Source: Leptolyngbyaceae cyanobacterium (lineage in GTDB: Bacteria > Cyanobacteriota > Cyanobacteriia > Cyanobacteriales > Aerosakkonemataceae). Taken from it: a DNA stretch of 64,000 nt. The notes under the pieces are model-generated. The model was not told the DNA's origin. It made no database searches and saw nothing but the letters and a program-made list of their open reading frames with translations. Where the stretch lies: positions 124,001 to 188,000 of the forward strand of contig DATNQN010000029.1 of NCBI GenBank assembly GCA_036703985.1. Direction: 5' to 3'. The position numbers and the translations under genes were made by a program. Of the stretch, positions 1 to 64,000 are shown in pieces (position 1 is the first letter of the stretch; each line of letters begins with the position of its first letter).

Positions 1-786
1 AAGCAACTCTACACTCCCATCATCGATCGCAAATACGGTGAAGATCTGTCTTTACCACCGGTACCAGTGGTAGAAACCGATATTAACTCGGCAGAAATGA
101 TCAAGTATGCGGCTAATGCTTTCTTAGCAACTAAGATTAGCTTTATTAACGAAGTTGCCAATATTTGCGATCGCGTTGGTGCTGATGTTACCCAAGTTGC
201 CAAAGGGATTGGTTTAGATTCTCGGATTGGCGGTAAATTCTTGCAAGCTGGGATTGGTTGGGGTGGTTCTTGCTTCCCGAAAGATGTTTTAGCACTCATC
301 CATACTGCCAAAGATTATAACTACGAAACCGAAATTCTCAATGCTGCGGTTAGCGTTAACAAACGCCAGCGCGTGATGGCTATTGAAAAACTACAGCACG
401 AACTGAAAATCCTCAAAGGTAAAACCGTTGGTTTGTTGGGTTTAACTTTCAAACCCGATACGGATGACATGAGAGATGCCCCAGCTTTAACTTTGATTGA
501 AGAACTCAATCGTCTGGGTACAAAGGTAAAAGCCTACGATCCTTTGGTTTCTCAAACTGGAATGCGTCATGGTTTAACTGGCGTAATTGTCGAAACCGAT
601 CCGGAACGTTTGGCTGATGGTTGCGATGCGTTGGTGTTAGTGACGGACTGGGCGCAATTTACCAGTTTGGACTACGCTAAAATGGCGAAATTGATGAATA
701 GTCCAGTGATTATTGACGGACGTAATTTCCTCGATCGCAAAGCGTTGCAAGCTGCTGGTTTCCGATATGTAGGTATCGGTCGCTAA
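1..786 (+). CDS. ugd: UDP-glucose 6-dehydrogenase, C-terminal part (5' end outside window)
   Basis: Oxidises UDP-glucose to UDP-glucuronate with two NAD+, supplying sugar for extracellular polysaccharide. The reading frame is open from base 1, so the gene begins upstream; the first GTG in frame at 67 is not the real start. The visible part holds the central helical domain and the C-terminal Rossmann domain of the UDP-glucose/GDP-mannose dehydrogenase family. The catalytic cysteine lies in GGSCFPKD, followed by the C-terminal signature around GLTFKPDTDDMRDAP. The N-terminal NAD-binding domain is missing from view. The gene converges on the next one, with a palindromic repeat between them. The family is certain; UDP-glucose rather than another NDP-sugar as substrate is the likeliest reading. 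Confidence 0.93.
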   Translation, partial: KQLYTPIIDRKYGEDLSLPPVPVVETDINSAEMIKYAANAFLATKISFINEVANICDRVGADVTQVAKGIGLDSRIGGKFLQAGIGWGGSCFPKDVLALIHTAKDYNYETEILNAAVSVNKRQRVMAIEKLQHELKILKGKTVGLLGLTFKPDTDDMRDAPALTLIEELNRLGTKVKAYDPLVSQTGMRHGLTGVIVETDPERLADGCDALVLVTDWAQFTSLDYAKMAKLMNSPVIIDGRNFLDRKALQAAGFRYVGIGR

Positions 787-810
787 ATTTAATTTTAGTG
801 GCCTAAAGAT

Positions 811-843
811 AGAAACCCGGTTTCTTAAAGAAACCGGGTTTCT
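811..843. repeat. Palindromic repeat, copy 1 (arms AGAAACCCGGTTTCTT)
   Basis: Two perfectly complementary 16-nt arms (811-826 and 828-843) are separated by one base. The element lies between the convergent ends of the UDP-glucose dehydrogenase and DUF2993 genes. Related copies occur at 6678, 24262, 47331 and 61374, all 3' of genes. It probably acts as a bidirectional terminator or mRNA 3'-end hairpin, and it belongs to a dispersed repeat family. Confidence 0.9.
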
Positions 844-875
844 GCGTATCTTCCTATCCCTACCGTCAAATTTGC

Positions 876-1670
876 TCAACCGCTACCGGGAAAATGTTCG
901 ATTTGAGCGTAACCACTGAAGAGCAATTTTTTGCCTTGCGTTTCCAAACGGTTGATCCGCATGGTTACGCCGTCGAGATCGAAGCGATCGAGGTCTACCA
1001 TATTGTCTAATATCTCTGCTAATGCTCTTCCAAGTGCCAGAGAAACTGGTTGGGAACGTTCTGGTACGGAATCGAGATGGAATTGAGGGTCTTTAAAACC
1101 GATGCGGCGACGGCGTTCTACGGCGAGGGTGAGGGTCATGCTGACCGGCACGGAACCGTAGTCGGGTAAGTTTGTTTCCGTAAATAGACGAATTCGGTTG
1201 CCGTTTTCGAGTTCGATGCGGATATCTGTAAAAGAAATCGGCAACCCGCCAGAAAATTCCTTGATGGAATCCAGAGAAAGGTTTTGCAGGCGCTTTCTCA
1301 CCAATTCTGCCTGAAAGGATTGATTGATACCTTCTTCCGAGAGCGTAACTAAAGCGATCGCTTGAGTAGGCTGCTTGAGAGTTATCTTACCTTTCAAAAT
1401 CGAGCTAAAGTCCAGGGAAACGGCATCCGTCTCAAACGACATCTCCTCGACGGGAAATTCTCGACGGATCACCAAGCCACGTCCGCTCATTTTGAAGCTG
1501 TCGATACTCCCCTGCAACAGTTTGCTGGACGGAGAGCAACGTACAGAGACCTCCACAGACTCGCTCTTACTGAACAAGTGGCGGATGGATTGGCTAGCAA
1601 CCGTGTTGAGCATTCGCTCTCCCCAATCGCCGCCTGTAGGGTTAGTAAAACCAGTCAGACCACCTAACAT
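876..1670 (-). CDS. DUF2993 (LmeA-like) lipid-binding family protein
   Basis: This 264-residue protein resembles the cyanobacterial DUF2993 family. It has a short N-terminal stretch, then beta-rich sequence with the motif around SFTDIRIELENGNRIRL and a C-terminal segment ending in FSGYAQIEHFPG. The actinobacterial relative LmeA binds phospholipids, but the cyanobacterial role is not established. There is no obvious signal peptide or membrane helix. The start is the ATG at 1670, which gives MLGGLTGF. The gene is monocistronic and convergent with the upstream dehydrogenase gene. The family assignment rests on overall pattern rather than a catalytic motif. Confidence 0.75.
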   Translation of the reverse strand: MLGGLTGFTNPTGGDWGERMLNTVASQSIRHLFSKSESVEVSVRCSPSSKLLQGSIDSFKMSGRGLVIRREFPVEEMSFETDAVSLDFSSILKGKITLKQPTQAIALVTLSEEGINQSFQAELVRKRLQNLSLDSIKEFSGGLPISFTDIRIELENGNRIRLFTETNLPDYGSVPVSMTLTLAVERRRRIGFKDPQFHLDSVPERSQPVSLALGRALAEILDNMVDLDRFDLDGVTMRINRLETQGKKLLFSGYAQIEHFPGSG

Positions 1671-2108
1671 AAAGCCTTGCGTCTATAGAAAGTCTTCATC
1701 CTTTGTAACAAAATGTGAAAAACTCAGCAATCTCTTGCCTAATGTTCTACAAGTGTGCTTATGGTATTGCCTAATACTTTTGCTAGAAACTGCGCTTTAG
1801 GTTGGCTTGGAAAAATACCACTTCTACAACCCTTGCCAAAAAAGGAGTTCAGCAATCGTAACCAATACTATTTTGTCTAATTTTAGGAAATAGTCTCTCT
1901 AAAGGTGTAGGGAAAACCTAAGCGATTTGTAATCATAGCGATTAGTAATTTCTATCTAATTAGCCAACTTGGAAAGCCTACTAAATTTTCGAGCGATCTG
2001 GAGCATTGAGAATAGAGTCTATTCCCAGTCTCCAGATTTTCGTGTAATTCAGAGTTGGTAAAAAAAAATTAAGCATTTTTACACTTGACGAACCATTAAG
2101 GTGTTTTT
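1671..2108. other. Divergent intergenic region
   Basis: This 438-base AT-rich region lies between the divergently transcribed DUF2993 gene and the ABC exporter operon. An open frame running into it from 1375 to 1800 is the antisense shadow of the DUF2993 gene. I see no convincing ORF, RNA or strong repeat. It presumably carries both promoters. Confidence 0.6.
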
Positions 2109-3068
2109 ATGCAAATTATGGCAAAGGAACTCGCAATTTCTACTCGCGGACTAACCAAGCAATTCGATCGCCATCTAGCAGTTAACGATGTTGACCTACA
2201 AGTGGAAGTGGGTGAAGTATACGGACTGATCGGGCCAAATGGTGCTGGTAAAACAACCTTGATCAGGATGTTAGCGGCGGCGGAAGACCCGACTATAGGA
2301 GAAATTTATATCAATGGCGATCGCTTGCTGCGGGACAACAGCAACCCAACTCTCAAGCGGCGCATCGGATTTTTGCCAGATGACTTTCCCTTATACGACG
2401 ATTTGACGGTTTGGGACTATTTGGATTATTTTGCCCGACTTTATCGTTTGAGAGAACCTCGCCGTACCCAACGCTTGTATGAAGTGCTAGAACTGGTACA
2501 GCTAACCAACAAGCGCAATAGTCAAATTTCTACCCTGTCGCGAGGGATGAAACAGCGCCTCAGTCTGGCTAGAACAATTATTCACGAGCCGATCGTGTTG
2601 CTGCTGGATGAACCTGTTTCTGGATTAGATCCGATCGCGAGAATGCAGTTTCGCGAAATCATCAAGACGTTGCGAGAAGCAGGAATGACGATTTTGATTT
2701 CTTCTCACGTTTTGAGCGATTTGGCTGAACTCTGTACCTCAGTGGGGATCATGGAATTAGGCTACTTGGTAGAAAGCTGTTCTCTCAAAGAACTTTATCG
2801 CCGTCTGAGTCGCCAGCAAATCGTTATGGCAACTTTGGGTAGCCAAGAAGCGCTTTTGTCGGAATTGAAAAATCATTCTCTGGTCGAAGATTGGGAAGTT
2901 TTACCAGCTACCCATCAAGTGCGCGTTCACTTTTCGGGCAATCCGGAGGACTCGGCTAAATTATTGCGATCGCTAATCGAAGCCGGAATTCCTCTCACCG
3001 AATTTCACTGTACCCAAGAAGATTTAGAAACAATCTTCCTCAAACTCGGTCACAAACAAGCCTCATAA
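2109..3068 (+). CDS. ABC transporter ATP-binding protein (ABC-2 exporter type)
   Basis: ATPase subunit of an ABC-2-like exporter, 319 residues. Walker A is GPNGAGKTT at about residues 42-50, the signature is LSRGMKQRL at about 143-151, and Walker B is IVLLLDEPVSGLDP at about 162-175. The C-terminal 90 residues form the extension common in ABC-2/NatA-like ATPases. The start could be ATG 2109 or ATG 2118 (MAKELAIS); neither has a strong Shine-Dalgarno. Two paralogous permease genes follow on the same strand, so the three probably form one exporter. The substrate cannot be told from sequence. Confidence 0.93.
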   Translation: MQIMAKELAISTRGLTKQFDRHLAVNDVDLQVEVGEVYGLIGPNGAGKTTLIRMLAAAEDPTIGEIYINGDRLLRDNSNPTLKRRIGFLPDDFPLYDDLTVWDYLDYFARLYRLREPRRTQRLYEVLELVQLTNKRNSQISTLSRGMKQRLSLARTIIHEPIVLLLDEPVSGLDPIARMQFREIIKTLREAGMTILISSHVLSDLAELCTSVGIMELGYLVESCSLKELYRRLSRQQIVMATLGSQEALLSELKNHSLVEDWEVLPATHQVRVHFSGNPEDSAKLLRSLIEAGIPLTEFHCTQEDLETIFLKLGHKQAS

Positions 3069-3069
3069 A

Positions 3070-3095
3070 TTTTAGATTTTAGATTTTAGATTTTA
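3070..3095. repeat. Heptameric tandem repeat (TTTTAGA)n
   Basis: Three exact TTTTAGA heptads plus a partial fourth lie just after the ATPase stop codon. This is the style of the short tandemly repeated repetitive (STRR) sequences known from filamentous cyanobacteria. Confidence 0.75.
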
Positions 3096-3153
3096 TTTAA
3101 TTTATTCAATCTAAGTCGATTATCTAAAACTTCCACCACTTAGGAGAATTATT

Positions 3154-4698
3154 ATGGCAATTAATTTGCTGGATCGCGTTGGCGATTGGAATCCCCAGTT
3201 ATTTCGAGAACTTAAAGGACGTTTTAATTCTTGGAAAGCACGCGCTGCGATCGTCGCTTCTTTACTAGGGCAATTTATACTATTCATTTCTTTAACTCAA
3301 AACCGTTGTTTGAATTATACCGATGGAATTTGCACTCAGTCGGAATGGCATATTTACTGGCAGATAATGTTTAGGTCTCTTGACTGGATACTGCCAATAA
3401 TTTTGCTATTAGCAGGAGTATACGGTTTGGTGAGCGATTTCGCTACAGAAGAACGTAAGGGTACGCTTAATTTTATTCGGCTAGCACCCCAAACCAGTCA
3501 AAGTATTTTAATTGGCAAAATATTAGGAGTACCTGCTTTATTTTATTTAATAATAGCTTTGGCAATACCCCTACATTTTATCTCTGGGTTGATTGCTGGC
3601 GTACCTGCGATTTGGCTATTAGGAATATACGGCCTTTGGATAGCTGGGGCTTCCATTTTTTATACTTTTTTCCTCTTTTACACCTTACAACATAGTTTAA
3701 AAGTAGAAGCAAAAGCGATCGCAGGAGGAGCAAGCTTTATTGCTTTTTGGTTTGCCTTCTTTTACATTGGCGCAGTCGATTTTACTTTAGATTGGTATCG
3801 AGAAACCGATTTTATACAAACTTGGCAATGGTTTTTATTACCCGTTGGAAAATACCCAATTCTGCTTTACGGATTAGTTTTAGTTGGGATCGGCATCGGA
3901 AATTACTTTTTTTGGCAAGCAATTAATCGCCGTTTCAATAATCCAAAATCTACTCTTTTAAGCAAGGAACAAAGCTACTATTGGTTTGCGATTTTACAAA
4001 TTTGGATGTTAGGGTTTGCTTTTTCCCAATCAAGAACGGAAGCTCAACACGTTCTCGGTTTCGGAGTTTTGTTTTTTATTAACCCGATTTTGTTTTTGAT
4101 TTTAAATATAGCTTTGTTACCGAATCGCCAATCCTTAATTGATTGGACTCGTTACCGCAGAACGAGTAAATTGGCTCTCAGACGATTTTGGAAGAGTTAT
4201 CTTGTCAAAGATTTAATTTGGGATGACAGAAGTCCGGCTGTAATAGCAATTGCGATGAATTATCTGATGATGTCAATTATTTGGCTGCCTTGGATATTAT
4301 TATGGTTGAGGAAAAGCTGGGTTGAGGGTATGCAAATTGTTTTGGTTTTAGTCGGTGGTTTAGTATTGACTTTCAATGTAATTTTGATTTATGCCCTACT
4401 TATAGAAGTATTGCGATTGCTAAAAGTTGAACAACGAATATTGATTGGATTGGCGATGTTGGGATTGGTTTTATTTCCTATATTTAGTCGGGAAATTTTT
4501 GGCAGTGGTCTGTTGATGCTAAAATTGTTACTAGTTATCACGCCTTTTCCAGTGGGAATCTTAACTTTCCAATCAATTTTTATTATAGGATTTGGTTTTT
4601 TAACTCAAGTTGTTATTCTAGGGGCTTTGACCCAACAATTAACCCAAAAATTACAAACATTAGGTGAATCAACATCTAAACATATAGTGGCAGGTTAA
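3154..4698 (+). CDS. ABC exporter permease, first paralogue
   Basis: A 514-residue integral membrane protein with about 11-12 hydrophobic segments. The N-terminal amphipathic stretch (LLDRVGDWNPQLFRELKGR) precedes the first membrane helix. A second landmark at about residues 99-121 (EERKGTLNFIRLAPQTSQS, then GKILGVP) is conserved in the neighbouring paralogue. ABC-2 permeases commonly carry such a cytoplasmic coupling element after the first helices. It follows the ATPase gene by 85 bases and precedes a second permease. The start is ATG 3154 with an upstream AGGAG. It probably forms a heterodimer with the next gene product. Confidence 0.88.
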   Translation: MAINLLDRVGDWNPQLFRELKGRFNSWKARAAIVASLLGQFILFISLTQNRCLNYTDGICTQSEWHIYWQIMFRSLDWILPIILLLAGVYGLVSDFATEERKGTLNFIRLAPQTSQSILIGKILGVPALFYLIIALAIPLHFISGLIAGVPAIWLLGIYGLWIAGASIFYTFFLFYTLQHSLKVEAKAIAGGASFIAFWFAFFYIGAVDFTLDWYRETDFIQTWQWFLLPVGKYPILLYGLVLVGIGIGNYFFWQAINRRFNNPKSTLLSKEQSYYWFAILQIWMLGFAFSQSRTEAQHVLGFGVLFFINPILFLILNIALLPNRQSLIDWTRYRRTSKLALRRFWKSYLVKDLIWDDRSPAVIAIAMNYLMMSIIWLPWILLWLRKSWVEGMQIVLVLVGGLVLTFNVILIYALLIEVLRLLKVEQRILIGLAMLGLVLFPIFSREIFGSGLLMLKLLLVITPFPVGILTFQSIFIIGFGFLTQVVILGALTQQLTQKLQTLGESTSKHIVAG

Positions 4699-4762
4699 CG
4701 CTCTTACCTTATACATTAGTGAAAGAACTAAACTTGCAAGCAAACACTAGAGGAGAGAGCAA

Positions 4763-4812
4763 ATAAGAAACCAAAACAAAGCCCCAAAAACTAAGGTTTT
4801 TGGTTTTCTTAT
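4763..4812 (+). terminator. Intercistronic hairpin between the permease genes
   Basis: A 14-pair stem with one bulged base (ATAAGAAACCAAAA at 4763-4776 against 4798-4812) encloses a 21-nt loop. It is not followed by a clear U-tract, so it may attenuate transcription or stabilise mRNA rather than terminate fully. Confidence 0.35.
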
Positions 4813-4865
4813 ACCGTTAATTACCAGATTTACTTTCCAATTCCACTCAATTTGGAGAATTTCCT

Positions 4866-6566
4866 ATGAAATTAAAGTGGATAGACACTTTAGGCGACTG
4901 GAACCCACAAATACTGCGAGAAATTAAAGGTCGAGTCAAATCACGCAACTTATTAATTGCTGGCGTCATTTCTTTGGTAGGGCAATTTCTATTGTTTATT
5001 GCTTTTCAAAGCCAATTACCCGTGGAAAGCAAGTATGGCGGTACGATAACAAATCGGTATTGTACGGGAAACGAGGATTACTACAACCATATTTGCCTGA
5101 AAGATGCTTTTGACAATTTCATCATCAACTGGCCTCAGTGGTGGATAGACTTATTCTTATGGATGAGTGTAATTGGCATTTTTGGACTGCTAGTAGCAGG
5201 AACTTATATGCTAATCAGCGACTTAGCCCAAGAGGAACGGCGGGGTACGCTGAATTTTATTCGCCTCAGCCCTCAATCTACCCAAAGTATCCTAGTTGGC
5301 AAAATCATCGGCGTTCCGATTTTACTTTACGCGATCGCATTTTTGGGGATACCCTTGCACTTGTGGGCGGGAATCTCCGGTCACGTTCCGCCGTTACTTA
5401 TCTGCGGGTTTTATGCAGTTTTAGCTGCTAGTTGTATTTTCTTCTACAGTGGTAGTTTGCTGTTTGGTTTATTTAGTTCTGGTTTCAGTGGATTTCAGCC
5501 TTGGCTGGGTAGCGGATTGGTGATGATGTTCCTCTGGCTTACTTGTGCTAAACCAATCATGAATACGCCAGGAGATTGGCTGAGTTTGTTTTCTCCTTAC
5601 GTATTGCTACCTTATTTAACAGATGCCAGTAATGTAGGAGATCGGTATTGGTTTTCCTATCTGGAAATGAGTAACTTGCAATGGTTTAGCCTGAAATTGG
5701 GTGTTAGCATTGTGAGTTTATTAGCATTTGCTTTGGCGAATTATGCCCTGTGGACTTATTGGATTTGGCAAAGTTTGCAGCGGCGTTTTCCTAATCCAAA
5801 TAAAACAATTTTGAGCAAAGCCCAGAGTTATTTGCTAATAGCTTGCTTTGAAACGATCGGGTTGGGATTTGCGGTACAAACGCCTAGATGGGGAAATTCT
5901 TCATACCACAATACTACCAACTTAAGTTTCTTATTAGTTTTCAATCTGTTCTTGTTTTTGGCGTTAATTAGTACTTTGTCACCCCAAAGGCAAGATTTAG
6001 TTGATTGGGCGCGGTATCGTCGGCAGCGAGTTACAGATGGTAAAAAGTTTTGGGGCAGTTCTGTAGTTAAAGATTTAGTTTGGGCAGAAAAGAGTCCGGC
6101 TTTAGTTGCGATCGCAATTAATTTAATCATCGCTTCTAGCATCTTGATTCCTTGGGTATTATTGTGGTCTGATTTTGCTAAAATGATGGCAGGAATAGCA
6201 TCTGTAATTATCAGTGCTACTTTAATTATGATTTATGCAGTAGTGGCACAACTGATGTTATTAACTCGCACTCGCAAACAAATGCAGTGGGCGGCAGGTG
6301 CAGTAACTGCTTTAATTGTTTTACCACCAGTAATTTGCGGCGTGCTGCTATTGTCACCGGATAAGCATCCTGCACTTTGGCTATTTTCGCCTTTCCCTTG
6401 GGTCGCCATTGAAAATGCTTCTGCAACAACCGTTTTTATGGCTTTCCTAACTCAATTGGGCGCTATTAGTTTGTGCAGTATTCAGTTAAGTCGTCAACTA
6501 AAACGTGCTGGTGAATCTGCTACGAAAGCGTTGTTTGAAGGTAGGAATTCTTTACCAGCTAGTTAG
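4866..6566 (+). CDS. ABC exporter permease, second paralogue
   Basis: A 566-residue membrane protein that is clearly a tandem paralogue of the preceding permease. It shares the N-terminal motif GDWNPQILREIKGR, the element EERRGTLNFIRLSPQSTQS followed by GKIIGVP, the later motif (L)SPQRQDLVDWARYRR, and VVKDLVWAEKSPA, which corresponds to LVKDLIWDDRSPA in the first copy. It is about 50 residues longer, mainly in the extracellular loop after the first helix (about residues 45-95). The start is ATG 4866, with GGAG upstream. With the ATPase at 2109 it completes a three-gene exporter. Substrate unknown. Confidence 0.88.
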   Translation: MKLKWIDTLGDWNPQILREIKGRVKSRNLLIAGVISLVGQFLLFIAFQSQLPVESKYGGTITNRYCTGNEDYYNHICLKDAFDNFIINWPQWWIDLFLWMSVIGIFGLLVAGTYMLISDLAQEERRGTLNFIRLSPQSTQSILVGKIIGVPILLYAIAFLGIPLHLWAGISGHVPPLLICGFYAVLAASCIFFYSGSLLFGLFSSGFSGFQPWLGSGLVMMFLWLTCAKPIMNTPGDWLSLFSPYVLLPYLTDASNVGDRYWFSYLEMSNLQWFSLKLGVSIVSLLAFALANYALWTYWIWQSLQRRFPNPNKTILSKAQSYLLIACFETIGLGFAVQTPRWGNSSYHNTTNLSFLLVFNLFLFLALISTLSPQRQDLVDWARYRRQRVTDGKKFWGSSVVKDLVWAEKSPALVAIAINLIIASSILIPWVLLWSDFAKMMAGIASVIISATLIMIYAVVAQLMLLTRTRKQMQWAAGAVTALIVLPPVICGVLLLSPDKHPALWLFSPFPWVAIENASATTVFMAFLTQLGAISLCSIQLSRQLKRAGESATKALFEGRNSLPAS

Positions 6567-6677
6567 TTCATCGGTATTTTATTGTGGTGGGCGGGTTTAG
6601 TGAATAAACCATTTGTCAAAGAAATAATATTTCGTCAAAACCCTTACAGCAGATACCAGTAATCTGAAGTACGGGAT

Positions 6678-6710
6678 AGAAACCCGGTTTCTTCAAGAAA
6701 CCGGGTTTTT
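6678..6710. repeat. Palindromic repeat, copy 2
   Basis: The arms AGAAACCCGGTTTCTT (6678-6693) and AAGAAACCGGGTTTTT (6695-6710) pair with one mismatch around a single loop base. The right arm ends in a T run. The element sits between the convergent ends of the permease and SucD-like genes, where a bidirectional terminator would be expected. Confidence 0.88.
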
Positions 6711-6746
6711 ATTTACTTACCTGGAAAGCGATGTATGTATAAATTT

Positions 6747-7643
6747 TTACCCTTTCTTAATCGCTTTTTTGACTAATTCGGGAATTTGAGAAGGACGTGG
6801 AGCCACGGGAATTTTTAACTTTTCAAAGGTTGCTATTTTAGTTTCTGCTACATCGATAGAGGCTTCCATCACTGGTTGAGAAACAATTAAATCACTGGCA
6901 TAGCGTTGACGTTTGACGCCCGGTGCATGGCGTCCGGCGATATAAACAACTACGGTTTTTTTAATTTCTTCAGCAATATACCGGGCTACTGTTTCTTCGT
7001 TCCCGCCTTCAGTTTGTCCGATTAAAACAATCGCTTTGGTATTGTCATCTTTATCTAAAATTTCCAACCATTGGCTAAGTGAAGAACCGACTATTCCGTT
7101 ACTACCAATATTGACGCTAATCGATTGACCGATCCCTGTTTTCGTTAGTTCTAAGGCAATTTCAGAAGTTAAAGTGCCGCATCGACTGATTATTCCTACA
7201 GAACCAGATGTATAAAATTCAGCAGGATGAGTTCCTAACAAAATTTTGTCTGGTACGATAATTCCCATACTGTGAGGGCCGACGATCGAGGTTTTGTTGG
7301 CATCGGCAATTCTGAGCAGGTAAATCATGTCTAAGGGTGGCATCCCATTGGTCACGATGATAATTTGTCTGATTTGAGATGCGATCGCTTCTAGCGCTGC
7401 ATCCAATACCAGGTAAGGCGGAACGAAAATGATGCTAGTGTCGATCGCACCAGTGACGGGTAGTGCTTGTTCCACCAAATCAAAAACGGGAATACCATCG
7501 AGTATTTGTCCCCCTTGCCCCGGACTGACTCCCGCCACTACGTTAGTACCGTAGGCTTTCATCTTAGTGGCGTAGGTCGATGCCAGTGGTTCGGTGATAC
7601 CTTGGATTAAGACTTTACTATCTGGTTTTAAATTTAAACTCAT
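6747..7643 (-). CDS. sucD: Succinyl-CoA synthetase alpha-subunit-like protein lacking the active-site histidine
   Basis: A 298-residue protein aligning along its whole length with SucD: an N-terminal CoA-binding Rossmann domain, then the ligase CoA domain. In SucD enzymes a histidine in GHAGAI is phosphorylated during catalysis (His246 in E. coli). An ungapped comparison around IAG..APxxKR puts Tyr248 here (IAGRHAPGVKRQRYASDL), and the following glycine loop is also changed. The paired beta-like gene lies upstream on the same strand after a 311-base gap. The protein may be catalytically altered, regulatory, or act on another acyl-CoA. The family is certain; succinyl-CoA synthetase activity is doubtful. 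Confidence 0.85.
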   Translation of the reverse strand: MSLNLKPDSKVLIQGITEPLASTYATKMKAYGTNVVAGVSPGQGGQILDGIPVFDLVEQALPVTGAIDTSIIFVPPYLVLDAALEAIASQIRQIIIVTNGMPPLDMIYLLRIADANKTSIVGPHSMGIIVPDKILLGTHPAEFYTSGSVGIISRCGTLTSEIALELTKTGIGQSISVNIGSNGIVGSSLSQWLEILDKDDNTKAIVLIGQTEGGNEETVARYIAEEIKKTVVVYIAGRHAPGVKRQRYASDLIVSQPVMEASIDVAETKIATFEKLKIPVAPRPSQIPELVKKAIKKG

Positions 7644-7954
7644 TCAACTGTCGCTCCCCGGCTGTGTTCTACAGTCAGTTTCGCTTATGCGATCGTCGAT
7701 CGGCTACCTCAAATTTTTAGTTGACTCAGCAATTTGACCGGCTCTCCCGGTTTTGGCTCTCCCGGTTTTGTGGTGATAAAAGAAACTTATTTAACGGTAG
7801 GGTGGGTTAGGCGCAGTCGATAATTTCAAGGCTTTCGATCGATAATTTAGTTTCCGTGCCGTAACCACCATCCTACTCAACGGTAAAATATGCGAACATT
7901 TTCCCCATCAATCCGAAAGAGCCGTTTTCTGCTCCCGCTCAAAAATCTCAACAA
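7644..7954. other. Gap between the SucC-like and SucD-like genes
   Basis: 311 bases. Its only notable structure is a direct tandem repeat of the 15-mer GGCTCTCCCGGTTTT (7740-7754 and 7755-7769). The gap is long for a sucCD operon, so sucD may have its own promoter here. Confidence 0.6.
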
Positions 7955-9187
7955 TCAAGAACGCTTTCCAGTTCCTTTAGTAAAAGCAACTGCTTGCAAC
8001 ACGACTTCATCAAACGTATCCACCACAAAAACACCTAATCCTTTTAAACGTTCTTTAGCTTCTTCTTGTCCGGTGCCAGCTAAACGTACTACCAATTTAG
8101 GATAATTGCTCAGTTCTTTTGTCGTCTCTTTATGGAAAAGTTCATTGATAGCGGAAGAATTGGAAACTTCAACAGAATTGGGCGATAAAAAATTTGCGAT
8201 CGCGCTGGCAATTTTATCGCAACTAGGCACGCCGCTCAATATATTAATCACTACTACTTTTATGCCATTTTCTTGAGTAATGTTTTGCAATTCTTCTTGC
8301 AAGCGATCGCATAAATTTTCCGCTTTTTTCCCCGTAATATCTTCTCCTAAATTCATTAATTTGGCTGGCTTCCCTCCTACTTGTTGAATTAAATCCAAAG
8401 TTGCCATACCCAAACCCATACCATTACAAATTATTGCTATATTCCCTTCTGATTGCCAATTATTTTCCTTGTTTGAAGTACGCTTATTACCATTATTTCT
8501 ATGATAATTAAGAGGAAGGTTTGTCTCTAATTTAGGCAGTAAAGCTGTTAAATCGGGATGCCGTTCTAAGGCGGAATCATTAGCAGTTATTTTACCATCT
8601 AACGCCATCAATTCCCCTGAAGGACTCACGCCCAAAGGATTAATTTCTACCAAATCCAAATCTTTTTCTACAAATAACTTATACATCGCTACGACGATGT
8701 TACTTACCGACTCAATTAGGCTTCCCTGCAATCCCATTTTCAGTGCCAATTTGCGAGCGTAGAAAGGAGAAAATCTTTCTTCTACTACTACCTGCTGCAT
8801 TTGCTGCATTACGGCTTCCACATCCACTCCCCCTTGAGGAGAACCCAACAGTACCGGACGCCTCAAAGTATAATCAAGCGCTACTGCCAAATAAAATTCC
8901 CGTTCTGCGTTATATCTGGCTTCTGCTAACAGAACTTCTGGATACTTCCCCATAATTGGCAGGTGAAAAATAGTTTGAGCGGCTGCGATCGCATCGATCG
9001 TATTTTCCACAAACTTAATGCCACCAGCTTTTCCCCTTCCTCCAATCGGTACTTGGGATTTCAACACCACCGGGTAGGGAATTTTCAGACCCTTTAAATC
9101 TCTAGGGCAATCAATTCTTTGAGAAGGCAAAACCGGAATCCCGATTTCCCGAAATAATTCCTTAGCTTGATATTCTAGTAAGTCCAT
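7955..9187 (-). CDS. sucC: Succinyl-CoA synthetase beta-subunit-like (ATP-grasp) protein
   Basis: A 410-residue SucC relative: an N-terminal ATP-grasp domain (starts MDLLEYQAKELFREIGIPV; VEINPLGV at about 180-187) and a C-terminal ligase CoA domain. It is slightly longer than the roughly 390-residue norm because of a polar linker around residues 225-247 (RNNGNKRTSNKENNW). Glycine loops that contact the phosphate in canonical SucC are altered: LDVGGGA reads MNLGEDI, and NIFGGIVRCD reads NILSGVPSCD. Together with the Tyr-for-His change in the neighbouring alpha subunit this suggests a diverged acyl-CoA ligase-like complex. The start is ATG 9187. Confidence 0.85.
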   Translation of the reverse strand: MDLLEYQAKELFREIGIPVLPSQRIDCPRDLKGLKIPYPVVLKSQVPIGGRGKAGGIKFVENTIDAIAAAQTIFHLPIMGKYPEVLLAEARYNAEREFYLAVALDYTLRRPVLLGSPQGGVDVEAVMQQMQQVVVEERFSPFYARKLALKMGLQGSLIESVSNIVVAMYKLFVEKDLDLVEINPLGVSPSGELMALDGKITANDSALERHPDLTALLPKLETNLPLNYHRNNGNKRTSNKENNWQSEGNIAIICNGMGLGMATLDLIQQVGGKPAKLMNLGEDITGKKAENLCDRLQEELQNITQENGIKVVVINILSGVPSCDKIASAIANFLSPNSVEVSNSSAINELFHKETTKELSNYPKLVVRLAGTGQEEAKERLKGLGVFVVDTFDEVVLQAVAFTKGTGKRS

Positions 9188-9201
9188 AATTTTATATTTG
9201 T

Positions 9202-9236
9202 TTGGTAATTAGTAATTAGTAATTGGTAATTGGTAA
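9202..9236. repeat. Heptameric tandem repeat (TTRGTAA)x5
   Basis: Five heptads in a row, TTGGTAA, TTAGTAA, TTAGTAA, TTGGTAA and TTGGTAA, lie between the SucC-like start and the SDR gene end. This is a cyanobacterial STRR-type repeat. Confidence 0.85.
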
Positions 9237-9269
9237 ATTTAATTTTTATTACCTATTACCCTTTACAAA

Positions 9270-10187
9270 TTAGTTATTATTTTGTTTCTCTTTCCATTCT
9301 TTGGCAACTAAATCAATACCATAAAATCTTTGCCAGAAGCGATCTACAGCCCAAGTCGGTAAAATTTTCGTCATTAAAAATAGCAGAAATTCACCACCTG
9401 TAGCAGCAATATATCGCGGCTTCGGATGAGGATCTGTGAGCGCTCTCACAATTACCTCAGCTACCTGTTCGGAAGTCCAAGCCCGACTGCTCGTTTGTGC
9501 TTCTAACTGTTTTAATTTTTCAAATGCGGCTCGATAAGGCGTATTTTCAGGAGCAGTAATAGCTCGTTCAACACCTTGAGCAGCCACATCAAAAAATTCC
9601 GTACTTACTGGCCCGGGTTCAATGACGCTTACCTTAATATTAAATGGCTCTAACTCCATACGGAGAGCATCGCTTAATCCTTCTAAAGCAAATTTCGAGC
9701 CGCTATACAAACCGCCAAAAGGAAACGCCAGTCTTCCACCCAAAGAACTAACATTAATAATTCTGCCGCCCCCTTGTTCCCGCATATGAGGAATCACAGC
9801 CCTAATTAAAGCCAATGGCCCCAAAACATTTACCTCAAACTGATTTCGTGCGGCTGCTGGAGGAATCAGTTCTACTGGCCCCATTTGACCGTAGCCAGCA
9901 TTGTTTACCAGGGCGTCTATTCGGCCAAAGCGAAGAATGGTTCCCCTCGCTAAAGCTTCTACCTGTTCCACATCCGAGATATCGGTGGGAACGACCATCA
10001 CCACTTCTGCCCCAGCTTTGCTACAGTAAGTGGCAGTTGTTTCCAGCTTGGCCTGGTTACGGGCAGCCAACACTAATCGGATGCCCTGGAATTGTTTGGC
10101 CAACAACTGCGCTAATGCCGCGCCAATGCCAGCTGATGCACCTGTAATGATGACGACTTGTTCCGATAAAGAAGTGTTTGCAGACAT
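9270..10187 (-). CDS. Short-chain dehydrogenase/reductase (SDR)
   Basis: A 305-residue classical SDR. The NAD(P)-binding motif is GASAGIGAALAQ at about residues 15-26. NNAGYG lies near residue 95, the catalytic Ser is in NVSSLGG, and the YSGSK (YxxxK) pair follows. After the catalytic core comes an SDR-typical PGPVSTEF loop and a C-terminal extension with a hydrophobic stretch (FLLFLMTKILPTW) that may associate with membrane. It presumably reduces or oxidises a lipid-like or other carbonyl substrate, which is not predictable. The start is ATG 10187. Confidence 0.9.
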   Translation of the reverse strand: MSANTSLSEQVVIITGASAGIGAALAQLLAKQFQGIRLVLAARNQAKLETTATYCSKAGAEVVMVVPTDISDVEQVEALARGTILRFGRIDALVNNAGYGQMGPVELIPPAAARNQFEVNVLGPLALIRAVIPHMREQGGGRIINVSSLGGRLAFPFGGLYSGSKFALEGLSDALRMELEPFNIKVSVIEPGPVSTEFFDVAAQGVERAITAPENTPYRAAFEKLKQLEAQTSSRAWTSEQVAEVIVRALTDPHPKPRYIAATGGEFLLFLMTKILPTWAVDRFWQRFYGIDLVAKEWKEKQNNN

Positions 10188-10370
10188 TTCGATCGAAAAA
10201 ATATGTTTGAGATTTGAACTTGAACCTTGTCTATTTTGTACTCTAATTGGTTAAGCAGGTGATTAACAGGTTTAGTCGTTCTATCTGTATAAGCATCTAG
10301 ATAAGAAAAAATCAAGTAGCTTTAGTTAAAATTTACTAGTTTAAAATTAAAAGCTCAAAGGCGGTATAGG

Positions 10371-12305
10371 ATGACCACAGCAACCAGACATAGCGATTTA
10401 CAAGTATTGGGAAGAGTTTTACAAGAGCGGTTAAACTCCCAATTAGCGACCGAGAGAACGATCGAAGTAAAGTGCGTTTTGCAAGGCGATACTTTGATGG
10501 TTTTAGCACAGGAGGCAAGTTTAGCGAGCGAGCGAGCCGAATCAATCTTTAACGTGCTACAAGATAGCATTGAGGCAATCCAACCATCATTGACCGATTC
10601 GGTATGGGAACAAACTGAGCGGGTACGGCTTTACTTACGCGTGACAGGACAAAGGCAACCCTTTGCCGTTCGGGACTTTACGCTGACAAAATCAAATTTA
10701 TCCCCTGCATTTTCTTCTGCCGATTCAGAGCCAGAATCTAGTCTGGAAAACAATAATTTTAACCACAATGTTTTTCGATGGGATGAAGAAAATCAACCTA
10801 CCGATGACTCAAATTCTTCTGACCGGAAAAATTTTGATTCTCCAGAAGAGCTTCCTTCGGAAGCAATTGCCAGTGAATCTCCTTTTACTTCCGATTCAAT
10901 CGAAGATTTAGCTTTAGAAGAACCTAGTAATGAAGCAGATTCAGAACGAGATTTTCCCCTCGGCAGCCAAAATAATTCTGCTTCTTTAAAAAACCAGCAA
11001 CGAAATGCAGCATTACCTACATTGCTGAAATTTGGCGCTGGAGTAGCGATTATCAGCGCTATAGGTGGTTTTTATGCCGTGACTCGTCCTTGTGTAGTAG
11101 GAGAATGTACTGCAATTGAAAACGCACAACAGTTAAGAAACGAATCGATAAATACTTTAAAGACAGCTAAAACAGAATCAGAAATTCAACAATGTAGAGC
11201 AAAATTAACCAAAGCTACTCGGGAATTAAGCGATATTCCTTTTTGGTCTAGCCATCACGGAGATGCTCAAAAACTAATCAAAAGTTATCGGATCGAAGCT
11301 CAAACAATAGACCCGCTAATTAGCGGTTTAAATGCAGCTAAATTGGCATCTGAAAACAGTCAAAATTCTCCTCATTCAATCCAAAAATGGGAAGAAATAC
11401 AGTCTAATTGGAGACAAGCGATCGCGCAGGTTCAACAAGTACCGCAAAATAGTCTAGTTTATGCTTTATCACAACAAAAATTAAAAACTTACCAAAGTAA
11501 TTTAGCTGCCATCAATCAACGAGTTAAACAAGAACAAGAAGCCGAAACAAAATTTGCCTTGGCTAAGCAAACTGCCAAATTAGGTCAAGTTCGCCAAGAT
11601 GCTGCTAAAACTTTAGGTCATTGGCAGCAAGTTCAGTCAACTTGGGAAGCAGCTATTAACTCTCTATCCTCAATTCCTAAAAATACTGTAGCCTATGAAG
11701 AAGCGCAGCTATTATTAGCAAGCTACCAACCTAATTTAGCCACCGTGCGCGATCGCGTTAACCAAGAAGATATTGCCGCTAAAATTTACAATCAAGCCAT
11801 TACTATTGCATCTCTAGCTAAAAGTTTTGAACAACAAAATCAATGGACGCAAGCAGTTACTTCTTGGCGAAGAGCTTCCACTTACGCTCAACAAGTACCT
11901 TCTGGTACTTATTATCACGCGCAAGCTCAACAGCTAAGCGATAGTTATAGCGCTTCTTTAAGTAAAGCACAAGCTAAATTACAAGTAGCTTTAATTTTAC
12001 AAAAAGCCCGCACCGATCTCGATCGAATTTGTGCTGGAGTACCTAAAATATGTAACCATACGGTCGATCGGCAAACTATCAAAGTATATTTAACCCCTGC
12101 TTATGTAAACGGGGTAAGGCGCACTGCCATGACTGCTGGTTTAAGCGGCGATGCCACAACTTTAGCAGGAGTAGACGACCATCTAAAAACTTTACAAGTG
12201 GCTTTAGAAGCTATTAGCGAAAACGCTGATGTAACTCTGGAAATTTACGATCAAAATCGCGCTTTAATTGGCAGATACGTTCCCCAAACTACTACAAATC
12301 CATAA
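10371..12305 (+). CDS. Membrane-anchored protein with helical repeats, function unknown
   Basis: A 644-residue protein with no family I can name. Residues 1-105 form a folded-looking N-terminal domain (TERTIEVKCVLQGDTLMVLA). Residues 110-210 are an acidic Ser/Asn-rich linker. A single membrane helix lies at about 218-238 (LLKFGAGVAIISAIGGFYAV). The outer part has four degenerate helical repeats of about 60-75 residues (near 262, 336, 411 and 483), each with the pattern W..A...+..+P..S..Y..A...L..Y. The C-terminal 95 residues (about 550-644) look like a compact domain. The start is ATG 10371. It has no operon partner. Confidence 0.8.
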   Translation: MTTATRHSDLQVLGRVLQERLNSQLATERTIEVKCVLQGDTLMVLAQEASLASERAESIFNVLQDSIEAIQPSLTDSVWEQTERVRLYLRVTGQRQPFAVRDFTLTKSNLSPAFSSADSEPESSLENNNFNHNVFRWDEENQPTDDSNSSDRKNFDSPEELPSEAIASESPFTSDSIEDLALEEPSNEADSERDFPLGSQNNSASLKNQQRNAALPTLLKFGAGVAIISAIGGFYAVTRPCVVGECTAIENAQQLRNESINTLKTAKTESEIQQCRAKLTKATRELSDIPFWSSHHGDAQKLIKSYRIEAQTIDPLISGLNAAKLASENSQNSPHSIQKWEEIQSNWRQAIAQVQQVPQNSLVYALSQQKLKTYQSNLAAINQRVKQEQEAETKFALAKQTAKLGQVRQDAAKTLGHWQQVQSTWEAAINSLSSIPKNTVAYEEAQLLLASYQPNLATVRDRVNQEDIAAKIYNQAITIASLAKSFEQQNQWTQAVTSWRRASTYAQQVPSGTYYHAQAQQLSDSYSASLSKAQAKLQVALILQKARTDLDRICAGVPKICNHTVDRQTIKVYLTPAYVNGVRRTAMTAGLSGDATTLAGVDDHLKTLQVALEAISENADVTLEIYDQNRALIGRYVPQTTTNP

Positions 12306-12308
12306 CGT

Positions 12309-12451
12309 TCATCAGCCATTAGTGATTGGTTATTTGTTATTTTTATGTAAATCGATTATGCCTGAAAACGTGCTTAATTCAATTTGATTAACCTAAGACA
12401 TTGCTCAATTTATTGCTTGATAACTAATGACCAATGACTGATGACTGATGA
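12309..12451. repeat. Long imperfect inverted repeat between convergent genes
   Basis: Arms of 31 nt (12309-12339 and 12421-12451) are complementary at 26 of 31 positions without gaps; several mismatches would be G-U pairs in RNA. The right arm contains heptad-like TGACTGA units. The repeat spans the gap between two convergent genes and may serve as a 3'-end structure. Confidence 0.7.
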
Positions 12452-12454
12452 CAA

Positions 12455-13228
12455 TTATATTTTTAATTGTTCGGCTGAGTTAAAAGCTTGCTGACAAATC
12501 CCTCTAGTAACTAAGACGGTAGTGAGTAAACTAGCAAATGCCTGCATAAACAAAATTAGCATTTGGTAAAAAGCGGCTGTGAAAGGATTTATACCGCTTA
12601 AAAGTTGACCGGTGAGAGTTCCGGGCAACGTTACTACGCCGACCACCATCATGGTATTAATATTAGGGATCATTGCTGCTTTAATGGCGTCTTTTCGATA
12701 TTGCGCTACTGCTTGTTGAGATGAAGCGCCCAAACTCAGATGAGTGTCGATTTCCAGACGCGAACTAGTCAGAATGCTACTGAGGCGTTCTCCTGCGATC
12801 GCCGCACCATTCATCGCATTCCCCAATACTATCCCAGCAAAAGGAATAAGATACTGAGGTTCATACCAAGTCGGGATTTGAACTACCAAAAAATTCACGT
12901 ATGCCAAGGTGAGAATAGTACTAATCATTAAAGAAGCACTGACAATAGGCAACAACCAAGGAATTTTCTTCCCAATGCGGCTATTAGCAACCCTAGTCGC
13001 AATAATTAGCATTACTGCCAGCACTACTACCATAATTCCAGGATTCGGTTCGGCGAATACTACCTCTAAAACAAATCCCACTGCCACTAGTTGTAAAATA
13101 GTCCGACCAGTAGCAACTGCTAAAGACCATTCCAGCCCTAACTTTTCCCAAACAGACAAACCAATGGCTACCGCAATTAGCCCGAGCGCCCAAATAAAAT
13201 TTGTTAAATCTGGTTGAACTAAATCCAC
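12455..13228 (-). CDS. fetB: ABC transporter permease of the FetB/UPF0014 family
   Basis: A 257-residue membrane protein with about seven helices that matches the FetB (YbbM)/UPF0014 family. In E. coli, FetAB exports iron. Landmarks are VWEKLGLEWSLAVATGRTILQ, LGNAMNGAAIAGERL, and LSLGASSQQAVAQYRKDA with MIPNINTMMVVGVVTLPGTLTGQLLSG. The open frame extends to 13399, but homology begins near the GTG at 13228 (VDLVQPDLTNFIWALG), which gives the family's usual length. No ATPase partner (FetA) is adjacent. Substrate (iron or another metal) is inferred from the family. Confidence 0.83.
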   Translation of the reverse strand: MDLVQPDLTNFIWALGLIAVAIGLSVWEKLGLEWSLAVATGRTILQLVAVGFVLEVVFAEPNPGIMVVVLAVMLIIATRVANSRIGKKIPWLLPIVSASLMISTILTLAYVNFLVVQIPTWYEPQYLIPFAGIVLGNAMNGAAIAGERLSSILTSSRLEIDTHLSLGASSQQAVAQYRKDAIKAAMIPNINTMMVVGVVTLPGTLTGQLLSGINPFTAAFYQMLILFMQAFASLLTTVLVTRGICQQAFNSAEQLKI

Positions 13229-13401
13229 TGTTTGGAAGATAAAATAATTATTGACATTTTTACTAGCACAAATGCTGATGTGACTAATTTTCAGTTTTGC
13301 CAGAAAATACAGCTTGACAATACATTTTTCTAGCCTAAGATAATCTACCATAACCGTTAGAAAATATACACTAGAGAAAGCGATGATTTCAGGAGGCATC
13401 T

Positions 13402-13467
13402 ATGCGTCTCTTGAAACTCTCCAGAATTTCTAACGAACAAATTGAAAAAGATATGGTAAGCGAGTGA
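13402..13467 (+). CDS. 21-residue leader ORF overlapping the aminotransferase start
   Basis: The ATG at 13402 follows a perfect AGGAGG (13391-13396) with 5-nt spacing. It encodes MRLLKLSRISNEQIEKDMVS plus Glu. Its TGA stop overlaps the GTG start of the next gene (GTGA at 13464-13467). The downstream GTG has no good Shine-Dalgarno of its own, so this upstream ORF probably delivers ribosomes by translational coupling. I do not recognise the peptide; it may be a conserved small protein or only a leader. Confidence 0.6.
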   Translation: MRLLKLSRISNEQIEKDMVSE

Positions 13468-14615
13468 ACAACATTCCCCCTGTTGACTTGGCGCGGCAAT
13501 ACAAAAGCCTTCAAGAAGAAATAAAAACAGCAGTATTAGATGTATTGGCTTCTGGTCGATACATCGGTGGTCTCCCTGTAGAGAGTTTTGAGCAAAAATT
13601 CGCCACTTACCACGGCGTTTCCGAATGCGTAGCCTGTAATTCCGGTACCGATGCTCTTTACCTGGCATTGCGAGCTTTGGGAATTGGTGCTGGAGATGAA
13701 GTAATTACCACACCTTTTACGTTTATAGCCACCGCAGAGGTAATTAGTGCAGTTGGGGCAACTCCTGTATTTGTTGATGTCGATCCCCAAACCTTCAACG
13801 TAGATGTCAGTTTAATAGAAACTGCGATTACCAGCAAAACTAAAGCGATCGTACCGGTGCATTTGTTCGGGCAGCCAGTAGATATGACCCGCGTGATGAA
13901 GATCGCTGAAAATCACGGTTTATCGGTAATTGAAGACTGCGCCCAAGCAACGGGGGCAACATGGGCGGGTAAAAAAGTCGGCAGTATCGGACATATTGGC
14001 TGTTTTAGCTTCTTTCCAACCAAAAATTTAGGTGCTTGTGGCGATGGTGGTGCGATCGTTACCAACGATCCCGTTGTAGCAGCCAAAATCCGAATGTTGC
14101 GAGAACATGGCAGCCGTCAACGCTATTACCATGAAGAAATAGGGGTGAACAGTCGTTTAGATGCTCTGCAAGCTGCCATTCTCCAAGTTAAGTTGGCGCA
14201 TCTTGACAGTTGGAATAAACAACGTTACGAATTGGCGACCCGTTACCATCAATTGCTGGCACCCATTTCTGGTATCGTGCTGCCCCAAGCAATAGAGGGT
14301 GGTGAGAGCGTTTGGAATCAATATACGATTCGGGTAGTCGATCGCGGATTAGCAGAAAATTCTGCCTCTTCTTTTCCTCCCTTACGAGATTTGGTCAGAA
14401 CTCAGATGCAGCAAAGAAGAGTCATTGCGATGGTGTACTATCCGATCCCGCTCCATCTTCAACCCGTTTACCAAAGTTTGGGATACCAAACCGGGCAATT
14501 GCCAGTAGCAGAACAAGCTTGTCGCGAAGTATTGTCCCTACCCATATTCCCGGAATTATCCCCAGCACAGCAAGAAGATGTAGTTTATAGCTTAAAGGAT
14601 AGCCTAGCTGGTTAG
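13464..14615 (+). CDS. DegT/DnrJ/EryC1/StrS-family PLP aminotransferase
   Basis: A 383-residue sugar aminotransferase, probably acting on a nucleotide-linked keto-sugar for surface polysaccharide. The PLP lysine is Lys187 in SFFPTKNLGACGDGG, and the cofactor-binding aspartate is in VIEDCAQATGA (about residue 158). The N-terminal substrate loop GRYIGGLPVESFE and the GTDALYLALRALGIGAGDEV segment are typical. It starts at GTG 13464, overlapping the leader ORF stop. No other sugar-pathway gene is adjacent, so the sugar product cannot be named. Confidence 0.93.
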   Translation: MNNIPPVDLARQYKSLQEEIKTAVLDVLASGRYIGGLPVESFEQKFATYHGVSECVACNSGTDALYLALRALGIGAGDEVITTPFTFIATAEVISAVGATPVFVDVDPQTFNVDVSLIETAITSKTKAIVPVHLFGQPVDMTRVMKIAENHGLSVIEDCAQATGATWAGKKVGSIGHIGCFSFFPTKNLGACGDGGAIVTNDPVVAAKIRMLREHGSRQRYYHEEIGVNSRLDALQAAILQVKLAHLDSWNKQRYELATRYHQLLAPISGIVLPQAIEGGESVWNQYTIRVVDRGLAENSASSFPPLRDLVRTQMQQRRVIAMVYYPIPLHLQPVYQSLGYQTGQLPVAEQACREVLSLPIFPELSPAQQEDVVYSLKDSLAG

Positions 14616-14703
14616 GGGCTAGGGGTTAGGAGCTAGGGAAAAAATAGTAAACATCATATTTTTCCCACTCACCCACTGTCCTCCTCTCCCCCCAACCCCT
14701 CAT

Positions 14704-15471
14704 TTACGCGGTAATCCTGGTCCGGCTAACGGTTGCCAGTGCTTCTACTAAACTGCGAACGGCTGCTACCATAGCTACTTCGCTGTTCAATCGGTTAACA
14801 GCCGAACCAACACCTACACCAGCAGCGCCCGCCGCGATCGCTAGGGGTGCTGTTACGTTGGAAATACCAGAAGCGCATAGCACCGGTACTGATACGGCGC
14901 GAGAAATTTCATAAGCTGCTGCTAAAGTGGGGGCTGCTTTTTCGATCGTTCCCAGCGTACCTGCGTGCGTTGGGGTAGCGCTTACTCCGCCTTCTGTTTG
15001 AATAATATCGGCACCTGCTTTAACTAAAGCTTCTGCCAGCTGTACTTGCTCGGACAACTGTAAAATATGAGGAACGGTGACTGATAAGGTAATTTTCGGT
15101 AAGAGGGTTCTGGTTGTTCGTGTAATTTCTAACACTTCAGCCGCCTCGAACTGACGACCGCAAGCGTAGAAACTATCGAAGTTCCCAATTTCAATCAAAT
15201 CAGCACCGGCTGCTACGACTGGGACAAATTTTTCCGGTTCTACCGCCGAAACACAGATAGGCAAGCTAGTGAGTTCGCGGCATAACTTAACCAAATCCGG
15301 ATCGGCAGCAATATCGACGAATGTAGCACCACCAAGGTCTGCGGCTTTTACTGTGGCGGCTACTAGTGCCGGATCGAAATTATTCAAGCCACTGATAATT
15401 TTGAGGGCGCTTCCTTGTTCAAAAGCACGCTGTAGTATTGGATGTGTTGTCATGCTGTAACTTTCGCTCAA
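14704..15471 (-). CDS. ycf23: Ycf23 / DUF561 family protein
   Basis: A 255-residue TIM-barrel-like protein of the Ycf23 (DUF561) family, found in cyanobacteria and some algal plastids. Landmarks are ALKIISGLNNFD at about residues 22-33, ATFVDIAADPDLV, DLIEIGNFDSFYACGR and the C-terminal VGVGSAVNRLNSE. The sequence resembles phosphate-binding barrel enzymes, but no catalytic activity is known. Either ATG 15471 or ATG 15453 (MTTHPILQRA) could be the start. A 257-base divergent region separates it from the sigma factor gene. Confidence 0.88.
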   Translation of the reverse strand: MSESYSMTTHPILQRAFEQGSALKIISGLNNFDPALVAATVKAADLGGATFVDIAADPDLVKLCRELTSLPICVSAVEPEKFVPVVAAGADLIEIGNFDSFYACGRQFEAAEVLEITRTTRTLLPKITLSVTVPHILQLSEQVQLAEALVKAGADIIQTEGGVSATPTHAGTLGTIEKAAPTLAAAYEISRAVSVPVLCASGISNVTAPLAIAAGAAGVGVGSAVNRLNSEVAMVAAVRSLVEALATVSRTRITA

Positions 15472-15728
15472 AAATTGTGTGGATTACGATCGGACTGCTA
15501 GTTAAAACTCTTAATTAAGTATCTCTCAGCAGTTGAGTTAATATTTCCCATAAAATTTTACAATTTTTAAGCCCTGGAAGTAGTGTCACAGTATGCTGTC
15601 TTAAATTTAATTTACTAGGTATAATTTCGTGTACTTCAGCTTGAGGGCAAAATTAATAAATCTTAGGAAAATGTACAGTTTTTTCTCATAAATGTTACAA
15701 TTGTTAATATAAACATACGTAAAGCGCC

Positions 15729-16685
15729 ATGAAGACTGCTCAGACTTCCACAGATCTTGTGCGTACTTACCTACGTGAAATAGGGCGAGTACCTTTGCTC
15801 ACCCACGAACAGGAGATCACGTACGGTAAGCAAGTACAGCGCTTAACAGCATTGCAAGCTCAAAAAGAGTCTTTGGCCACTCAATTGGGCTACGAACCTA
15901 ATATCGAAGAGTGGGCTAACCAATGCGAGCTATCTGTCGAACAATTACAACAAATAATTAAAGAGGGTGAAAATGCTAAGCGCAAGATGGTTGAAGCTAA
16001 CTTGCGATTAGTAGTATCGGTGGCTAAGAAATATATCAAGCGAAACGTAGACTTGCTGGACTTAATCCAGGAGGGTAGCATCGGGATGCAGCGGGGGGTA
16101 GAAAAATTTGACCCCACTAAAGGCTACCGATTTTCTACCTATGCTTATTGGTGGATTCGGCAAGCAATTACTCGTGCTATTGCTGAGAAAGGGCGTACAA
16201 TTCGCCTGCCGATCCATATTACAGAGAAGCTAAATAAGATTAAGAAAGTGCAGCGCCAGTTGTCCCAACAGTTAGGACGAGCGGCTACTGCTGCCGAACT
16301 AGCAAAAGAACTGGAATTAGACCCGAAGTTGGTACGGGAATACTTAGAAAGGTCGCGGCAGCCATTGTCTCTAGATTTGCGAGTAGGAGATAATCAAGAT
16401 ACCGAACTGGGAGATTTGCTAGAAGATACTGGTTGTTCTCCAGAAGAGTTTGCTATGCAGTCTGCTTTGCAAACAGACCTGGAAATTTTGATGGCAGATC
16501 TGACTCCTCAGCAGCGACAGGTGTTAGCGATGCGTTTTGGTTTGGAGGACGGACAAGCTTTGACTTTGGCTAAAATAGGCGATCGCTTGAATATCAGTCG
16601 GGAAAGAGTCAGGCAAATTGAAAGAGAGGCTTTAAGCAAACTCCGCAAACGGAAAGCAGATATGGCCGAATTTTTGGCCAGTTAG
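15729..16685 (+). CDS. Group 2 RpoD-family sigma factor
   Basis: A 318-residue primary-like sigma factor. It lacks a long region 1.1 and starts directly with region 1.2 ([20 protein letters not shown]). Region 2 is complete: [20 protein letters not shown], the -10-binding helix with [13 protein letters not shown], then RTIRLPIHI. Region 4 contains the helix-turn-helix with [20 protein letters not shown]. The short length and lack of region 1.1 place it in the non-essential cyanobacterial group 2 (SigB-SigE type). These respond to carbon, nitrogen, light or stress; which one cannot be told here. The start is ATG 15729. Confidence 0.92.
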
Positions 16686-16898
16686 TGGAAAGCTGTTAGT
16701 AAGTGGAGCGAACTTTCCGCTAAAGGTGAGATAATACGGCATTTCTGGTTCGGTTAGGGCGACTTTGCTAGGAAAGTTAGACTGCTACATTAATGTTTGG
16801 GAAGCATGAATTAACAATCTGTATTTTCAAAGTAACGGTCGGCTGTTAAAAACAAAAATATTTCCAATTAAGAAGCTGCAACTTTAACGGAGGTAAAG

Positions 16899-17243
16899 GT
16901 GAACAAACCATCTAATCGAAGCACGGATTTGTTTGGAAATGAATCTGAATCTAGTAATTGGCTGTGGCAGTACGTACAGTCATTAAGCCCGGAAACAATT
17001 GCACATCTGTCAAAACCTTCTTCTCCAGAAGTGTTTCAAGTAATGGAACGCAATATTATGGGGTTATTGGGGAATCTACCGCCAGAGCATTTTGGGGTGA
17101 CAGTAACGACCAGCCGCGAACATCTTGGTCGGCTGTTAGCATCGGCGATGATTAGCGGTTATTTTCTTCGCAATGCAGAACAACGCATGGCTTTTGAAAA
17201 GTCTTTACATGGTGTGGAAACTCACGTTTCGGAAGCGGATTGA
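16899..17243 (+). CDS. DUF760 family protein
   Basis: A 114-residue soluble protein of the DUF760 family, common in cyanobacteria and plants. The conserved block runs from LWQYVQSLSPETIAHLSKP through VMERNIMGLLGNLPPEHFGV to SREHLGRLLASAMISGYFLR. It starts at GTG 16899, chosen because GGAGG lies 5 bases upstream. Function unknown; it has no transmembrane helix or catalytic motif. It is 214 bases downstream of the sigma factor gene and may be transcribed separately. Confidence 0.88.
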   Translation: MNKPSNRSTDLFGNESESSNWLWQYVQSLSPETIAHLSKPSSPEVFQVMERNIMGLLGNLPPEHFGVTVTTSREHLGRLLASAMISGYFLRNAEQRMAFEKSLHGVETHVSEAD

Positions 17244-17282
17244 GTTAAATAACAAAGCCGTGAATATATATTTGAAGTACTT

Positions 17283-17309
17283 CCCCATCCAAATTCTCCT
17301 TGGGTGGGG
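17283..17309 (+). terminator. Hairpin between the DUF760 and NUDIX genes
   Basis: A 10-bp stem (CCCCATCCAA at 17283-17292 with TTGGGTGGGG at 17300-17309, one G-U type pair) encloses a 7-nt loop. The U-tract after it is weak (ATTCTC), so termination is plausible but not certain. Confidence 0.5.
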
Positions 17310-17355
17310 ATTCTCGTGACTGATTCTTAAAAATTTCCTTTAACGAGCGATCGCA

Positions 17356-17766
17356 ATGAAAGCAAGCCCTTCTTCTTTACCCCATAAGTTTATCGGCGTT
17401 GCCGTGATTTGGAACGAGCAAGGAAAAATTTTAATAGATAAACGCCGACCGGGTGGATTAATGGGTGGGTTGTGGGAATTTCCCGGTGGTAAAGTGGAAC
17501 CTGGTGAAACGGTAGAAGCTTGTATAAAAAGGGAAATTAAGGAAGAACTGGGAATCGATATCGAGGTTGGCGATCGCTTAATAGCGATCGAACATATTTA
17601 CAGTCAGTTCGGAGTTACCTTGACAGTTCATCACTGTCAACACACGGGTGGTGAACCGCAACCTTTAGAATGCGAGGAGATTCGCTGGGTAACTTTAGAT
17701 GAATTAGACAAATTTTCTTTTCCCGAAGCAAATTTTCAGATTATCGATGCTTTACGTAAAAATTAA
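17356..17766 (+). CDS. mutT: NUDIX hydrolase, MutT-like (8-oxo-dGTP diphosphatase type)
   Basis: A 136-residue NUDIX protein. The Nudix box GX5EX7REUXEEXGU is complete, from GGKVEPGETVEACIKREI to KEELGI at about residues 43-66, so metal-dependent pyrophosphohydrolase activity is expected. The N-terminal VIWNEQGKILIDKRRPGGLM and the GLWEFPGGK stretch are characteristic of the MutT branch, which removes oxidised 8-oxo-dGTP. The start is ATG 17356. The gene is convergent with sasA, ending 28 bases before it. Confidence 0.88.
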   Translation: MKASPSSLPHKFIGVAVIWNEQGKILIDKRRPGGLMGGLWEFPGGKVEPGETVEACIKREIKEELGIDIEVGDRLIAIEHIYSQFGVTLTVHHCQHTGGEPQPLECEEIRWVTLDELDKFSFPEANFQIIDALRKN

Positions 17767-17794
17767 AGATATAGTAAGATTCGCTACACCCACC

Positions 17795-18979
17795 TTATCG
17801 GTAGACAGGTAAAGTAAAGTGAAAACAACTACCTTGATTGGGTGATGAGTCTACCCAAATTCGACCGTAGTGCGATCGAATTATTCTTTGGCATAAAGAT
17901 AAACCGATACCGTATCCTTCTTGCTGTTCATCTCGTTTGAGGCGGAAGTTGTCTTCAAAAATGCGATCGCAAGTTTCCATTGGAATACCCGGGCCAGTAT
18001 CGCAAACCGTCACCTGAATTTTTTGTGCTGTACGGTGTAGTACGGATAATTCTATTACACCACCTAATGGAGTGTACTTGTTCGCATTATCTAACAAGTT
18101 GACCAACACCTGACGAATCCGTTCCGGATCGGCATAAACGCAAGGCAAATCACTGGGTATATCGGTTTTCAAAATCTGAGATTTACTTTCAAAGCGATGT
18201 TTCAGACAATTGAGGACTTCCCGGCATAATTCTGCCAGATTTAACTTTTGGGGTACGATGCGTATGGTGCCATTATTGCCCTGAGTTCCTTGCAAAATAT
18301 CGGTAATCAATCTTTCCATCGCCCGAGTTTGATTTCGCGCTTGTCTGATTAGCTGAGCGATTAAGCTGGGTGTCAAGCGAGATGGTTGGCTATTGTTACG
18401 ATCTAAATTGGTTTCTAAAGTTTCCAGGGCTATTGAAACAGCAGTCAGGGGATTGCGGAGATCGTGAGCCAACATAGCAATAATCCGGTCTTTAAACTGT
18501 AATTGCTGTTGTAGTTCTTGTTTTTCCTGTTTTAAACGAAAAATCTCTTCAGAAGTGCGAATGACTTCCGCTACGTGAGCGAAAGAAGAAATCGGTAATT
18601 GAGTTCCGCCAGATGCCCAAGAGTCAACTTGTAACTTATGATAATTTTCGGTTGATTCTTTCCAACGAGGCCACCATTCTGCCAGCTGAGCGACCAAATT
18701 AGTCCCGGCGATCGTTTGTCTGGGTGGGGGATGGATTTTCACCAAAGCAGGTGTTGCCACCAGTTTAAAGTGTTCGGCTAAATAAGGTTGTTCTCCAACA
18801 TTGACCACCTCCAGTTCAAACTGATGATCCATTTTTAATTCATCGAGATACTTATGCAATCGTCGTACCTGTTCCTGGGAACTGGGACGCTCATCAACAA
18901 ACAAGAGCAGTTGTAAAAGTGCCTCCGGGCGGTTATTTGATTGTTCGGCATCTGCTGGCATGAAATCTCTTTTGAGCAT
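17795..18979 (-). CDS. sasA: Circadian clock output histidine kinase SasA
   Basis: A 394-residue kinase that transmits KaiC phosphorylation state to RpaA. Residues about 18-108 are the KaiB-like thioredoxin-fold sensor domain ([19 protein letters not shown] ... [17 protein letters not shown]). A linker with a coiled coil follows at about 145-160. HisKA has phospho-acceptor His172 in [14 protein letters not shown]. The HATPase domain contains [21 protein letters not shown] and [12 protein letters not shown]. The start ATG 18979 lies close to alternative ATGs near 18961. No kai genes are in the window. Identity is firm because the KaiB-like domain is specific to SasA. Confidence 0.94.
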
Positions 18980-19392
18980 GGTGGAAACTGGTAAGGTTTT
19001 TCCAACAGGTAAGGACGACGAGAGGGGTTCCAGGTAAAATAAATTTCTTTTGGTTCCTATTTATAAGCTATCGTGTTCTGGTGTCTCCGTAGTGTAGTAA
19101 CCTCTAAGAGTTTTTAGCGATCGGCGAAAAAGATAATATAAGTATCAAAATTAACCATTTTTACCATAAGTAAATTAGGTGTTCTTCGGCTCGGTAGCTA
19201 GGGTTAAACCAGTTAAGGCGGAAATTTGCAGCCAAAACAGCCGATTTTGACTAATCCTAAGTGAAATAAGCGTGAATGTAACCATTGAGTCCGACATCAA
19301 TCGCTATTTTCTTTGGAACACATCTACCTATATAATCAACCGAAGCAAGAGAGCGAATTTCCCTGAGTCTGAAAATCAGAGTTAAATTAGCA

Positions 19393-19717
19393 CTCGTACT
19401 CATAAATGTAGCTGGGGAAGGGTTTCGTGTCGAGGTACTAATGCTGCGATTAAGCTTTTAGTCAAAGCAATAAGTACGAGCGAGCAGATCGACACTGGAG
19501 CATTAGACGCTCTCAAAGCTTGGGTAGCGTTTTCCTGCGATCCGAACCAGTAATGAATTCAGCCAATGACTTTCACCGAACCAAGAATTTTTGTTTATTT
19601 TTCCTCTCCACGTACAGTTAGTTAAATCGAGCGCAAATAAAAAAACAAAAATGGGTAAAATAAACTGATAATCAACAATATATTTAATTATCAGCTAGAA
19701 TTTATTTCTAGCTTTTT
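19393..19717 (+). ncRNA. Candidate structured RNA ending in a terminator hairpin
   Basis: CTCGTACT, GTGTCGA and CTAATGCT recur as reverse complements (AGTACGAG, TCGACAC, AGCATTAG) in the same order 60-80 bases downstream. The pairs therefore cannot all nest and would form a pseudoknot or alternative folds. A local hairpin GCTTT(TAGTC)AAAGC sits between them at 19454-19468. The 3' boundary is taken from the terminator; the 5' end is unknown. There is no homology support. Confidence 0.25.
19693..19717 (+). terminator. Rho-independent terminator-like hairpin
   Basis: AGCTAGAA (19693-19700) pairs perfectly with TTCTAGCT (19706-19713) around a 5-nt loop and runs into TTTT. The T-run on the + side only implies a + strand transcript, yet no + strand gene lies upstream in the intergenic region. 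Confidence 0.6.
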
Positions 19718-19828
19718 GAAGGTCGCGAACGCGGGTAATACCTCATCAATAACAACGATTGCTTTAAGATAAAGACGTTGGTATGAAGAGAAGAAAACAC
19801 GATCTGTATTGATGTTGGCGGTAAATTA

Positions 19829-21445
19829 ATGGTGTGGAACTGGCGAAAATACTCTGGAGGTCGGTTGGTAATAGGGGCGGCGATCGCATTTTTTGCGGTG
19901 ACGCTAGCTTTGACCCTCCATCGTTACTATACTTTTTATGCCTCTTACGACCAAGGGATTTTCAATCAAGTATTTTGGAACAGCATTCACGGCAGATTTT
20001 TTGAGAGTTCTCTTTCTTCCCAACTTTCAACTAACGTCGTTCATCAAAACGAAATACCTGCGGTTAACTACCATCGATTAGGCCAACATTTTACGCCTGC
20101 TTTATTACTTTGGACGCCCATATACGCGATTTTCCCCCACCCAGTTACGTTAACGGTGTTAAAAGTCACATTAGTAACTGCGGCTGGCTTAGTTTTATAC
20201 GTACTGGCAAGACAATATCTTGCTCCAGCGATCGCAACAACGATCGTGCTGAGTTTTTACGGCGCGAATGCGGTCGTTGGCCCAACCTTATCTAACTTTC
20301 ACGACATCTGCCAAATTCCCCTATTCGTATTTACGCTGCTACTGGCGATGGAAAAGCGCTGGTGGTGGTTGTTTGGCATCATGGCAGTTTTAATTTTGGC
20401 GGTGCGGGAAGATGCGGGCGTGGGATTGTTTGGGGTGGGAATCTACATGATAGCTAGCAAGCGCTTCCCCCGCATTGGTTTGGCTGTCTGCTTGGTAAGC
20501 TTTTCTTACATAATAGTTCTCACCAACAAAATCATGCCGCTTTTTTCTGCGGATATCTCCGAAAGATTTATGATGGAACGGTTTGGTCAATATGCCGATG
20601 GGGAGGAAGCTTCTACTTTAGAAATTATTTGGGGGATGGTGAGCAATCCCTGGCGATTGTTAGTAGAACTATTTACCCCATTTTTTGGCACGATTAAATA
20701 TTTAATAGCTCAATGGTTGCCTTTAGCTTTCATACCGGCCATTTCGCCATCAGCTTGGGCGATCGCGGGATTTCCTTTGCTGAAATTGTTTTTAGGAAAA
20801 GGAGAATCCGTTTTGGCAATCAATATTCGCTATGCGATGACGGTAGTGCCGGGATTATTTTACGGGGCAATTTTATGGTGGTCAAACCATCCAGAATGGT
20901 ATAAAAAGCTTTCTTTTCGTCGTTTTTGGATATCTTGTATCTGCGTTTCTTTATTTTTGACGATTACCTCTAATCCAAACCGCACTTTATCTTTTTTAGT
21001 GCCGGATTCTTTCCAACCTTGGGTATATGTATCTTTGCCTCGTCAATGGCAGCACGCTAGCCAGATTAATAGTTTGTTGAAGCAAATACCACCGGATGCC
21101 AGCGTAGCAGCTAGCACTTATATAGTGCCGCATTTGTCCAGTCGGCGGGAAATAGTCCGGTTTCCATCGATACAATTGCGTAACGATGCGGGTAAGGAAG
21201 TAAATGTAGATTACGCGATCGTAGATTTGTGGCAGCTACAGCAATATCAGGTTGCGTTTAAAACCGATCGGCAAATTCTCAAAGACAGCGTTTACGCGAT
21301 CGATTTATTATTTAGTAACCAAGTATACGGAATCGTTGGCTTTCAAGATGGAGTTATTCTTATACACAGAGGCGCAGCTTCCGATCCAGATGCAGTTTCT
21401 GCATGGCAAAGATTTCGACAGCAGATAGAGACGAGTTTAAAGTAA
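19829..21445 (+). CDS. DUF2079 polytopic membrane protein
   Basis: A 538-residue membrane protein with roughly 11-12 helices, matching DUF2079. The family's N-terminal signature is clear: a first helix, then HRYYTFYASYDQGIFNQVFW, and after the loop HRLGQHFTPALLLWTPIYA. The internal AVREDAGVGLFGVGIYM motif and a soluble C-terminal part (from about residue 410) are also present. DUF2079 proteins resemble GT-C glycosyltransferases (Asp in a first-loop motif), but activity has not been established. The start is ATG 19829. The following gene is a glycosyltransferase on the same strand. Confidence 0.88.
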   Translation: MVWNWRKYSGGRLVIGAAIAFFAVTLALTLHRYYTFYASYDQGIFNQVFWNSIHGRFFESSLSSQLSTNVVHQNEIPAVNYHRLGQHFTPALLLWTPIYAIFPHPVTLTVLKVTLVTAAGLVLYVLARQYLAPAIATTIVLSFYGANAVVGPTLSNFHDICQIPLFVFTLLLAMEKRWWWLFGIMAVLILAVREDAGVGLFGVGIYMIASKRFPRIGLAVCLVSFSYIIVLTNKIMPLFSADISERFMMERFGQYADGEEASTLEIIWGMVSNPWRLLVELFTPFFGTIKYLIAQWLPLAFIPAISPSAWAIAGFPLLKLFLGKGESVLAINIRYAMTVVPGLFYGAILWWSNHPEWYKKLSFRRFWISCICVSLFLTITSNPNRTLSFLVPDSFQPWVYVSLPRQWQHASQINSLLKQIPPDASVAASTYIVPHLSSRREIVRFPSIQLRNDAGKEVNVDYAIVDLWQLQQYQVAFKTDRQILKDSVYAIDLLFSNQVYGIVGFQDGVILIHRGAASDPDAVSAWQRFRQQIETSLK

Positions 21446-21580
21446 CCAAACTGAACATTAACAGGCTATTTATTACATTTTTGACCTATAAGTAAAAGTA
21501 TTAGCTATAACTAAAAAGCTAATTATATTTAAAAATGTAAAATTTTTTGTAGTTTTATCAAAGTGGCGGGATAGGTGCGA

Positions 21581-22771
21581 ATGAAGATTCTGGTGTTAAC
21601 TTGGGAATTTCCACCTCGGATCGTGGGAGGAATTGCTCGTCATGTAGCGGAACTATATCCGGAATTGGTAAAACTGGGCCACCAAATCCACCTAATTACA
21701 TCAGAATTCGGACAAGCACCAATGTATGAAGTGGTGGAAGGAGTGCACGTCCACCGCGTACCCATTGGTTGGAGTAATGATTTTTTCCATTGGGTAGTCA
21801 ACTTGAATATCAGTATGGGCAGCCACGGTGGTAAGCTGATCTTAGAAGAAGGGCCATTTGATATCATCCACGCCCATGATTGGTTAGTCGGAGATGCTGC
21901 GATCGCTCTCAAGCACCACTTTAAAATACCGTTAATCGCTACCATCCACGCCACAGAACACGGTCGTTACAACGGCATTCATAACGACGATCAGCGTTAC
22001 GTTAGCGGTAAAGAAAAGCTACTAGCTTATAACGCTTGGCGGATTATTGTTTGTACTGAATATATGCGGCGGGAAATCGAAACTACCCTGGAAACTCCCC
22101 GCGACAAAATCGACGAGATTTACAACGGTATTCGACCTGAAAAAAAACCGCGCTGGCATGAGTTTGATGCTTGGAATTTTCGCCGCCGCTATGCTAAAGA
22201 TGAAGAAAAAATTGTCTACTACGTGGGTAGAATGTCTTATGAAAAAGGAGTTCCCGTATTATTGAATGCTGCTCCAAAAGTAATTTGGGAGATGGAAGGT
22301 TTAGTTAAATTCGTAATTATTGGTGGGGGAAATACCAACCATTTAAAAACTCAAGCTTGGAACTTGGGTATTTGGGATAAGTGCTTTTTCACTGGTTTTA
22401 TGTCGGATGCGGATTTAGATAAATTTCAAACTGTAGCTAATTGTGCGGTTTTTCCGAGTCTTTACGAACCTTTTGGCATTGTAGCATTAGAAAGCTTTGC
22501 CGCTCGCGTACCTGTAGTAGTTTCGGATGCTGGTGGTTTTCCAGAAGTGGTAAAACACGATCTAACTGGAGTAGTTACTTCGGCAAATAGTCCGGAATCT
22601 TTGGCCAGGGGTATTTTGGAAGTATTGAAAAACCCCGGCTACGCTCAATTATTAGTAGATAATGCTTATCAAGAATTAGATACTCGCTTTAGTTGGTGTA
22701 AGATTGCCAAGCAAACTGAGGCAGTTTATCAAAAAGTGGTAAAAGAGCGATCGCAAGTTATTTGGCAATAA
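21581..22771 (+). CDS. Glycosyltransferase family 4 (GT-B fold)
   Basis: A 396-residue retaining glycosyltransferase. The N-terminal domain has the glycine-rich acceptor loop EFPPRIVGGIARHVAEL. The C-terminal domain has YVGRMSYEKGVPVLL and the donor-binding E-x7-E motif in SLYEPFGIVALESFAARVPV. It probably transfers a sugar from a nucleotide donor into exopolysaccharide or a glycolipid. I chose ATG 21581, which gives MKILVLTWEFPPR, over GTG 21575 because the family starts there and GG lies upstream. The upstream membrane protein may be functionally linked. Confidence 0.9.
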   Translation: MKILVLTWEFPPRIVGGIARHVAELYPELVKLGHQIHLITSEFGQAPMYEVVEGVHVHRVPIGWSNDFFHWVVNLNISMGSHGGKLILEEGPFDIIHAHDWLVGDAAIALKHHFKIPLIATIHATEHGRYNGIHNDDQRYVSGKEKLLAYNAWRIIVCTEYMRREIETTLETPRDKIDEIYNGIRPEKKPRWHEFDAWNFRRRYAKDEEKIVYYVGRMSYEKGVPVLLNAAPKVIWEMEGLVKFVIIGGGNTNHLKTQAWNLGIWDKCFFTGFMSDADLDKFQTVANCAVFPSLYEPFGIVALESFAARVPVVVSDAGGFPEVVKHDLTGVVTSANSPESLARGILEVLKNPGYAQLLVDNAYQELDTRFSWCKIAKQTEAVYQKVVKERSQVIWQ

Positions 22772-22830
22772 TCAAGCACTCCCATTCCCTACTTACTCAA
22801 ATTACTATTTACAAATATTGACCTTTAGAA

Positions 22831-22857
22831 CCCCCTAAATCCCCCTTTTTAAGGGGG
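22831..22857. repeat. C-rich hairpin repeat, copy A
   Basis: CCCCCTAAATCCCCCTT followed by TTTAAGGGGG. CCCCCTT (22841-22847) pairs with AAGGGGG (22851-22857). It lies between convergent genes. A second copy is at 49094-49121. Confidence 0.75.
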
Positions 22858-22920
22858 ACTTTGAAAGCAGTTCTCCCCTTTTTCAAGAAATGATTCTCAT
22901 CATTTATTACCAAGTTAAAC

Positions 22921-24081
22921 TCAAGCAGCTTGTTTGCGAAGGCTTTCGATCGTAGCAATTACGTGATTAGCCACTGTATCGATTTCCTCTTCGGTATTAA
23001 ACCGTCCGATACCAAATCGAATCGAAGCGTAAGCTAAATCTGCCGAATGTCCTAAAGCCATTAAAACATGGGAAGGCGCAGTTTTTGTAGAAGTACAAGC
23101 GGAACCGGAAGAGACTGCTACCACTGGTTGTAAACCCAGAGACAAAGCCGATCCATCTACGCCTGCTACGCTGATATTTAAGTTACCTGGTAATCGCTGG
23201 GTGGGATGACCGTTGATAAAAATGTCGCCAATTGGCGACAAATTTTTCCACAACCGCTCGCGCAAGTTGGTCACTCGTTCGGTTTCGGAAACCATTAGGG
23301 AAAGACCGATTTCTACTGCTTTGCCAAAACCAACAATTTGAGGTGTATATAAAGTACCCGAACGCATACCTCGCTCGTGTCCGCCCCCGTGTTGTTGAGG
23401 TGCGATCTTAACTCTAGGATTGCGTCGTCTGACGTAGAGTGCGCCGATTCCTTTAGGGCCATAAATTTTATGGGCAGTCAGAGACATTAAATCGATTTTC
23501 ATTGCCTCTACATCAAGGGGAATTTTGCCGATCGCTTGGGCGGCATCCGTGTGAAATAATACTTGATTTTCCCGACAAATAGTGCCAATTTCTGCTATTG
23601 GTTGTAATACGCCTATCTCATTATTAGCAGCCATCACCGAAACTAAAATAGTATCCGGACGGATTGCTTTTTCTAATTGATTTAAATCGATTAAGCCATC
23701 TTGTTGTACTGGTAAGTAAGTAACTTCAAAGCCTAAGGATTCTAGATAATTACAGGGATCGAGAATGGCGTTGTGTTCGGTTTGCACGGTCACGATGTGA
23801 CGGCCTTTTTGAAAATAAGCTTCTGCTACACCTTTAATTGCTAAATTATTAGATTCCGTAGCGCCACTAGTAAAAATAATTTCCTCTGGTGTAGCGTGAA
23901 TGGCTGACGCTAAAATTTGCCTGGATTTTTTAACAGCAGCTTCTGATTCCCAACCGTAAACGTGATTATTGCTGGCAGCGTTGCCAAAGTGTTCTGTGAA
24001 GTAAGGAAGCATTGCTTCTAGCACTTTTGGATCGACGGTTGTAGTGGCGTGATTATCAAGATAAATGGGACGAAAATTCAT
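22921..24081 (-). CDS. Cysteine desulfurase, IscS/NifS family
   Basis: A 386-residue PLP enzyme that takes sulfur from cysteine for Fe-S clusters and thiolated cofactors. The N-terminus IYLDNHATTTVDPKV is diagnostic. The PLP lysine is Lys205 in TAHKIYGPKGIGALY, and the persulfide-forming cysteine is Cys329 in SSGSACTS. The length and the flexible active-site loop fit group I (IscS) enzymes. The start is ATG 24081. No iscU, nif or suf genes adjoin, so a general housekeeping role is most likely. Confidence 0.94.
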   Translation of the reverse strand: MNFRPIYLDNHATTTVDPKVLEAMLPYFTEHFGNAASNNHVYGWESEAAVKKSRQILASAIHATPEEIIFTSGATESNNLAIKGVAEAYFQKGRHIVTVQTEHNAILDPCNYLESLGFEVTYLPVQQDGLIDLNQLEKAIRPDTILVSVMAANNEIGVLQPIAEIGTICRENQVLFHTDAAQAIGKIPLDVEAMKIDLMSLTAHKIYGPKGIGALYVRRRNPRVKIAPQQHGGGHERGMRSGTLYTPQIVGFGKAVEIGLSLMVSETERVTNLRERLWKNLSPIGDIFINGHPTQRLPGNLNISVAGVDGSALSLGLQPVVAVSSGSACTSTKTAPSHVLMALGHSADLAYASIRFGIGRFNTEEEIDTVANHVIATIESLRKQAA

Positions 24082-24261
24082 GACAAAATGTGGAAAAATG
24101 ATTGAAGATGATAGTTAATTTGACTAATTTTAATTATTATTATAAGCCTTTTAAAAAGTTTTCTGCCGATCGGGTTTAATTTACTTTATCTTTTATAACA
24201 ATTTGGAACCTAAGATAATTTTTTGATATGATGAACTCATGTCCGGTAAGTTTGTGAGAAT

Positions 24262-24294
24262 AGAAACCAGGTTTCTTCAAGAAACTGGGTTTCT
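24262..24294. repeat. Palindromic repeat, copy 3
   Basis: AGAAACCAGGTTTCTT (24262-24277) and AAGAAACTGGGTTTCT (24279-24294) pair around a single base, with central mismatches. It is 3' of the WD40 gene and 5' of the cysteine desulfurase gene (both on the minus strand). Confidence 0.85.
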
Positions 24295-24319
24295 ACGCTC
24301 TGGATAATTAAATTTTCAA

Positions 24320-25393
24320 CTATTCCAATTGCCAAATCTTAATAGTTCGATCGACAGCGCCACCACCAGCGCTCACTAAGGTTTTTCCATCCGGGCTAAA
24401 TGCCACCGATCGCACTTGGTCTGAATGTCCGGTAAGACTTTGGATCTCATTGCCAGTGGATATATCCCACAGTTTTACTTCATTGTTTTGGTTGCCGCTA
24501 GCAACGGTCTGATTATCAGAACTGACAGCCACAGAAAATACGGGGCTGGTATCGTTGAAAGTGCGAATTAATTCACCGTTTTCTAAGCTCCAAACGTTAA
24601 TTTTACCGTTATGAGAACCACTAACTAAAGTTTTGCCATTTTCACTAAAAGCAACTGACCAAATGGCATAATAACCATCGTCATTAATGTTACGCAAGAG
24701 TTCGCCAGTTTCTATGTTCCAAATTTTAATTGTTAAGTCTTGATTCCCGGTCGCGAACGTATTACCATCGGGGCCGATCGCAACAGATAAAATCATTCCA
24801 GAACGAGGTGATAGAGTACGCTGTAAACCTCCGGTACTTAAATTCCAAATTTTAATCGTGCCATCTCCGCTACCGGTAACTAGGTTTTTTCCTTGTGGGC
24901 CAATGGCAACCGAATAAATTGCCCCGGCGTGTCCCCTCAGAGTACGCCGCAGTTTACCAGTACGGAGGTTCCAAATTTTAATAGTTTTATCGCTACTACC
25001 ACTTGCTAATGTTTGGCCATCTGGACTAATCGCGAGGGATAAAACCGGGCCTTTATGTCCGGAGAGAGTCCTTCTTAGCTGTCCGGTACGAAGATTCCAG
25101 ATTTTGATTGTTCTGTCGCTACTGCCACTGATCAGCGTTCGACCATCTGGACTAATCGCGATCGCACTGATTCCTCCGGTATGCTCGCTGAGAGTTTTCG
25201 CTAAGGTAAAATTTTTCGAGGGGTTATTCTGCGCGATCGCGTTTTCCTGCTGATGAGAATGACGTGGCAGCGCGATCGTCCTTCCGTAAACTGGAGTTCC
25301 AACTAATGCCAACAGTAATAAAATACTGGTAAACCACTGATTTTTGGGCTTTTTAAAGTTGATTAGAGTGTAAAATCGCAAGAAAAAGGGCAT
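24320..25393 (-). CDS. WD40-repeat protein with N-terminal membrane anchor/signal
   Basis: A 357-residue protein. A hydrophobic segment at about residues 22-36 (FTSILLLLALVGTPVYG) is a signal peptide or anchor that would place the rest outside the cytoplasm. It is followed by seven WD40 blades from about residue 68. Each blade has the pattern GH...V.S+AIS PDG+TL.SGS.D.TIKIWNL.TG. The terminal blade reads HSDQVRSVAFSPDGKTLVSAGG. Such seven-blade propellers bind proteins or small molecules, and no enzymatic domain is attached. The start is ATG 25393. Partner unknown. Confidence 0.9.
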   Translation of the reverse strand: MPFFLRFYTLINFKKPKNQWFTSILLLLALVGTPVYGRTIALPRHSHQQENAIAQNNPSKNFTLAKTLSEHTGGISAIAISPDGRTLISGSSDRTIKIWNLRTGQLRRTLSGHKGPVLSLAISPDGQTLASGSSDKTIKIWNLRTGKLRRTLRGHAGAIYSVAIGPQGKNLVTGSGDGTIKIWNLSTGGLQRTLSPRSGMILSVAIGPDGNTFATGNQDLTIKIWNIETGELLRNINDDGYYAIWSVAFSENGKTLVSGSHNGKINVWSLENGELIRTFNDTSPVFSVAVSSDNQTVASGNQNNEVKLWDISTGNEIQSLTGHSDQVRSVAFSPDGKTLVSAGGGAVDRTIKIWQLE

Positions 25394-25632
25394 TGTCTAG
25401 CTCCCAATCATCAAAATAAACCAGTTTAATCAGTTATAAGGACGTAGGCGAGTTTCCCACGCCATCATCAAGGCAACAGTGCCATTCAGAGTACAGTAAA
25501 ACACAAATGCTAGCAAAAGCTCTTGCTAGTTGCATCTGCAACTTACCACCTATGTTCAAATAAGTCCATAACTACGTTTCAACTTTCTATCCATTGATTA
25601 ACTAAAACCTAGATTTTATCTTTTAATTTCCC

Positions 25633-26250
25633 ATGACATATTTAACATTAAATTTACTTTCCACAATAGAATTAACGGAAGAGCAATTTTATCAAATTTG
25701 CCAGACTAATCGACATTTAAGAATAGAACAAGGAGCCAAAGGAGAATTATTACTAATGCCCGAACGAAGCAGTCAAGCTAGTTTAAGAAACATCAAACTT
25801 TGGAATCAACTTTATGAATGGGAAATCAGCGATTTCCAGAAAATTCAAGGAACGGCTTTTGCCGATTCTCATCATTTTAGATTACCAAATGGGGCAATTC
25901 GATGTCCAGATGCCGCATGGGTGAGAGTAGAATCCCTCAGACAAGTTTATGGCGATTTATGGGAATACATAATCGATCGAGAGAAAGAAAATATTCATTA
26001 CTTAAGCCCGGATTTAGTGATTGAATTTTATTACCCTTACCAAAATTTGCAATACTTGCAGTGGAAAATGCAAGAATATATAGAAAATGGTAGTAGTTTA
26101 GGTTGGTTGATAGAAGTAGAAGCTCAACAAGTACAAATTTATCGAAAAGCTAGGAGAGTAGAAATATTACAGTTTCCCGAAACATTATCTGGAGAATTTG
26201 TTATACCAGGGTTTGAACTAAATACTAAAAAAATTTTTGTGCTAAATTGA
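25633..26250 (+). CDS. Uma2-family (DUF820) PD-(D/E)XK nuclease-like protein
   Basis: A 205-residue Uma2-fold protein, a family highly amplified in cyanobacteria. Conserved pieces are the N-terminal LTEEQFYQICQTNRHLRIEQ and GELLLMPE, RCPDAAWVR at about residues 95-103, PDLVIEF, LQWKMQEYIENGSSLGWLIEV, and the C-terminal GEFVIPGFEL. The segment after PDLVIE normally reads (L/V)xS and includes acidic catalytic residues. Here it is FYYPYQNL, so the nuclease site may be degenerate. It is 43 bases upstream of the photolyase-like gene and co-directional, so it may share the transcript without sharing function. Confidence 0.85.
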   Translation: MTYLTLNLLSTIELTEEQFYQICQTNRHLRIEQGAKGELLLMPERSSQASLRNIKLWNQLYEWEISDFQKIQGTAFADSHHFRLPNGAIRCPDAAWVRVESLRQVYGDLWEYIIDREKENIHYLSPDLVIEFYYPYQNLQYLQWKMQEYIENGSSLGWLIEVEAQQVQIYRKARRVEILQFPETLSGEFVIPGFELNTKKIFVLN

Positions 26251-26293
26251 TTGAATACTCAATAAATTATTCCCTAGCAAAACACGCACCAAT

Positions 26294-27145
26294 ATGACTA
26301 AGAATATGCGACGAGAATTTAGCAACAGAGATGAACTAGTTGCTTACCTAAAAGAACAATTTCCTGATGCAACAGCAAGAGATAATCACATCAGCGAAAT
26401 AGTGGGTGGACGAAAAGCCGCTGAAGAAATCCTAGAAAAAATCGATCCGGCAAGTTATGCCAAGTCGCGTAATTTTGTTACGGGCTCCGTAACAAAATTA
26501 TCAGCTTATATCCGTTACGGCGTTCTCAGTTTGGCAGAAGTTAAAAATACGGTATTGGCAAAAGTTAAAAATACAAATGACGCGACTAAACTAATTAATG
26601 AACTTGGGTGGCGCGATTATTGGCAAAGATTATATGCTGAGTTAGGTGACGATATTTGGAAAAATCGAGAAGCATACAAAACTGGCTACTCGGAAAAAGA
26701 TTATGCGAATACCATACCTACTGATATTATTAATGGGAAAACAGGATTAGTCTGCATAGATAATTTCAGCCTCCAACTGAGAGAAACTGGTTATTTACAC
26801 AACCACGCACGGATGTGGATGGCAGCTTATATAGTTCATTGGCGGCGCATTAGTTGGCAATCTGGCGCTAAATGGTTTTTGGAACATTTGCTAGATGGAG
26901 ATCCAGCTAGCAACAATCTTTCTTGGCAATGGGTAGCTAGTACTTTTAGCCACAAAGCTTATTTTTTTAACCGGGAAAATTTAGAAAAATATACAGAAGG
27001 TGTTTATTGCCGTCAATGTCCTCTGTACGGTAATTGTGATTTTGAAGGTAGTTATGAAGAAATAGAGAAAAGACTATTTCCAAAAGCTGAAGCATTTGAA
27101 AATCGCAGTGGTAGCCAAAGTTGGCAACGCGGAAAAAGACGATAA
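26294..27145 (+). CDS. Stand-alone FAD-binding domain of photolyase/cryptochrome type
   Basis: A 283-residue protein covering only the C-terminal helical FAD domain of photolyases and cryptochromes. Recognisable elements are TKLSAYIRYGVLS, ELGWRDYWQRLY, TGYLHNHARMWMAAYIVHW (the HNxxRM flavin element) and DGDPASNNLSWQWVAST. The photolyase alpha/beta antenna domain is absent from its N-terminus and appears to be encoded by the next gene. Cysteines at 154, 239, 242 and 248 (CRQCPLYGNC) are spaced much like the four ligands of Fe-S bacterial cryptochromes/photolyases. Possible roles are DNA repair, photoreception, or redox chemistry on the neighbouring peptide product. The start is ATG 26294. Confidence 0.85.
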   Translation: MTKNMRREFSNRDELVAYLKEQFPDATARDNHISEIVGGRKAAEEILEKIDPASYAKSRNFVTGSVTKLSAYIRYGVLSLAEVKNTVLAKVKNTNDATKLINELGWRDYWQRLYAELGDDIWKNREAYKTGYSEKDYANTIPTDIINGKTGLVCIDNFSLQLRETGYLHNHARMWMAAYIVHWRRISWQSGAKWFLEHLLDGDPASNNLSWQWVASTFSHKAYFFNRENLEKYTEGVYCRQCPLYGNCDFEGSYEEIEKRLFPKAEAFENRSGSQSWQRGKRR

Positions 27146-27237
27146 ACTGTGGAAAGTAAGCCTTCAATACTAAGTTGATTTTTCCGCTCAGTTTAGTGAT
27201 GTCAATTACAGCTAATATACAGGAGTAATTAATAGCA

Positions 27238-27651
27238 ATGAGCAAACCAATTATTTGGATACATGGTGATTGTTTGAATCCCCACCATCCAGGATTAAAA
27301 ACATATCCGGAAGCACCAGCTATTTGGGTATGGGATGATGCACTTTTGGCAGAATGGCAAATTAGCCTCAAACGGATAACTTTTATATATGAATGTTTGC
27401 TAGAATTACCAGCTGTTATTCGTCGCGGTGATGTAGCAAAAGAGTTAGTTGCTTTTGCCGAAGAAAGCGATGCTGATTTAGTAATAACATCTGAAAGTCC
27501 TAGTCCTCGCTTTCACTATATTTGCGAACAAATCAAAAGAAATTTAACTTTAGAAGTACTGCCAGTAGATCGGTTTTTTGAGTATAACGGATATATCGAT
27601 CTCAAGCGGTTCTCTCGATATTGGAAGATAGCAGAACGTTATTTTATTTAG
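27238..27651 (+). CDS. Small protein resembling the photolyase alpha/beta N-terminal domain
   Basis: A 137-residue protein starting SKPIIWIHGDCLNPHHPGL. It matches the pattern of the photolyase N-terminal domain: a first strand ending in W, a loop with NP.L, then PAIWVWDDALL and a long helix ISLKRITFIYECLLELP. The later strand/helix RGDVAKELVAFAEESDADLVIT is Rossmann-like. A full photolyase has this domain before the FAD domain; here it is a separate gene after it. It lies 92 bases downstream of the FAD-domain gene and 37 bases upstream of the ATP-grasp gene. The assignment is by pattern recognition only. Confidence 0.7.
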   Translation: MSKPIIWIHGDCLNPHHPGLKTYPEAPAIWVWDDALLAEWQISLKRITFIYECLLELPAVIRRGDVAKELVAFAEESDADLVITSESPSPRFHYICEQIKRNLTLEVLPVDRFFEYNGYIDLKRFSRYWKIAERYFI

Positions 27652-27688
27652 ATGATTAAATATTCAATTGTTTTAGTTAAATAATCAA

Positions 27689-28594
27689 ATGAATGTTTTA
27701 ATTTTGGGTAGCGATGAAGATATCCATGCACGGCATTTAAAAAATGCTTTAATTCAAAAAGGTGTTGCTGTAAAATATTTAAATACTAGTTTATTTCCTA
27801 GCAAATTACAAATATCTTTTTATCCAGATAATTATGCAGGATATTTACAATTTGGTAACGGGAAAGAATTAGCATTTCATGATATTAAAAGTGTATTTTG
27901 GCGGACTTTTTATGGGGTTGGCGTGGCAGATTTAAAAGATTCGTATCAGCAAACTGTCGCTGTCAATGATGCGATGAGCCTTTTGCGATCGTTCATGCAA
28001 GGATGTTCGGCTAAATGGGTCAATTCTTGGCAAGCTTACGAGTTTCATAAAGAAAAACCATTGCAATTAAGTAAAGCCAAACAAATTGGATTAACGATTC
28101 CCGCAACTATAATTACCAATCAACCTAATAAAGTAAATGAATTCGTTTCCCATTATAAAAAAGTTATTTTTAAACCAGTTTATGGCGGTTCGCACACGCA
28201 ATTTATTACAGAGGCTCACTTAGAACCAAAACGTATGAGCTTAGCGCTCAGTCTTTGTCCGATTACTCTACAAGAATATATTCCCGGTACTAATATTCGT
28301 ACTTATGTAATTGGCGATTTTGTTTGTTCTGCCGAAATTCGCAGTGATTCTTTAGATTTTCGGGAAGACGGAAAAGCCGAACTAGTTCCAGTAGAAATTC
28401 CAGAATTTATTCAACAGCAGTCTGTAGCAGTTACCAAGGCTTTTATGTTAGAGTGGACGGCTATTGATTGGCGTTTAAAGCCAAACGGCGAATACGTATT
28501 CTTAGAAGCTAATTTTAGTCCAATGTTTTTGCATTTTGAAAGAATGACGGGTTTTCCGATCGCTGAAAAGCTAATCCACATATTAACCAAGTAA
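27689..28594 (+). CDS. ATP-grasp ligase of the graspetide (MvdD/RimK-like) type
   Basis: A 301-residue ATP-grasp enzyme. The N-terminal pre-ATP-grasp domain ends with SVFWRTFYG, corresponding to the vWyRR element of microviridin/graspetide ligases. Then come KWVNSWQAYEFHKEKPLQL and IGLTIPATIITNQP, both typical of this subgroup. The ATP site has Lys162 in VIFKPVYGGS, Glu196 in LQEYIPGTNIR, Asp260-Trp-Arg, and the metal residues Glu273/Asn275 in VFLEANFSP. Such ligases form side-chain ester or amide links between Thr/Ser/Lys and Asp/Glu of a precursor. The next gene encodes a repeated Thr/Glu-rich precursor, so the pair looks like a modification system. Confidence 0.88.
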   Translation: MNVLILGSDEDIHARHLKNALIQKGVAVKYLNTSLFPSKLQISFYPDNYAGYLQFGNGKELAFHDIKSVFWRTFYGVGVADLKDSYQQTVAVNDAMSLLRSFMQGCSAKWVNSWQAYEFHKEKPLQLSKAKQIGLTIPATIITNQPNKVNEFVSHYKKVIFKPVYGGSHTQFITEAHLEPKRMSLALSLCPITLQEYIPGTNIRTYVIGDFVCSAEIRSDSLDFREDGKAELVPVEIPEFIQQQSVAVTKAFMLEWTAIDWRLKPNGEYVFLEANFSPMFLHFERMTGFPIAEKLIHILTK

Positions 28595-28730
28595 TTTTAT
28601 TTGTTAAGATTGATTGCGATTTTATAGGGCAATCTCAAACTCACGATCGGAAATAGGATAACCCAAATGGAGGAGGGCAAAAGCCGTTAACTTTAGGCAA
28701 TTTATTAAAATATGTTAGAAAGGTTTTGTT

Positions 28731-30101
28731 ATGAGCCATCCTTTTGAGCTAGAACTTTCCGCACTAGAAGTTGTATGGAATTTGCACAATTTTTCTTTTG
28801 ATAATAAATCATCTCATTCTAGTTCGGAAACATCGTTTTCTTCAGAAGATAAAGGTGAAGAAAATATTTTTACTACGTTAGCTTTGGGTGAAGAGGGTGG
28901 AACCGTCACTAATGAAGTAGATGATGAAGAAATCGAGGTTACTACTTTGGCTTTAGGCGAAGAGGGTGGAACCATCGTTAATGAAGTAGATTATGAAGAA
29001 ATCGAGATTACTACGTTAGCTTTAGGTGAAGAGGGTGGAACGGTTTTTACCGAAGTGGAGGGTGAAGAAGGTGGAATATTCACTACTCAAGCAATTGGTG
29101 AAGAGGGTGGAACGTTCACTACACAGGTAGATGGTGAAGGAGTTGACGTTACGACGTTAGCTTTAGGTGAAGAGGGTGGAGTTACTACTCAAGCAGTGGG
29201 TGAGGAAGGTGGCGTTACTACACTGGCAATTGGTGAAGAAGGTGGAAATTATTTTATAGCCTTTGATGAAGGTTTTTATTTAAATAATTATCCGGATGTT
29301 AAAGCAGCGGTTGAAGCAAAAATTTTTAGTTCTGGCTTCGAGCATTTCCAATTATTTGGTTTATTAGAAAAACGATCTTTAACTTCACCATCTTTTGATG
29401 AACAATTTTATTTGCGCCGATATGTGGATGTAGCTGAAGCTGTTAGTGAAGGATTATTTTCTTCGGCACTATCTCATTTTCTCATTCATGGCTTAGTGGA
29501 AGGTCGTTTGCCAACTGGCTTTAATGATTTAGCTTATTTATTACTATCGCCTGATGTGGCTATAGCTGTAGCTAATGGAGTGTTTGCTTCGGGGTTAGAT
29601 CATTATGCGAAACACGGACAATTTGAAGATAGATCGCCTATTTTTAACGGTACGGGTGGCAATGATATAGTAATAGGTTTTGGTAAATATAGCACTTTGG
29701 CTGGCGTTAGTCTCGATTTTGTTGCACCTATAGATGAGCCTTATTTTCGGGTAAATAGTACGGGATTGAATGAAGTAGATTTTTTGATTGGTGGCTCGTC
29801 AGGAACGGATAGATTTTTACTGGGAGTTTCTGGCAATTTATCACTGCCAGACGTAACGCCGCAAGATTTTTACGTTGGTGGCGGTAGCGCTGATTATGGA
29901 GTAATTCGGAATTTTGATGTAAAACGCGATCGCATAGATTTGGCAAAAGGCATTGCTGATTACAAATTAGCAACAATCGATGGAGATACTCGCATTTACA
30001 CTGTTGCCGGCGATTTAATCGGTATTGTCGAAGGCGTAACCTCGTTATACATATCCGAGACCAATACTTTTAATGGCAATATAACGATTGTTACTGGTTA
30101 A
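28731..30101 (+). CDS. Multicore graspetide-type precursor fused to surface-type repeats and RTX-like tail
   Basis: A 456-residue protein in four parts. Residues 1-47 look like a leader (PFELELSALEVVWNLHNF) plus a Ser-rich linker. Residues 48-172 contain seven intact cores of the form TT[LQ]A[LIV]GEEGG, starting at 48, 71, 94, 118, 141, 152 and 163. Degenerate units lie between them (for example TNEVDDEEIE, FTEVEGEEGG). Residues 178-216, 222-260 and 264-302 are three about 40-residue repeats of the pattern FDE.FYL..YPDV..AV..G.F.SG..HF...G..E.R. Residues about 305-456 begin with GTGGNDIVIGFG and resemble an RTX/serralysin-type C-terminal domain, suggesting secretion. Thr and Glu in each core are the expected ester donors and acceptors. 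The start is ATG 28731, with AGAAAGG upstream. Confidence 0.85.
   Translation: MSHPFELELSALEVVWNLHNFSFDNKSSHSSSETSFSSEDKGEENIFTTLALGEEGGTVTNEVDDEEIEVTTLALGEEGGTIVNEVDYEEIEITTLALGEEGGTVFTEVEGEEGGIFTTQAIGEEGGTFTTQVDGEGVDVTTLALGEEGGVTTQAVGEEGGVTTLAIGEEGGNYFIAFDEGFYLNNYPDVKAAVEAKIFSSGFEHFQLFGLLEKRSLTSPSFDEQFYLRRYVDVAEAVSEGLFSSALSHFLIHGLVEGRLPTGFNDLAYLLLSPDVAIAVANGVFASGLDHYAKHGQFEDRSPIFNGTGGNDIVIGFGKYSTLAGVSLDFVAPIDEPYFRVNSTGLNEVDFLIGGSSGTDRFLLGVSGNLSLPDVTPQDFYVGGGSADYGVIRNFDVKRDRIDLAKGIADYKLATIDGDTRIYTVAGDLIGIVEGVTSLYISETNTFNGNITIVTG
28872..29246 (+). repeat. Tandem core repeats within the precursor gene
   Basis: The DNA encoding residues 48-172 is built of units of about 11-12 codons. In the first part, intact cores alternate with diverged units (a 23-24-residue super-period). 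The last three cores follow directly at 11-residue spacing. This points to duplication of both the single and the double unit. Confidence 0.9.
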
Positions 30102-30119
30102 TTCAATTGCTTAAAAAGT

Positions 30120-30153
30120 AAGGTGCGTTAATGCAGTTTAACGCACCTTTTTG
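30120..30153 (+). terminator. Rho-independent terminator of the graspetide operon
   Basis: A 12-bp perfect stem (AAGGTGCGTTAA at 30120-30131, TTAACGCACCTT at 30138-30149) has a 6-nt loop and runs into T residues. It lies 19 bases after the precursor stop. An A-rich run on the left side lets it also serve the convergent histidine kinase gene. Confidence 0.9.
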
Positions 30154-30163
30154 AATTAATTTA

Positions 30164-32524
30164 TTATTCACTAATAGACAAATAAGGCTGACAATTAGCT
30201 TGTCTTTTAATGGGAATTTCAATGATAAATTCCGTTCCTTTTCCCGGAACGGAAATACACTTTAATTTTCCTTTATGTATTTCAGTTACTATTTGATAAC
30301 TAATAGATAAACCCAAACCCGTACCTTTACCAACTGGCTTAGTGGTAAAAAAAGGCTCAAATAATTTGGTAATAACGCTTTCTGGTATACCAGGCCCGTT
30401 GTCGCCAATCCTAATGCCTACGTGAAAATCATCTAGTAATTCTGTTGAAATGCGGAGTACGTTAGGATTAATTTCTATTTCTTGATAAGTGCGATCGCAA
30501 TTGCATTCATCAAAAGCATCTAGAGCATTAGCTAGTAGATTCATAAACACTTGGTTTAATTGACCTGCATAACATTCCACTAATGGTAATTCTTTATATT
30601 CTTTAATTACTTGAATCTCTGGATGTTTGGGCTGCTTTTTAATGCGGTGTTGCAAAATCATTAAAGTGCTATCCAACCCTTCATGAATATTTACGGGTTT
30701 GGCGTCAGCTTCATCTATGCGAGAAAAATTGCGTAAAGACTGCATGATTTCCCGAATTCGATTGGTTCCTACAATCATAGAAGACAGCATTTTCAGTAGG
30801 TCTTCTCCAATAAATTTTAAATCTATGTTTTCTGCATGATTTTCAATTTCTTCGGCAACATTTGGGTAGTTATTTTGGTAAAGTTGCAAGTGAGTTAGTA
30901 AGTCAGAAGCATAATGGTATGCTATATGCAGATTGCCAGAGATAAAAGCAACTGGATTATTTACTTCGTGAGCGACTCCCGCCACCAATTGTCCTAAACT
31001 GGAGATTTTTTCTGTTTGAATTAATTGAGTTTGAGTAGTTTTTAATTTATGCAGAGATTCTTCTAATTCTTGCGCTTTGTTTTGGAGTGCTTCTTCGGCT
31101 TTGACCCGGTAAGTAATATCAATCGCAATACCAATTAAACCTGTAATTATCCCTGTTTCATCATTTAAGGGATTAACTCTATTCTCATAAATTCCTTCGC
31201 CAAATTTGGTTGTCCAAATTACTTCTTCACCTAGTAAAGCACGACGAATCGGGTTTAAAATGTCTTCTCTACCGTTATAAACATCAAATACTGATAATCC
31301 TACATCTTCACCTGGCTTTTTGCCTAGGTTTTCTAATCCTTTACCATCTGAAAAAGTATAAATTCCATCTCGATCTAAAGCATATAATACGATTGGCGTA
31401 TTAGTAATTACAGTTCTTAAGCATTCTTCTACTTTTTTGCGTTCGACTATTACATTTTCAAGCTGTTCGACTACAAAACTTAATTCGGATGTTCTTTGCT
31501 TAACTCTAATTTCAAGTTCTTGTTTTGCTTGGTGAATTTCGGCTTCTGCTTGGTGTTGTTGGATAGCAATGCCAACATGAGTAGCCAATTGTTTGAGTAA
31601 GTTTACATCTACCTCTTGCCAAATTCGAGTAGATTTACATTCATGTACTATTAATAATCCCCAAATATTATCGTTTTGCAAAATGGGTACTACTAATTTA
31701 GCTTTAACTTGAAATTGTTTCAAAAAATTAATGTGGCAAGGCATAAGACCGCAAGTTTCAATATTAGATATAACGCGAGTCCGGCCTTGTTGATAAAGTT
31801 TAATATATTTTTCGCTGAAACAAAAGTCTTGTACGTTTTTTCCTACGATTGGCATCCATTTTTCTGCTACCGATTCCACTACAATATAACCGCTCCAGTC
31901 AGGGTTAAAACGATAAATTACTACCCGGTCTGTATTGAGAAATTGTCGGACTTCATCAACTGTTGTTTGCAGGATTTCCGTCAAAGTTAAAGAACGATGA
32001 ATTCGTCCGGCAATTGAACGAATCAGCTTTTCTCTCTCTAGTTGTCGCTGGGATATGTCGGGGCTAAAACTACAGGTAACAATTTTTTCTGAAAATAAAA
32101 TTATCCCTGCAACTCGTTGCTTTTGATGTGGTTTTCTTCTAGTAATAATTTGCGGTTTGCGCTCGTTTTTTTGAACAAACCACGGGTGAGCTTCCCATTT
32201 TATTCTTTGAATAGCACCCGAATCATCTTGGGGTAGGTATTCTTCCCATCTTTGAACTGACCCTGCTATACAATTTTGATAAATTTGCTGCCAATGTTCG
32301 CTCAAGCCGGGAAATTTTTCATGGTGAAATTTGCCAATGATATCTTGTTCTGAGAGTCCGTAATCATTTAACCAGCGCTGACTTACCTTTACATAGCGTA
32401 AATGAGAGTCCAAAAATGCGATCGCGACAGGTACGTTTTCGATCGTTACATGAAATAACTCTTGATAAGGGAGTTCTATTTGAGACGTGATGGCTTCTAA
32501 TTCGGTCATTGCTTGATAAATCAT
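30164..32524 (-). CDS. PAS-GAF-PAS sensor histidine kinase
   Basis: A 786-residue soluble hybrid sensor. Residues about 22-130 form a PAS domain (FHVTIENVPVAIAFLDSHL). A GAF domain follows at about 180-330 (RIHRSLTLTEILQTTVDEV, RVVIYRFNPDWSGYIVVES, phytochrome-like but without an evident bilin Cys in the usual DRV-CH context). A second PAS lies at about 365-480, then coiled coil. HisKA has His519 in GVAHEVNNPVAFISGN, and HATPase has NLLANALDAF, GDNGPGIP and GKGTGLGLSISYQI. No receiver domain or response regulator is adjacent. The start ATG 32524 gives MIYQAMTELEAI. Signal unknown. Confidence 0.92.
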   Translation of the reverse strand: MIYQAMTELEAITSQIELPYQELFHVTIENVPVAIAFLDSHLRYVKVSQRWLNDYGLSEQDIIGKFHHEKFPGLSEHWQQIYQNCIAGSVQRWEEYLPQDDSGAIQRIKWEAHPWFVQKNERKPQIITRRKPHQKQRVAGIILFSEKIVTCSFSPDISQRQLEREKLIRSIAGRIHRSLTLTEILQTTVDEVRQFLNTDRVVIYRFNPDWSGYIVVESVAEKWMPIVGKNVQDFCFSEKYIKLYQQGRTRVISNIETCGLMPCHINFLKQFQVKAKLVVPILQNDNIWGLLIVHECKSTRIWQEVDVNLLKQLATHVGIAIQQHQAEAEIHQAKQELEIRVKQRTSELSFVVEQLENVIVERKKVEECLRTVITNTPIVLYALDRDGIYTFSDGKGLENLGKKPGEDVGLSVFDVYNGREDILNPIRRALLGEEVIWTTKFGEGIYENRVNPLNDETGIITGLIGIAIDITYRVKAEEALQNKAQELEESLHKLKTTQTQLIQTEKISSLGQLVAGVAHEVNNPVAFISGNLHIAYHYASDLLTHLQLYQNNYPNVAEEIENHAENIDLKFIGEDLLKMLSSMIVGTNRIREIMQSLRNFSRIDEADAKPVNIHEGLDSTLMILQHRIKKQPKHPEIQVIKEYKELPLVECYAGQLNQVFMNLLANALDAFDECNCDRTYQEIEINPNVLRISTELLDDFHVGIRIGDNGPGIPESVITKLFEPFFTTKPVGKGTGLGLSISYQIVTEIHKGKLKCISVPGKGTEFIIEIPIKRQANCQPYLSISE

Positions 32525-33159
32525 GATACGATCCCGAAGGTTTGTTAAATGGACATCTCGATCGGCTTGCCAGTTAAATAACGAGCCTGCACCCCATACC
32601 TTAAAAAATTTATTATCTCTTTATTAAGAGAGACTTATTTTTCTTTATTATTTCTTAAGCAGATTTTTCCTTGTCTTTATCAAAACTTAATTATTTTTTG
32701 TCGCTTCGCTTTATAATTGTTATTGGCCTATTCGATCCCTTTGGTAAATCAAGGTTGCTATGCTATGTTAAATAAAAGTTTTATAACTTAGATATTAACA
32801 TGACAAAATCAACTTTCTTCAACATGACCGAATTTTCAAAATAGGTTTTTATTAAAAATTTACTAATGTTTATAATTTGTTGTCATTAAAACTCCTTTAA
32901 TGGATAAGCTGATTAGTAATTGTTAAACATTGATGACATTCAGGACTATTCATAAGTTTCCAGAAAAAATTATCAAACTTTGTCAGAACAATCTGCTTGT
33001 AGGGTAAATTAGTAAGAGTATCTAAGCATTCTGGTTAAATTTTTCCAGATACACGAGCATTTCCGATCGATCCGGTGCAGAGAAAAATTATTCCGTGCCT
33101 TGATCGTTGAAAATTTTCCCAATAAACTCTACAAGCAGATTTAATATCAACGATCGAGA
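32525..33159. other. 635-base divergent intergenic region with a 13-bp inverted repeat
   Basis: A very AT-rich region between the histidine kinase gene and argF, with no plausible ORF. AATCTGCTTGTAG (32990-33002) recurs as its exact reverse complement CTACAAGCAGATT (33129-33141), ending 18 bases before the argF start. This may be a looped operator or a long-range mRNA leader structure. Confidence 0.6.
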
Positions 33160-34092
33160 ATGATCATGGAAACTTTAAAAGGACGAGATTTACTGAGTTT
33201 GGCAGATTTGAGCGCAGAGGAGTTGTCCGAACTACTCGATCTTGCGGCGCAGATGAAAGCAAAAAAAGTAAATCTCCGGTGTAATAAAGTTTTGGGGTTG
33301 CTGTTCTACAAAGCTTCTACTAGAACGCGGGTAAGTTTTTCGGTGGCGATGTACCAACTGGGGGGACAGGTGATTGACTTGAATCCCAACGTCACCCAAG
33401 TTAGTCGAGGGGAACCCTTAGTTGATACGGCGCGAGTTTTAGATCGATATCTCGATATTTTGGCAATCCGAACATTTGAGCAGAAAGACCTGGAAACATT
33501 TGCAAATTATGCCAAAATTCCGGTAATTAATGCTTTAAGCGATCTAGAACATCCTTGTCAAGTGATGGCAGATTTGTTGACGGTTCGGGAAAAGTTTGGC
33601 GATCTCAAAGGAATCACTTTAACTTATTTAGGTGATGGCAATAATATGGCCAATTCCTTATTGCTGGGTTGCGCCATGATGGGAATGAACGTGAGAGTTG
33701 CTACGCCGAAGGACTTTTCCCCCGATACTGGCATTGTAGAAAAAGCACGGGCGATCGCAAAAGATCGATCGGAAGTCACCATCACCGATGACCCGATCTT
33801 AGCCGCTAAAGGATCTAACGTACTCTACACCGATGTGTGGGCTAGCATGGGGCAAGAAGATTCCGCTAATGCCAGAATTCCCATTTTCCAACCTTATCAA
33901 GTAAATCAAGAATTGTTGGCCAAAGCAGACCGAGATGCGATCGTTCTACACTGTTTACCAGCACACCGAGAAGAAGAAATCACCGATGAAGTAATCGAAG
34001 GTGCTCAGTCAATGGTTTGGGATCAAGCAGAAAATCGAATGCACGCTCAAAAAGCTCTGCTTGCTAGCCTATTAGGAAAGGATGAAGGGTAA
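33160..34092 (+). CDS. argF: Ornithine carbamoyltransferase
   Basis: A 310-residue cytoplasmic enzyme that makes citrulline from ornithine and carbamoyl phosphate in arginine synthesis. The carbamoyl-phosphate loop is STRTRVSF at about residues 52-59. LEHPCQVMADLLT carries the HPCQ motif and LHCLPAHR the C-terminal HCLP motif. The length is normal for anabolic ArgF. The start is ATG 33160 (MIMETLKGRD), with ATG 33166 as an alternative. It is monocistronic as far as seen; the upstream leader contains a long-range inverted repeat. Confidence 0.96.
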   Translation: MIMETLKGRDLLSLADLSAEELSELLDLAAQMKAKKVNLRCNKVLGLLFYKASTRTRVSFSVAMYQLGGQVIDLNPNVTQVSRGEPLVDTARVLDRYLDILAIRTFEQKDLETFANYAKIPVINALSDLEHPCQVMADLLTVREKFGDLKGITLTYLGDGNNMANSLLLGCAMMGMNVRVATPKDFSPDTGIVEKARAIAKDRSEVTITDDPILAAKGSNVLYTDVWASMGQEDSANARIPIFQPYQVNQELLAKADRDAIVLHCLPAHREEEITDEVIEGAQSMVWDQAENRMHAQKALLASLLGKDEG

Positions 34093-34175
34093 AAACTTTG
34101 GTTACGTAAGGTGGAGTACAAAAAGGAAGTGTTTAGGCTTCAAAAATTAAAATTATCACTCTTGAATTCTTCCTT

Positions 34176-34203
34176 CTGAATTCTGACTCCTGAATTCTGA
34201 ATT
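34176..34203. repeat. Heptameric tandem repeat (CTGAATT)-type
   Basis: Four heptads: CTGAATT, CTGACTC, CTGAATT and CTGAATT. Part of it (34177-34193) recurs in inverted orientation at 36398-36414. Confidence 0.75.
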
Positions 34204-34240
34204 CTTTCCCTTTACCACTAGACAGAACCAGGTTTTTAAT

Positions 34241-34254
34241 AGTACGAATGTTCT
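34241..34254 (+). promoter_or_regulatory. LexA-binding box upstream of lexA
   Basis: AGTACGAATGTTCT fits the published cyanobacterial LexA consensus RGTAC-N3-DGTWCB at every position. It lies 79 bases before the lexA start codon, implying autoregulation. Confidence 0.85.
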
Positions 34255-34264
34255 AAGAGGAAAA

Positions 34265-34301
34265 GTTATGAGTTATGAATTAATCACTCATAACTCATAA
34301 C
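34265..34301 (+). repeat. Perfect 14-bp inverted repeat upstream of lexA
   Basis: GTTATGAGTTATGA (34265-34278) and TCATAACTCATAAC (34288-34301) pair perfectly around a 9-nt loop, between the LexA box and the lexA start. It could be a hairpin in the 5' leader; the unit GAGTTAT resembles STRR heptads. Confidence 0.8.
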
Positions 34302-34332
34302 CAATAACTAAACTCTAGATTCTTAGCGTATT

Positions 34333-34968
34333 ATGGAAACCCTCACAACGGCTCAACAGGAGCTTTATGACTGGCTGGTAGACTATATTCGCCAGCATCA
34401 GTATCCCCCTTCGATTCGGCAAATGATGAGAGCGATGAACTTAAAATCGCCCGCACCAGTACAAAGCCGTTTAGAACATTTACGGGCAAAAGGATACATT
34501 GCATGGAGCGAAGGCAAAGCTCGCACGATTAGGATTTTGCAATCCAATGCTACGGGAGTGCCGATTTTAGGATCGATCGCAGCGGGTGGTTTAGTCGAAC
34601 CTTACACCGACACGGTAGAAAAACTCGACCTTTCCACCGTTTTGTTACCAGAAAAAACCTTTGCTTTGCGAGTAGTTGGCGACAGCATGATCGAAGATTT
34701 AATTGCCGAAGGGGATGTGGTAATGATGCAACCGATTCCCGACCCGGAACAAGTAAAAAATGGCACAATTGTAGCCGCCAGAGTAGAGGGACACGGTACC
34801 ACCTTAAAACGGTTTTACCGTCGAGGCGATCGCGTCACCCTCAAGCCCGCCAACGCCAAATATAAACCAATCGAAGCCTTAGCCGAGCAGGTGCAACTGC
34901 AAGGAGTATTAGTAGGTGTTTGGCGCGGATACGAATCCCCCGTGAAATCTTCTCAACGGCGAAGGTAG
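34333..34968 (+). CDS. lexA: LexA repressor/protease
   Basis: A 211-residue SOS-type regulator. The N-terminal winged helix-turn-helix (residues 1-70) contains YPPSIRQMMRAMNLKS and VQSRLEHLRAKGYI. The self-cleavage site Ala84-Gly85 in GSIAAGGLVEP is intact, as are the catalytic serine (Ser118, GDSMIED) and lysine (about Lys159, GTTLKRFYR). Some cyanobacterial LexA proteins have lost these residues and no longer act in SOS control; this one should still cleave. A consensus LexA box lies upstream. The start is ATG 34333. ampG follows after 69 bases. Confidence 0.95.
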   Translation: METLTTAQQELYDWLVDYIRQHQYPPSIRQMMRAMNLKSPAPVQSRLEHLRAKGYIAWSEGKARTIRILQSNATGVPILGSIAAGGLVEPYTDTVEKLDLSTVLLPEKTFALRVVGDSMIEDLIAEGDVVMMQPIPDPEQVKNGTIVAARVEGHGTTLKRFYRRGDRVTLKPANAKYKPIEALAEQVQLQGVLVGVWRGYESPVKSSQRRR

Positions 34969-35037
34969 GTATTCTTCCTGACAAAAGTTATTTCTATGGG
35001 AAGATAACACCAGTCCATAAATGTTTTGTAAGCGATC

Positions 35038-36348
35038 GTGAAAACAGCTTTATCTTTCTTACGAGTTTATCAGAGTCGCAAAATGGCGACTCTTTTGTTA
35101 TTGGGTTTTAGTTCGGGTTTGCCGTTTCTATTAACCAGAACTGACCTGCAAGCTTGGATGACCGAAGAAAAAATAGATATCGGTCTGATCGGACTGCTGA
35201 ATTTGGTAGCTTTGCCATATTCGCTAAAATTTCTGTGGGCTCCTATATTAGATAGATTTGTACCGCCTTTGTTGGGACGCCGACGCGGTTGGCTGGCATT
35301 AACTCAGATTGGTTTAATTTTAGCGATCGGAGCTTTATCTTTTCAAAATCCTGCTCAAGCCTTACAACTGTTAGCTTTAAATGCCGTATTTATTGCTTTT
35401 TTCAGCGCTAGCCAAGATATTGCTGCTGACGCTTATCGCACCGATGTTTTAGAAAAGCTGGAAATGGGTGCAGGTGCAGCGGTTTTCGTATTGGGATATC
35501 GAGTTTCTCTATTAATCACTGGTGGATTGGCATTGTTCTTAGCCGATCCTGAAAGAGCCGATCGCTTACCTTGGCCAAGCGTATTTTTATTGATGGCTGC
35601 ATTTATGGCGATCGGTTTAGCTGCTACCTTTTTTGCCCCAGAACCAGTCTTAGATAATGAAAACCGACCTGCATCGCTAACAGAAGCAGTCGTATTCCCC
35701 TTCGTAGACTTCTTCCAACGTTACGGCTGGCTAACTGCTATTCTCAGCTTGCTTTTCATTACCGTTTACAGTTTGGGTGACGCTTTACTAGGCAGTTTAT
35801 CCACTACTTTTTTAATTCAAACAGGCTTTAGCCTCACTTCTATTGGTGCTATTCGCGGCGGTATGGGTTTAATTGCTACCATTGTCGGCACTTTAACAGG
35901 TGGCGCAATAGTTAGCAAAATCGGTATTAATCGTTCGCTGTGGGTATTTGGCGCACTACAAGCTTTGAGTAACTTAGGTTACTTTCTGATTGCCGTCGCA
36001 GGTCAAAAATATCAGTTATTGGTCTTGGCAATTAACGTGGAAAACTTTTGCGGCGGTCTAGCAGCAGCAGGTTTTGTCGCCTTCTTGATGAGTCTTTGTA
36101 ACCACCGTTTTACGGCTACTCAGTATGCTTTGCTGACCAGCTTTATGGCTTTCAGTCGCGATATTCTGGTTGCACCTTCTGGTTATTTGCAAAAAGCTAC
36201 TGGCTGGCCTACATTTTTCCTAATTAGCATTTTGGCCGCATTGCCGGGATTGTTGCTGCTACCACTAGTTGCTCCTTGGAACGCTCAACCGGAAGCGATG
36301 CCAAGACCGGGGCTAGATGATGAAGATAAGACTACCTATGAGTTGTAG
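35038..36348 (+). CDS. ampG: AmpG-family muropeptide permease (MFS)
   Basis: A 436-residue MFS transporter with about 12-14 membrane helices. It tracks E. coli AmpG closely over the first 200 residues: LGFSSGLPFLLTRTDLQAWM, KFLWAPILDRFVPPLLGRRR and FFSASQDIAADAYRTDVL, then GAGAAVFVLGYR. AmpG imports anhydro-muropeptides for cell-wall recycling. The start is GTG 35038, which overlaps a GCGATCG sequence and lacks a strong Shine-Dalgarno. The downstream internal ATG 35083 (MATLLLLGF) would remove only a short N-terminal stretch, so the exact start is uncertain. Confidence 0.9.
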   Translation: MKTALSFLRVYQSRKMATLLLLGFSSGLPFLLTRTDLQAWMTEEKIDIGLIGLLNLVALPYSLKFLWAPILDRFVPPLLGRRRGWLALTQIGLILAIGALSFQNPAQALQLLALNAVFIAFFSASQDIAADAYRTDVLEKLEMGAGAAVFVLGYRVSLLITGGLALFLADPERADRLPWPSVFLLMAAFMAIGLAATFFAPEPVLDNENRPASLTEAVVFPFVDFFQRYGWLTAILSLLFITVYSLGDALLGSLSTTFLIQTGFSLTSIGAIRGGMGLIATIVGTLTGGAIVSKIGINRSLWVFGALQALSNLGYFLIAVAGQKYQLLVLAINVENFCGGLAAAGFVAFLMSLCNHRFTATQYALLTSFMAFSRDILVAPSGYLQKATGWPTFFLISILAALPGLLLLPLVAPWNAQPEAMPRPGLDDEDKTTYEL

Positions 36349-36397
36349 AATGGAATTAAGGGTCTTTACAAAACTTTATCAAGAAAGCATTTAGAAC

Positions 36398-36414
36398 TCA
36401 GGAGTCAGAATTCA
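36398..36414. repeat. Inverted 17-nt copy of the STRR unit at 34177
   Basis: TCAGGAGTCAGAATTCA is the exact reverse complement of 34177-34193. The two copies bracket lexA and ampG. Confidence 0.8.
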
Positions 36415-36543
36415 CAATGAATGGGAGTGGTACTTGTAGATGAATCATCCTTCTGCATGAAAGCCCTCTGCTTTATCTTAGTGCTATTCATCTTGATTCT
36501 TTTTGTCAAAGCACCCCGATCGTCCCTTTAGTTGGCAACTTAT

Positions 36544-36735
36544 ATGGCTTTCTTCCGCTCATATGTCGCGCCCTTTTTGATTCTGTTAGTTTTTTTAGTA
36601 GCACTTTTGGCAGTTAACGCTCGCATATTTTTGCCTTCGGACATGGCTGCACCAGCACCGATCGAAAAAGTGAGCTTTGTAGGTACGCCTCAGCTAGCAG
36701 GGATATTTCCTACTAATTTTCAGGCTGATAGCTAA
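36544..36735 (+). CDS. Small single-pass membrane protein
   Basis: A 63-residue protein from ATG 36544: one membrane helix at about residues 7-26 (YVAPFLILLVFLVALLAVNA), then a short, proline-containing C-terminal tail. No family recognised. The TTG at 36532 would add four residues, and ATG fits better. Its stop codon overlaps the ATG of the acetyltransferase gene (TAATG), so the two are translationally coupled and probably functionally associated. Confidence 0.7.
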   Translation: MAFFRSYVAPFLILLVFLVALLAVNARIFLPSDMAAPAPIEKVSFVGTPQLAGIFPTNFQADS

Positions 36736-37235
36736 TGATAGCGGACTATCGGATCGATGATGGTTCTGCTCTGGATCGAGCAAAACTGGTACAGTTTTTG
36801 CAGCGCAGTTACCAGGAACTTTTTCCAGAGCAAAATTATGCTCATTTGGCGCAAACAGTAGAGAAATATTTTAGTTCGGAAACTCCTCTTTGGTGGGTAG
36901 AATATGTGGGAAATGCGGGCGAAGATACCGCCCAATTTGCTTCTCAAGAAGTGCGTAAACGTTCGGATTGGGTAGGTTGTCTTTGGTTGGGAAATGCGAT
37001 CGATCAAGTGTATGGCGATCGCCACGCCCATGTTTTTTTACTTTACGTCATACCACAACATCGCCGTCGAGGTATAGGTACTGCTTTGATGCGTCATGCG
37101 GAAAGTTGGGCTAAAAAAAGAGGCGATCGCAAAATCGGTCTTCAAGTATTTCAAGCTAATCAACCAGCCGTTAATTTATACCATCAATTGGGTTATCAAA
37201 CTCAATCTTTGTGGATGGTAAAACCTTTACCTTGA
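36735..37235 (+). CDS. GNAT-family N-acetyltransferase
   Basis: A 166-residue acetyltransferase. The acetyl-CoA-binding motif A is clear: VFLLYVIPQHRRRGIGTALMRHAESWAKKRG (shown in parts: VIPQHRRRGIGTAL at about residues 103-116). The C-terminal NLYHQLGYQ is the usual GNAT closing motif. The N-terminal half is diverged and sets the substrate, which cannot be predicted. It starts at ATG 36735, overlapping by one base the stop of the small membrane protein, so both are made from one mRNA. Confidence 0.88.
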   Translation: MIADYRIDDGSALDRAKLVQFLQRSYQELFPEQNYAHLAQTVEKYFSSETPLWWVEYVGNAGEDTAQFASQEVRKRSDWVGCLWLGNAIDQVYGDRHAHVFLLYVIPQHRRRGIGTALMRHAESWAKKRGDRKIGLQVFQANQPAVNLYHQLGYQTQSLWMVKPLP

Positions 37236-37327
37236 TACTCTCGTTGCCAAGCAACCCCGTGAAGCTAGTATTCTTATATTAGCTCGTTTAAATATTGCCA
37301 AATCTAGTATTTTGGCAGGTAGCTTTC

Positions 37328-37353
37328 GGGCAGGGAGAGAGACTTGTGACGCG
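37328..37353. repeat. Dispersed 26-mer, copy 1
   Basis: GGGCAGGGAGAGAGA followed by CTTGTGACGCG. A copy with two differences lies at 42509-42534 on the same strand. Both are in intergenic DNA. Confidence 0.6.
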
Positions 37354-37467
37354 CTTAAAATGAATTAATTGGTATTACACGAAAACGATCGAATTCAGAC
37401 GTTCCATACCCAATTCTTAAGGCTCGCTCCTAACAGTTAGTTTTCCAAACTAGTACTAGGAATGACA

Positions 37468-38718
37468 TTATTTCTTCTTGTTCGCGCCAAAGCCTTTTGG
37501 TTGATTCTTTGCTTTGCTTTTAGCCGTTTTTGCTTTACTCGTTAACGAATCACTAGTAGGCTTAGCTTCTTCAGAAGAAACAACATTTGATTTGATATCT
37601 TCCCTTATAGAAGCAGACCAAACAAATTGTCTACCGCAGTCTTTACAAAGGTATTTCTGTTTGTTTTTTTGCTTGCCATTTTTACGGACATCGCGAGAAT
37701 TACATTCCGGACAAGCTACCGTAATATTTGGACTTTCTGTTGATTTGGCAGTTTCTCCCTCGATTTTTGCCACTTCCACATCGCTGGTCTCTGGCTGCGC
37801 GATGGGTGTTTTTCCATTAGCGATCGCTACCGATTCATCGGCGCTAGATGGTGTACTTTCTATTTGATTTTCTTCGGTTTTTATCTCCCCTGTATCTTCC
37901 TTAATTTCTGCAACTTGCGTTACTTCATTTTCCACTTCTGGAGTAGCAGGTCGAACTGGCTCGGATACTTCATTAGATGGAAGAGACAGTTTTTCTGTCG
38001 GTGCTTCTTCTTGATTTAGATCGGCTACTCCATTAGCTTGTTCGCTGATATTCTCCGCAGCGATCTCCGGCGATGAATTTTCGGCTTGAATAGATTCTTC
38101 CGCGATATTTTCAGTTTCTACTTCATCAGGAGAAGTACTTGCTAAATCTGCTATTTCAGTAGCTTGTTCGGTTACGTTTTCAGATTCCGCAACATGGGTA
38201 GAAACTGGTGTTAAATCTGCGATCGCCTCTGGTTGACGAACGGGCGATTCATCTTCCACCGTAGGAGAAACTGGTTTTGTTTCGACAAGTAGATGTAGAT
38301 GAGAATCGGTAACTAAATGTTGGTTAGCTGGGGGAGGAGTAGGAGGTATCCAATTAGGATCGGGTTCTGGTATTTTCGGAGTGACGATCGGCAATCTAAC
38401 TTGTTTGGGTTTAGATGTAGTTAAGCGACTGATGCGATCGGCAATGTTCTCCGAAATGCTATAGGTAACTGGTAAGACTGTATGCTTAGAAACCGCAGCA
38501 TGAACTAGGGCCGCTGAGTGTTCAGACGGATCGGGACTTGGCCCCGCATCGCTTGTCGTGGTAGATGTTTGATTAACCTGTCTCGTCTCAGAGTGATGCA
38601 CGGACGGTACGGGAAGCGGCTGATGTACCAATCGATTAAATCGCTCGTGTTGACCCACTTGGGGAGCAAATCGAATTGAACGAACTAGTTGCCGATAAGG
38701 TTCTAAGTAATCTGTCAC
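37468..38718 (-). CDS. Acidic disordered protein with IS1-type zinc ribbon
   Basis: A 416-residue protein. Residues 1-40 form a conserved-looking start (DYLEPYRQLVRSIRFAPQVG). Residues about 45-325 are low-complexity, rich in Glu, Thr, Ser, Pro and Val. A zinc ribbon follows at about 329-365, with CPECNSRDVRKNGKQKNKQK and then YLCKDCGRQFVW, the N-terminal fold of IS1-family InsA proteins. The tail is Lys-rich (SKAKNQPKGFGANKKK). No transposase catalytic domain is present, so this looks like a domesticated DNA-binding ribbon rather than an insertion sequence. The start is ATG 38718. Confidence 0.75.
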   Translation of the reverse strand: MTDYLEPYRQLVRSIRFAPQVGQHERFNRLVHQPLPVPSVHHSETRQVNQTSTTTSDAGPSPDPSEHSAALVHAAVSKHTVLPVTYSISENIADRISRLTTSKPKQVRLPIVTPKIPEPDPNWIPPTPPPANQHLVTDSHLHLLVETKPVSPTVEDESPVRQPEAIADLTPVSTHVAESENVTEQATEIADLASTSPDEVETENIAEESIQAENSSPEIAAENISEQANGVADLNQEEAPTEKLSLPSNEVSEPVRPATPEVENEVTQVAEIKEDTGEIKTEENQIESTPSSADESVAIANGKTPIAQPETSDVEVAKIEGETAKSTESPNITVACPECNSRDVRKNGKQKNKQKYLCKDCGRQFVWSASIREDIKSNVVSSEEAKPTSDSLTSKAKTAKSKAKNQPKGFGANKKK

Positions 38719-39134
38719 ATTCGACTCCTGCGGTTGAGAATGTTAATTTAATTTATGTCTTTATGTTGTGTAATATACCAAATCCAACTTTTAAATATTA
38801 AAAAATTACGCTATGATTTTAAGGTTCTTAACTTTTATGTCTCTGGTGACAAGTTATGCCTGCCAGAGAAATTTTTTCATACCACGATCGGATAGGTGAT
38901 AAACTGAGTCAAGACAAGGTAAAATTGTTGCATACAACACAAAACAACAAAATGTCGATCGCATTAGTTACACCTACCAACAGGGAAAATCTTCCAAATA
39001 AAAACTAAAAACAACCATTTTTGTATATTTATCAAGATTTGGGATGCACGGTGTATCTTTGCAAAGGGTAGAGTGGTTGAACTCCCAATTAAGTGCTAAT
39101 CCCCTTGGTCGATTGCCGTGGGAGTTGGAAAATT
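38719..39134. other. Divergent intergenic region
   Basis: 416 AT-rich bases with no ORF. One hairpin, TCTCTGG (38840-38846) with CCAGAGA (38863-38869), is followed by AATTTTTT. It might terminate a short transcript. A GTG in frame at 39093 would extend the next gene by 14 residues. Confidence 0.5.
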
Positions 39135-39893
39135 ATGTATGACGAAGACGACTTAATTTTATTAGAACTGGAAGACGAACTAGAAAGTCCTCTCGATCGC
39201 CTGGAACCTTTAGAAGCCGAGTCAGAAGCGGACAAGCCAGATCCAGAAGCGATGCTGGCGCTGCTGAAGTCCCACGACACGCCCCAAAGGATGTTAGCGG
39301 CGCGGGCTTTTTGTGAAATCGAAGATAAAAGGGCGATTCCTCATCTGATTCGCTTATTAACAGATGCTTGTCCGTTAGTGCGGGTGAGTGCTGCTTATGC
39401 GTTGGGACGCAACCCCAGTCCAGATGCGGTGGAACCTTTAATCGACCAACTCAACCGCGATTGGAACGGTTACGTCCGCAAAGGGGTAGTTTGGGCATTG
39501 GGAAATTGTCGCGATCGTCGTTCTTTAACACCGCTAACCGAAGCACTCAAAACCGATATTTCTGCCGTCCGTCTCTGGGCTGCCAGCGGTTTGGCACAAA
39601 TGGCTGAAGCTGGCTACGATGTGGTAGTAGCAGCAGTTCCGCCCTTGATCGAAGCGTTAATTCAAGATCCGGTGTCAGCTGTACGCAGTAATTGCGCTTG
39701 GGCGTTAGGACAACTTTGCCGGGAATTGCCTTCTAATGTCGTTTATGCTGGTGCGATCGACGGTTTGATTTTGGCATTAGAAGAAGATAAAGATATGGGA
39801 GTGAGAGAAGACGCCAAAGCTTCTCTACTAAGAGTAGGCGATCCGCGCGGACTGCAAGTAATCGAAGCCTTGGAACAAGAACCGCTACTCTGA
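39135..39893 (+). CDS. HEAT-repeat protein (PBS-lyase-like)
   Basis: A 252-residue helical repeat protein. After an acidic N-terminus (YDEDDLILLELEDELESP), HEAT repeats of about 30 residues run from about residue 46: RMLAARAFCEIEDKRAIPHL, LVRVSAAYALGRNPSPDAVE, YVRKGVVWALGNCRDRRSL, AVRLWAASGLAQM, AVRSNCAWALGQL, and GVREDAKASLLRVGDP. The fold is shared by CpcE/F lyases and NblB, but no bilin-lyase partner is adjacent. ATG 39135 is preferred over GTG 39093 because GGAG lies upstream. Its end overlaps the sipA stop by 9 bases, tail to tail. Confidence 0.88.
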   Translation: MYDEDDLILLELEDELESPLDRLEPLEAESEADKPDPEAMLALLKSHDTPQRMLAARAFCEIEDKRAIPHLIRLLTDACPLVRVSAAYALGRNPSPDAVEPLIDQLNRDWNGYVRKGVVWALGNCRDRRSLTPLTEALKTDISAVRLWAASGLAQMAEAGYDVVVAAVPPLIEALIQDPVSAVRSNCAWALGQLCRELPSNVVYAGAIDGLILALEEDKDMGVREDAKASLLRVGDPRGLQVIEALEQEPLL

Positions 39894-40124
39894 TTTCTCC
39901 GGTGCAAATCCTAAAGATTCGATGTATTGACTATCGATCAAAAAAGCACCTTTAGAGAAGCGCACTCCCCAATAACCACCGGGACGGCGATCGATCACCG
40001 TACCTTCTTCTCCCAAACTAATTACATTCGGCGGACGCAACATCGGCATCGGGTCAGCCGTTTTCACGTAAGGTGGTAATGCTACCACTCGCACTTTTTC
40101 ACCGACAATAAATTCTTTGGTCAT
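39885..40124 (-). CDS. sipA: SipA (DUF3148), NblS-interacting protein
   Basis: A 79-residue SH3-like protein. SipA binds the ATPase domain of the sensor kinase NblS and takes part in high-light and nutrient-stress control. The core VGEKVRVVALPPYVKTADPM and MLRPPNVISLGEEGTVIDRR then GGYWGVRFSKGAFLID are highly characteristic. The start is ATG 40124. Its last 9 coding bases overlap the opposing HEAT-protein gene, so the two convergent transcripts must overlap. Confidence 0.88.
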   Translation of the reverse strand: MTKEFIVGEKVRVVALPPYVKTADPMPMLRPPNVISLGEEGTVIDRRPGGYWGVRFSKGAFLIDSQYIESLGFAPEKSE

Positions 40125-40267
40125 TGGTTATTGGTTATTTGATTTTTGATTGACCGCAAACAAATTTAGAACTTTTTTGTAGTGAGGACTTCAGTCCTCT
40201 TACTATCATGCGATCGGGTAAAGCAAAATAAGCAAACCACTTTACCCAATCTAAAATTTAAAATTGC

Positions 40268-41311
40268 TCACGGTGCTTGCCAGATCTTTTTATGATATTG
40301 GTCTAACTCGGCATAAGGGTCAACATTGCCGTGGGAATGGCTATGACCGTGATGATGAGAATGGTCATGATGGTGATGATGGTGATGTTCGTGTCCCTCA
40401 TGATGGTGGTGGGAGTGAGAATGTCCGTTTCCATTTCCCACTGCGGCTAAGCGAAACTTACACATTTCGCAGTTCATCTGCACTTCACCTAGCTGCGTTT
40501 CGATTTCCCGTTCTCTAATTACCTGTAAAAGTTGAGGATGGATGCCCATTTCCGGCAAACAAGTCATGGCAATATGGGGATATTGCTCTTGTTGTTGGGC
40601 GGTAATATCAAAAATCTTTTTAACTAAAACTCCAGTAAATAAGAAGTAAGGTAAAACGATAATTCTTTTAGGTTGGTAGAGTCTGGCGCGACGAAAACCT
40701 TCTTCCAGTCGGGGGTGAGTAATCCCGATAAAGCAGGTTTCGACAGTTGAGTAACCGCTGCCTTCCCAGAGAATCCGCGCTAATTTGTAAACATCGCCGT
40801 TAGCATCCGGATCGCTGGAACCCCTTCCCACAAAAAGCAAAACCGTATCTTCCCTGTTATATTCCGGTCGATCGAGTAGGGCAAGACGCTGACGCCACAA
40901 TTCTAAAATTCCCGGCGTGATGCCAAAATGACGCCCGTAGTAAAACTTTAATTGCGGATGGCGAAGTTTTGCTCGGTCTAACTCGTTGGTGATATCAAAT
41001 TTATTGTGCCGCGCCGCAAATAACAACACTGGTAGCACGGAAAATTCGGTATAACCTTGTTCTACACATCGGTCTATCCCTTCTTGAATGGTAGGCCCAG
41101 TGAGTTCTAGGAAACAAGGGACAACAGGGCGAGAGTTATCTAAATCTTGATATGCAGCGACAAAATCTAAGAAAGTTTGCCTTCCCTCCTCATCTTTGGT
41201 ACCGTGTCCCACCATTAATAAAGGGCGTTGTAGTGGTAATGGTGGGAATTCGAGGGATTGAACGGGTGAATCGGACAGAGAAATCAGAGTAGTTGAATTT
41301 ACTGTAGGCAT
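40268..41311 (-). CDS. cbiX: Sirohydrochlorin/cobalt chelatase, CbiX/SirB type
   Basis: A 347-residue class II chelatase that inserts Co2+ (cobalamin route) or Fe2+ (siroheme) into sirohydrochlorin. Two CbiX modules are present: the first begins [20 protein letters not shown], and the second follows [18 protein letters not shown] with [17 protein letters not shown]. Near the C-terminus are NCEMCKF (CxxC) and a His-rich stretch of about 21 histidines at residues about 292-328, which probably stores or delivers metal. A cobalamin riboswitch lies directly upstream, so expression is likely repressed by B12. This favours the cobalt role. The start is ATG 41311. Confidence 0.92.
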
Positions 41312-41361
41312 GAATTTTAGTTCCTTTCCCGTGCGAGGCAGGAAATTTGAAGTGGATAATT

Positions 41362-41470
41362 AACCGGTAGGCATTCTGGCTTAGGAGGTAGTGTAACCTC
41401 GTTTACAGCTGCCGCACAGCCTCGGACTTCCACCGAAGTTTCCCTACCGTGTTACTTTTGAGACGTGCTT
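41362..41470 (-). promoter_or_regulatory. Cobalamin riboswitch
   Basis: On the minus strand the leader of cbiX reads GGTAGGGAAACTTCGGTGG, AAGTCCGAGGCTG, GCAGCTGTAAACGAGG and AAGCCAGAATGCCTACC in order. These match the AdoCbl class core (GGGAA, GGTG-AA-TCCG, GCAACTGT-like box, GCCAGxxxxCCTxCC). The terminal GGTAGG/CCTACC segments pair to close the domain. It ends about 50 bases before the cbiX start, suiting control of translation or termination. Confidence 0.88.
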
Positions 41471-41477
41471 TGATATC

Positions 41478-41792
41478 TTAACCGATCTGGCTACTGGGGA
41501 AAATGCGGGGTGGTGGGATGCAATGGTATCCGAGACCTGGAGGTTGACCGATTGTTGTCTCCCCCCAGGTCTTTAAACCCTCATAAATTACCTCTAAAGA
41601 TGTGGTTTGCAATTTTGCGGTTAATTGGCGAATGGCGTTCATTTCTGCATGAGCAGATGGGTCATTGTCTCGCCGTACCGTGTTATGTGCGGCGATCGCA
41701 ATTTCACGATCTTTAACTATAATCGCCCCATAAGGGGCATCCCCCAATTTTGCTTGCGCGATCGCCATCCTCATCAAATCTTCTCGGTTCAT
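41478..41792 (-). pseudogene. Truncated cytidine/guanine deaminase-family gene
   Basis: The frame begins well at ATG 41792 (MNREDLMRMAIAQAKLGDAP) with AGAAGAG upstream. It contains GAIIVKDREIAIAAHNTVRR and the zinc-ligand and catalytic motif HAEMNAIR. After TTSLE the family sequence (TLYTTCEPCPMC) is replaced by an unrelated tail, so the PCxxC zinc ligands are missing. The 104-residue product is about two-thirds of normal length. A hairpin (41533-41540 with 41565-41572) and the cobalamin riboswitch follow the break. It is probably inactive after a deletion or rearrangement. The open frame extends further upstream to 41855. Confidence 0.7.
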
Positions 41793-41879
41793 TTTTTTCT
41801 CTTCTATTCGGTAGTCATATTTTGATCCGTTGGAGGTTACGACAACGTTCTTCAAACCAAGGTCAAGTTTTCGTTGCTA

Positions 41880-42386
41880 TCAAAAATTGTCGGAATTAGG
41901 AACGATTCGACAAACTTCTGAAGCATCTACCTGACGAACGAGTTGTGCGATCGACTTTCCCGACACTGGTTCGAGCCAATTTGGGGCAATTTCCGCCAAA
42001 GGTACTAACACGAATGCTCGTTCTCTCATGCGCGGATGGGGTATCTGAAGGTGAGACGATTCTAAAACTACATCATCAAATAGTAATAAATCAAGGTCTA
42101 ATGTTCGCGGCCCCCAACGTTCTTGACGAACTCGACCAAACTTAGCTTCAGTTTCCAGTAAAGTCGCTAGTAATTGTTGGGGACTCATCAGCACTTGCAA
42201 TAAGACACACCCGTTCAAATAATCAGGCTGTGGTGGGCCAACAGCTTTGGTGCGATACCAACTAGATCGAGCTAGCAATTCGATCCCAGGCGTTTGGTCT
42301 AACAGTTGCACGGCAGATTGCAGAATATTTTGAGAATCACCCAGGTTGCTGCCGAGAGCGATCGCGCTCTTGCCAGATAGTATCAC
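41880..42386 (-). CDS. folK: HPPK, dihydropterin pyrophosphokinase
   Basis: A 168-residue folate-pathway enzyme that transfers pyrophosphate from ATP to 6-hydroxymethyl-dihydropterin. The N-terminal ALGSNLGDSQ, the SSWYRTKAVGPPQPDYLNG substrate segment and the signature RWGPRTLDLDLLLFDDVV at about residues 91-108 are all present. IPHPRMRERAFVLVPL is the usual C-terminal motif. The start is ATG 42386. It ends 24 bases before the truncated deaminase frame on the same strand, so the two could have formed an operon. Confidence 0.95.
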   Translation of the reverse strand: MILSGKSAIALGSNLGDSQNILQSAVQLLDQTPGIELLARSSWYRTKAVGPPQPDYLNGCVLLQVLMSPQQLLATLLETEAKFGRVRQERWGPRTLDLDLLLFDDVVLESSHLQIPHPRMRERAFVLVPLAEIAPNWLEPVSGKSIAQLVRQVDASEVCRIVPNSDNF

Positions 42387-42786
42387 TCCGATTTCCCTTT
42401 TGATTGCGAATTGTTACGAAAAATTGGACAAAAGAACTCATACCTTTATCAGTATCAGTAAAAGCCTGCCACACTTATAATTTTGACAGGGGGCAAGGGG
42501 AGATTGAGGGGCAGGGAGAGAGATTGGTGACGCGGTGAAAGCGAATAGGGAGCGAACTTAATACTTAAGTTGATTCTTCAGTTATTCCTAAGAAAGATGC
42601 AACTGAAGGGCGATCTATCGTTAACTATGATTAAGCGATCTCCTTGACAATTGACACAGTTGTTATTTTGAGTGAAAAATGTTCCCGAAATAGCAAAAGC
42701 TGTTTTGCCTAGTTGCTAAGGTTCTGCTGCCAGCAGGGTCTGCTCCCAGTTAACATAACCAAGGTTGTGCTTTTCGAGATAACAAC
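42387..42786. other. Divergent intergenic region with dispersed 26-mer copy 2
   Basis: 400 bases with no ORF. It carries the second copy of the GGGCAGGGAGAGAGA-type 26-mer (42509-42534). A TTGACA hexamer at 42644-42649 could be part of the CAAD-protein promoter, but no well-spaced -10 element is evident. Confidence 0.5.
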
Positions 42787-43230
42787 ATGGAAACTAAAGA
42801 CCCCCAAATGCCACAAACTGAAATACCCAAAATAGAGGTCACTGTTCAAGAAACAGATGATGCTCCCTTGGCCAAGTTCCCTTCCGGAAATGAGTCCAGC
42901 GCTCAGTGGCAAGAATACTGGGATCAGTTTGTTTTATATCTATCAAAGCTGCCTGATTACCTGGGTGATTTTTTTGGCGAATACCAAAAACCCCTGATCA
43001 CCGTTGGATTGATCGTAGCTGCCTTTGTCACCGTGAAAGTGACCCTAGCGGTATTGGATGCACTGAACGATTTGCCGCTGCTGTCGCCTTTCTTCGAGCT
43101 AGTTGGTATCGGTTACTCAGCTTGGTTTGTTTGGCGCTACTTGCTCAAGGCGTCAACTCGCCAAGAGTTAGGTCAAGAGGTGAAAGCGCTGAAAAACCAA
43201 GTTTTGGGAGGCAACTCTCATAAAGTCTAA
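42787..43230 (+). CDS. CAAD-domain (CURT1-like) thylakoid membrane protein
   Basis: A 147-residue protein with the CAAD domain, first named from cyanobacterial aminoacyl-tRNA synthetases and related to the plant CURT1 thylakoid-curvature proteins. After a polar N-terminus (residues 1-45) an amphipathic helix (WQEYWDQFVLYLSKLPDYLG) precedes two closely spaced membrane helices at about 75-95 and 100-121 (FELVGIGYSAWFVWRYLL). A C-terminal helix is rich in Lys/Glu. It is not fused to a synthetase here. The start is ATG 42787, and a strong terminator follows. Confidence 0.88.
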   Translation: METKDPQMPQTEIPKIEVTVQETDDAPLAKFPSGNESSAQWQEYWDQFVLYLSKLPDYLGDFFGEYQKPLITVGLIVAAFVTVKVTLAVLDALNDLPLLSPFFELVGIGYSAWFVWRYLLKASTRQELGQEVKALKNQVLGGNSHKV

Positions 43231-43282
43231 CGACTCAAGCAAGTTCCCCGATCGGCATTTGTGAAAGTTGTAAATGCGTAAG

Positions 43283-43322
43283 CAAACAAAAACGTCCGGA
43301 ACACCTCGGACGTTTTTGTTTG
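43283..43322 (+). terminator. Strong rho-independent terminator after the CAAD gene
   Basis: A perfect 16-bp stem (CAAACAAAAACGTCCG at 43283-43298, CGGACGTTTTTGTTTG at 43307-43322) has an 8-nt loop. The U-run lies within the 3' arm. Confidence 0.9.
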
Positions 43323-43585
43323 TAAAATATTATGTTAATGTAGGTTGCCAAGAGTTATAATGCAGCGATTCCCAGAAAATCCCAGCCGCAGTTAAACCTA
43401 AGGAAGAACTGCTTTTTCAGCTTCCCCAGAAGCTAATACGGAATTTGGCGTGATTTACATCACTGAAAAAAGATGACATTATCACAACCGATCGCGCTCC
43501 CGTATCACTCAGCTTTGTAAGCTCGTTAGTCATATTGAGGGAATGGGCCGATCGTAAGTCGCCTAATTAAGGTGAGGAGATATTT

Positions 43586-43696
43586 ATGAAAACAATTTTA
43601 ACAATTAAGTGGTTGATGGAAACCATTGCTCTACAATTTATTACCCTAAGCTTGGCTTCTTTAGCGCTAATCTGGTTTGCTCGTTCCGGTTGGTAG
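43586..43696 (+). CDS. 36-residue single-pass membrane peptide
   Basis: ATG 43586 is preceded by GAGGAG at good spacing. The peptide starts MKTILTIKWLMETIALQF, continues as a hydrophobic helix (TLSLASLALIWFA) and ends RSGW. Its size and single helix recall the small subunits of photosynthetic or NDH complexes, but I cannot match it to a known one. It lies alone between a terminator and a secreted-protein gene. Confidence 0.6.
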   Translation: MKTILTIKWLMETIALQFITLSLASLALIWFARSGW

Positions 43697-43914
43697 ATTT
43701 ATGTTTTAGGCGCTCTCCAGAGATGAAGGGGTGAGAAGTGGGAGCGATGGGAGAAAGACTTTTTCGGTGCTTCAAATCGGTCGTCCAAAGCGAGAAAACC
43801 AGTCAGGTGAGTTCGATTTTCCCTTGGTAGAATGACAGCTAAGTTAGGCGATCGCAAATCTAAAATTAATTTCAAACGCTATCCTTAGTAGCAACGCCCC
43901 ATTACCAAACTCAA

Positions 43915-44757
43915 ATGATTAAGAGATTCGCCGTAACTCTCTGCCTGTTGACAAGTACTATATGGATTGCTACCTCTGTCCCAGCAGTATTCGCACAGGA
44001 AGCTACCCCCACAGTTACGCAAGAACAGACTGTTTCAAATCCTACTCTGACACTGCAAGATTTGCCTCCTGGTTTTCGAGAACTGCCGAAAAACATGGAA
44101 GAGTTGGTTAAACCCAGATTAGAAGCTTTTACGCAAAAATTAACTCAAACAGGGATGAAACCTGGTAAATACTTTATTTTTGTCAATCCCCAAACCCGTC
44201 AAGTATTATTTGGGTTTACTGGAGTGTTTCCCACTCAACCAGAACAAGCAGATTTCGATGCTATCCTCAAACAAATGCAAGAACCGGAAGTTCAGCAAGA
44301 AATTATCAATCGATATCGGGATGCTTTCAAGCAAGAACGGATCGAAATTGTCGATTATAGTCCGCTTCCGGACTTAAATAATATTGCAGAAGCTTCCACA
44401 GGGATGAGCGTCTCGATTGCCATGCAAGGACAACCTTTGCGTTTGGATATCACCGCATTTCGACGCAGCAACATAGGCGCATTTGCCGCTATTATCAACT
44501 CTAATCGTCAAGTCAGCAGTCAAGCCGGCTCTCAAGAGCAAGTTTTAAAGTTAGACACGATCGCGCGTAAGTTAGATAGTCGCATTTTAGAAAGTTCTGG
44601 TACGGCAATTCCCGTAGTTGCACCTAATTTAGAAGTGACTCCCAACCAATCAGCCAATCCTCCAGCGAATCTCACACCTGCCGATGATGCGGGGAGCGAT
44701 TCTACGGGAGTCGGTGATTCTTCAGTTAATTTTCCCGACAGTATGGAAATTAAATAA
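43915..44757 (+). CDS. Secreted protein of unknown function
   Basis: A 280-residue protein with a classical signal peptide: residues 1-28, MIKRF, a hydrophobic core and VFAQE at the cleavage site. The mature part has a LPPGFRELP stretch, then a region with repeated PGKYFIFVN, VLFGFTGVFPTQPEQADFDA and DYSPLPDLNNIAEAS. It ends in a Pro/Asn/Ser-rich tail from about residue 240. No family recognised. It is probably periplasmic. The start is ATG 43915. A 32-nt perfect palindrome follows the stop. Confidence 0.8.
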   Translation: MIKRFAVTLCLLTSTIWIATSVPAVFAQEATPTVTQEQTVSNPTLTLQDLPPGFRELPKNMEELVKPRLEAFTQKLTQTGMKPGKYFIFVNPQTRQVLFGFTGVFPTQPEQADFDAILKQMQEPEVQQEIINRYRDAFKQERIEIVDYSPLPDLNNIAEASTGMSVSIAMQGQPLRLDITAFRRSNIGAFAAIINSNRQVSSQAGSQEQVLKLDTIARKLDSRILESSGTAIPVVAPNLEVTPNQSANPPANLTPADDAGSDSTGVGDSSVNFPDSMEIK

Positions 44758-44762
44758 TAGTA

Positions 44763-44794
44763 AAGTAGAGACATTCGATCGAATGTCTCTACTT
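44763..44794. repeat. 32-nt perfect palindrome after the secreted-protein gene
   Basis: A self-complementary sequence centred on TTCGATCGAA with flanks AAGTAGAGACA and TGTCTCTACTT. It starts 6 bases after the stop codon and would form a hairpin in either transcript. It embeds a CGATCG HIP1-like core. Confidence 0.9.
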
Positions 44795-44953
44795 CCGTGA
44801 TGGGCAAATGTTTTGCTTAATACATTATTAACTTTTTTAAAGTTTTGAGGTAATAAATCTTATATTAGCAGGATAATTTAACAGAAATAAATATTTAGGG
44901 TGCAGAGTTTAGTTTTAAAATCGAAACAATCATAAAAAGCTGGAAAATTAATA

Positions 44954-46288
44954 ATGACAGAGGCTACAAGCCAAGACAGACCTTTGTGGCTGCGAATCCC
45001 CCTATATCTACAAATTGCGATCGCTCTAGCTTTGGCAGTATTAACAGGCATTTTGCTAGGTGCGGGCAACCCCAACCCAGCTAATATTACACTGATTAAA
45101 AACCTTGCCATTCCCTGCGACTTAATACTGAAGATTTTGCGGGCGCTGGCTACACCATTAATTTTACTAGCTGTACTGCATACTTTTTTAACTGCCAGCA
45201 TACCCGGTACGGCTGGGCGTCGCTTGTTTACTTTATTAATCGCAAATACTACCGTAGCAATTCTCATAGGCTTGCTAGTAGCAAACATTTTGCAGCCAGG
45301 AAAATGGGGGCAACTAGAGCTAGCATTAGGTACGAATCAAGCACCCAAGCAACTAGACCCTTGGAGTTTGCTACAAGATAGCATACCCGGTTCGGTTCTC
45401 CAGCCTCTAGTTGATAATAACGTTATTCAAATTATCATTATTGCCTTAAGTTTTGGCATTGCTCTGCGGGGTTTAAAAACGGAACAGATCGAGCGTAACC
45501 GCACAGAATATCTAGCTTTTGAACAAGTAATTACCATTTTGTTTGAAGCGGTAATCCGCATCGTCGAATGGGTAATCGTTCTGATACCGTTAGCAGTATT
45601 TGGTATCGTTGCTAAAACCGTTGCATTAGAAGGATTCAGCCCATTTAAATCATTGGGTGCATTTATCATTGCCGTTTTATTAGCTTTATTATTACAAGCT
45701 TGTTATTACTTATTGCGAGTACAATTCGGTTCTTGGGTAAATCCTGTAAAATTTTTAGTGGGCGGAGTTGATGCTTTTTTAACGGGATTTTCTACATCCT
45801 CTTCTACCGTTACGATGCCGATTACTTTTCGAGTTTTGCAAGAAAAGATTGGTTTGCGAGAATCTTCTGCTTCTTTAGGTGCATTAGTCGGCAGTAATTT
45901 CAACAATGACGGTACGGCACTTTACGAAGCAATGGCAGCTTTGTTTGTTGCTCAAATAGTCGGCCAAAATCTTTCTCTACCGCAACAGTTTTTAATCGTA
46001 ATAACTTCTATTTTTGCATCTGTGGGCGCAGCAGGTATCCCAAATGCAGGATTAGTAACGATGACGTTAGTGTTCAGTTCAGTTGGTTTGCCAACGGAAT
46101 ATATTGCTTTGTTAATAACTGTTGATTGGTTTCTCGATCGTTGTCGCACTGCCATTAACATTATGGGAGATATGACAGTTAGTTCTATATTAGACGGCAA
46201 ACAAAAAAAGCAAGAAGAAGCAGACATTGACGAATTAAAGATCGCGATCGAGCGAGCGGATTCAACGTCAATTGAAACAGGAGAATAG
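44954..46288 (+). CDS. Dicarboxylate/amino acid:cation symporter (DAACS family)
   Basis: A 444-residue secondary transporter with about 8 helices and two re-entrant loops. Substrate and cation motifs are clear: STSSSTVTMPITFRVLQ (serine-rich HP1), NFNNDGTALYEAMAAL (NMDGT-like cation site), SVGAAGIPNAGLVTM (HP2) and VDWFLDRCRTAINIMGDM. It takes up glutamate, aspartate or C4-dicarboxylates with H+ or Na+. The substrate-determining Asp and Arg in the last motif are present (DWFLDRCR), favouring acidic substrates. The start is ATG 44954. Confidence 0.94.
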   Translation: MTEATSQDRPLWLRIPLYLQIAIALALAVLTGILLGAGNPNPANITLIKNLAIPCDLILKILRALATPLILLAVLHTFLTASIPGTAGRRLFTLLIANTTVAILIGLLVANILQPGKWGQLELALGTNQAPKQLDPWSLLQDSIPGSVLQPLVDNNVIQIIIIALSFGIALRGLKTEQIERNRTEYLAFEQVITILFEAVIRIVEWVIVLIPLAVFGIVAKTVALEGFSPFKSLGAFIIAVLLALLLQACYYLLRVQFGSWVNPVKFLVGGVDAFLTGFSTSSSTVTMPITFRVLQEKIGLRESSASLGALVGSNFNNDGTALYEAMAALFVAQIVGQNLSLPQQFLIVITSIFASVGAAGIPNAGLVTMTLVFSSVGLPTEYIALLITVDWFLDRCRTAINIMGDMTVSSILDGKQKKQEEADIDELKIAIERADSTSIETGE

Positions 46289-46420
46289 TAGTTCGGCAGC
46301 TAAAATTGTAATACAGATTTCATATAGGTCGTATTTGTTCTCAAATTCGATCGCAATCCAAACACTAAGCTAAATTTTTCAGAGCTAAAATAGAGTTAGC
46401 CGAATTAGGCCAGATGAAAA

Positions 46421-47287
46421 ATGGCACAAACATTAACTTTTTTAGTAATTTTGTTTTCTTTAATAATTTCTGGGTTAAAATTAGACCGGGAATACCAGCG
46501 GGGAGTAATATTTAGGCTGGGTAGAACCAAAGGCTTAATGGGGCCTGGAATGTATTGGGTTATTCCCCTGATAGACCAAAAAACTCAAGTTGATATTCGC
46601 ACTAAAACTGTCAATATCGAACCCCAAGAAACGGTGACCGCTGATAGCGTGACGATTCGAGTTAATGCCGTACTTTATTATCGCATTCTCGATCCTCTAA
46701 AAGCTATTGTAAAAGTCGAGAATTACGAAATGGCAGTTTATCAAACAGCATTGACGACTTTACGCAATGTAGTCGGCCAAAATATGCTGGATGATGTTTT
46801 ACAAAATCGCGATAAAATTAACACGAAAGTGCAAGAAATCGTGGATGAGATCACGGAACCTTGGGGAATCGTGATCGAACGGGTGGAGATGAAAGATGTA
46901 GAAATTCCCCCGAATATGCAACGGGCGATGGCAAAAGAAGCTGAAGCACTGCGGGAAAAACGCGCCCGATTAATTAAAGCAGCAGCAGAACAAGAAGCCT
47001 CTATTAAGTTAGCAGAAGCTTCCCGAAATATTTCAGCTAATCCGGCGGCTTTGGAGTTGCGAAGACTGCAAATGTTAACGGAAATTGGGGCAGAAAATAA
47101 TACGACGACCATAATTATGATGCCGTCGGATATTGTGCAAGCTGCTAAAAATTTGCCGAATATTTTGGCAAATCAAAATCAAGCAGAACAGCCGAATGGT
47201 AGTTTAACAGAAGCACGTCCTTTTCAACCAGAAGTATTTTTAAATAAGTCGCGAGTTGAGAAAGAAAACTTGTTAGAAGAGTCATGA
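46421..47287 (+). CDS. SPFH/band 7 (stomatin/slipin-like) membrane protein
   Basis: A 288-residue slipin. An N-terminal hydrophobic anchor (residues 1-20) is followed by an SPFH domain with REYQRGVIFRLGRTKGLMGP, DVRTKTVNIEPQE-like sequence and ALTTLRNVVGQNMLDDVL. The coiled-coil region (RAMAKEAEALREKRARLIKA) is typical, as is the C-terminal region rich in alanine. Such proteins form large membrane cages, often with an NfeD partner or a protease; none is adjacent. The start is ATG 46421. Confidence 0.92.
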   Translation: MAQTLTFLVILFSLIISGLKLDREYQRGVIFRLGRTKGLMGPGMYWVIPLIDQKTQVDIRTKTVNIEPQETVTADSVTIRVNAVLYYRILDPLKAIVKVENYEMAVYQTALTTLRNVVGQNMLDDVLQNRDKINTKVQEIVDEITEPWGIVIERVEMKDVEIPPNMQRAMAKEAEALREKRARLIKAAAEQEASIKLAEASRNISANPAALELRRLQMLTEIGAENNTTTIIMMPSDIVQAAKNLPNILANQNQAEQPNGSLTEARPFQPEVFLNKSRVEKENLLEES

Positions 47288-47326
47288 GTTGCCAGACATA
47301 ATTTTTTATGTCATGGTAGCGAATGA

Positions 47327-47482
47327 ATTGAGATACCCGACTTTTTGAAGAAGCCGGGTATCTGGTTAGCTACTGATATTGATTTAGAAAAAGAATTAGC
47401 AAAATTACTACCTTATGCCGATTTCGAGGCTATGTTCTATGGTAAAACCACGCATATTTTAATATTTCTTAAAAAGACTTAA
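47327..47482 (+). pseudogene. Possible gene remnant downstream of the SPFH gene
   Basis: A 51-codon open frame without a start codon. Its second part reads like real protein (ATDIDLEKELAKLLPYADF, then EAMFYGKTTHILIFLKKT) and ends in TAA. The first 12 codons overlap repeat copy 5 (47331-47363), so the repeat may have been inserted into the gene or mark its break. Function not recognised. Confidence 0.35.
47331..47363. repeat. Palindromic repeat, copy 5 (variant)
   Basis: AGATACCCGACTTTTT and AAGAAGCCGGGTATCT pair as in the other copies. Both arms changed together (AGAAACCCG to AGATACCCG, CGGGTTTCT to CGGGTATCT), so base pairing is preserved. Confidence 0.8.
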
Positions 47483-47538
47483 AAGCCTATTTGCCAATTT
47501 TATGCTACAAGTTGTCTATGCTTCAGGGATAAATTCTT

Positions 47539-48765
47539 ATGAAAAGCATAGATTCCGCATGGAAAAAACTTGAAGATGGTCGTAATATTCTAGCTCAAGC
47601 GAATAACACTAATAATCCTATTTTACTTGGGACTGCACTCCAAACAATACATGGTTCACTTGAAGATGCTTGTCGGGTTTGGCTAGCTCACCCTAATATT
47701 GCTCAACAACATCAAATTGACGTACAAAACCGCAATCAGGCATCTTGGCAGGTTTTGCTAGATTTAATGCAAAGTTATTGTCATTGGAGTTCTCAAGATA
47801 TTGAGTATGTGCGTAAAATGAACGGTTTGCGTAATAAAGTTGCTCATGGAGGTAGATTTGAAGGGACACTTGAAGATGTCGAACAATATGCTATCTATGT
47901 TGAAAATATTCTTAACAAAGAAGGACCGCCTTCCTCTAAAGTTACAAATTATATCAACCAGGGAGAGCAGTTTTCCCCTCAAATTGACAATGATGCTCCC
48001 AACCCAGGAATGCTGTTTTCTCCCGACAGTATATATAATAATTTGAGAGCGCTAAATGGAAAAGTAGATCGTTTTAGATTTCGGATAAAAAAGAATAAGG
48101 ACGGCATCAAAATTATATGTTGTAAGACCAGATTATTTGGAGCCATTTTTAGGGGGTTGATCCGTGCGATCGGTCAAATATTTTTATTAATTTTATTAAT
48201 ATTAATCATAAATGAAGCAGTGAAAATTTTGGGGTTATCGGTTACTGCTGCGAATCGAGAATTAGTAATTTTAATTATACTAGGAATTGGAATACTTTTT
48301 GTTGGTTTGCTTACCTATATATATATTAATAATTATATAATTAATATTTTTATAACTACAAATAGGATTTATGTAGGCAAAAAATCATATCCAAGAACAC
48401 CAAATACGATCTATCGTTATTTCAGTAAAAATGTCAGTATTAAGGATTCTTGGGAATTATATTTTATTAACTCAAAAGGAAAAGTTTATCTAGCTCGACA
48501 TTTGTCTGGCCCAGAAACCGAGGATATAATGAGAATTTTATGTAATGCTGATTCAATGTATCTAGAACCACAATCAGTTTTTGCGCTCAAGCGTAAAAAG
48601 GATTTAATTTTCTTTTCTAGCAAGAACACGAATCTATTGTTTGTGCTTAATTATAATGCAAGACTGTGGCAAAGACTTGTTTGTTGTATGAAGCAGGGGG
48701 AAATTGAGTTAAGCCAGTCGGATTTTAATACACTCTATAGTATGCGTCTTGAAGCCTGGAATTAA
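47539..48765 (+). CDS. Membrane protein with HEPN-like RxxxxH motif
   Basis: A 408-residue protein of unrecognised family. Residues 1-130 are a helical domain similar in style to DUF4145/HEPN proteins. Its RNKVAHGG at about residues 97-104 contains the Arg-x4-His pair that forms the RNase site in HEPN toxins. A linker is followed by two membrane helices at about 213-235 and 240-265 (LVILIILGIGILFVGLLTYI). The cytoplasmic C-terminal part (about 275-408) begins TTNRIYVGKKSYPRTPNTIY. The following small ORF starts 2 bases after its stop, a coupled pair. It is AT-richer than its neighbours, and acquisition by transfer is possible. Confidence 0.7.
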   Translation: MKSIDSAWKKLEDGRNILAQANNTNNPILLGTALQTIHGSLEDACRVWLAHPNIAQQHQIDVQNRNQASWQVLLDLMQSYCHWSSQDIEYVRKMNGLRNKVAHGGRFEGTLEDVEQYAIYVENILNKEGPPSSKVTNYINQGEQFSPQIDNDAPNPGMLFSPDSIYNNLRALNGKVDRFRFRIKKNKDGIKIICCKTRLFGAIFRGLIRAIGQIFLLILLILIINEAVKILGLSVTAANRELVILIILGIGILFVGLLTYIYINNYIINIFITTNRIYVGKKSYPRTPNTIYRYFSKNVSIKDSWELYFINSKGKVYLARHLSGPETEDIMRILCNADSMYLEPQSVFALKRKKDLIFFSSKNTNLLFVLNYNARLWQRLVCCMKQGEIELSQSDFNTLYSMRLEAWN

Positions 48766-48767
48766 AT

Positions 48768-48962
48768 ATGCGAAAATTGATAATTAAAAATATTCAACCA
48801 AGCCAAGTACTTGGCTTGGTTGAAGCGCAAGATCTGGCTAAAAATGGCTCAATTGGCGAATCATTAATTTTATTTAAAGAAGCTAATAAACTCGATCGGA
48901 ATCTACAATTTAGTGCCAAAAAAGATCTTTATCAGCCAGTGGCTTATTATTCGCTGGAATAA
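48768..48962 (+). CDS. Small protein containing a 32-nt DNA palindrome, TPR-like remnant
   Basis: A 64-residue ORF. Residues about 16-46 (GLVEAQDLAKNGSIGESLIL, FKEANKLDRN) resemble a TPR-type helical repeat found at the ends of larger cyanobacterial proteins, so this may be a fragment. It is coupled to the preceding gene with a 2-base gap. Codons 9-19 coincide with a perfect palindrome. It may be an independent small protein, a fragment or a non-translated hairpin; I cannot distinguish these. Confidence 0.5.
   Translation: MRKLIIKNIQPSQVLGLVEAQDLAKNGSIGESLILFKEANKLDRNLQFSAKKDLYQPVAYYSLE
48793..48824. repeat. 32-nt perfect palindrome inside the small ORF
   Basis: Left half TTCAACCAAGCCAAGT, right half ACTTGGCTTGGTTGAA, with no loop bases. 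It is 25 bases into the ORF, so the mRNA hairpin would lie next to the start codon. Confidence 0.92.
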
Positions 48963-49093
48963 TTATAAGTAGATGGGTGTGAAAAACGAAGGTAGATTTG
49001 TAGTGGCGGGTTTAGTTAAAGTGCTTGATATACAACTGTTTTACTTGCTTATCTTACCCGCCCTGCCCATATGCGTTTATAGAGATAGTCGAT

Positions 49094-49121
49094 CCCCCCT
49101 AACCCCCCTTAAAAAGGGGGG
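49094..49121. repeat. C-rich hairpin repeat, copy B
   Basis: CCCCCCTAACCCCCCTT plus AAAAAGGGGGG; CCCCCCTT (49103-49110) pairs with AAGGGGGG (49114-49121). It resembles copy A at 22831. The 294-base region 48963-49256 contains nothing else recognisable. Confidence 0.75.
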
Positions 49122-49256
49122 AACAAGACTCTGCTTTAAGTCCCCGTTTTTAAGGGAGATTTCCATTTTGTTTGCTAATTCATATGAGGTGAGGTTCAAG
49201 CTGATGTTGCCAGTTGAAACCCTAACTATTAACTTCAAGTTAGGTTATCGGTGAAC

Positions 49257-50501
49257 TTAACGCACAGCCAATTCGGGAGGACGACCGCGCAAACCAGTCA
49301 TCAGTTGCAGTGCGTAAACTTTAATTGGGGGAACTTTTCGCATTATCCACAAACCAAATCGACGCGCTGCTACTACGGGTAACCAATTGTTAGAAAAAAT
49401 GCGATCGAGAAAATCAGTAAATCCCAAAATCGCCAAGTTTTCCCGTTTTCGCCAACTTTCGTAGCGTTTTAGTACCTGGGTATCGCCGATATCTTCGCCT
49501 TTTTGATGGGCAGTTTGGATAATTTCCGCTAACGCGCCTGCATCGCGGATACCCATGTTGATTCCTTGTCCGCCAACGGGGTGGCAGCAGTGGGCGGCAT
49601 CGCCAATTAAGGCTAATCTGGGGAGAGTGTAGCGATCGCTCTGCATCAACTGCACTTGAAAGACGAAGCGCGGCCCCTCCAACTCCAATTTACCCAAAAG
49701 TCCGCCCATCCTGCGTTCCAGTTTTTCGATAAATTCTTTTTCGTCTAATTGTCTTAACGCTTCTGCTTCCGCGTGAGGCGCAGTCCAAACTACCCGACAG
49801 CGATTTCCCGGTAGCGGTAAAATTCCCGTTGGGCCACTCGGCCAGAAACGCTCGAAAGCCGTGTTATTGTGGGATTTTTCCGGTTTAATCGTTGCTACCA
49901 CGCAAGATTGCCAATATTGCCAACCACGAGTGCGGATACCTGCGGATTCGCGAATGCGGGATTTTGCACCATCTGCACCAACTAGCAAGCGAGTGCGAAT
50001 CGTGCGATGTTCGCCATTTTGATTTAACTGTATTTCCACGCCAGAGTCGGAGTAATCAGCTTGGGTGACTTCGGCGGGACATAACCAAGATACGTTAGGA
50101 CAAGTTTGCAATAATTCTTGTAAGCTGGTCAGCAAAACTTGGTGTTCCGCTACGTAACCTAGTGCATCAGTGCCTAAATCGGTGGGGTAAAATTGCACGA
50201 TACCGGGATGATCGGCATCGGATAGACGAATGTGGCGATATGTGGTAACTTGAGGCAGAATTTTGTCCCAAACGCCAATATCTTGAAAAATGCGTTCTGA
50301 AAGTAGAGAAATATTATAAGCTTGTCCTTTCGCTGCCGCTACGGACTGGGGTTTCGCTTCCATCAGTACTATTTTCAGTCCGGAATTTTTTAAGGCGCAG
50401 GCGAGGGTGAGTCCGACGATACCGCCACCGACAATGGCGATGTCGTAGTCGTAATCTAGTTGGGGTGTTGAGATGGTTTGAGTTTGCTGTTGCAGCGCCA
50501 T
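49257..50501 (-). CDS. FAD-dependent hydroxylase of the UbiH/COQ6 family
   Basis: A 414-residue flavin monooxygenase. Residues about 18-35 hold the FAD GxGxxG motif (YDIAIVGGGIVGLTLACAL). LLVGADGAKSRIR carries the DG motif, and ALIGDAAHCCHPVGGQGIN (GD motif) binds the FAD ribityl chain. The UbiH/Coq6 signature region continues with GIRDAGALAEII. In cyanobacteria, which make plastoquinone rather than ubiquinone, the likely substrate is a quinone ring or another lipophilic aromatic. The start is ATG 50501. Confidence 0.92.
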   Translation of the reverse strand: MALQQQTQTISTPQLDYDYDIAIVGGGIVGLTLACALKNSGLKIVLMEAKPQSVAAAKGQAYNISLLSERIFQDIGVWDKILPQVTTYRHIRLSDADHPGIVQFYPTDLGTDALGYVAEHQVLLTSLQELLQTCPNVSWLCPAEVTQADYSDSGVEIQLNQNGEHRTIRTRLLVGADGAKSRIRESAGIRTRGWQYWQSCVVATIKPEKSHNNTAFERFWPSGPTGILPLPGNRCRVVWTAPHAEAEALRQLDEKEFIEKLERRMGGLLGKLELEGPRFVFQVQLMQSDRYTLPRLALIGDAAHCCHPVGGQGINMGIRDAGALAEIIQTAHQKGEDIGDTQVLKRYESWRKRENLAILGFTDFLDRIFSNNWLPVVAARRFGLWIMRKVPPIKVYALQLMTGLRGRPPELAVR

Positions 50502-50898
50502 TTTTAACTGAAGTTGTGAAATAGGAATATATACTTGTTTTTATTTTGACGTTTGTGTGCGATCGGTTTCAAGCTAGTGCGATCGCCCCTTTGATTCTAG
50601 CAAAAGCACTGATAGGCTCATATTCTTGTTATACCAAGCCCCCATTGATTTTCTCTTAAGTGAGAATAATTAATGAGCAAGCCCTAATTCTCTGTGCGTC
50701 ATAGTTTTAGATTTTAATCGCGATAAGCTGATTGCTAAAAATTTGACAATCTGGATATAATTTATACTCTAGAGGAGGTACGGTAAAAATATGTTTCCCC
50801 TAGACCTTTGCCACCAAAATATGTTTAGTATCTGATTTTTCATTTCCATTACAAAACATAGCATTTCTTTTATACGCTCTAGTAACAAAAATAAAAAC
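50502..50898. other. Divergent intergenic region, possible short leader ORF
   Basis: 397 bases between the hydroxylase and chemoreceptor genes. An AGGAGG at about 50773 precedes an ATG (50791) by 12 bases. That would encode a 14-residue peptide, MFPLDLCHQNMFSI. The spacing is long, so translation is doubtful. No repeat or RNA recognised. Confidence 0.4.
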
Positions 50899-52848
50899 AT
50901 GAGCAAAGCAAGTGATGGATACGATCGCTCCTTTTCCTATGCTAGTTGGAAATTAAATCAGGATAGCGAGGCCAATTATTACGATCGAACGCCACCCCCT
51001 AACGAATCGCCACAAGTACCAAACTGGTTGATTTTGGCTACTGTTTCGATATGTATTCTGCCCTTCTGCTTGAATCTTTTAGGTGTAAATTTTGGCTTAG
51101 AAACTAAACCATTAGACCTAGAAGCCGCTGCTAAAATGAGTGCCGCTCAGTTAGCAGATACCTTGCATAGAAATTTAGCAGGTAGTTTAACTCACACCAT
51201 TTTAGAATGGAGTGCTGCTTGTGCGGCCTTTTTCACAGTAGTTTTGTCTTTATCGTACTTTCGGTACAAACGCGATAGCATTACACCGATTATCGGCATC
51301 GCTTTATTATGTGCGGGCATCATGGATATGTTCCATCTCCTAGCTGCCAATCGCGTTATCAATTCCGCCGCTAATAACGCCGATTTAGTTAACTTTACTT
51401 GGGCGCTGTGCCGTCTGGCAAATGCTTCCTTAACGCTAATTGGTGTCACCCTATTATTGCTGAGAGATGGCAATCGCCAAGAAACAAAATTTAGTTTTCT
51501 ATTGTTATTTAGTGGTTGTTTGGGAGGATTGGCGGCTGCAATTATCTTGTTCTGTACCGTTACGCCATCTTTGCCAAAAACGGTGTTTCCAGATGATTTA
51601 ATTAGGCGTCCATACGATGTTTTACCTTTAATTTTATATGCAATGGGAGGGCTGTTTATTTTTCGACGGTTCTATGAAAAGTACCCCAGCTTATTTTCCC
51701 ATGCACTGTTAATTGGTACGTTGCCCAACATTGCCGCCCAACTACACATGGCATTTGGAGCAAAAGCACCTTTTGATAATAACTTTAACATCGGTCACTT
51801 CTTTAAAATTATTGGTTATTTGGTTCCGTTGATGGGTTTGATTCTAGACTATAGTAGTACCTATCAAAGATTGGGAAGTTTAGCAAAGTCGGCTCAGCAA
51901 GTTGGTCAAGGAGATTTAACAGTATCCATAGAAGCAAAGGAAGGTGGAGATGAAATCAATCGAGTATTGCTTTCTTTTCGCAATATGGTGCAAAATTTGA
52001 ATTTATTGATCGAGCAAGTTCAAAAAACAGGCATTAAAATCACCAGTTCTGCTAACCAAATAGTTTCGTATGGTAAACAATTAGAGACAACTATTACCAA
52101 TCAAGTATCTGCTACCAATCAGGCTACTGCTACAGCCAAAGAAATTGCACTCACTTCGGGAGAATTAGTGCAAATGGTAGAACAGGTGGAGTCTATTTCT
52201 CAAGTTACGGCACAAGAAGCTAGCGGTAGTAAACAAGACTTGCTTCAGATGGAAGCAGCAATGCGTAAATTAGCCGATGGCAGTAAGGTAGTTTCGGAAA
52301 AACTGAGCGCGATCGACGAAAAAGCGCATAATATTAATCGAGTGATTACTACAATTACTCTAGTAGCAGACCGCACTAACTTATTATCGCTTAACGCTAC
52401 AATTGAAGCAGAAAAAGCAGGTAATTATGGCAAAGGTTTTTCCGTCGTCGCTAGAGAAGTCAATCGCCTTGCCGAACAAACTGCTGTTGCTGCTCTGGAT
52501 ATCGAGACAATGGTGCAAGAAATGCAACTAGCAGTTTCTAATGCTACGAATGAAATGGATAAATTCACCAAACAAGTCCAACAGAGTGCAGATGATGTCT
52601 ATCGGGTAAGTGGAAAATTAGAATCGATTATCCAACAAGTGCAAAATCTGTCACCGCGTTTTCAAAATGTGAGTGAAGTTATGGTAAATCAGTCCCAGGC
52701 CGCAGCCCAAATCAGCCAAGCAATGATGTACTTGATGGAAGATACTTCAGAAACTTCGGCTTCTTTGCGTGCCGTTAATCAGGTAATTGAAGAATTGAAG
52801 CAAGTCGCAGAAGAACTACGTCAGGGAATTTCGCAATTTAAAGTTTAA
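50899..52848 (+). CDS. Methyl-accepting chemotaxis protein with MASE3-like membrane domain
   Basis: A 649-residue receptor. After a polar start, residues about 42-320 contain around seven to eight membrane helices resembling a MASE3-type sensor ([40 protein letters not shown]). HAMP-like sequence at about 325-375 leads into the MCP signalling domain. Its conserved hairpin tip reads [19 protein letters not shown] and [18 protein letters not shown]. It should direct a CheA/CheW pathway controlling phototactic or chemotactic gliding. There is no che gene adjacent. The start is ATG 50899. Confidence 0.9.
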
Positions 52849-53109
52849 TCCAAAAGCGCATTTATAGCTAGTAGGTAGTAAGGCGATCGGATGTGCGATC
52901 GCTTTCCTATTTAACTTCCCGAGCTTGTGTTACTCTCATCAGAGAATATTCCAAAACTCCTGTTATCAAAGGATTCTGTCTTTTTTGCAAGAAAAGACAG
53001 AATCATAAAAGAAAATAAAGTTTGAAATGTATGCTATATCTTGATTTCAAGATTTGAAGCCAATTTTTCTCTCCTCAAAGTGAAACAAGAGCGGTATTTA
53101 CTTCAAAAC

Positions 53110-55230
53110 TCAATCATTATTTATAACATTTTGTAATAATAGTGCAGTATCTTTTAATTGCTCTAAAGCCTGATTTGTTTTGTGTAAAGATTCGACGATT
53201 TGTTGAGAAGATTCGCTTAAGTTAGCGATCGCGAAACTGATTTGGCTAGCGCCTTCGTATTGTCCTTCCATGCTTTGACTAACTGCTTCAAATTGGGGAG
53301 TAAGGCTCTGCATTTGTTCGATCGCTTGGGCGATTTGAACACCAACGCGATTTACCTGTTCGACGTAGTTTTTCACTTGTTGGCTGAATTTATCCATTTC
53401 CATCACTCCGCTACCGACAGAATATTGAATATCTTTGACCATTTCTTCGATTTCTTGGGAAGCAGCAGTGGCACTATTTGCTAACAGACGAACTTCTTTG
53501 GCGACTACTGCGAAACCAGCCCCATATTCTCCTGCTTTTTCTGCTTCAATGGCAGCATTAAGTGATAATAAATTAGTGCGATCGGCTATTTTGCTGATGT
53601 TATTAACTACGCTGTTAATATTAGTAACTTTTTCTTTTATCGAGCCTAGCTTCGCAGCAATAAAGTTAGTTGCACTGGCCAATTGGCTCATTGTTTTACC
53701 CATTTCTATTAACTTTGATTGACTATTACTAGCGGCTAATGTAGTAGCTTGAGCTTGTTGGGTGATTTTTTCAACAGTTTTAACTAATTCTCCAGAAGTA
53801 GCGGCAATTTCTGCTGCCGTTGCTTTCACTTCATTGGTGGAAGCTGCTTGCTGTGCGACGACGGCTTCTAACTGTTTCCCAGCTGAAGCAATTTGGCTGG
53901 AAGATGAAGTAATTTTTCTACCTACTCCATCAGCTTGAAAAATGATGCTATTGAGTTTTTCAAACGAATCTTTTAATTGTGTTGCCATTATGTTAAAAGA
54001 TTTAGCCAGTTGTCCTACTTCATCATGGCGATTGATATTAACTGTTTTGTCTAATTCTCCTTTGGCAATATTTTTGACGGCTGAATTGAGTTTTACGAGT
54101 GGCTGGGCGATCCAAAAGCTAGTTAAAAAACTGATGATAATGGCTACTATCAAAGCGGCAATACTCAACATAATTGTGGTACGAGTATTGGCATTTATTT
54201 CTGCCATAAAATCAGATTCGGGAATCACTACCACAATTAGCCAATTTAACCCTAATTCATCTTGCCAAGGAATGACTTGCACGAATTGATGTTCTCGATT
54301 GAATGAGAAATCAGTTTGCTGAGTTTGGGTAATTTTAGCTAGATTACTAAATCGATCGATCAAATTTTGGGCGGTGGCGCGAATTAAAGGGTCTTTAATT
54401 TCAAGTACTTTGAGTCTTTTAGCTTGCTCTCCTTCGATCCGAAAAGGTTTTTCGCTAGTGGAAGTACCTACGATCGAACCGTCACGTTCCAAGATAAAAA
54501 CTTTGCCATTTGGACTGACTTTTAAATTTTGCAAAAAGCTATTAATTTGAGAAAGAATTAAGTCAACTCCGATCGCACCGATCATTTTGCGAGTTTGGTC
54601 GTATACTGGATAACTAGAGGAAATTGACATGATTTCCGGTCGATCGTCCCAGTTGTAGATAGCACTCCACACTGGTTTACCTGCTTTTACTGGAGCGTCA
54701 TACCAATCTTCGTTACGGAAATCATATTCTTCTTCTCCGATGACGCGAGTTGGTTTTCCTTGATTATCTAGGGCATATCTTTTATAGCGATCGTTGTCAG
54801 AAGGGCGCATCAATTCCATATACAAACTACCATTATCTTCTCGCCCGATTCCGATGAATTCACCTTTGACGCTGCCAAAATTGACATAACCGACATTTTT
54901 AAATATTTGCATTTGCTTGTAAAAATAACGACCCAGGCGATCGAGGTCTTCTAAATTTAAGTTTCCTAACTCGTAGGCGGCTAGGTTCATTTGGTTAATT
55001 TGATGGGGAGTAGCTAAAAAAGTATCGAGGTGTTGAGTAACTCGCGAACTAGCCTGATTCTGTAACTGAGAAGCTAGATTTGCGATCGCGGTTTGTCCGT
55101 TTTTATAAGAAAGATAGCCAACGATGCCCACAATACTAACAATTTGTAAAGCAAACGGGACAATCAAGACCGTTCGGAGAGACAGCTTACCGAAGATAGT
55201 ATTAAAAATTGCAGGTTTAGGTAGCAACAT
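53110..55230 (-). CDS. Methyl-accepting chemotaxis protein with dCache sensor
   Basis: A 706-residue receptor. The first membrane helix lies at about residues 17-40. An extracytoplasmic double-Cache sensor spans about 45-345 ([60 protein letters not shown]), followed by a second helix at about 350-375. HAMP is at about 375-430 ([18 protein letters not shown]). The MCP signalling tip is [20 protein letters not shown] then [18 protein letters not shown]. The Cache fold suggests a small amino acid or organic acid ligand. The start is ATG 55230. Confidence 0.93.
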
Positions 55231-55825
55231 ATGTTATAATTTCTTTGATCTTTTAGTATAATTTTTCAATACGGTTAAATTGCGATCGCGATGTTACCGT
55301 TATTGTAAGGATGTAAGTTGTACGCCTATTTTAAACGTAAGCGGCGCAATCCTTAAGAAACATATAGTTAATTTTATATAACCCGGTCAAACAGAAAGTT
55401 TTTCCTTTCTTAATAGACATACTAACTCTTATCAAATTATAGTAGATTTAGATATTTTTTTATTAGGTAGCCAATTTGTAGATGGTTTTTTCATAATGGT
55501 TTATTTATTAATTATTTAAAAACTAAAAGGTGAACAATGACTTTTTTTGTTTGAATAACGACCCCAAAACAGAAAAAATCCAAAGAAATTATACCATTTA
55601 ATACCTTTTATTTAAAATTGTTTTATTTTAAAGGTTTTTAAACATTTACTACCTAAAATAATGGGATGCAACTTGATTTAGATTGAGATTTAATTATTTA
55701 AAGGAATAATTATAAAAACATTATGAGTAAAATTAATTCAGTATATAGTTGACGTAAAATTTATAATTTACCCCTCAACTCAATAGTAAAATACTATAAA
55801 TTGTCTACTCAAACAGAAACAAGTT
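55231..55825. other. 595-base AT-rich divergent region
   Basis: Long runs of A and T between a chemoreceptor gene and a giant kinase gene. No ORF, repeat family or structured RNA is recognisable. It presumably holds both promoters. Confidence 0.6.
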
Positions 55826-58800
55826 ATGAATGCGATCGGCAACTTGGCTGGGTATCAAATCACAGAGCAATTATACGCAGGTCAGCGCACTCTTGTCTAT
55901 CGAGCGATTCGCACTATTGACCGCCAACCCGTTGCCATCAAAGTACTACGAAACGAGTACCCTAATTTTAACGAACTTCTCCAATTTCGCAACCAATATA
56001 CCATTGCTAAAAATCTCGACTTTCCTAGCATTATTAAACCCCTGAGCCTAGAAGTATATCATAATGGCTATGCCTTAATTATGGAAGACTTTGGGGGAAT
56101 TTCTTTAGCTCGTTATCTTCAACCAAGCAAAGTGGGAAAATCCCCTTATAAATACTTACCTTTATTAGAATTTCTAGAGATTGCCATCAAAATCACGGAA
56201 ACTTTACACTATATATATCAAAATCGAGTCATTCATAAAGATATTAAACCTGCCAATATTTTGATTAATCCTGAAACTAAACAAGTTAAATTAATTGATT
56301 TTAGCATTGCCTCTATTTTACCTAGAGAAACTCAAGAGATTCAGAATGCTAACGCTTTAGAAGGCACGTTAGCTTACCTCTCTCCCGAACAAACTGGCAG
56401 AATGAATCGAGGAATTGATTATCGAAGTGATTTTTATTCATTAGGTGTAACTTTTTATGAATTACTGACTGGGGTATTACCTTTCGTTTCAGAAGATGCG
56501 ATGGAATTAGTGCATTGCCATCTTGCTAAGCAACCGATAACTATCGATCGAATCAACCCGGAAATTCCTCTGGTTTTATCAAAAATTGTCAGCAAATTGA
56601 TGGCGAAAAATGCCGAAGAACGTTATCAAAGTGCTTGGGGAATCAAGCATGACTTAGAGATATGTTCAACTCAGCTTCGAGAAACTGGAAAGATAGAGAA
56701 TTTTGAAATAGCACGGCGAGATATTTGCGATCGCTTTATCATTCCCGAAAAACTCTATGGTCGAGAAAGCGAAATAAATCAACTCTTAGATGCCTTTGAA
56801 AGAGTCAGCACGGGTAACGCGGAAATGATGCTGGTTGCTGGATATTCAGGCATTGGAAAAACCGCCGTCGTCAATGAAGTTCACAAACCGATTGCACGAC
56901 AACGCGGCTATTTTATTAAAGGCAAATACGACCAATTTAATCGCCATATCCCATTAAGTGCATTTGTGCAAGCTTTTCGGGATTTAATGGCACAATTGCT
57001 ATCAGAATCAGAAGCCCAAACCCAAACTTGGAGAACCAAAATACTCGAAGCGCTAGGCGAAAACGGACAAGTTTTAATTGATGTGATTCCCGAATTAGAA
57101 AACATTATCGGTAAACAGCCAGCAGCGTTAGAATTATCAGGCAATGCCGCCCAAAATCGCTTTAATATACTATTTCAAAAATTTGTACAAGTTTTCACCA
57201 ATCAAGAACATCCGTTAGTGATGTTTTTAGATGATTTGCAATGGGCTGATTCCGCTTCTTTGAATTTGCTTAAATTATTAATGGAAGAATCCGGCTATTT
57301 ACTGATTTTAGGTGCTTATCGAGATAATGAAGTTTCTGCGGTTCATCCTTTTATTTTAACAGTAGATGAACTGGTTAAAACCGGGGTGAATGTCCATACA
57401 ATAACATTACCGCCATTAAAAGAATCTGACATGAATTCTTTAGTGGCAGATACCCTTAATTGTGAATTGTTTTTGGCTCAACCTCTAACCAAGTTAGTTT
57501 ATCAAAAAACTAAAGGAAATCCTTTTTTTGCCACTCAGTTTCTCAAAGCTTTACATGATGACAAGTTGATCGTATTTAACTATCCTGATTTTCACCTCGA
57601 TCGAGGTAAACATCAGGGTGGATGGCAGTGCGATATTGCTCAAATCAAATCCTTATCACTCACTGATGATGTCGTCGAGTTTATGGCACTGCAATTACAA
57701 AAATTGCCATTAGAAACTCAGGAAATTATTAAACTAGCGGCTTGCGTTGGGGCAACATTTGATTTGAATACGTTAGCAATTGTGAGCGAAAAATCGCCAG
57801 AAAGTACGGCGGCTGCTTTATGGAAGATATTGCAGGAAGGATTGGTGATTCCGACGACGAAAATTTATAAATTTTTTACCCAATCTGATAGCGATCGCAT
57901 TTTTGAGGCTTCGGTTAATTCCACCTATCGATTTTTACACGATCGCATACAACAAGCCAGCTATTCTCTCATCCCCGAAAACCAAAAACAACAGACGCAT
58001 TACCAAATCGGTCAACTACTTCAACAAAATTTATCAGAAATAGAAAGGCAAGAAAAGTTATTCGATATTGTCGGACATTTGAATTTAGCAATTGAGTTAA
58101 TCGCCCAACCGGATGAACGGGAAGATTTAGCCAGACTTAACTTAGCAGCCGGACAAAAGGCTAAAAATTCGACAGCTTATTCAGCCGCTAGAAATTTCGT
58201 ACAAACCGGACTTAGTTTACTGAGTGTAAACTGTTGGCAAAGTCAGTATGAATTAACCCTAAATCTTTATGTAGCTGCGGCAGAAACTGCCTACTTAAAT
58301 GCTGATTTTGCAGAGATGGAACAAAAAGCAGGCGAGGTTTTGCAATCTGCCCAAACCGTATTAGATAAAGTGAAAATTTATCAGATTCAAATCAGCGCAT
58401 TAGCTGCTCAAAGCAGGCTATTAGACGCGATCGCAGTTGGCAGAATCGCCCTAGCGCAACTGGGAATCGAACTCCCCGTCGAACCAGATCGAGCCTCAGT
58501 CGATCGAGCCCTAGAAGCCCTTACCGAAAGAATTCCCGATCGGCAAATTGCCGAACTGACTAACCTACCGGAAATGAGCGATCGTCAAACAATTGCGGCG
58601 ATGCAATTATTAGCCATGTTATTTTTACCCATTTTTATCGGAAATTTCGCTTTATTGCCGGTATTGACTTCCAGTATGGTCAATTTGTCCCTCGAATTCG
58701 GCAATGCACCCGCATCGATCATCGGATATGCCAGTTACGGGATGTTGCTGTGCGCTTCTTTTGGCGAGGTAGAAAGGGGTTATGCGTTTAGCCGCTTGGC

Positions 58801-61336
58801 GCTAAGTTTACTCGATCGTCTTGATGGGCGAGAATTTAAATCTCTCACTTTACTGTTGTGTAGCTTCTTAATCCACCATCGTCAAGAAGCTCTCAGAAGC
58901 ACGATTCCCATGATGAAAGAGGGTTATTTGGCAGGAATGGAAACTGGTGATTTTTTTAGTGCCGGACACAATGCCGATAACTATTTAGATAGTAGTTTAT
59001 TTGCTGGCGTATGCCTAGATGATTGGGAGCTAGAAGTCGAAAATTATTGCACTATTTTATCTCAAATTAAGCAAGATTCTTCCTTAGTTTTCGTGAAAAT
59101 GAAACAGCAAATGGTGCAGAATTTGCGTTCTGTAAATCAGGAACCGGATGTTTTGAAAGGAACTGCTTACGATGAAACGGTGATGATTCCGCAACATCAT
59201 CAAAATAGCGAATTGAGTGCATTGGCTGCTCTCTATATCGGCAAACTGATGCTGGCTTATTTTTTTGACAACTACAACAATGCTTTAGATTATATCGCCC
59301 AAGCTAAACTTTTTTTGGCGACCATTGCAGGAGCGACTTATGCGGCAATTTTTCATTTTTATGCGGGATTAACCGATCTAGCACTCTGTTCTACTCAGTC
59401 AGAAATCGAACAAGCAAATATATTCGAGCGAGTAAAGATTCATCAAGATCTTCTGAGTGAATGGACACGCTATGCCCCGATGAATCACCAACATAGAGTT
59501 GACTTACTTGCCGCCGAAAAATGTCGAATTTTAGGACAAAAAGCCGAAGCGATCGAGTTATACGAACAAGCTATTCTCGGTGCTAAAGAAAATCAATATA
59601 CCCACGAAGAAGGGTTGGCAAATGAACTGGCGGCTAAATTTTATCTGAGTTGGGGAAAAGAAAAAGTAGCCGTCGGGTATATGCAAGAAGCGTACTACTG
59701 CTACACCCGATGGGGTGCTAAAACAAAAATTGCCTATTTAGAAGAAAAATATCCCCAATTACTGGGGACGATTCTCCAACCGACTAATCTAGCAATTGCA
59801 CCAGGGGGAACGATTTCTTCCAGCATTGGCAGAAGTATAAGCAATACCGGTCAAACCTCAAACACTAACTTGTGGTTAGATTTTCCGGCGGTGACGAAAG
59901 CTGCACAAGCGATTTCAGAGGAGATTGCCTTAGAAAAATTATTAGCCACTTTGATGGAAATTGCGATCGCTAATGGGGGAGCGCAAACCGGTATTTTAGT
60001 AATTCATCAAGAAGCAAAATTGGTAGTTGCCGCCAAAGGAGATCGAACTGATACGGAAATGTTGCTAATTCCTTTAGCTGAATACCAGGAATTACCTCAG
60101 AGTTTGATTTACTCTGTAGCCAGAAATCAAACCACGGCAGTTTTTGATGATTTGAGCGATTCACCGCAATTTATCAGCGATCCCTACACGATCGCTCACC
60201 AACCTAAATCAGCTTTATGCACGCCGATTAGCAAGCAGGGGAAATTAGTTGCTATTTTGTATTTGGAAAATAACCTAACCGTGGGAGCATTTACGCGCGA
60301 TCGCGTTGAAAGTTTGCAAATTATCGCCTCCCAAGCTGCCATATCGATCGAGAATGCTCGGTTGTATCAAAAAGTAGAAAAATACTCTCAAAACTTGGCA
60401 GCCGAAGTCGAGCGACAAACGCAAGCTTTAAGCCAAAAAGCATTCGATTTAGAGCAAACCTTGAAAAATTTACAACAAACTCAAGCTCAATTAATTCAGA
60501 GCGAAAAAATGTCAGCCCTCGGTCAACTCGTGGCAGGAATCGCCCATGAAATTAACAATCCAGTGACTTTTATTCATGGCAATCTCGAACATACAGAAAA
60601 TTATATTAAAGATTTACTAAGTTTGTTAGAAGTTTATCAGCAAGAATATCCTGAAACAAATCCAGCGATTCAAGCCAAAATCGAGCAAATCGATTTAGGA
60701 TTTATTTGGAAAGATTTAACTAATGTTTTGCAATCTATGAAATCGGGTAGCGAGCGAATTAAGCAAATTATCTTGAGTTTGCGTAATTTTTCCCGCTTAG
60801 ATGAAGCCGATATGAAAGCTGTCGATATTCACGCCGGAATTGACAGCACTTTGCTAATTTTACAAAATCGCCTTCAAGAAAATAACGATCGACCGAAAGT
60901 AGAGATTATTAAGGAATACGGAAATCTTCCTAGCGTTACCTGTTATGCCAGCCAACTCAATCAGGTATTTTTAAGCATTATTAGTAATGCAATCGACGCT
61001 TTTCAAAGCATGGATGAAATTGGTGGAAATCCCCAAATCCGGATTAAGACAGAACTCCTAGAAAAAGAGCGAGTCAGCATTACAATTTCAGACAATGGTA
61101 GCGGGATTACTGCTGCAATTAAACAACGTATTTTCGAGCCATTTTTTACCACTAAACCAGTAGGAAGCGGCACGGGTTTGGGTTTATCTGTTAGTTATGC
61201 TATTATCAAGCAACATGGGGGTCAATTGATTTGTAACTCTACAGTTAAAGAAGGAACCGCAATGGTAATCGAAATTCCCCTCGCCCCTTCAGAAAAACTT
61301 ATTCCAACTAGCCAGTTTGATGGCAAAAAAAATTAA
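55826..61336 (+). CDS. Ser/Thr kinase - AAA-type ATPase - GAF - histidine kinase (1836 residues)
   Basis: A giant multidomain signalling protein. Residues about 8-270 are a Hanks-type kinase ([14 protein letters not shown] catalytic loop, IDFSIAS as the DFG-like site, [15 protein letters not shown]). Residues about 310-620 are an AAA/STAND-like ATPase, with Walker [11 protein letters not shown] near 339-348 and Walker [13 protein letters not shown] near 468-479. Helical (TPR-like) repeats follow to about 1300. A GAF domain lies at about 1365-1520. HisKA contains His1574 in [17 protein letters not shown], and HATPase has [17 protein letters not shown] and [14 protein letters not shown]. It could couple Ser/Thr and His phosphorylation. 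The start is ATG 55826. Signal and partner are unknown. Confidence 0.94.
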
Positions 61337-61373
61337 GGAAATTTATAGCAAACTCCAGTTACCTGTAGTACAT

Positions 61374-61406
61374 AGAAACCCGGTTTCTTCAAGAAACCGG
61401 GTTTCT
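61374..61406. repeat. Palindromic repeat, copy 4
   Basis: AGAAACCCGGTTTCTT (61374-61389), one C, then AAGAAACCGGGTTTCT (61391-61406), a perfect pairing. It lies between the convergent giant-kinase and yebC genes. Confidence 0.9.
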
Positions 61407-61555
61407 ATGCCCCATATTTACCTGTAGGAGCTTCTTGAGAGCAGTCGGGTTATTTGTGAAATGCTTAATTTATCAGCTAAAGTGAGCCCCTACCCATCTC
61501 ATCAGGTGCGTAAATCCTAAGACAACTGCTTCTAACTGCTAGAATCTGTAGCTCT

Positions 61556-62329
61556 TTAAACCATGCTGAGAGACATCAACTCATCTGCCATATCGAAATT
61601 CGCCGTAACATTTTGTACGTCATCCAAATCTTCTAAAGCGTCCATTAACTTCATCAAAGATCGCGCTTGCATCGGATCGGATACTTCTATAGTATTACTG
61701 GGAATCCAACGCAACTCCGATTCAGCCACGTTAAAGCCTTTTTCTTTGAGAGTGTTGCTCAAATTTTCCAAATTGGGAACGTCGGTAAACACTTCAGCGC
61801 CTTGGGAGTCTTCATCTTCCTCATCCTCCACCATTTCGTAGGACTCTGCCCCACCTTCTAAAGATGCTTCTAACAGCGCATCTTCATCTATTTCTCCCCT
61901 CACGATACAAACACCTTTCCGATCGAACATCCAACTAACGCAACCAGTTTCACCCAAGTTGCCACCGTATTTGCTCAAAGCGGCTCGCAAATCGGCAGCG
62001 GTGCGGTTACGATTATCTGTCAGTGCTTCGATGATAATGGCCACTCCACCTGGGCCATAACCTTCGTAGCGGATATCTTCCCAGTTGTCATCGGGGCCAA
62101 GTTTACCAGCACCTTTTGCGATCGCTCTTTCAATATTTTCATTAGGTATACCAGCTGCCTTTGCTTTTTCGATCGCCGTCCGCAGTTGGAAATTGCCATC
62201 AGGATCTGGTATTCCCATCCGTGCAGCCACGATCATTTGCCGGGATAACTTGGCGAAAACTTTTCCCTTGACAGCATCCACTCTTTCCTTCTGCCGCTTG
62301 ATGTTCGCCCACTTACTATGTCCAGCCAT
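61556..62329 (-). CDS. yebC: YebC/PmpR-family regulatory protein
   Basis: A 257-residue protein starting AGHSKWANIKRQKERVDAVK, the near-invariant YebC start. It continues with FAKLSRQMIVAARMGIPDPD, RAIAKGAGK, YEGYGPGGVAIIIEALTDNR and GGNLGETGCVSWMFDRKG. Family members have been described as transcriptional regulators and, more recently, as ribosome-associated factors that relieve stalling. The start is ATG 62329. It ends about 150 bases after repeat copy 4 and is monocistronic here. Confidence 0.96.
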   Translation of the reverse strand: MAGHSKWANIKRQKERVDAVKGKVFAKLSRQMIVAARMGIPDPDGNFQLRTAIEKAKAAGIPNENIERAIAKGAGKLGPDDNWEDIRYEGYGPGGVAIIIEALTDNRNRTAADLRAALSKYGGNLGETGCVSWMFDRKGVCIVRGEIDEDALLEASLEGGAESYEMVEDEEDEDSQGAEVFTDVPNLENLSNTLKEKGFNVAESELRWIPSNTIEVSDPMQARSLMKLMDALEDLDDVQNVTANFDMADELMSLSMV

Positions 62330-62981
62330 AGACCCAATTTAGTCAATCAATAGAACTCAGGTTATAGATCTTTCTTAGCACAGGCTTTCCGGGTGGGGAG
62401 AACTGGATGTTTTTACCTTCCAGTTCTCGTTCCCAGGTTTAACCTGGAAATGAAAGACAGAGGCTCCAGCTTTTTGGTAAAATATGTAAGAAGGCAAATT
62501 TCTAATATCCATAGATTTAATCAAATAGTAAAAATAAATTTTTATTGATATTACTAATTATCTTCTATTGGGTCTGTCCGATGGTTATGATAAATTCCCA
62601 TTTATCTTATTGTTTAATATTTATTTACAATACAGATATAGAACAATTACTTATAGACACGATTTAAGATTTAATTTAAATTTGATGGGAACGGATAGAC
62701 AAAAACTCAAGGAAACAGGGTAAGCTTACATTTAAGCAAATAAAATACTAGTTACCCGCCTTAAGTACAGAGTTATTCCAAAACTCCAACTTTTGCTAAC
62801 AACCTAAAAAGGTTGAGAAGCTGTATTAGCTAGCTGAATCCAGTTAGTACTGGGGGCTTACTAGTAATTTTTAGCGATTTTTTCAACAATTAACAAAAGT
62901 TTGAGCCGACATTAAAAATGACGGTTCACAACTTTTATTATCCGGAAAAAACCAGCAAATCAAAGCGCAGGAGGAGACTTT
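62330..62981. other. 652-base region upstream of nrtA with two hairpins
   Basis: Between yebC and nrtA (divergent). Two hairpins lie close together: GAGAACTGGA (62398-62407) with TCCAGTTCTC (62419-62428), and CCAGGTT-T-AACCTGG (62433-62447). I found no exact NtcA site (GTA-N8-TAC). A frame opening at 62918 overlaps the nrtA start in another frame and is not a gene. Confidence 0.5.
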
Positions 62982-64000
62982 ATGTCCGAATTTTCAAGCA
63001 GACTTTCTCGACGGAAATTTATCATTACGGCTGGCGTGTCGGCAGCGAGTTCCGTGTTGCTAAAAGGATGCTTGGGAAACCCACCAGAACCGACTTCTAG
63101 TAATACTAATCAAGCTACTCCTACAGCTGTTCCTGCGGTGAACGTTAATCCAGGAGAAGCACCGGAAACTACCAAAATAAAACTGGGTTATGTTCCCATC
63201 GTAGAAGCTGCACCTTTGGTGATTGCAGTGGAAAAAGGTTTCTTTGCCAAATATGGCATGACCGAGGTGGAAATATCCAAACAAGCTAACTGGGGTTCGG
63301 CAAGAGATAACGTAGAAATCGGTTCCGCAGCTGGTGGTATAGATGGCGGACAGTGGCAAATGCCGATGCCGCATTTGATTTCCGAAGGCATCATTACCAA
63401 AGGAAATCAGAAAATCCCCATGTACCTGTTAGCCCAGTTAAATACTCAGGGGAATGGAATTGCGATCGCGGGTAAGCATCAAGGCAAAAATATCGGCTTG
63501 GATCTCAAATCAGCACGAGACTATATTTTGGGATTAAAATCATCGGGAACTCCCTTTAAAGCCGCTTACACATTTCCCAAAGTTAACCAAGATTTTTGGA
63601 TTCGCTATTGGTTTGCCGCAGGTGGCATTGACCCCGATAAAGATGTCAACTTGTTAGCAGTTCCCGCCGCCCAAACCGTCGCCAACATGAAAACTGGTAC
63701 GATGGATGCCTTCAGTACTGGTGACCCTTGGCCATACCGAATCGTCGCCGATAATATTGGCTTTTTAGCAGCATTAACCGCAGACATTTGGCAATTCCAC
63801 CCAGAAGAATATTTGGCAATTCGGGCTGATTGGGTAGACAAACATCCCAAAGCAACTAAAGCTTTATTAAAAGGATTGATGGCAGCGCAACAGTGGTGCG
63901 ACCAACCGCAAAATCGGGATGAATTATCTGCTATTGTCTCTAAAGCGGCTTACTTCAACGTACCGCCTACGGTATTAGCTCCACCTTATAAAGGTTTGTA
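62982..64000 (+). CDS. nrtA: Nitrate ABC transporter substrate-binding lipoprotein NrtA (3' end outside window)
   Basis: At least 339 residues are visible and the frame is open at the window edge. Residues 1-11 contain a twin-arginine motif ([13 protein letters not shown]), then a hydrophobic core and a lipobox LLKGC with Cys29 as the probable lipid site. After a Pro/Thr-rich linker the periplasmic binding domain follows: [40 protein letters not shown] and [20 protein letters not shown]. NrtA binds nitrate/nitrite for the NrtABCD importer. The start is ATG 62982, with AGGAGGAG 6-13 bases upstream. nrtB to nrtD are presumably beyond the window. Confidence 0.93.

Follow-up and report, generated by a model that had tools for sequence, protein, structure and literature searches.

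A conserved cyanobacterial SucC/SucD pair without the phosphohistidine of succinyl-CoA synthetase

In succinyl-CoA synthetase, a histidine and a glutamate of the alpha subunit SucD accept phosphate from ATP and pass it on, and a SucD that carries neither residue raises the question of what its gene is kept for. Such a gene lies in a stretch of 64,000 nucleotides from a Leptolyngbyaceae cyanobacterium (contig DATNQN010000029.1, positions 124,001 to 188,000; hereafter the window), in which we placed the following features.

6747..7643, minus strand: SucD-like alpha subunit, 298 aa, with Tyr248 and Gln210 (ORF, alignment, and fold match to solved SucD chains with a top Z of 28)
6900..6902, minus strand: TAT codon for Tyr248, equivalent to mature His246 of E. 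coli (position computed from the ORF)
7014..7016, minus strand: codon for Gln210, equivalent to mature Glu208 of E. coli (position computed from the ORF)
7644..7954, minus strand: gap of 311 bases between sucC and sucD (ORF coordinates)
7955..9187, minus strand: SucC-like beta subunit, 410 aa, with the ATP-grasp residues kept and C-terminal loops altered (ORF, Pfam, alignment)
9270..10187, minus strand: short-chain dehydrogenase, 82 bases upstream of sucC (ORF, Pfam)

The initial annotation had placed a tyrosine at the position of the phosphorylated E. coli histidine in a gene at 6747-7643; both the residue and the coordinates were borne out, the strand being minus. Indeed, a phmmer comparison with SucD chains in the PDB aligned KRQRYASDLI of the window protein with KRMGHAGAII of the solved enzymes, and an alignment of 228 rows matched Tyr248 with E. 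coli His247 counting the methionine, or mature His246, so that the phosphohistidine of the GHAGA motif is replaced by tyrosine. The same alignment revealed Gln210 in place of E. coli Glu208 (209 with the methionine), which we take to be the partner residue of the phosphohistidine. The open reading frame starts with ATG, contains no internal stop and encodes a full-length SucD fold with the CoA-binding and ligase domains of Pfam and the glycine-rich CoA-binding motifs preserved. An AlphaFold model adopted the SucD fold (pLDDT 79), and its top structural matches were solved SucD chains (Z 27-28 across 264-276 residues for the leading rows); the loop of residues 241-263 had a pLDDT under 50, too uncertain for placing Tyr248. 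A better alignment with another histidine at the site, named at the outset as an observation that would overturn the reading, was sought and none was found in the window SucD. The remaining histidines are only H124, H139 and H239, the nearest lying more than eight residues from Tyr248, and all three vary within the family of ten genomes to which the window belongs: H124 is Asn in all nine other members, H239 is His in 4 of the 10 and Tyr or Leu in the others, and H139, present in 93 of 98 His-bearing proteins, is Tyr or Gln in 4 of the 10. A relocated histidine in the window protein was thus rejected.

We then examined the beta subunit, whose glycine loops had been described as altered. By Pfam, the window SucC contains ATP-grasp and ligase domains, and the pair as a whole thus carries the CoA-binding, ligase and ATP-grasp domains expected of succinyl-CoA synthetase. 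The window protein retains K46, R54, E99, E107, E197, N199 and D213, including K46, R54, E107, E197, N199 and D213, presumably the ATP-binding or -activating residues of E. coli SucC, and the ATP-grasp residues examined were intact in all ten family SucCs. Two C-terminal loops near the acyl site do depart from the E. coli sequence (CNGMG for VNGAG, and NILSGVPSCD for NIFGGIVRCD), but at positions that are variable among His-bearing cyanobacteria as well. The loop observation therefore stands in part, while the further suggestion of coupled changes in both subunits does not hold for the window lineage. The gene sucC lies upstream of sucD on the same strand, and the gap between the two genes across 181 two-gene loci had a median of 132 and a maximum of 1296 bases. 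The short-chain dehydrogenase at 9270..10187 is a possible operon mate of sucC; members of its family are present at 26 of 221 loci, a count that includes the window and enters some contigs twice.

The closest NCBIfam models for the window alpha and beta proteins were those of the succinyl-CoA synthetase subunits (NF004230/TIGR01019 and NF001913/TIGR01016), a system that shares two subunits, their domains and the sucC-sucD order with the window pair, which differs from it in lacking the phosphohistidine and Glu208. The scores stayed below the curated cut-offs, with 257.5 and 243.9 bits against 336 and 353.2 for alpha, and 241.7 and 244.2 bits against 370 and 375.55 for beta. The His-bearing cyanobacterial SucDs L004, L019 and L034 also fell under the alpha cut-offs, which the E. 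coli SucD control and the basal cyanobacterial L119 passed; a distinct cyanobacterial subfamily therefore seems to have formed first. Further relatives were compared. The Pat/PatZ (YfiQ) acetyltransferases contain an NDP-forming acyl-CoA synthetase domain that has lost catalysis and serves ligand sensing, on one long polypeptide that also bears a GNAT domain; the window SucD, in contrast, is 298 aa long with zero GNAT matches in Pfam. Citryl-CoA synthetase and ATP-citrate lyase share their superfamily and fold with SucD (Z about 23-25 against the window protein), but have larger subunits and lower identity than SucD chains. AllF (FdrA) of E. coli oxamic transcarbamylase is related to SucD, matches the SucD profile and takes part in a reaction other than acyl-CoA synthesis; as described in the available part of PMC11326118, AllFGH is a working transcarbamylase whose AllF was formerly annotated as an acyl-CoA synthetase. 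AllF is a 555-aa protein that acts with AllG and AllH, and its match to the SucD profile ends before the His region. No AllG or AllH partner (DUF1116, DUF2877) was found by Pfam among the 12 ORFs beside sucD (window 1-15453).

To place the pair in its metabolic context, we searched the host genome (7.68 Mb, 100% complete) and 388 genomes drawn from across the class, at least 150 of which had a SucD match, among the matches listed, down to an E value of 1.6e-34; two further genomes, G300 and G323 (E about 1e-33 to 1e-34), lie outside this SucD sample. A search of the host genome for a second, canonical sucCD pair, proposed in the initial annotation, gave none. The sole other superfamily match found there was an NDP-forming acyl-CoA synthetase-like open frame of 924 aa (locus L002, G000:C22:52377-52934) in which both catalytic residues, His and Glu, are present. 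The E1 component of 2-oxoglutarate dehydrogenase had no match in the host genome, in a search that was positive in 7 of 14 control genomes. The family of MetA (homoserine O-succinyltransferase) was present in 51 of the 388 genomes, all of families f17 and f27, with zero matches in the host genome or in the at least 150 SucD-bearing genomes among the matches listed. For DapD, in the kinds known to the models used, 68 of the 388 genomes had matches at E up to 0.001. Six of these, all of genus g121 in family f28, matched strongly (5 over the cut-off), and none of the six was among the at least 150 SucD genomes in the matches listed; the other 62, some of them SucD-bearing, matched only weakly (best 2.4e-7). 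DapD over the cut-off was found neither in the host genome nor in the at least 150 genomes listed with SucD. The usual source of succinyl-CoA and two of its known users, as modelled, were thus not found alongside the window pair.

The selection acting on the genes was analyzed within the window's family, in which all ten genomes hold one sucC and one sucD. The catalytic position is His in 6 of the 10 members and flips among His, Tyr and Arg (codons CAC, CAT, CGC, TAC and TAT), with Tyr or Arg in three sister genomes. The ratio dN/dS was 0.056-0.173 (median 0.119, 15 usable pairs), indicating purifying selection, and 0.104-0.126 for the window sucD against four of its kin. In the family alignment, variability at the His position exceeds that of 249 of the 294 columns, and at the Glu position that of 266; 134 columns are invariant. 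The protein is thus constrained as a whole, its former catalytic residues much less so. Since the genes are intact, no second pair exists in the host and purifying selection acts on the protein, functional change rather than random decay, as the initial annotation had argued, fits best; plain gene decay is unsupported, given the open reading frames and dN/dS. In 8 of the 9 kin sucC lies apart from sucD, about 10 kb off in two and on another contig in six, in one of which (G391) the contig ends prove a separation of at least 2 kb only. As a related observation, sucC was absent from the retrieved sucD flanks of L291-L298 (most of the window's family) and of the Synechocystis-like L145, L147 and L299.

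We next mapped the catalytic residues over the class, in which each of the at least 150 genomes among the matches listed appears once in the SucD search. After L148, L155, L159 and L161 had been dropped as truncated, the 146 full-length SucDs of the matches listed had His at the catalytic position in 89 cases, a gap in 3 and another residue in 54 (21 Q, 17 D, 8 N, 2 Y, 2 E, 2 P, 1 T and 1 R). By family code, and within the same matches, His was absent in 49 of the 58 members of the window's order against 8 of the 88 outside it; among 80 named loci chosen by closeness to the query, it was present in 20. The sucD phylogeny, likewise suggested at the outset, was built from 132 rows with the active-site columns removed, and required at least 12 changes between His and non-His, of which the starred branches alone force 4; some His-less lineages sit on very long branches. 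A single clade of all non-His rows was rejected (AU test, p 5.4e-8, 78-row tree, with the group named after the tree had been seen, rows thinned by identity and 20 long-branch rows listed for omission). Judged from these trees, the histidine appears to have been lost repeatedly across the class rather than once. Three large groups lack it wholly or partly, namely the Nostocaceae, a clade with Asp or Asn at the site, and the window's own, mixed family. L019 and L195, moderately supported neighbours of the Nostocaceae in the tree, have WGHTGT in the loop and still both His and Glu, so that the loop change seems to precede the loss of His. In raw counts over 225 rows, E. coli included, 93 kept both His and Glu, 113 lost both, 12 kept His only and 7 Glu only; a correlated loss was rejected as a statistic, since these counts are confounded by descent and the 4 independent pairs were non-significant. 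Separately, plasmid homologues gave 90 records, the best 15 of 90 being SucDs of other bacteria with 38-40% identity, and the SucC matches of L314-L316 (genus g164) contain one TAA as read by the search.

The most uniform change was observed in the Nostocaceae (family f6, identified by named loci, Dolichospermum among them), in which His was missing in 23 of 23 genomes (20 Q, 1 N, 1 E and 1 T) and all 23 read GQPGG at the Glu position. A larger Nostocaceae group of 76, picked by motif, had Gln for Glu208 in all 76 and Gln for His in 71, counts that are partly circular because the group was selected by the PGG motif and a non-His state. The SucC counts were limited to sequences of 360 aa or more encoded at the SucD locus, with nine family SucCs added separately; beta Asp213, which we take to be a Mg ligand, was Asn in 73 of 73 Nostocaceae SucCs, versus Asp in 78 of 78 SucCs paired with His-bearing SucDs, a result free of the circularity of the two alpha counts. 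The change in both subunits that had been ascribed to the window lineage is thus found in the Nostocaceae instead (His to Gln and Glu208 to Gln in alpha, Asp213 to Asn in beta). Median dN/dS was 0.095 for sucD and 0.140 for sucC in the Nostocaceae, and 0.150 and 0.085, respectively, in the His-bearing set, and the Nostocaceae SucD motif is constant over many named genera. From the sequences, the active-site change in this family is settled.

The Asp/Asn clade includes genomes that stand in for the model strains, since Synechocystis 6803 and Synechococcus 7002 were represented by congeners placed by OCP and cyanoglobin similarity, with the source organisms of the PDB OCP and cyanoglobin chains assumed by us. 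His was lacking in 5 of 5 Synechocystis-like and 6 of 6 Picosynechococcus-like genomes, the latter with Asp in 5 and Asn in 1 at the site. The Picosynechococcus-like SucDs (L154, L156 and L277-L280) read S-C-(H/Y)-(D/N)-A, with a histidine one residue earlier in 5 of the 6, and three members of the window's family likewise carry His one residue before the catalytic position; a shifted phosphohistidine may therefore be possible in these genomes.

Published physiology treats the cyanobacterial pair as a working enzyme. In the available excerpts of PMC5160925, a sucCD deletion in Synechococcus 7002 lowered succinate and malate to about 60% in the light and 40% in the dark, no growth of the sucCD-deleted strain was obtained under 2% CO2 sparging, and a quadruple mutant had succinate near wild type; the authors read the succinate drop as support for SucCD converting succinyl-CoA to succinate. 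For Synechocystis, the accessible portions of two further papers report that both SucC and SucD were quantified in the proteome (PMC9175036) and that succinyl-CoA was measured in extracts (PMC9855186); the latter makes another source or residual activity possible. A Synechocystis review, in the part available and citing PMC5160925, states that SucCD "probably" makes succinyl-CoA for methionine and lysine (PMC7133116), in contrast to our residue survey, according to which many cyanobacterial SucDs could not work by the known mechanism. No His-less or pseudoenzyme cyanobacterial succinyl-CoA synthetase appeared by title or abstract in the literature searched, which covered few subscription papers. 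The fold and family are known; a His-less SucC/SucD pair under selection and spread over cyanobacteria was not encountered in the same literature.

What, then, might the pair do? Because the residues of the phosphate relay are lost, normal synthesis should fail, and because the genes persist nonetheless, some other reason for their retention is needed. We give about even weight to a complex that has lost the phosphohistidine shuttle and is retained in a different role, most probably the binding of ligands. In such a complex, the alpha subunit would be unable to relay phosphate by way of a histidine from the ATP site in SucC to the site for CoA and succinate in SucD, the pair would presumably fail as a normal succinyl-CoA synthetase, and the subunits could bind acyl-CoA (or CoA) and nucleotide and act through binding, for example as a sensor or a partner protein. 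Its support comes from the replaced His and Glu in a single-copy pair, the missing matches for 2-oxoglutarate dehydrogenase E1, MetA and (over the cut-off) DapD, the low family dN/dS alongside variable catalytic columns, the retention of both genes in all ten genomes, the uniform change in the Nostocaceae, the detection of both subunits in the Synechocystis proteome and the deletion phenotype described in the portion of PMC5160925 cited above. Against it count the view of those same authors, as far as the excerpts extend, that SucCD is a working enzyme, the succinyl-CoA reported for Synechocystis in the available text of PMC9855186, the flips at the His position, the non-significant independent pairs for a joint loss of His and Glu, and the neighbouring histidine of the Picosynechococcus-like genomes and of three family members. 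We favoured this binding complex over changed catalysis, and changed catalysis over slow drift.

An enzyme that needs no phosphohistidine is unlikely, though it heads the alternatives. It could phosphorylate a carboxylate directly at the ATP-grasp site of SucC or, by analogy with AllF (FdrA) and covered by the same estimate, might act as an acyl-phosphate/CoA or carbamoyl transferase. The intact ATP-grasp residues of all ten family SucCs, the purifying selection and the precedent of AllFGH, whose FdrA matches the SucD profile (PMC11326118, in the part available), are in its favour, but the unsettled H/Y/R state within the family is odd for a new active site, and the replacement of beta Asp213 by Asn in 73 of 73 Nostocaceae argues against ATP chemistry there.

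Slow drift, in which the reaction is unneeded and erosion begins at the catalytic residues of genes that will eventually disappear, as in cyanobacterial families without sucCD, we regard as improbable too. Such drift is also compatible with a position that flips among His, Tyr and Arg and is still His in 6 of the 10 family members, with the missing match for 2-oxoglutarate dehydrogenase E1 and the absence of MetA or DapD over the cut-off in the host genome, with the separation of sucC from sucD in 8 of 9 kin and with the very long branches of some His-less lineages; moreover, the large family f28 has no genome among the at least 150 with a SucD-level match in the matches listed. However, dN/dS is low in both the family and the Nostocaceae, none of the ten family genomes has lost either gene, many named genera of Nostocaceae share the motif, and deletion has a phenotype in Synechococcus 7002 (excerpts of PMC5160925). 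The window's family alone thus fits drift better than the Nostocaceae do.

A succinyl-CoA synthetase that still functions, with another residue carrying the phosphate or a loop that aligns differently, is very unlikely. It would agree with the retained fold and CoA-binding domain, with the low pLDDT of the model at loop 241-263 and with the published readings of the Synechococcus 7002 mutants, which assume an active enzyme (PMC5160925, in the excerpts available), but in the window protein the eight residues to either side of the site include no His, H239 is not constant among family members, Glu208 is also lost, and Tyr alternates with Arg, which is incapable of phosphoryl relay. A sequencing or assembly error at the Tyr248 codon is barely credible: CAT and TAT do differ by one base and a single assembly is concerned, but against it stand the separate Glu to Gln change, the Tyr or Arg found in three sister genomes, and the non-His residue of 53 further genomes in the class sample, among the matches listed.

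The host's only SucD thus lacks the reaction-carrying histidine, and in several lineages the usual succinyl-CoA step probably does not proceed by the known mechanism. We propose tentatively, giving it a little under even weight, that in much of cyanobacterial diversity, including the Nostocaceae and the genera to which Synechocystis 6803 and Synechococcus 7002 belong, the conserved SucC/SucD would be a regulator or a new enzyme rather than a synthetase, whose residues may have been switched off several times independently after 2-oxoglutarate dehydrogenase and the need for succinyl-CoA had vanished. The role of SucCD in cyanobacteria without 2-oxoglutarate dehydrogenase is an old question, now testable by means of the His-bearing and His-less versions.

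Finally, two further features of the neighbourhood were observed on the plus strand of the window. A 644-aa protein without a Pfam match (10371-12305) belongs to a family present in 69 of 221 sucCD loci (the window included, some contigs twice), most of which carry a His-less (Gln) SucD. The region 2109-6566 encodes an ABC transporter ATPase and, after it, two paralogous permease-like proteins that lack a Pfam match; the permease-like family occurs in 33 of the 221 sucCD loci.
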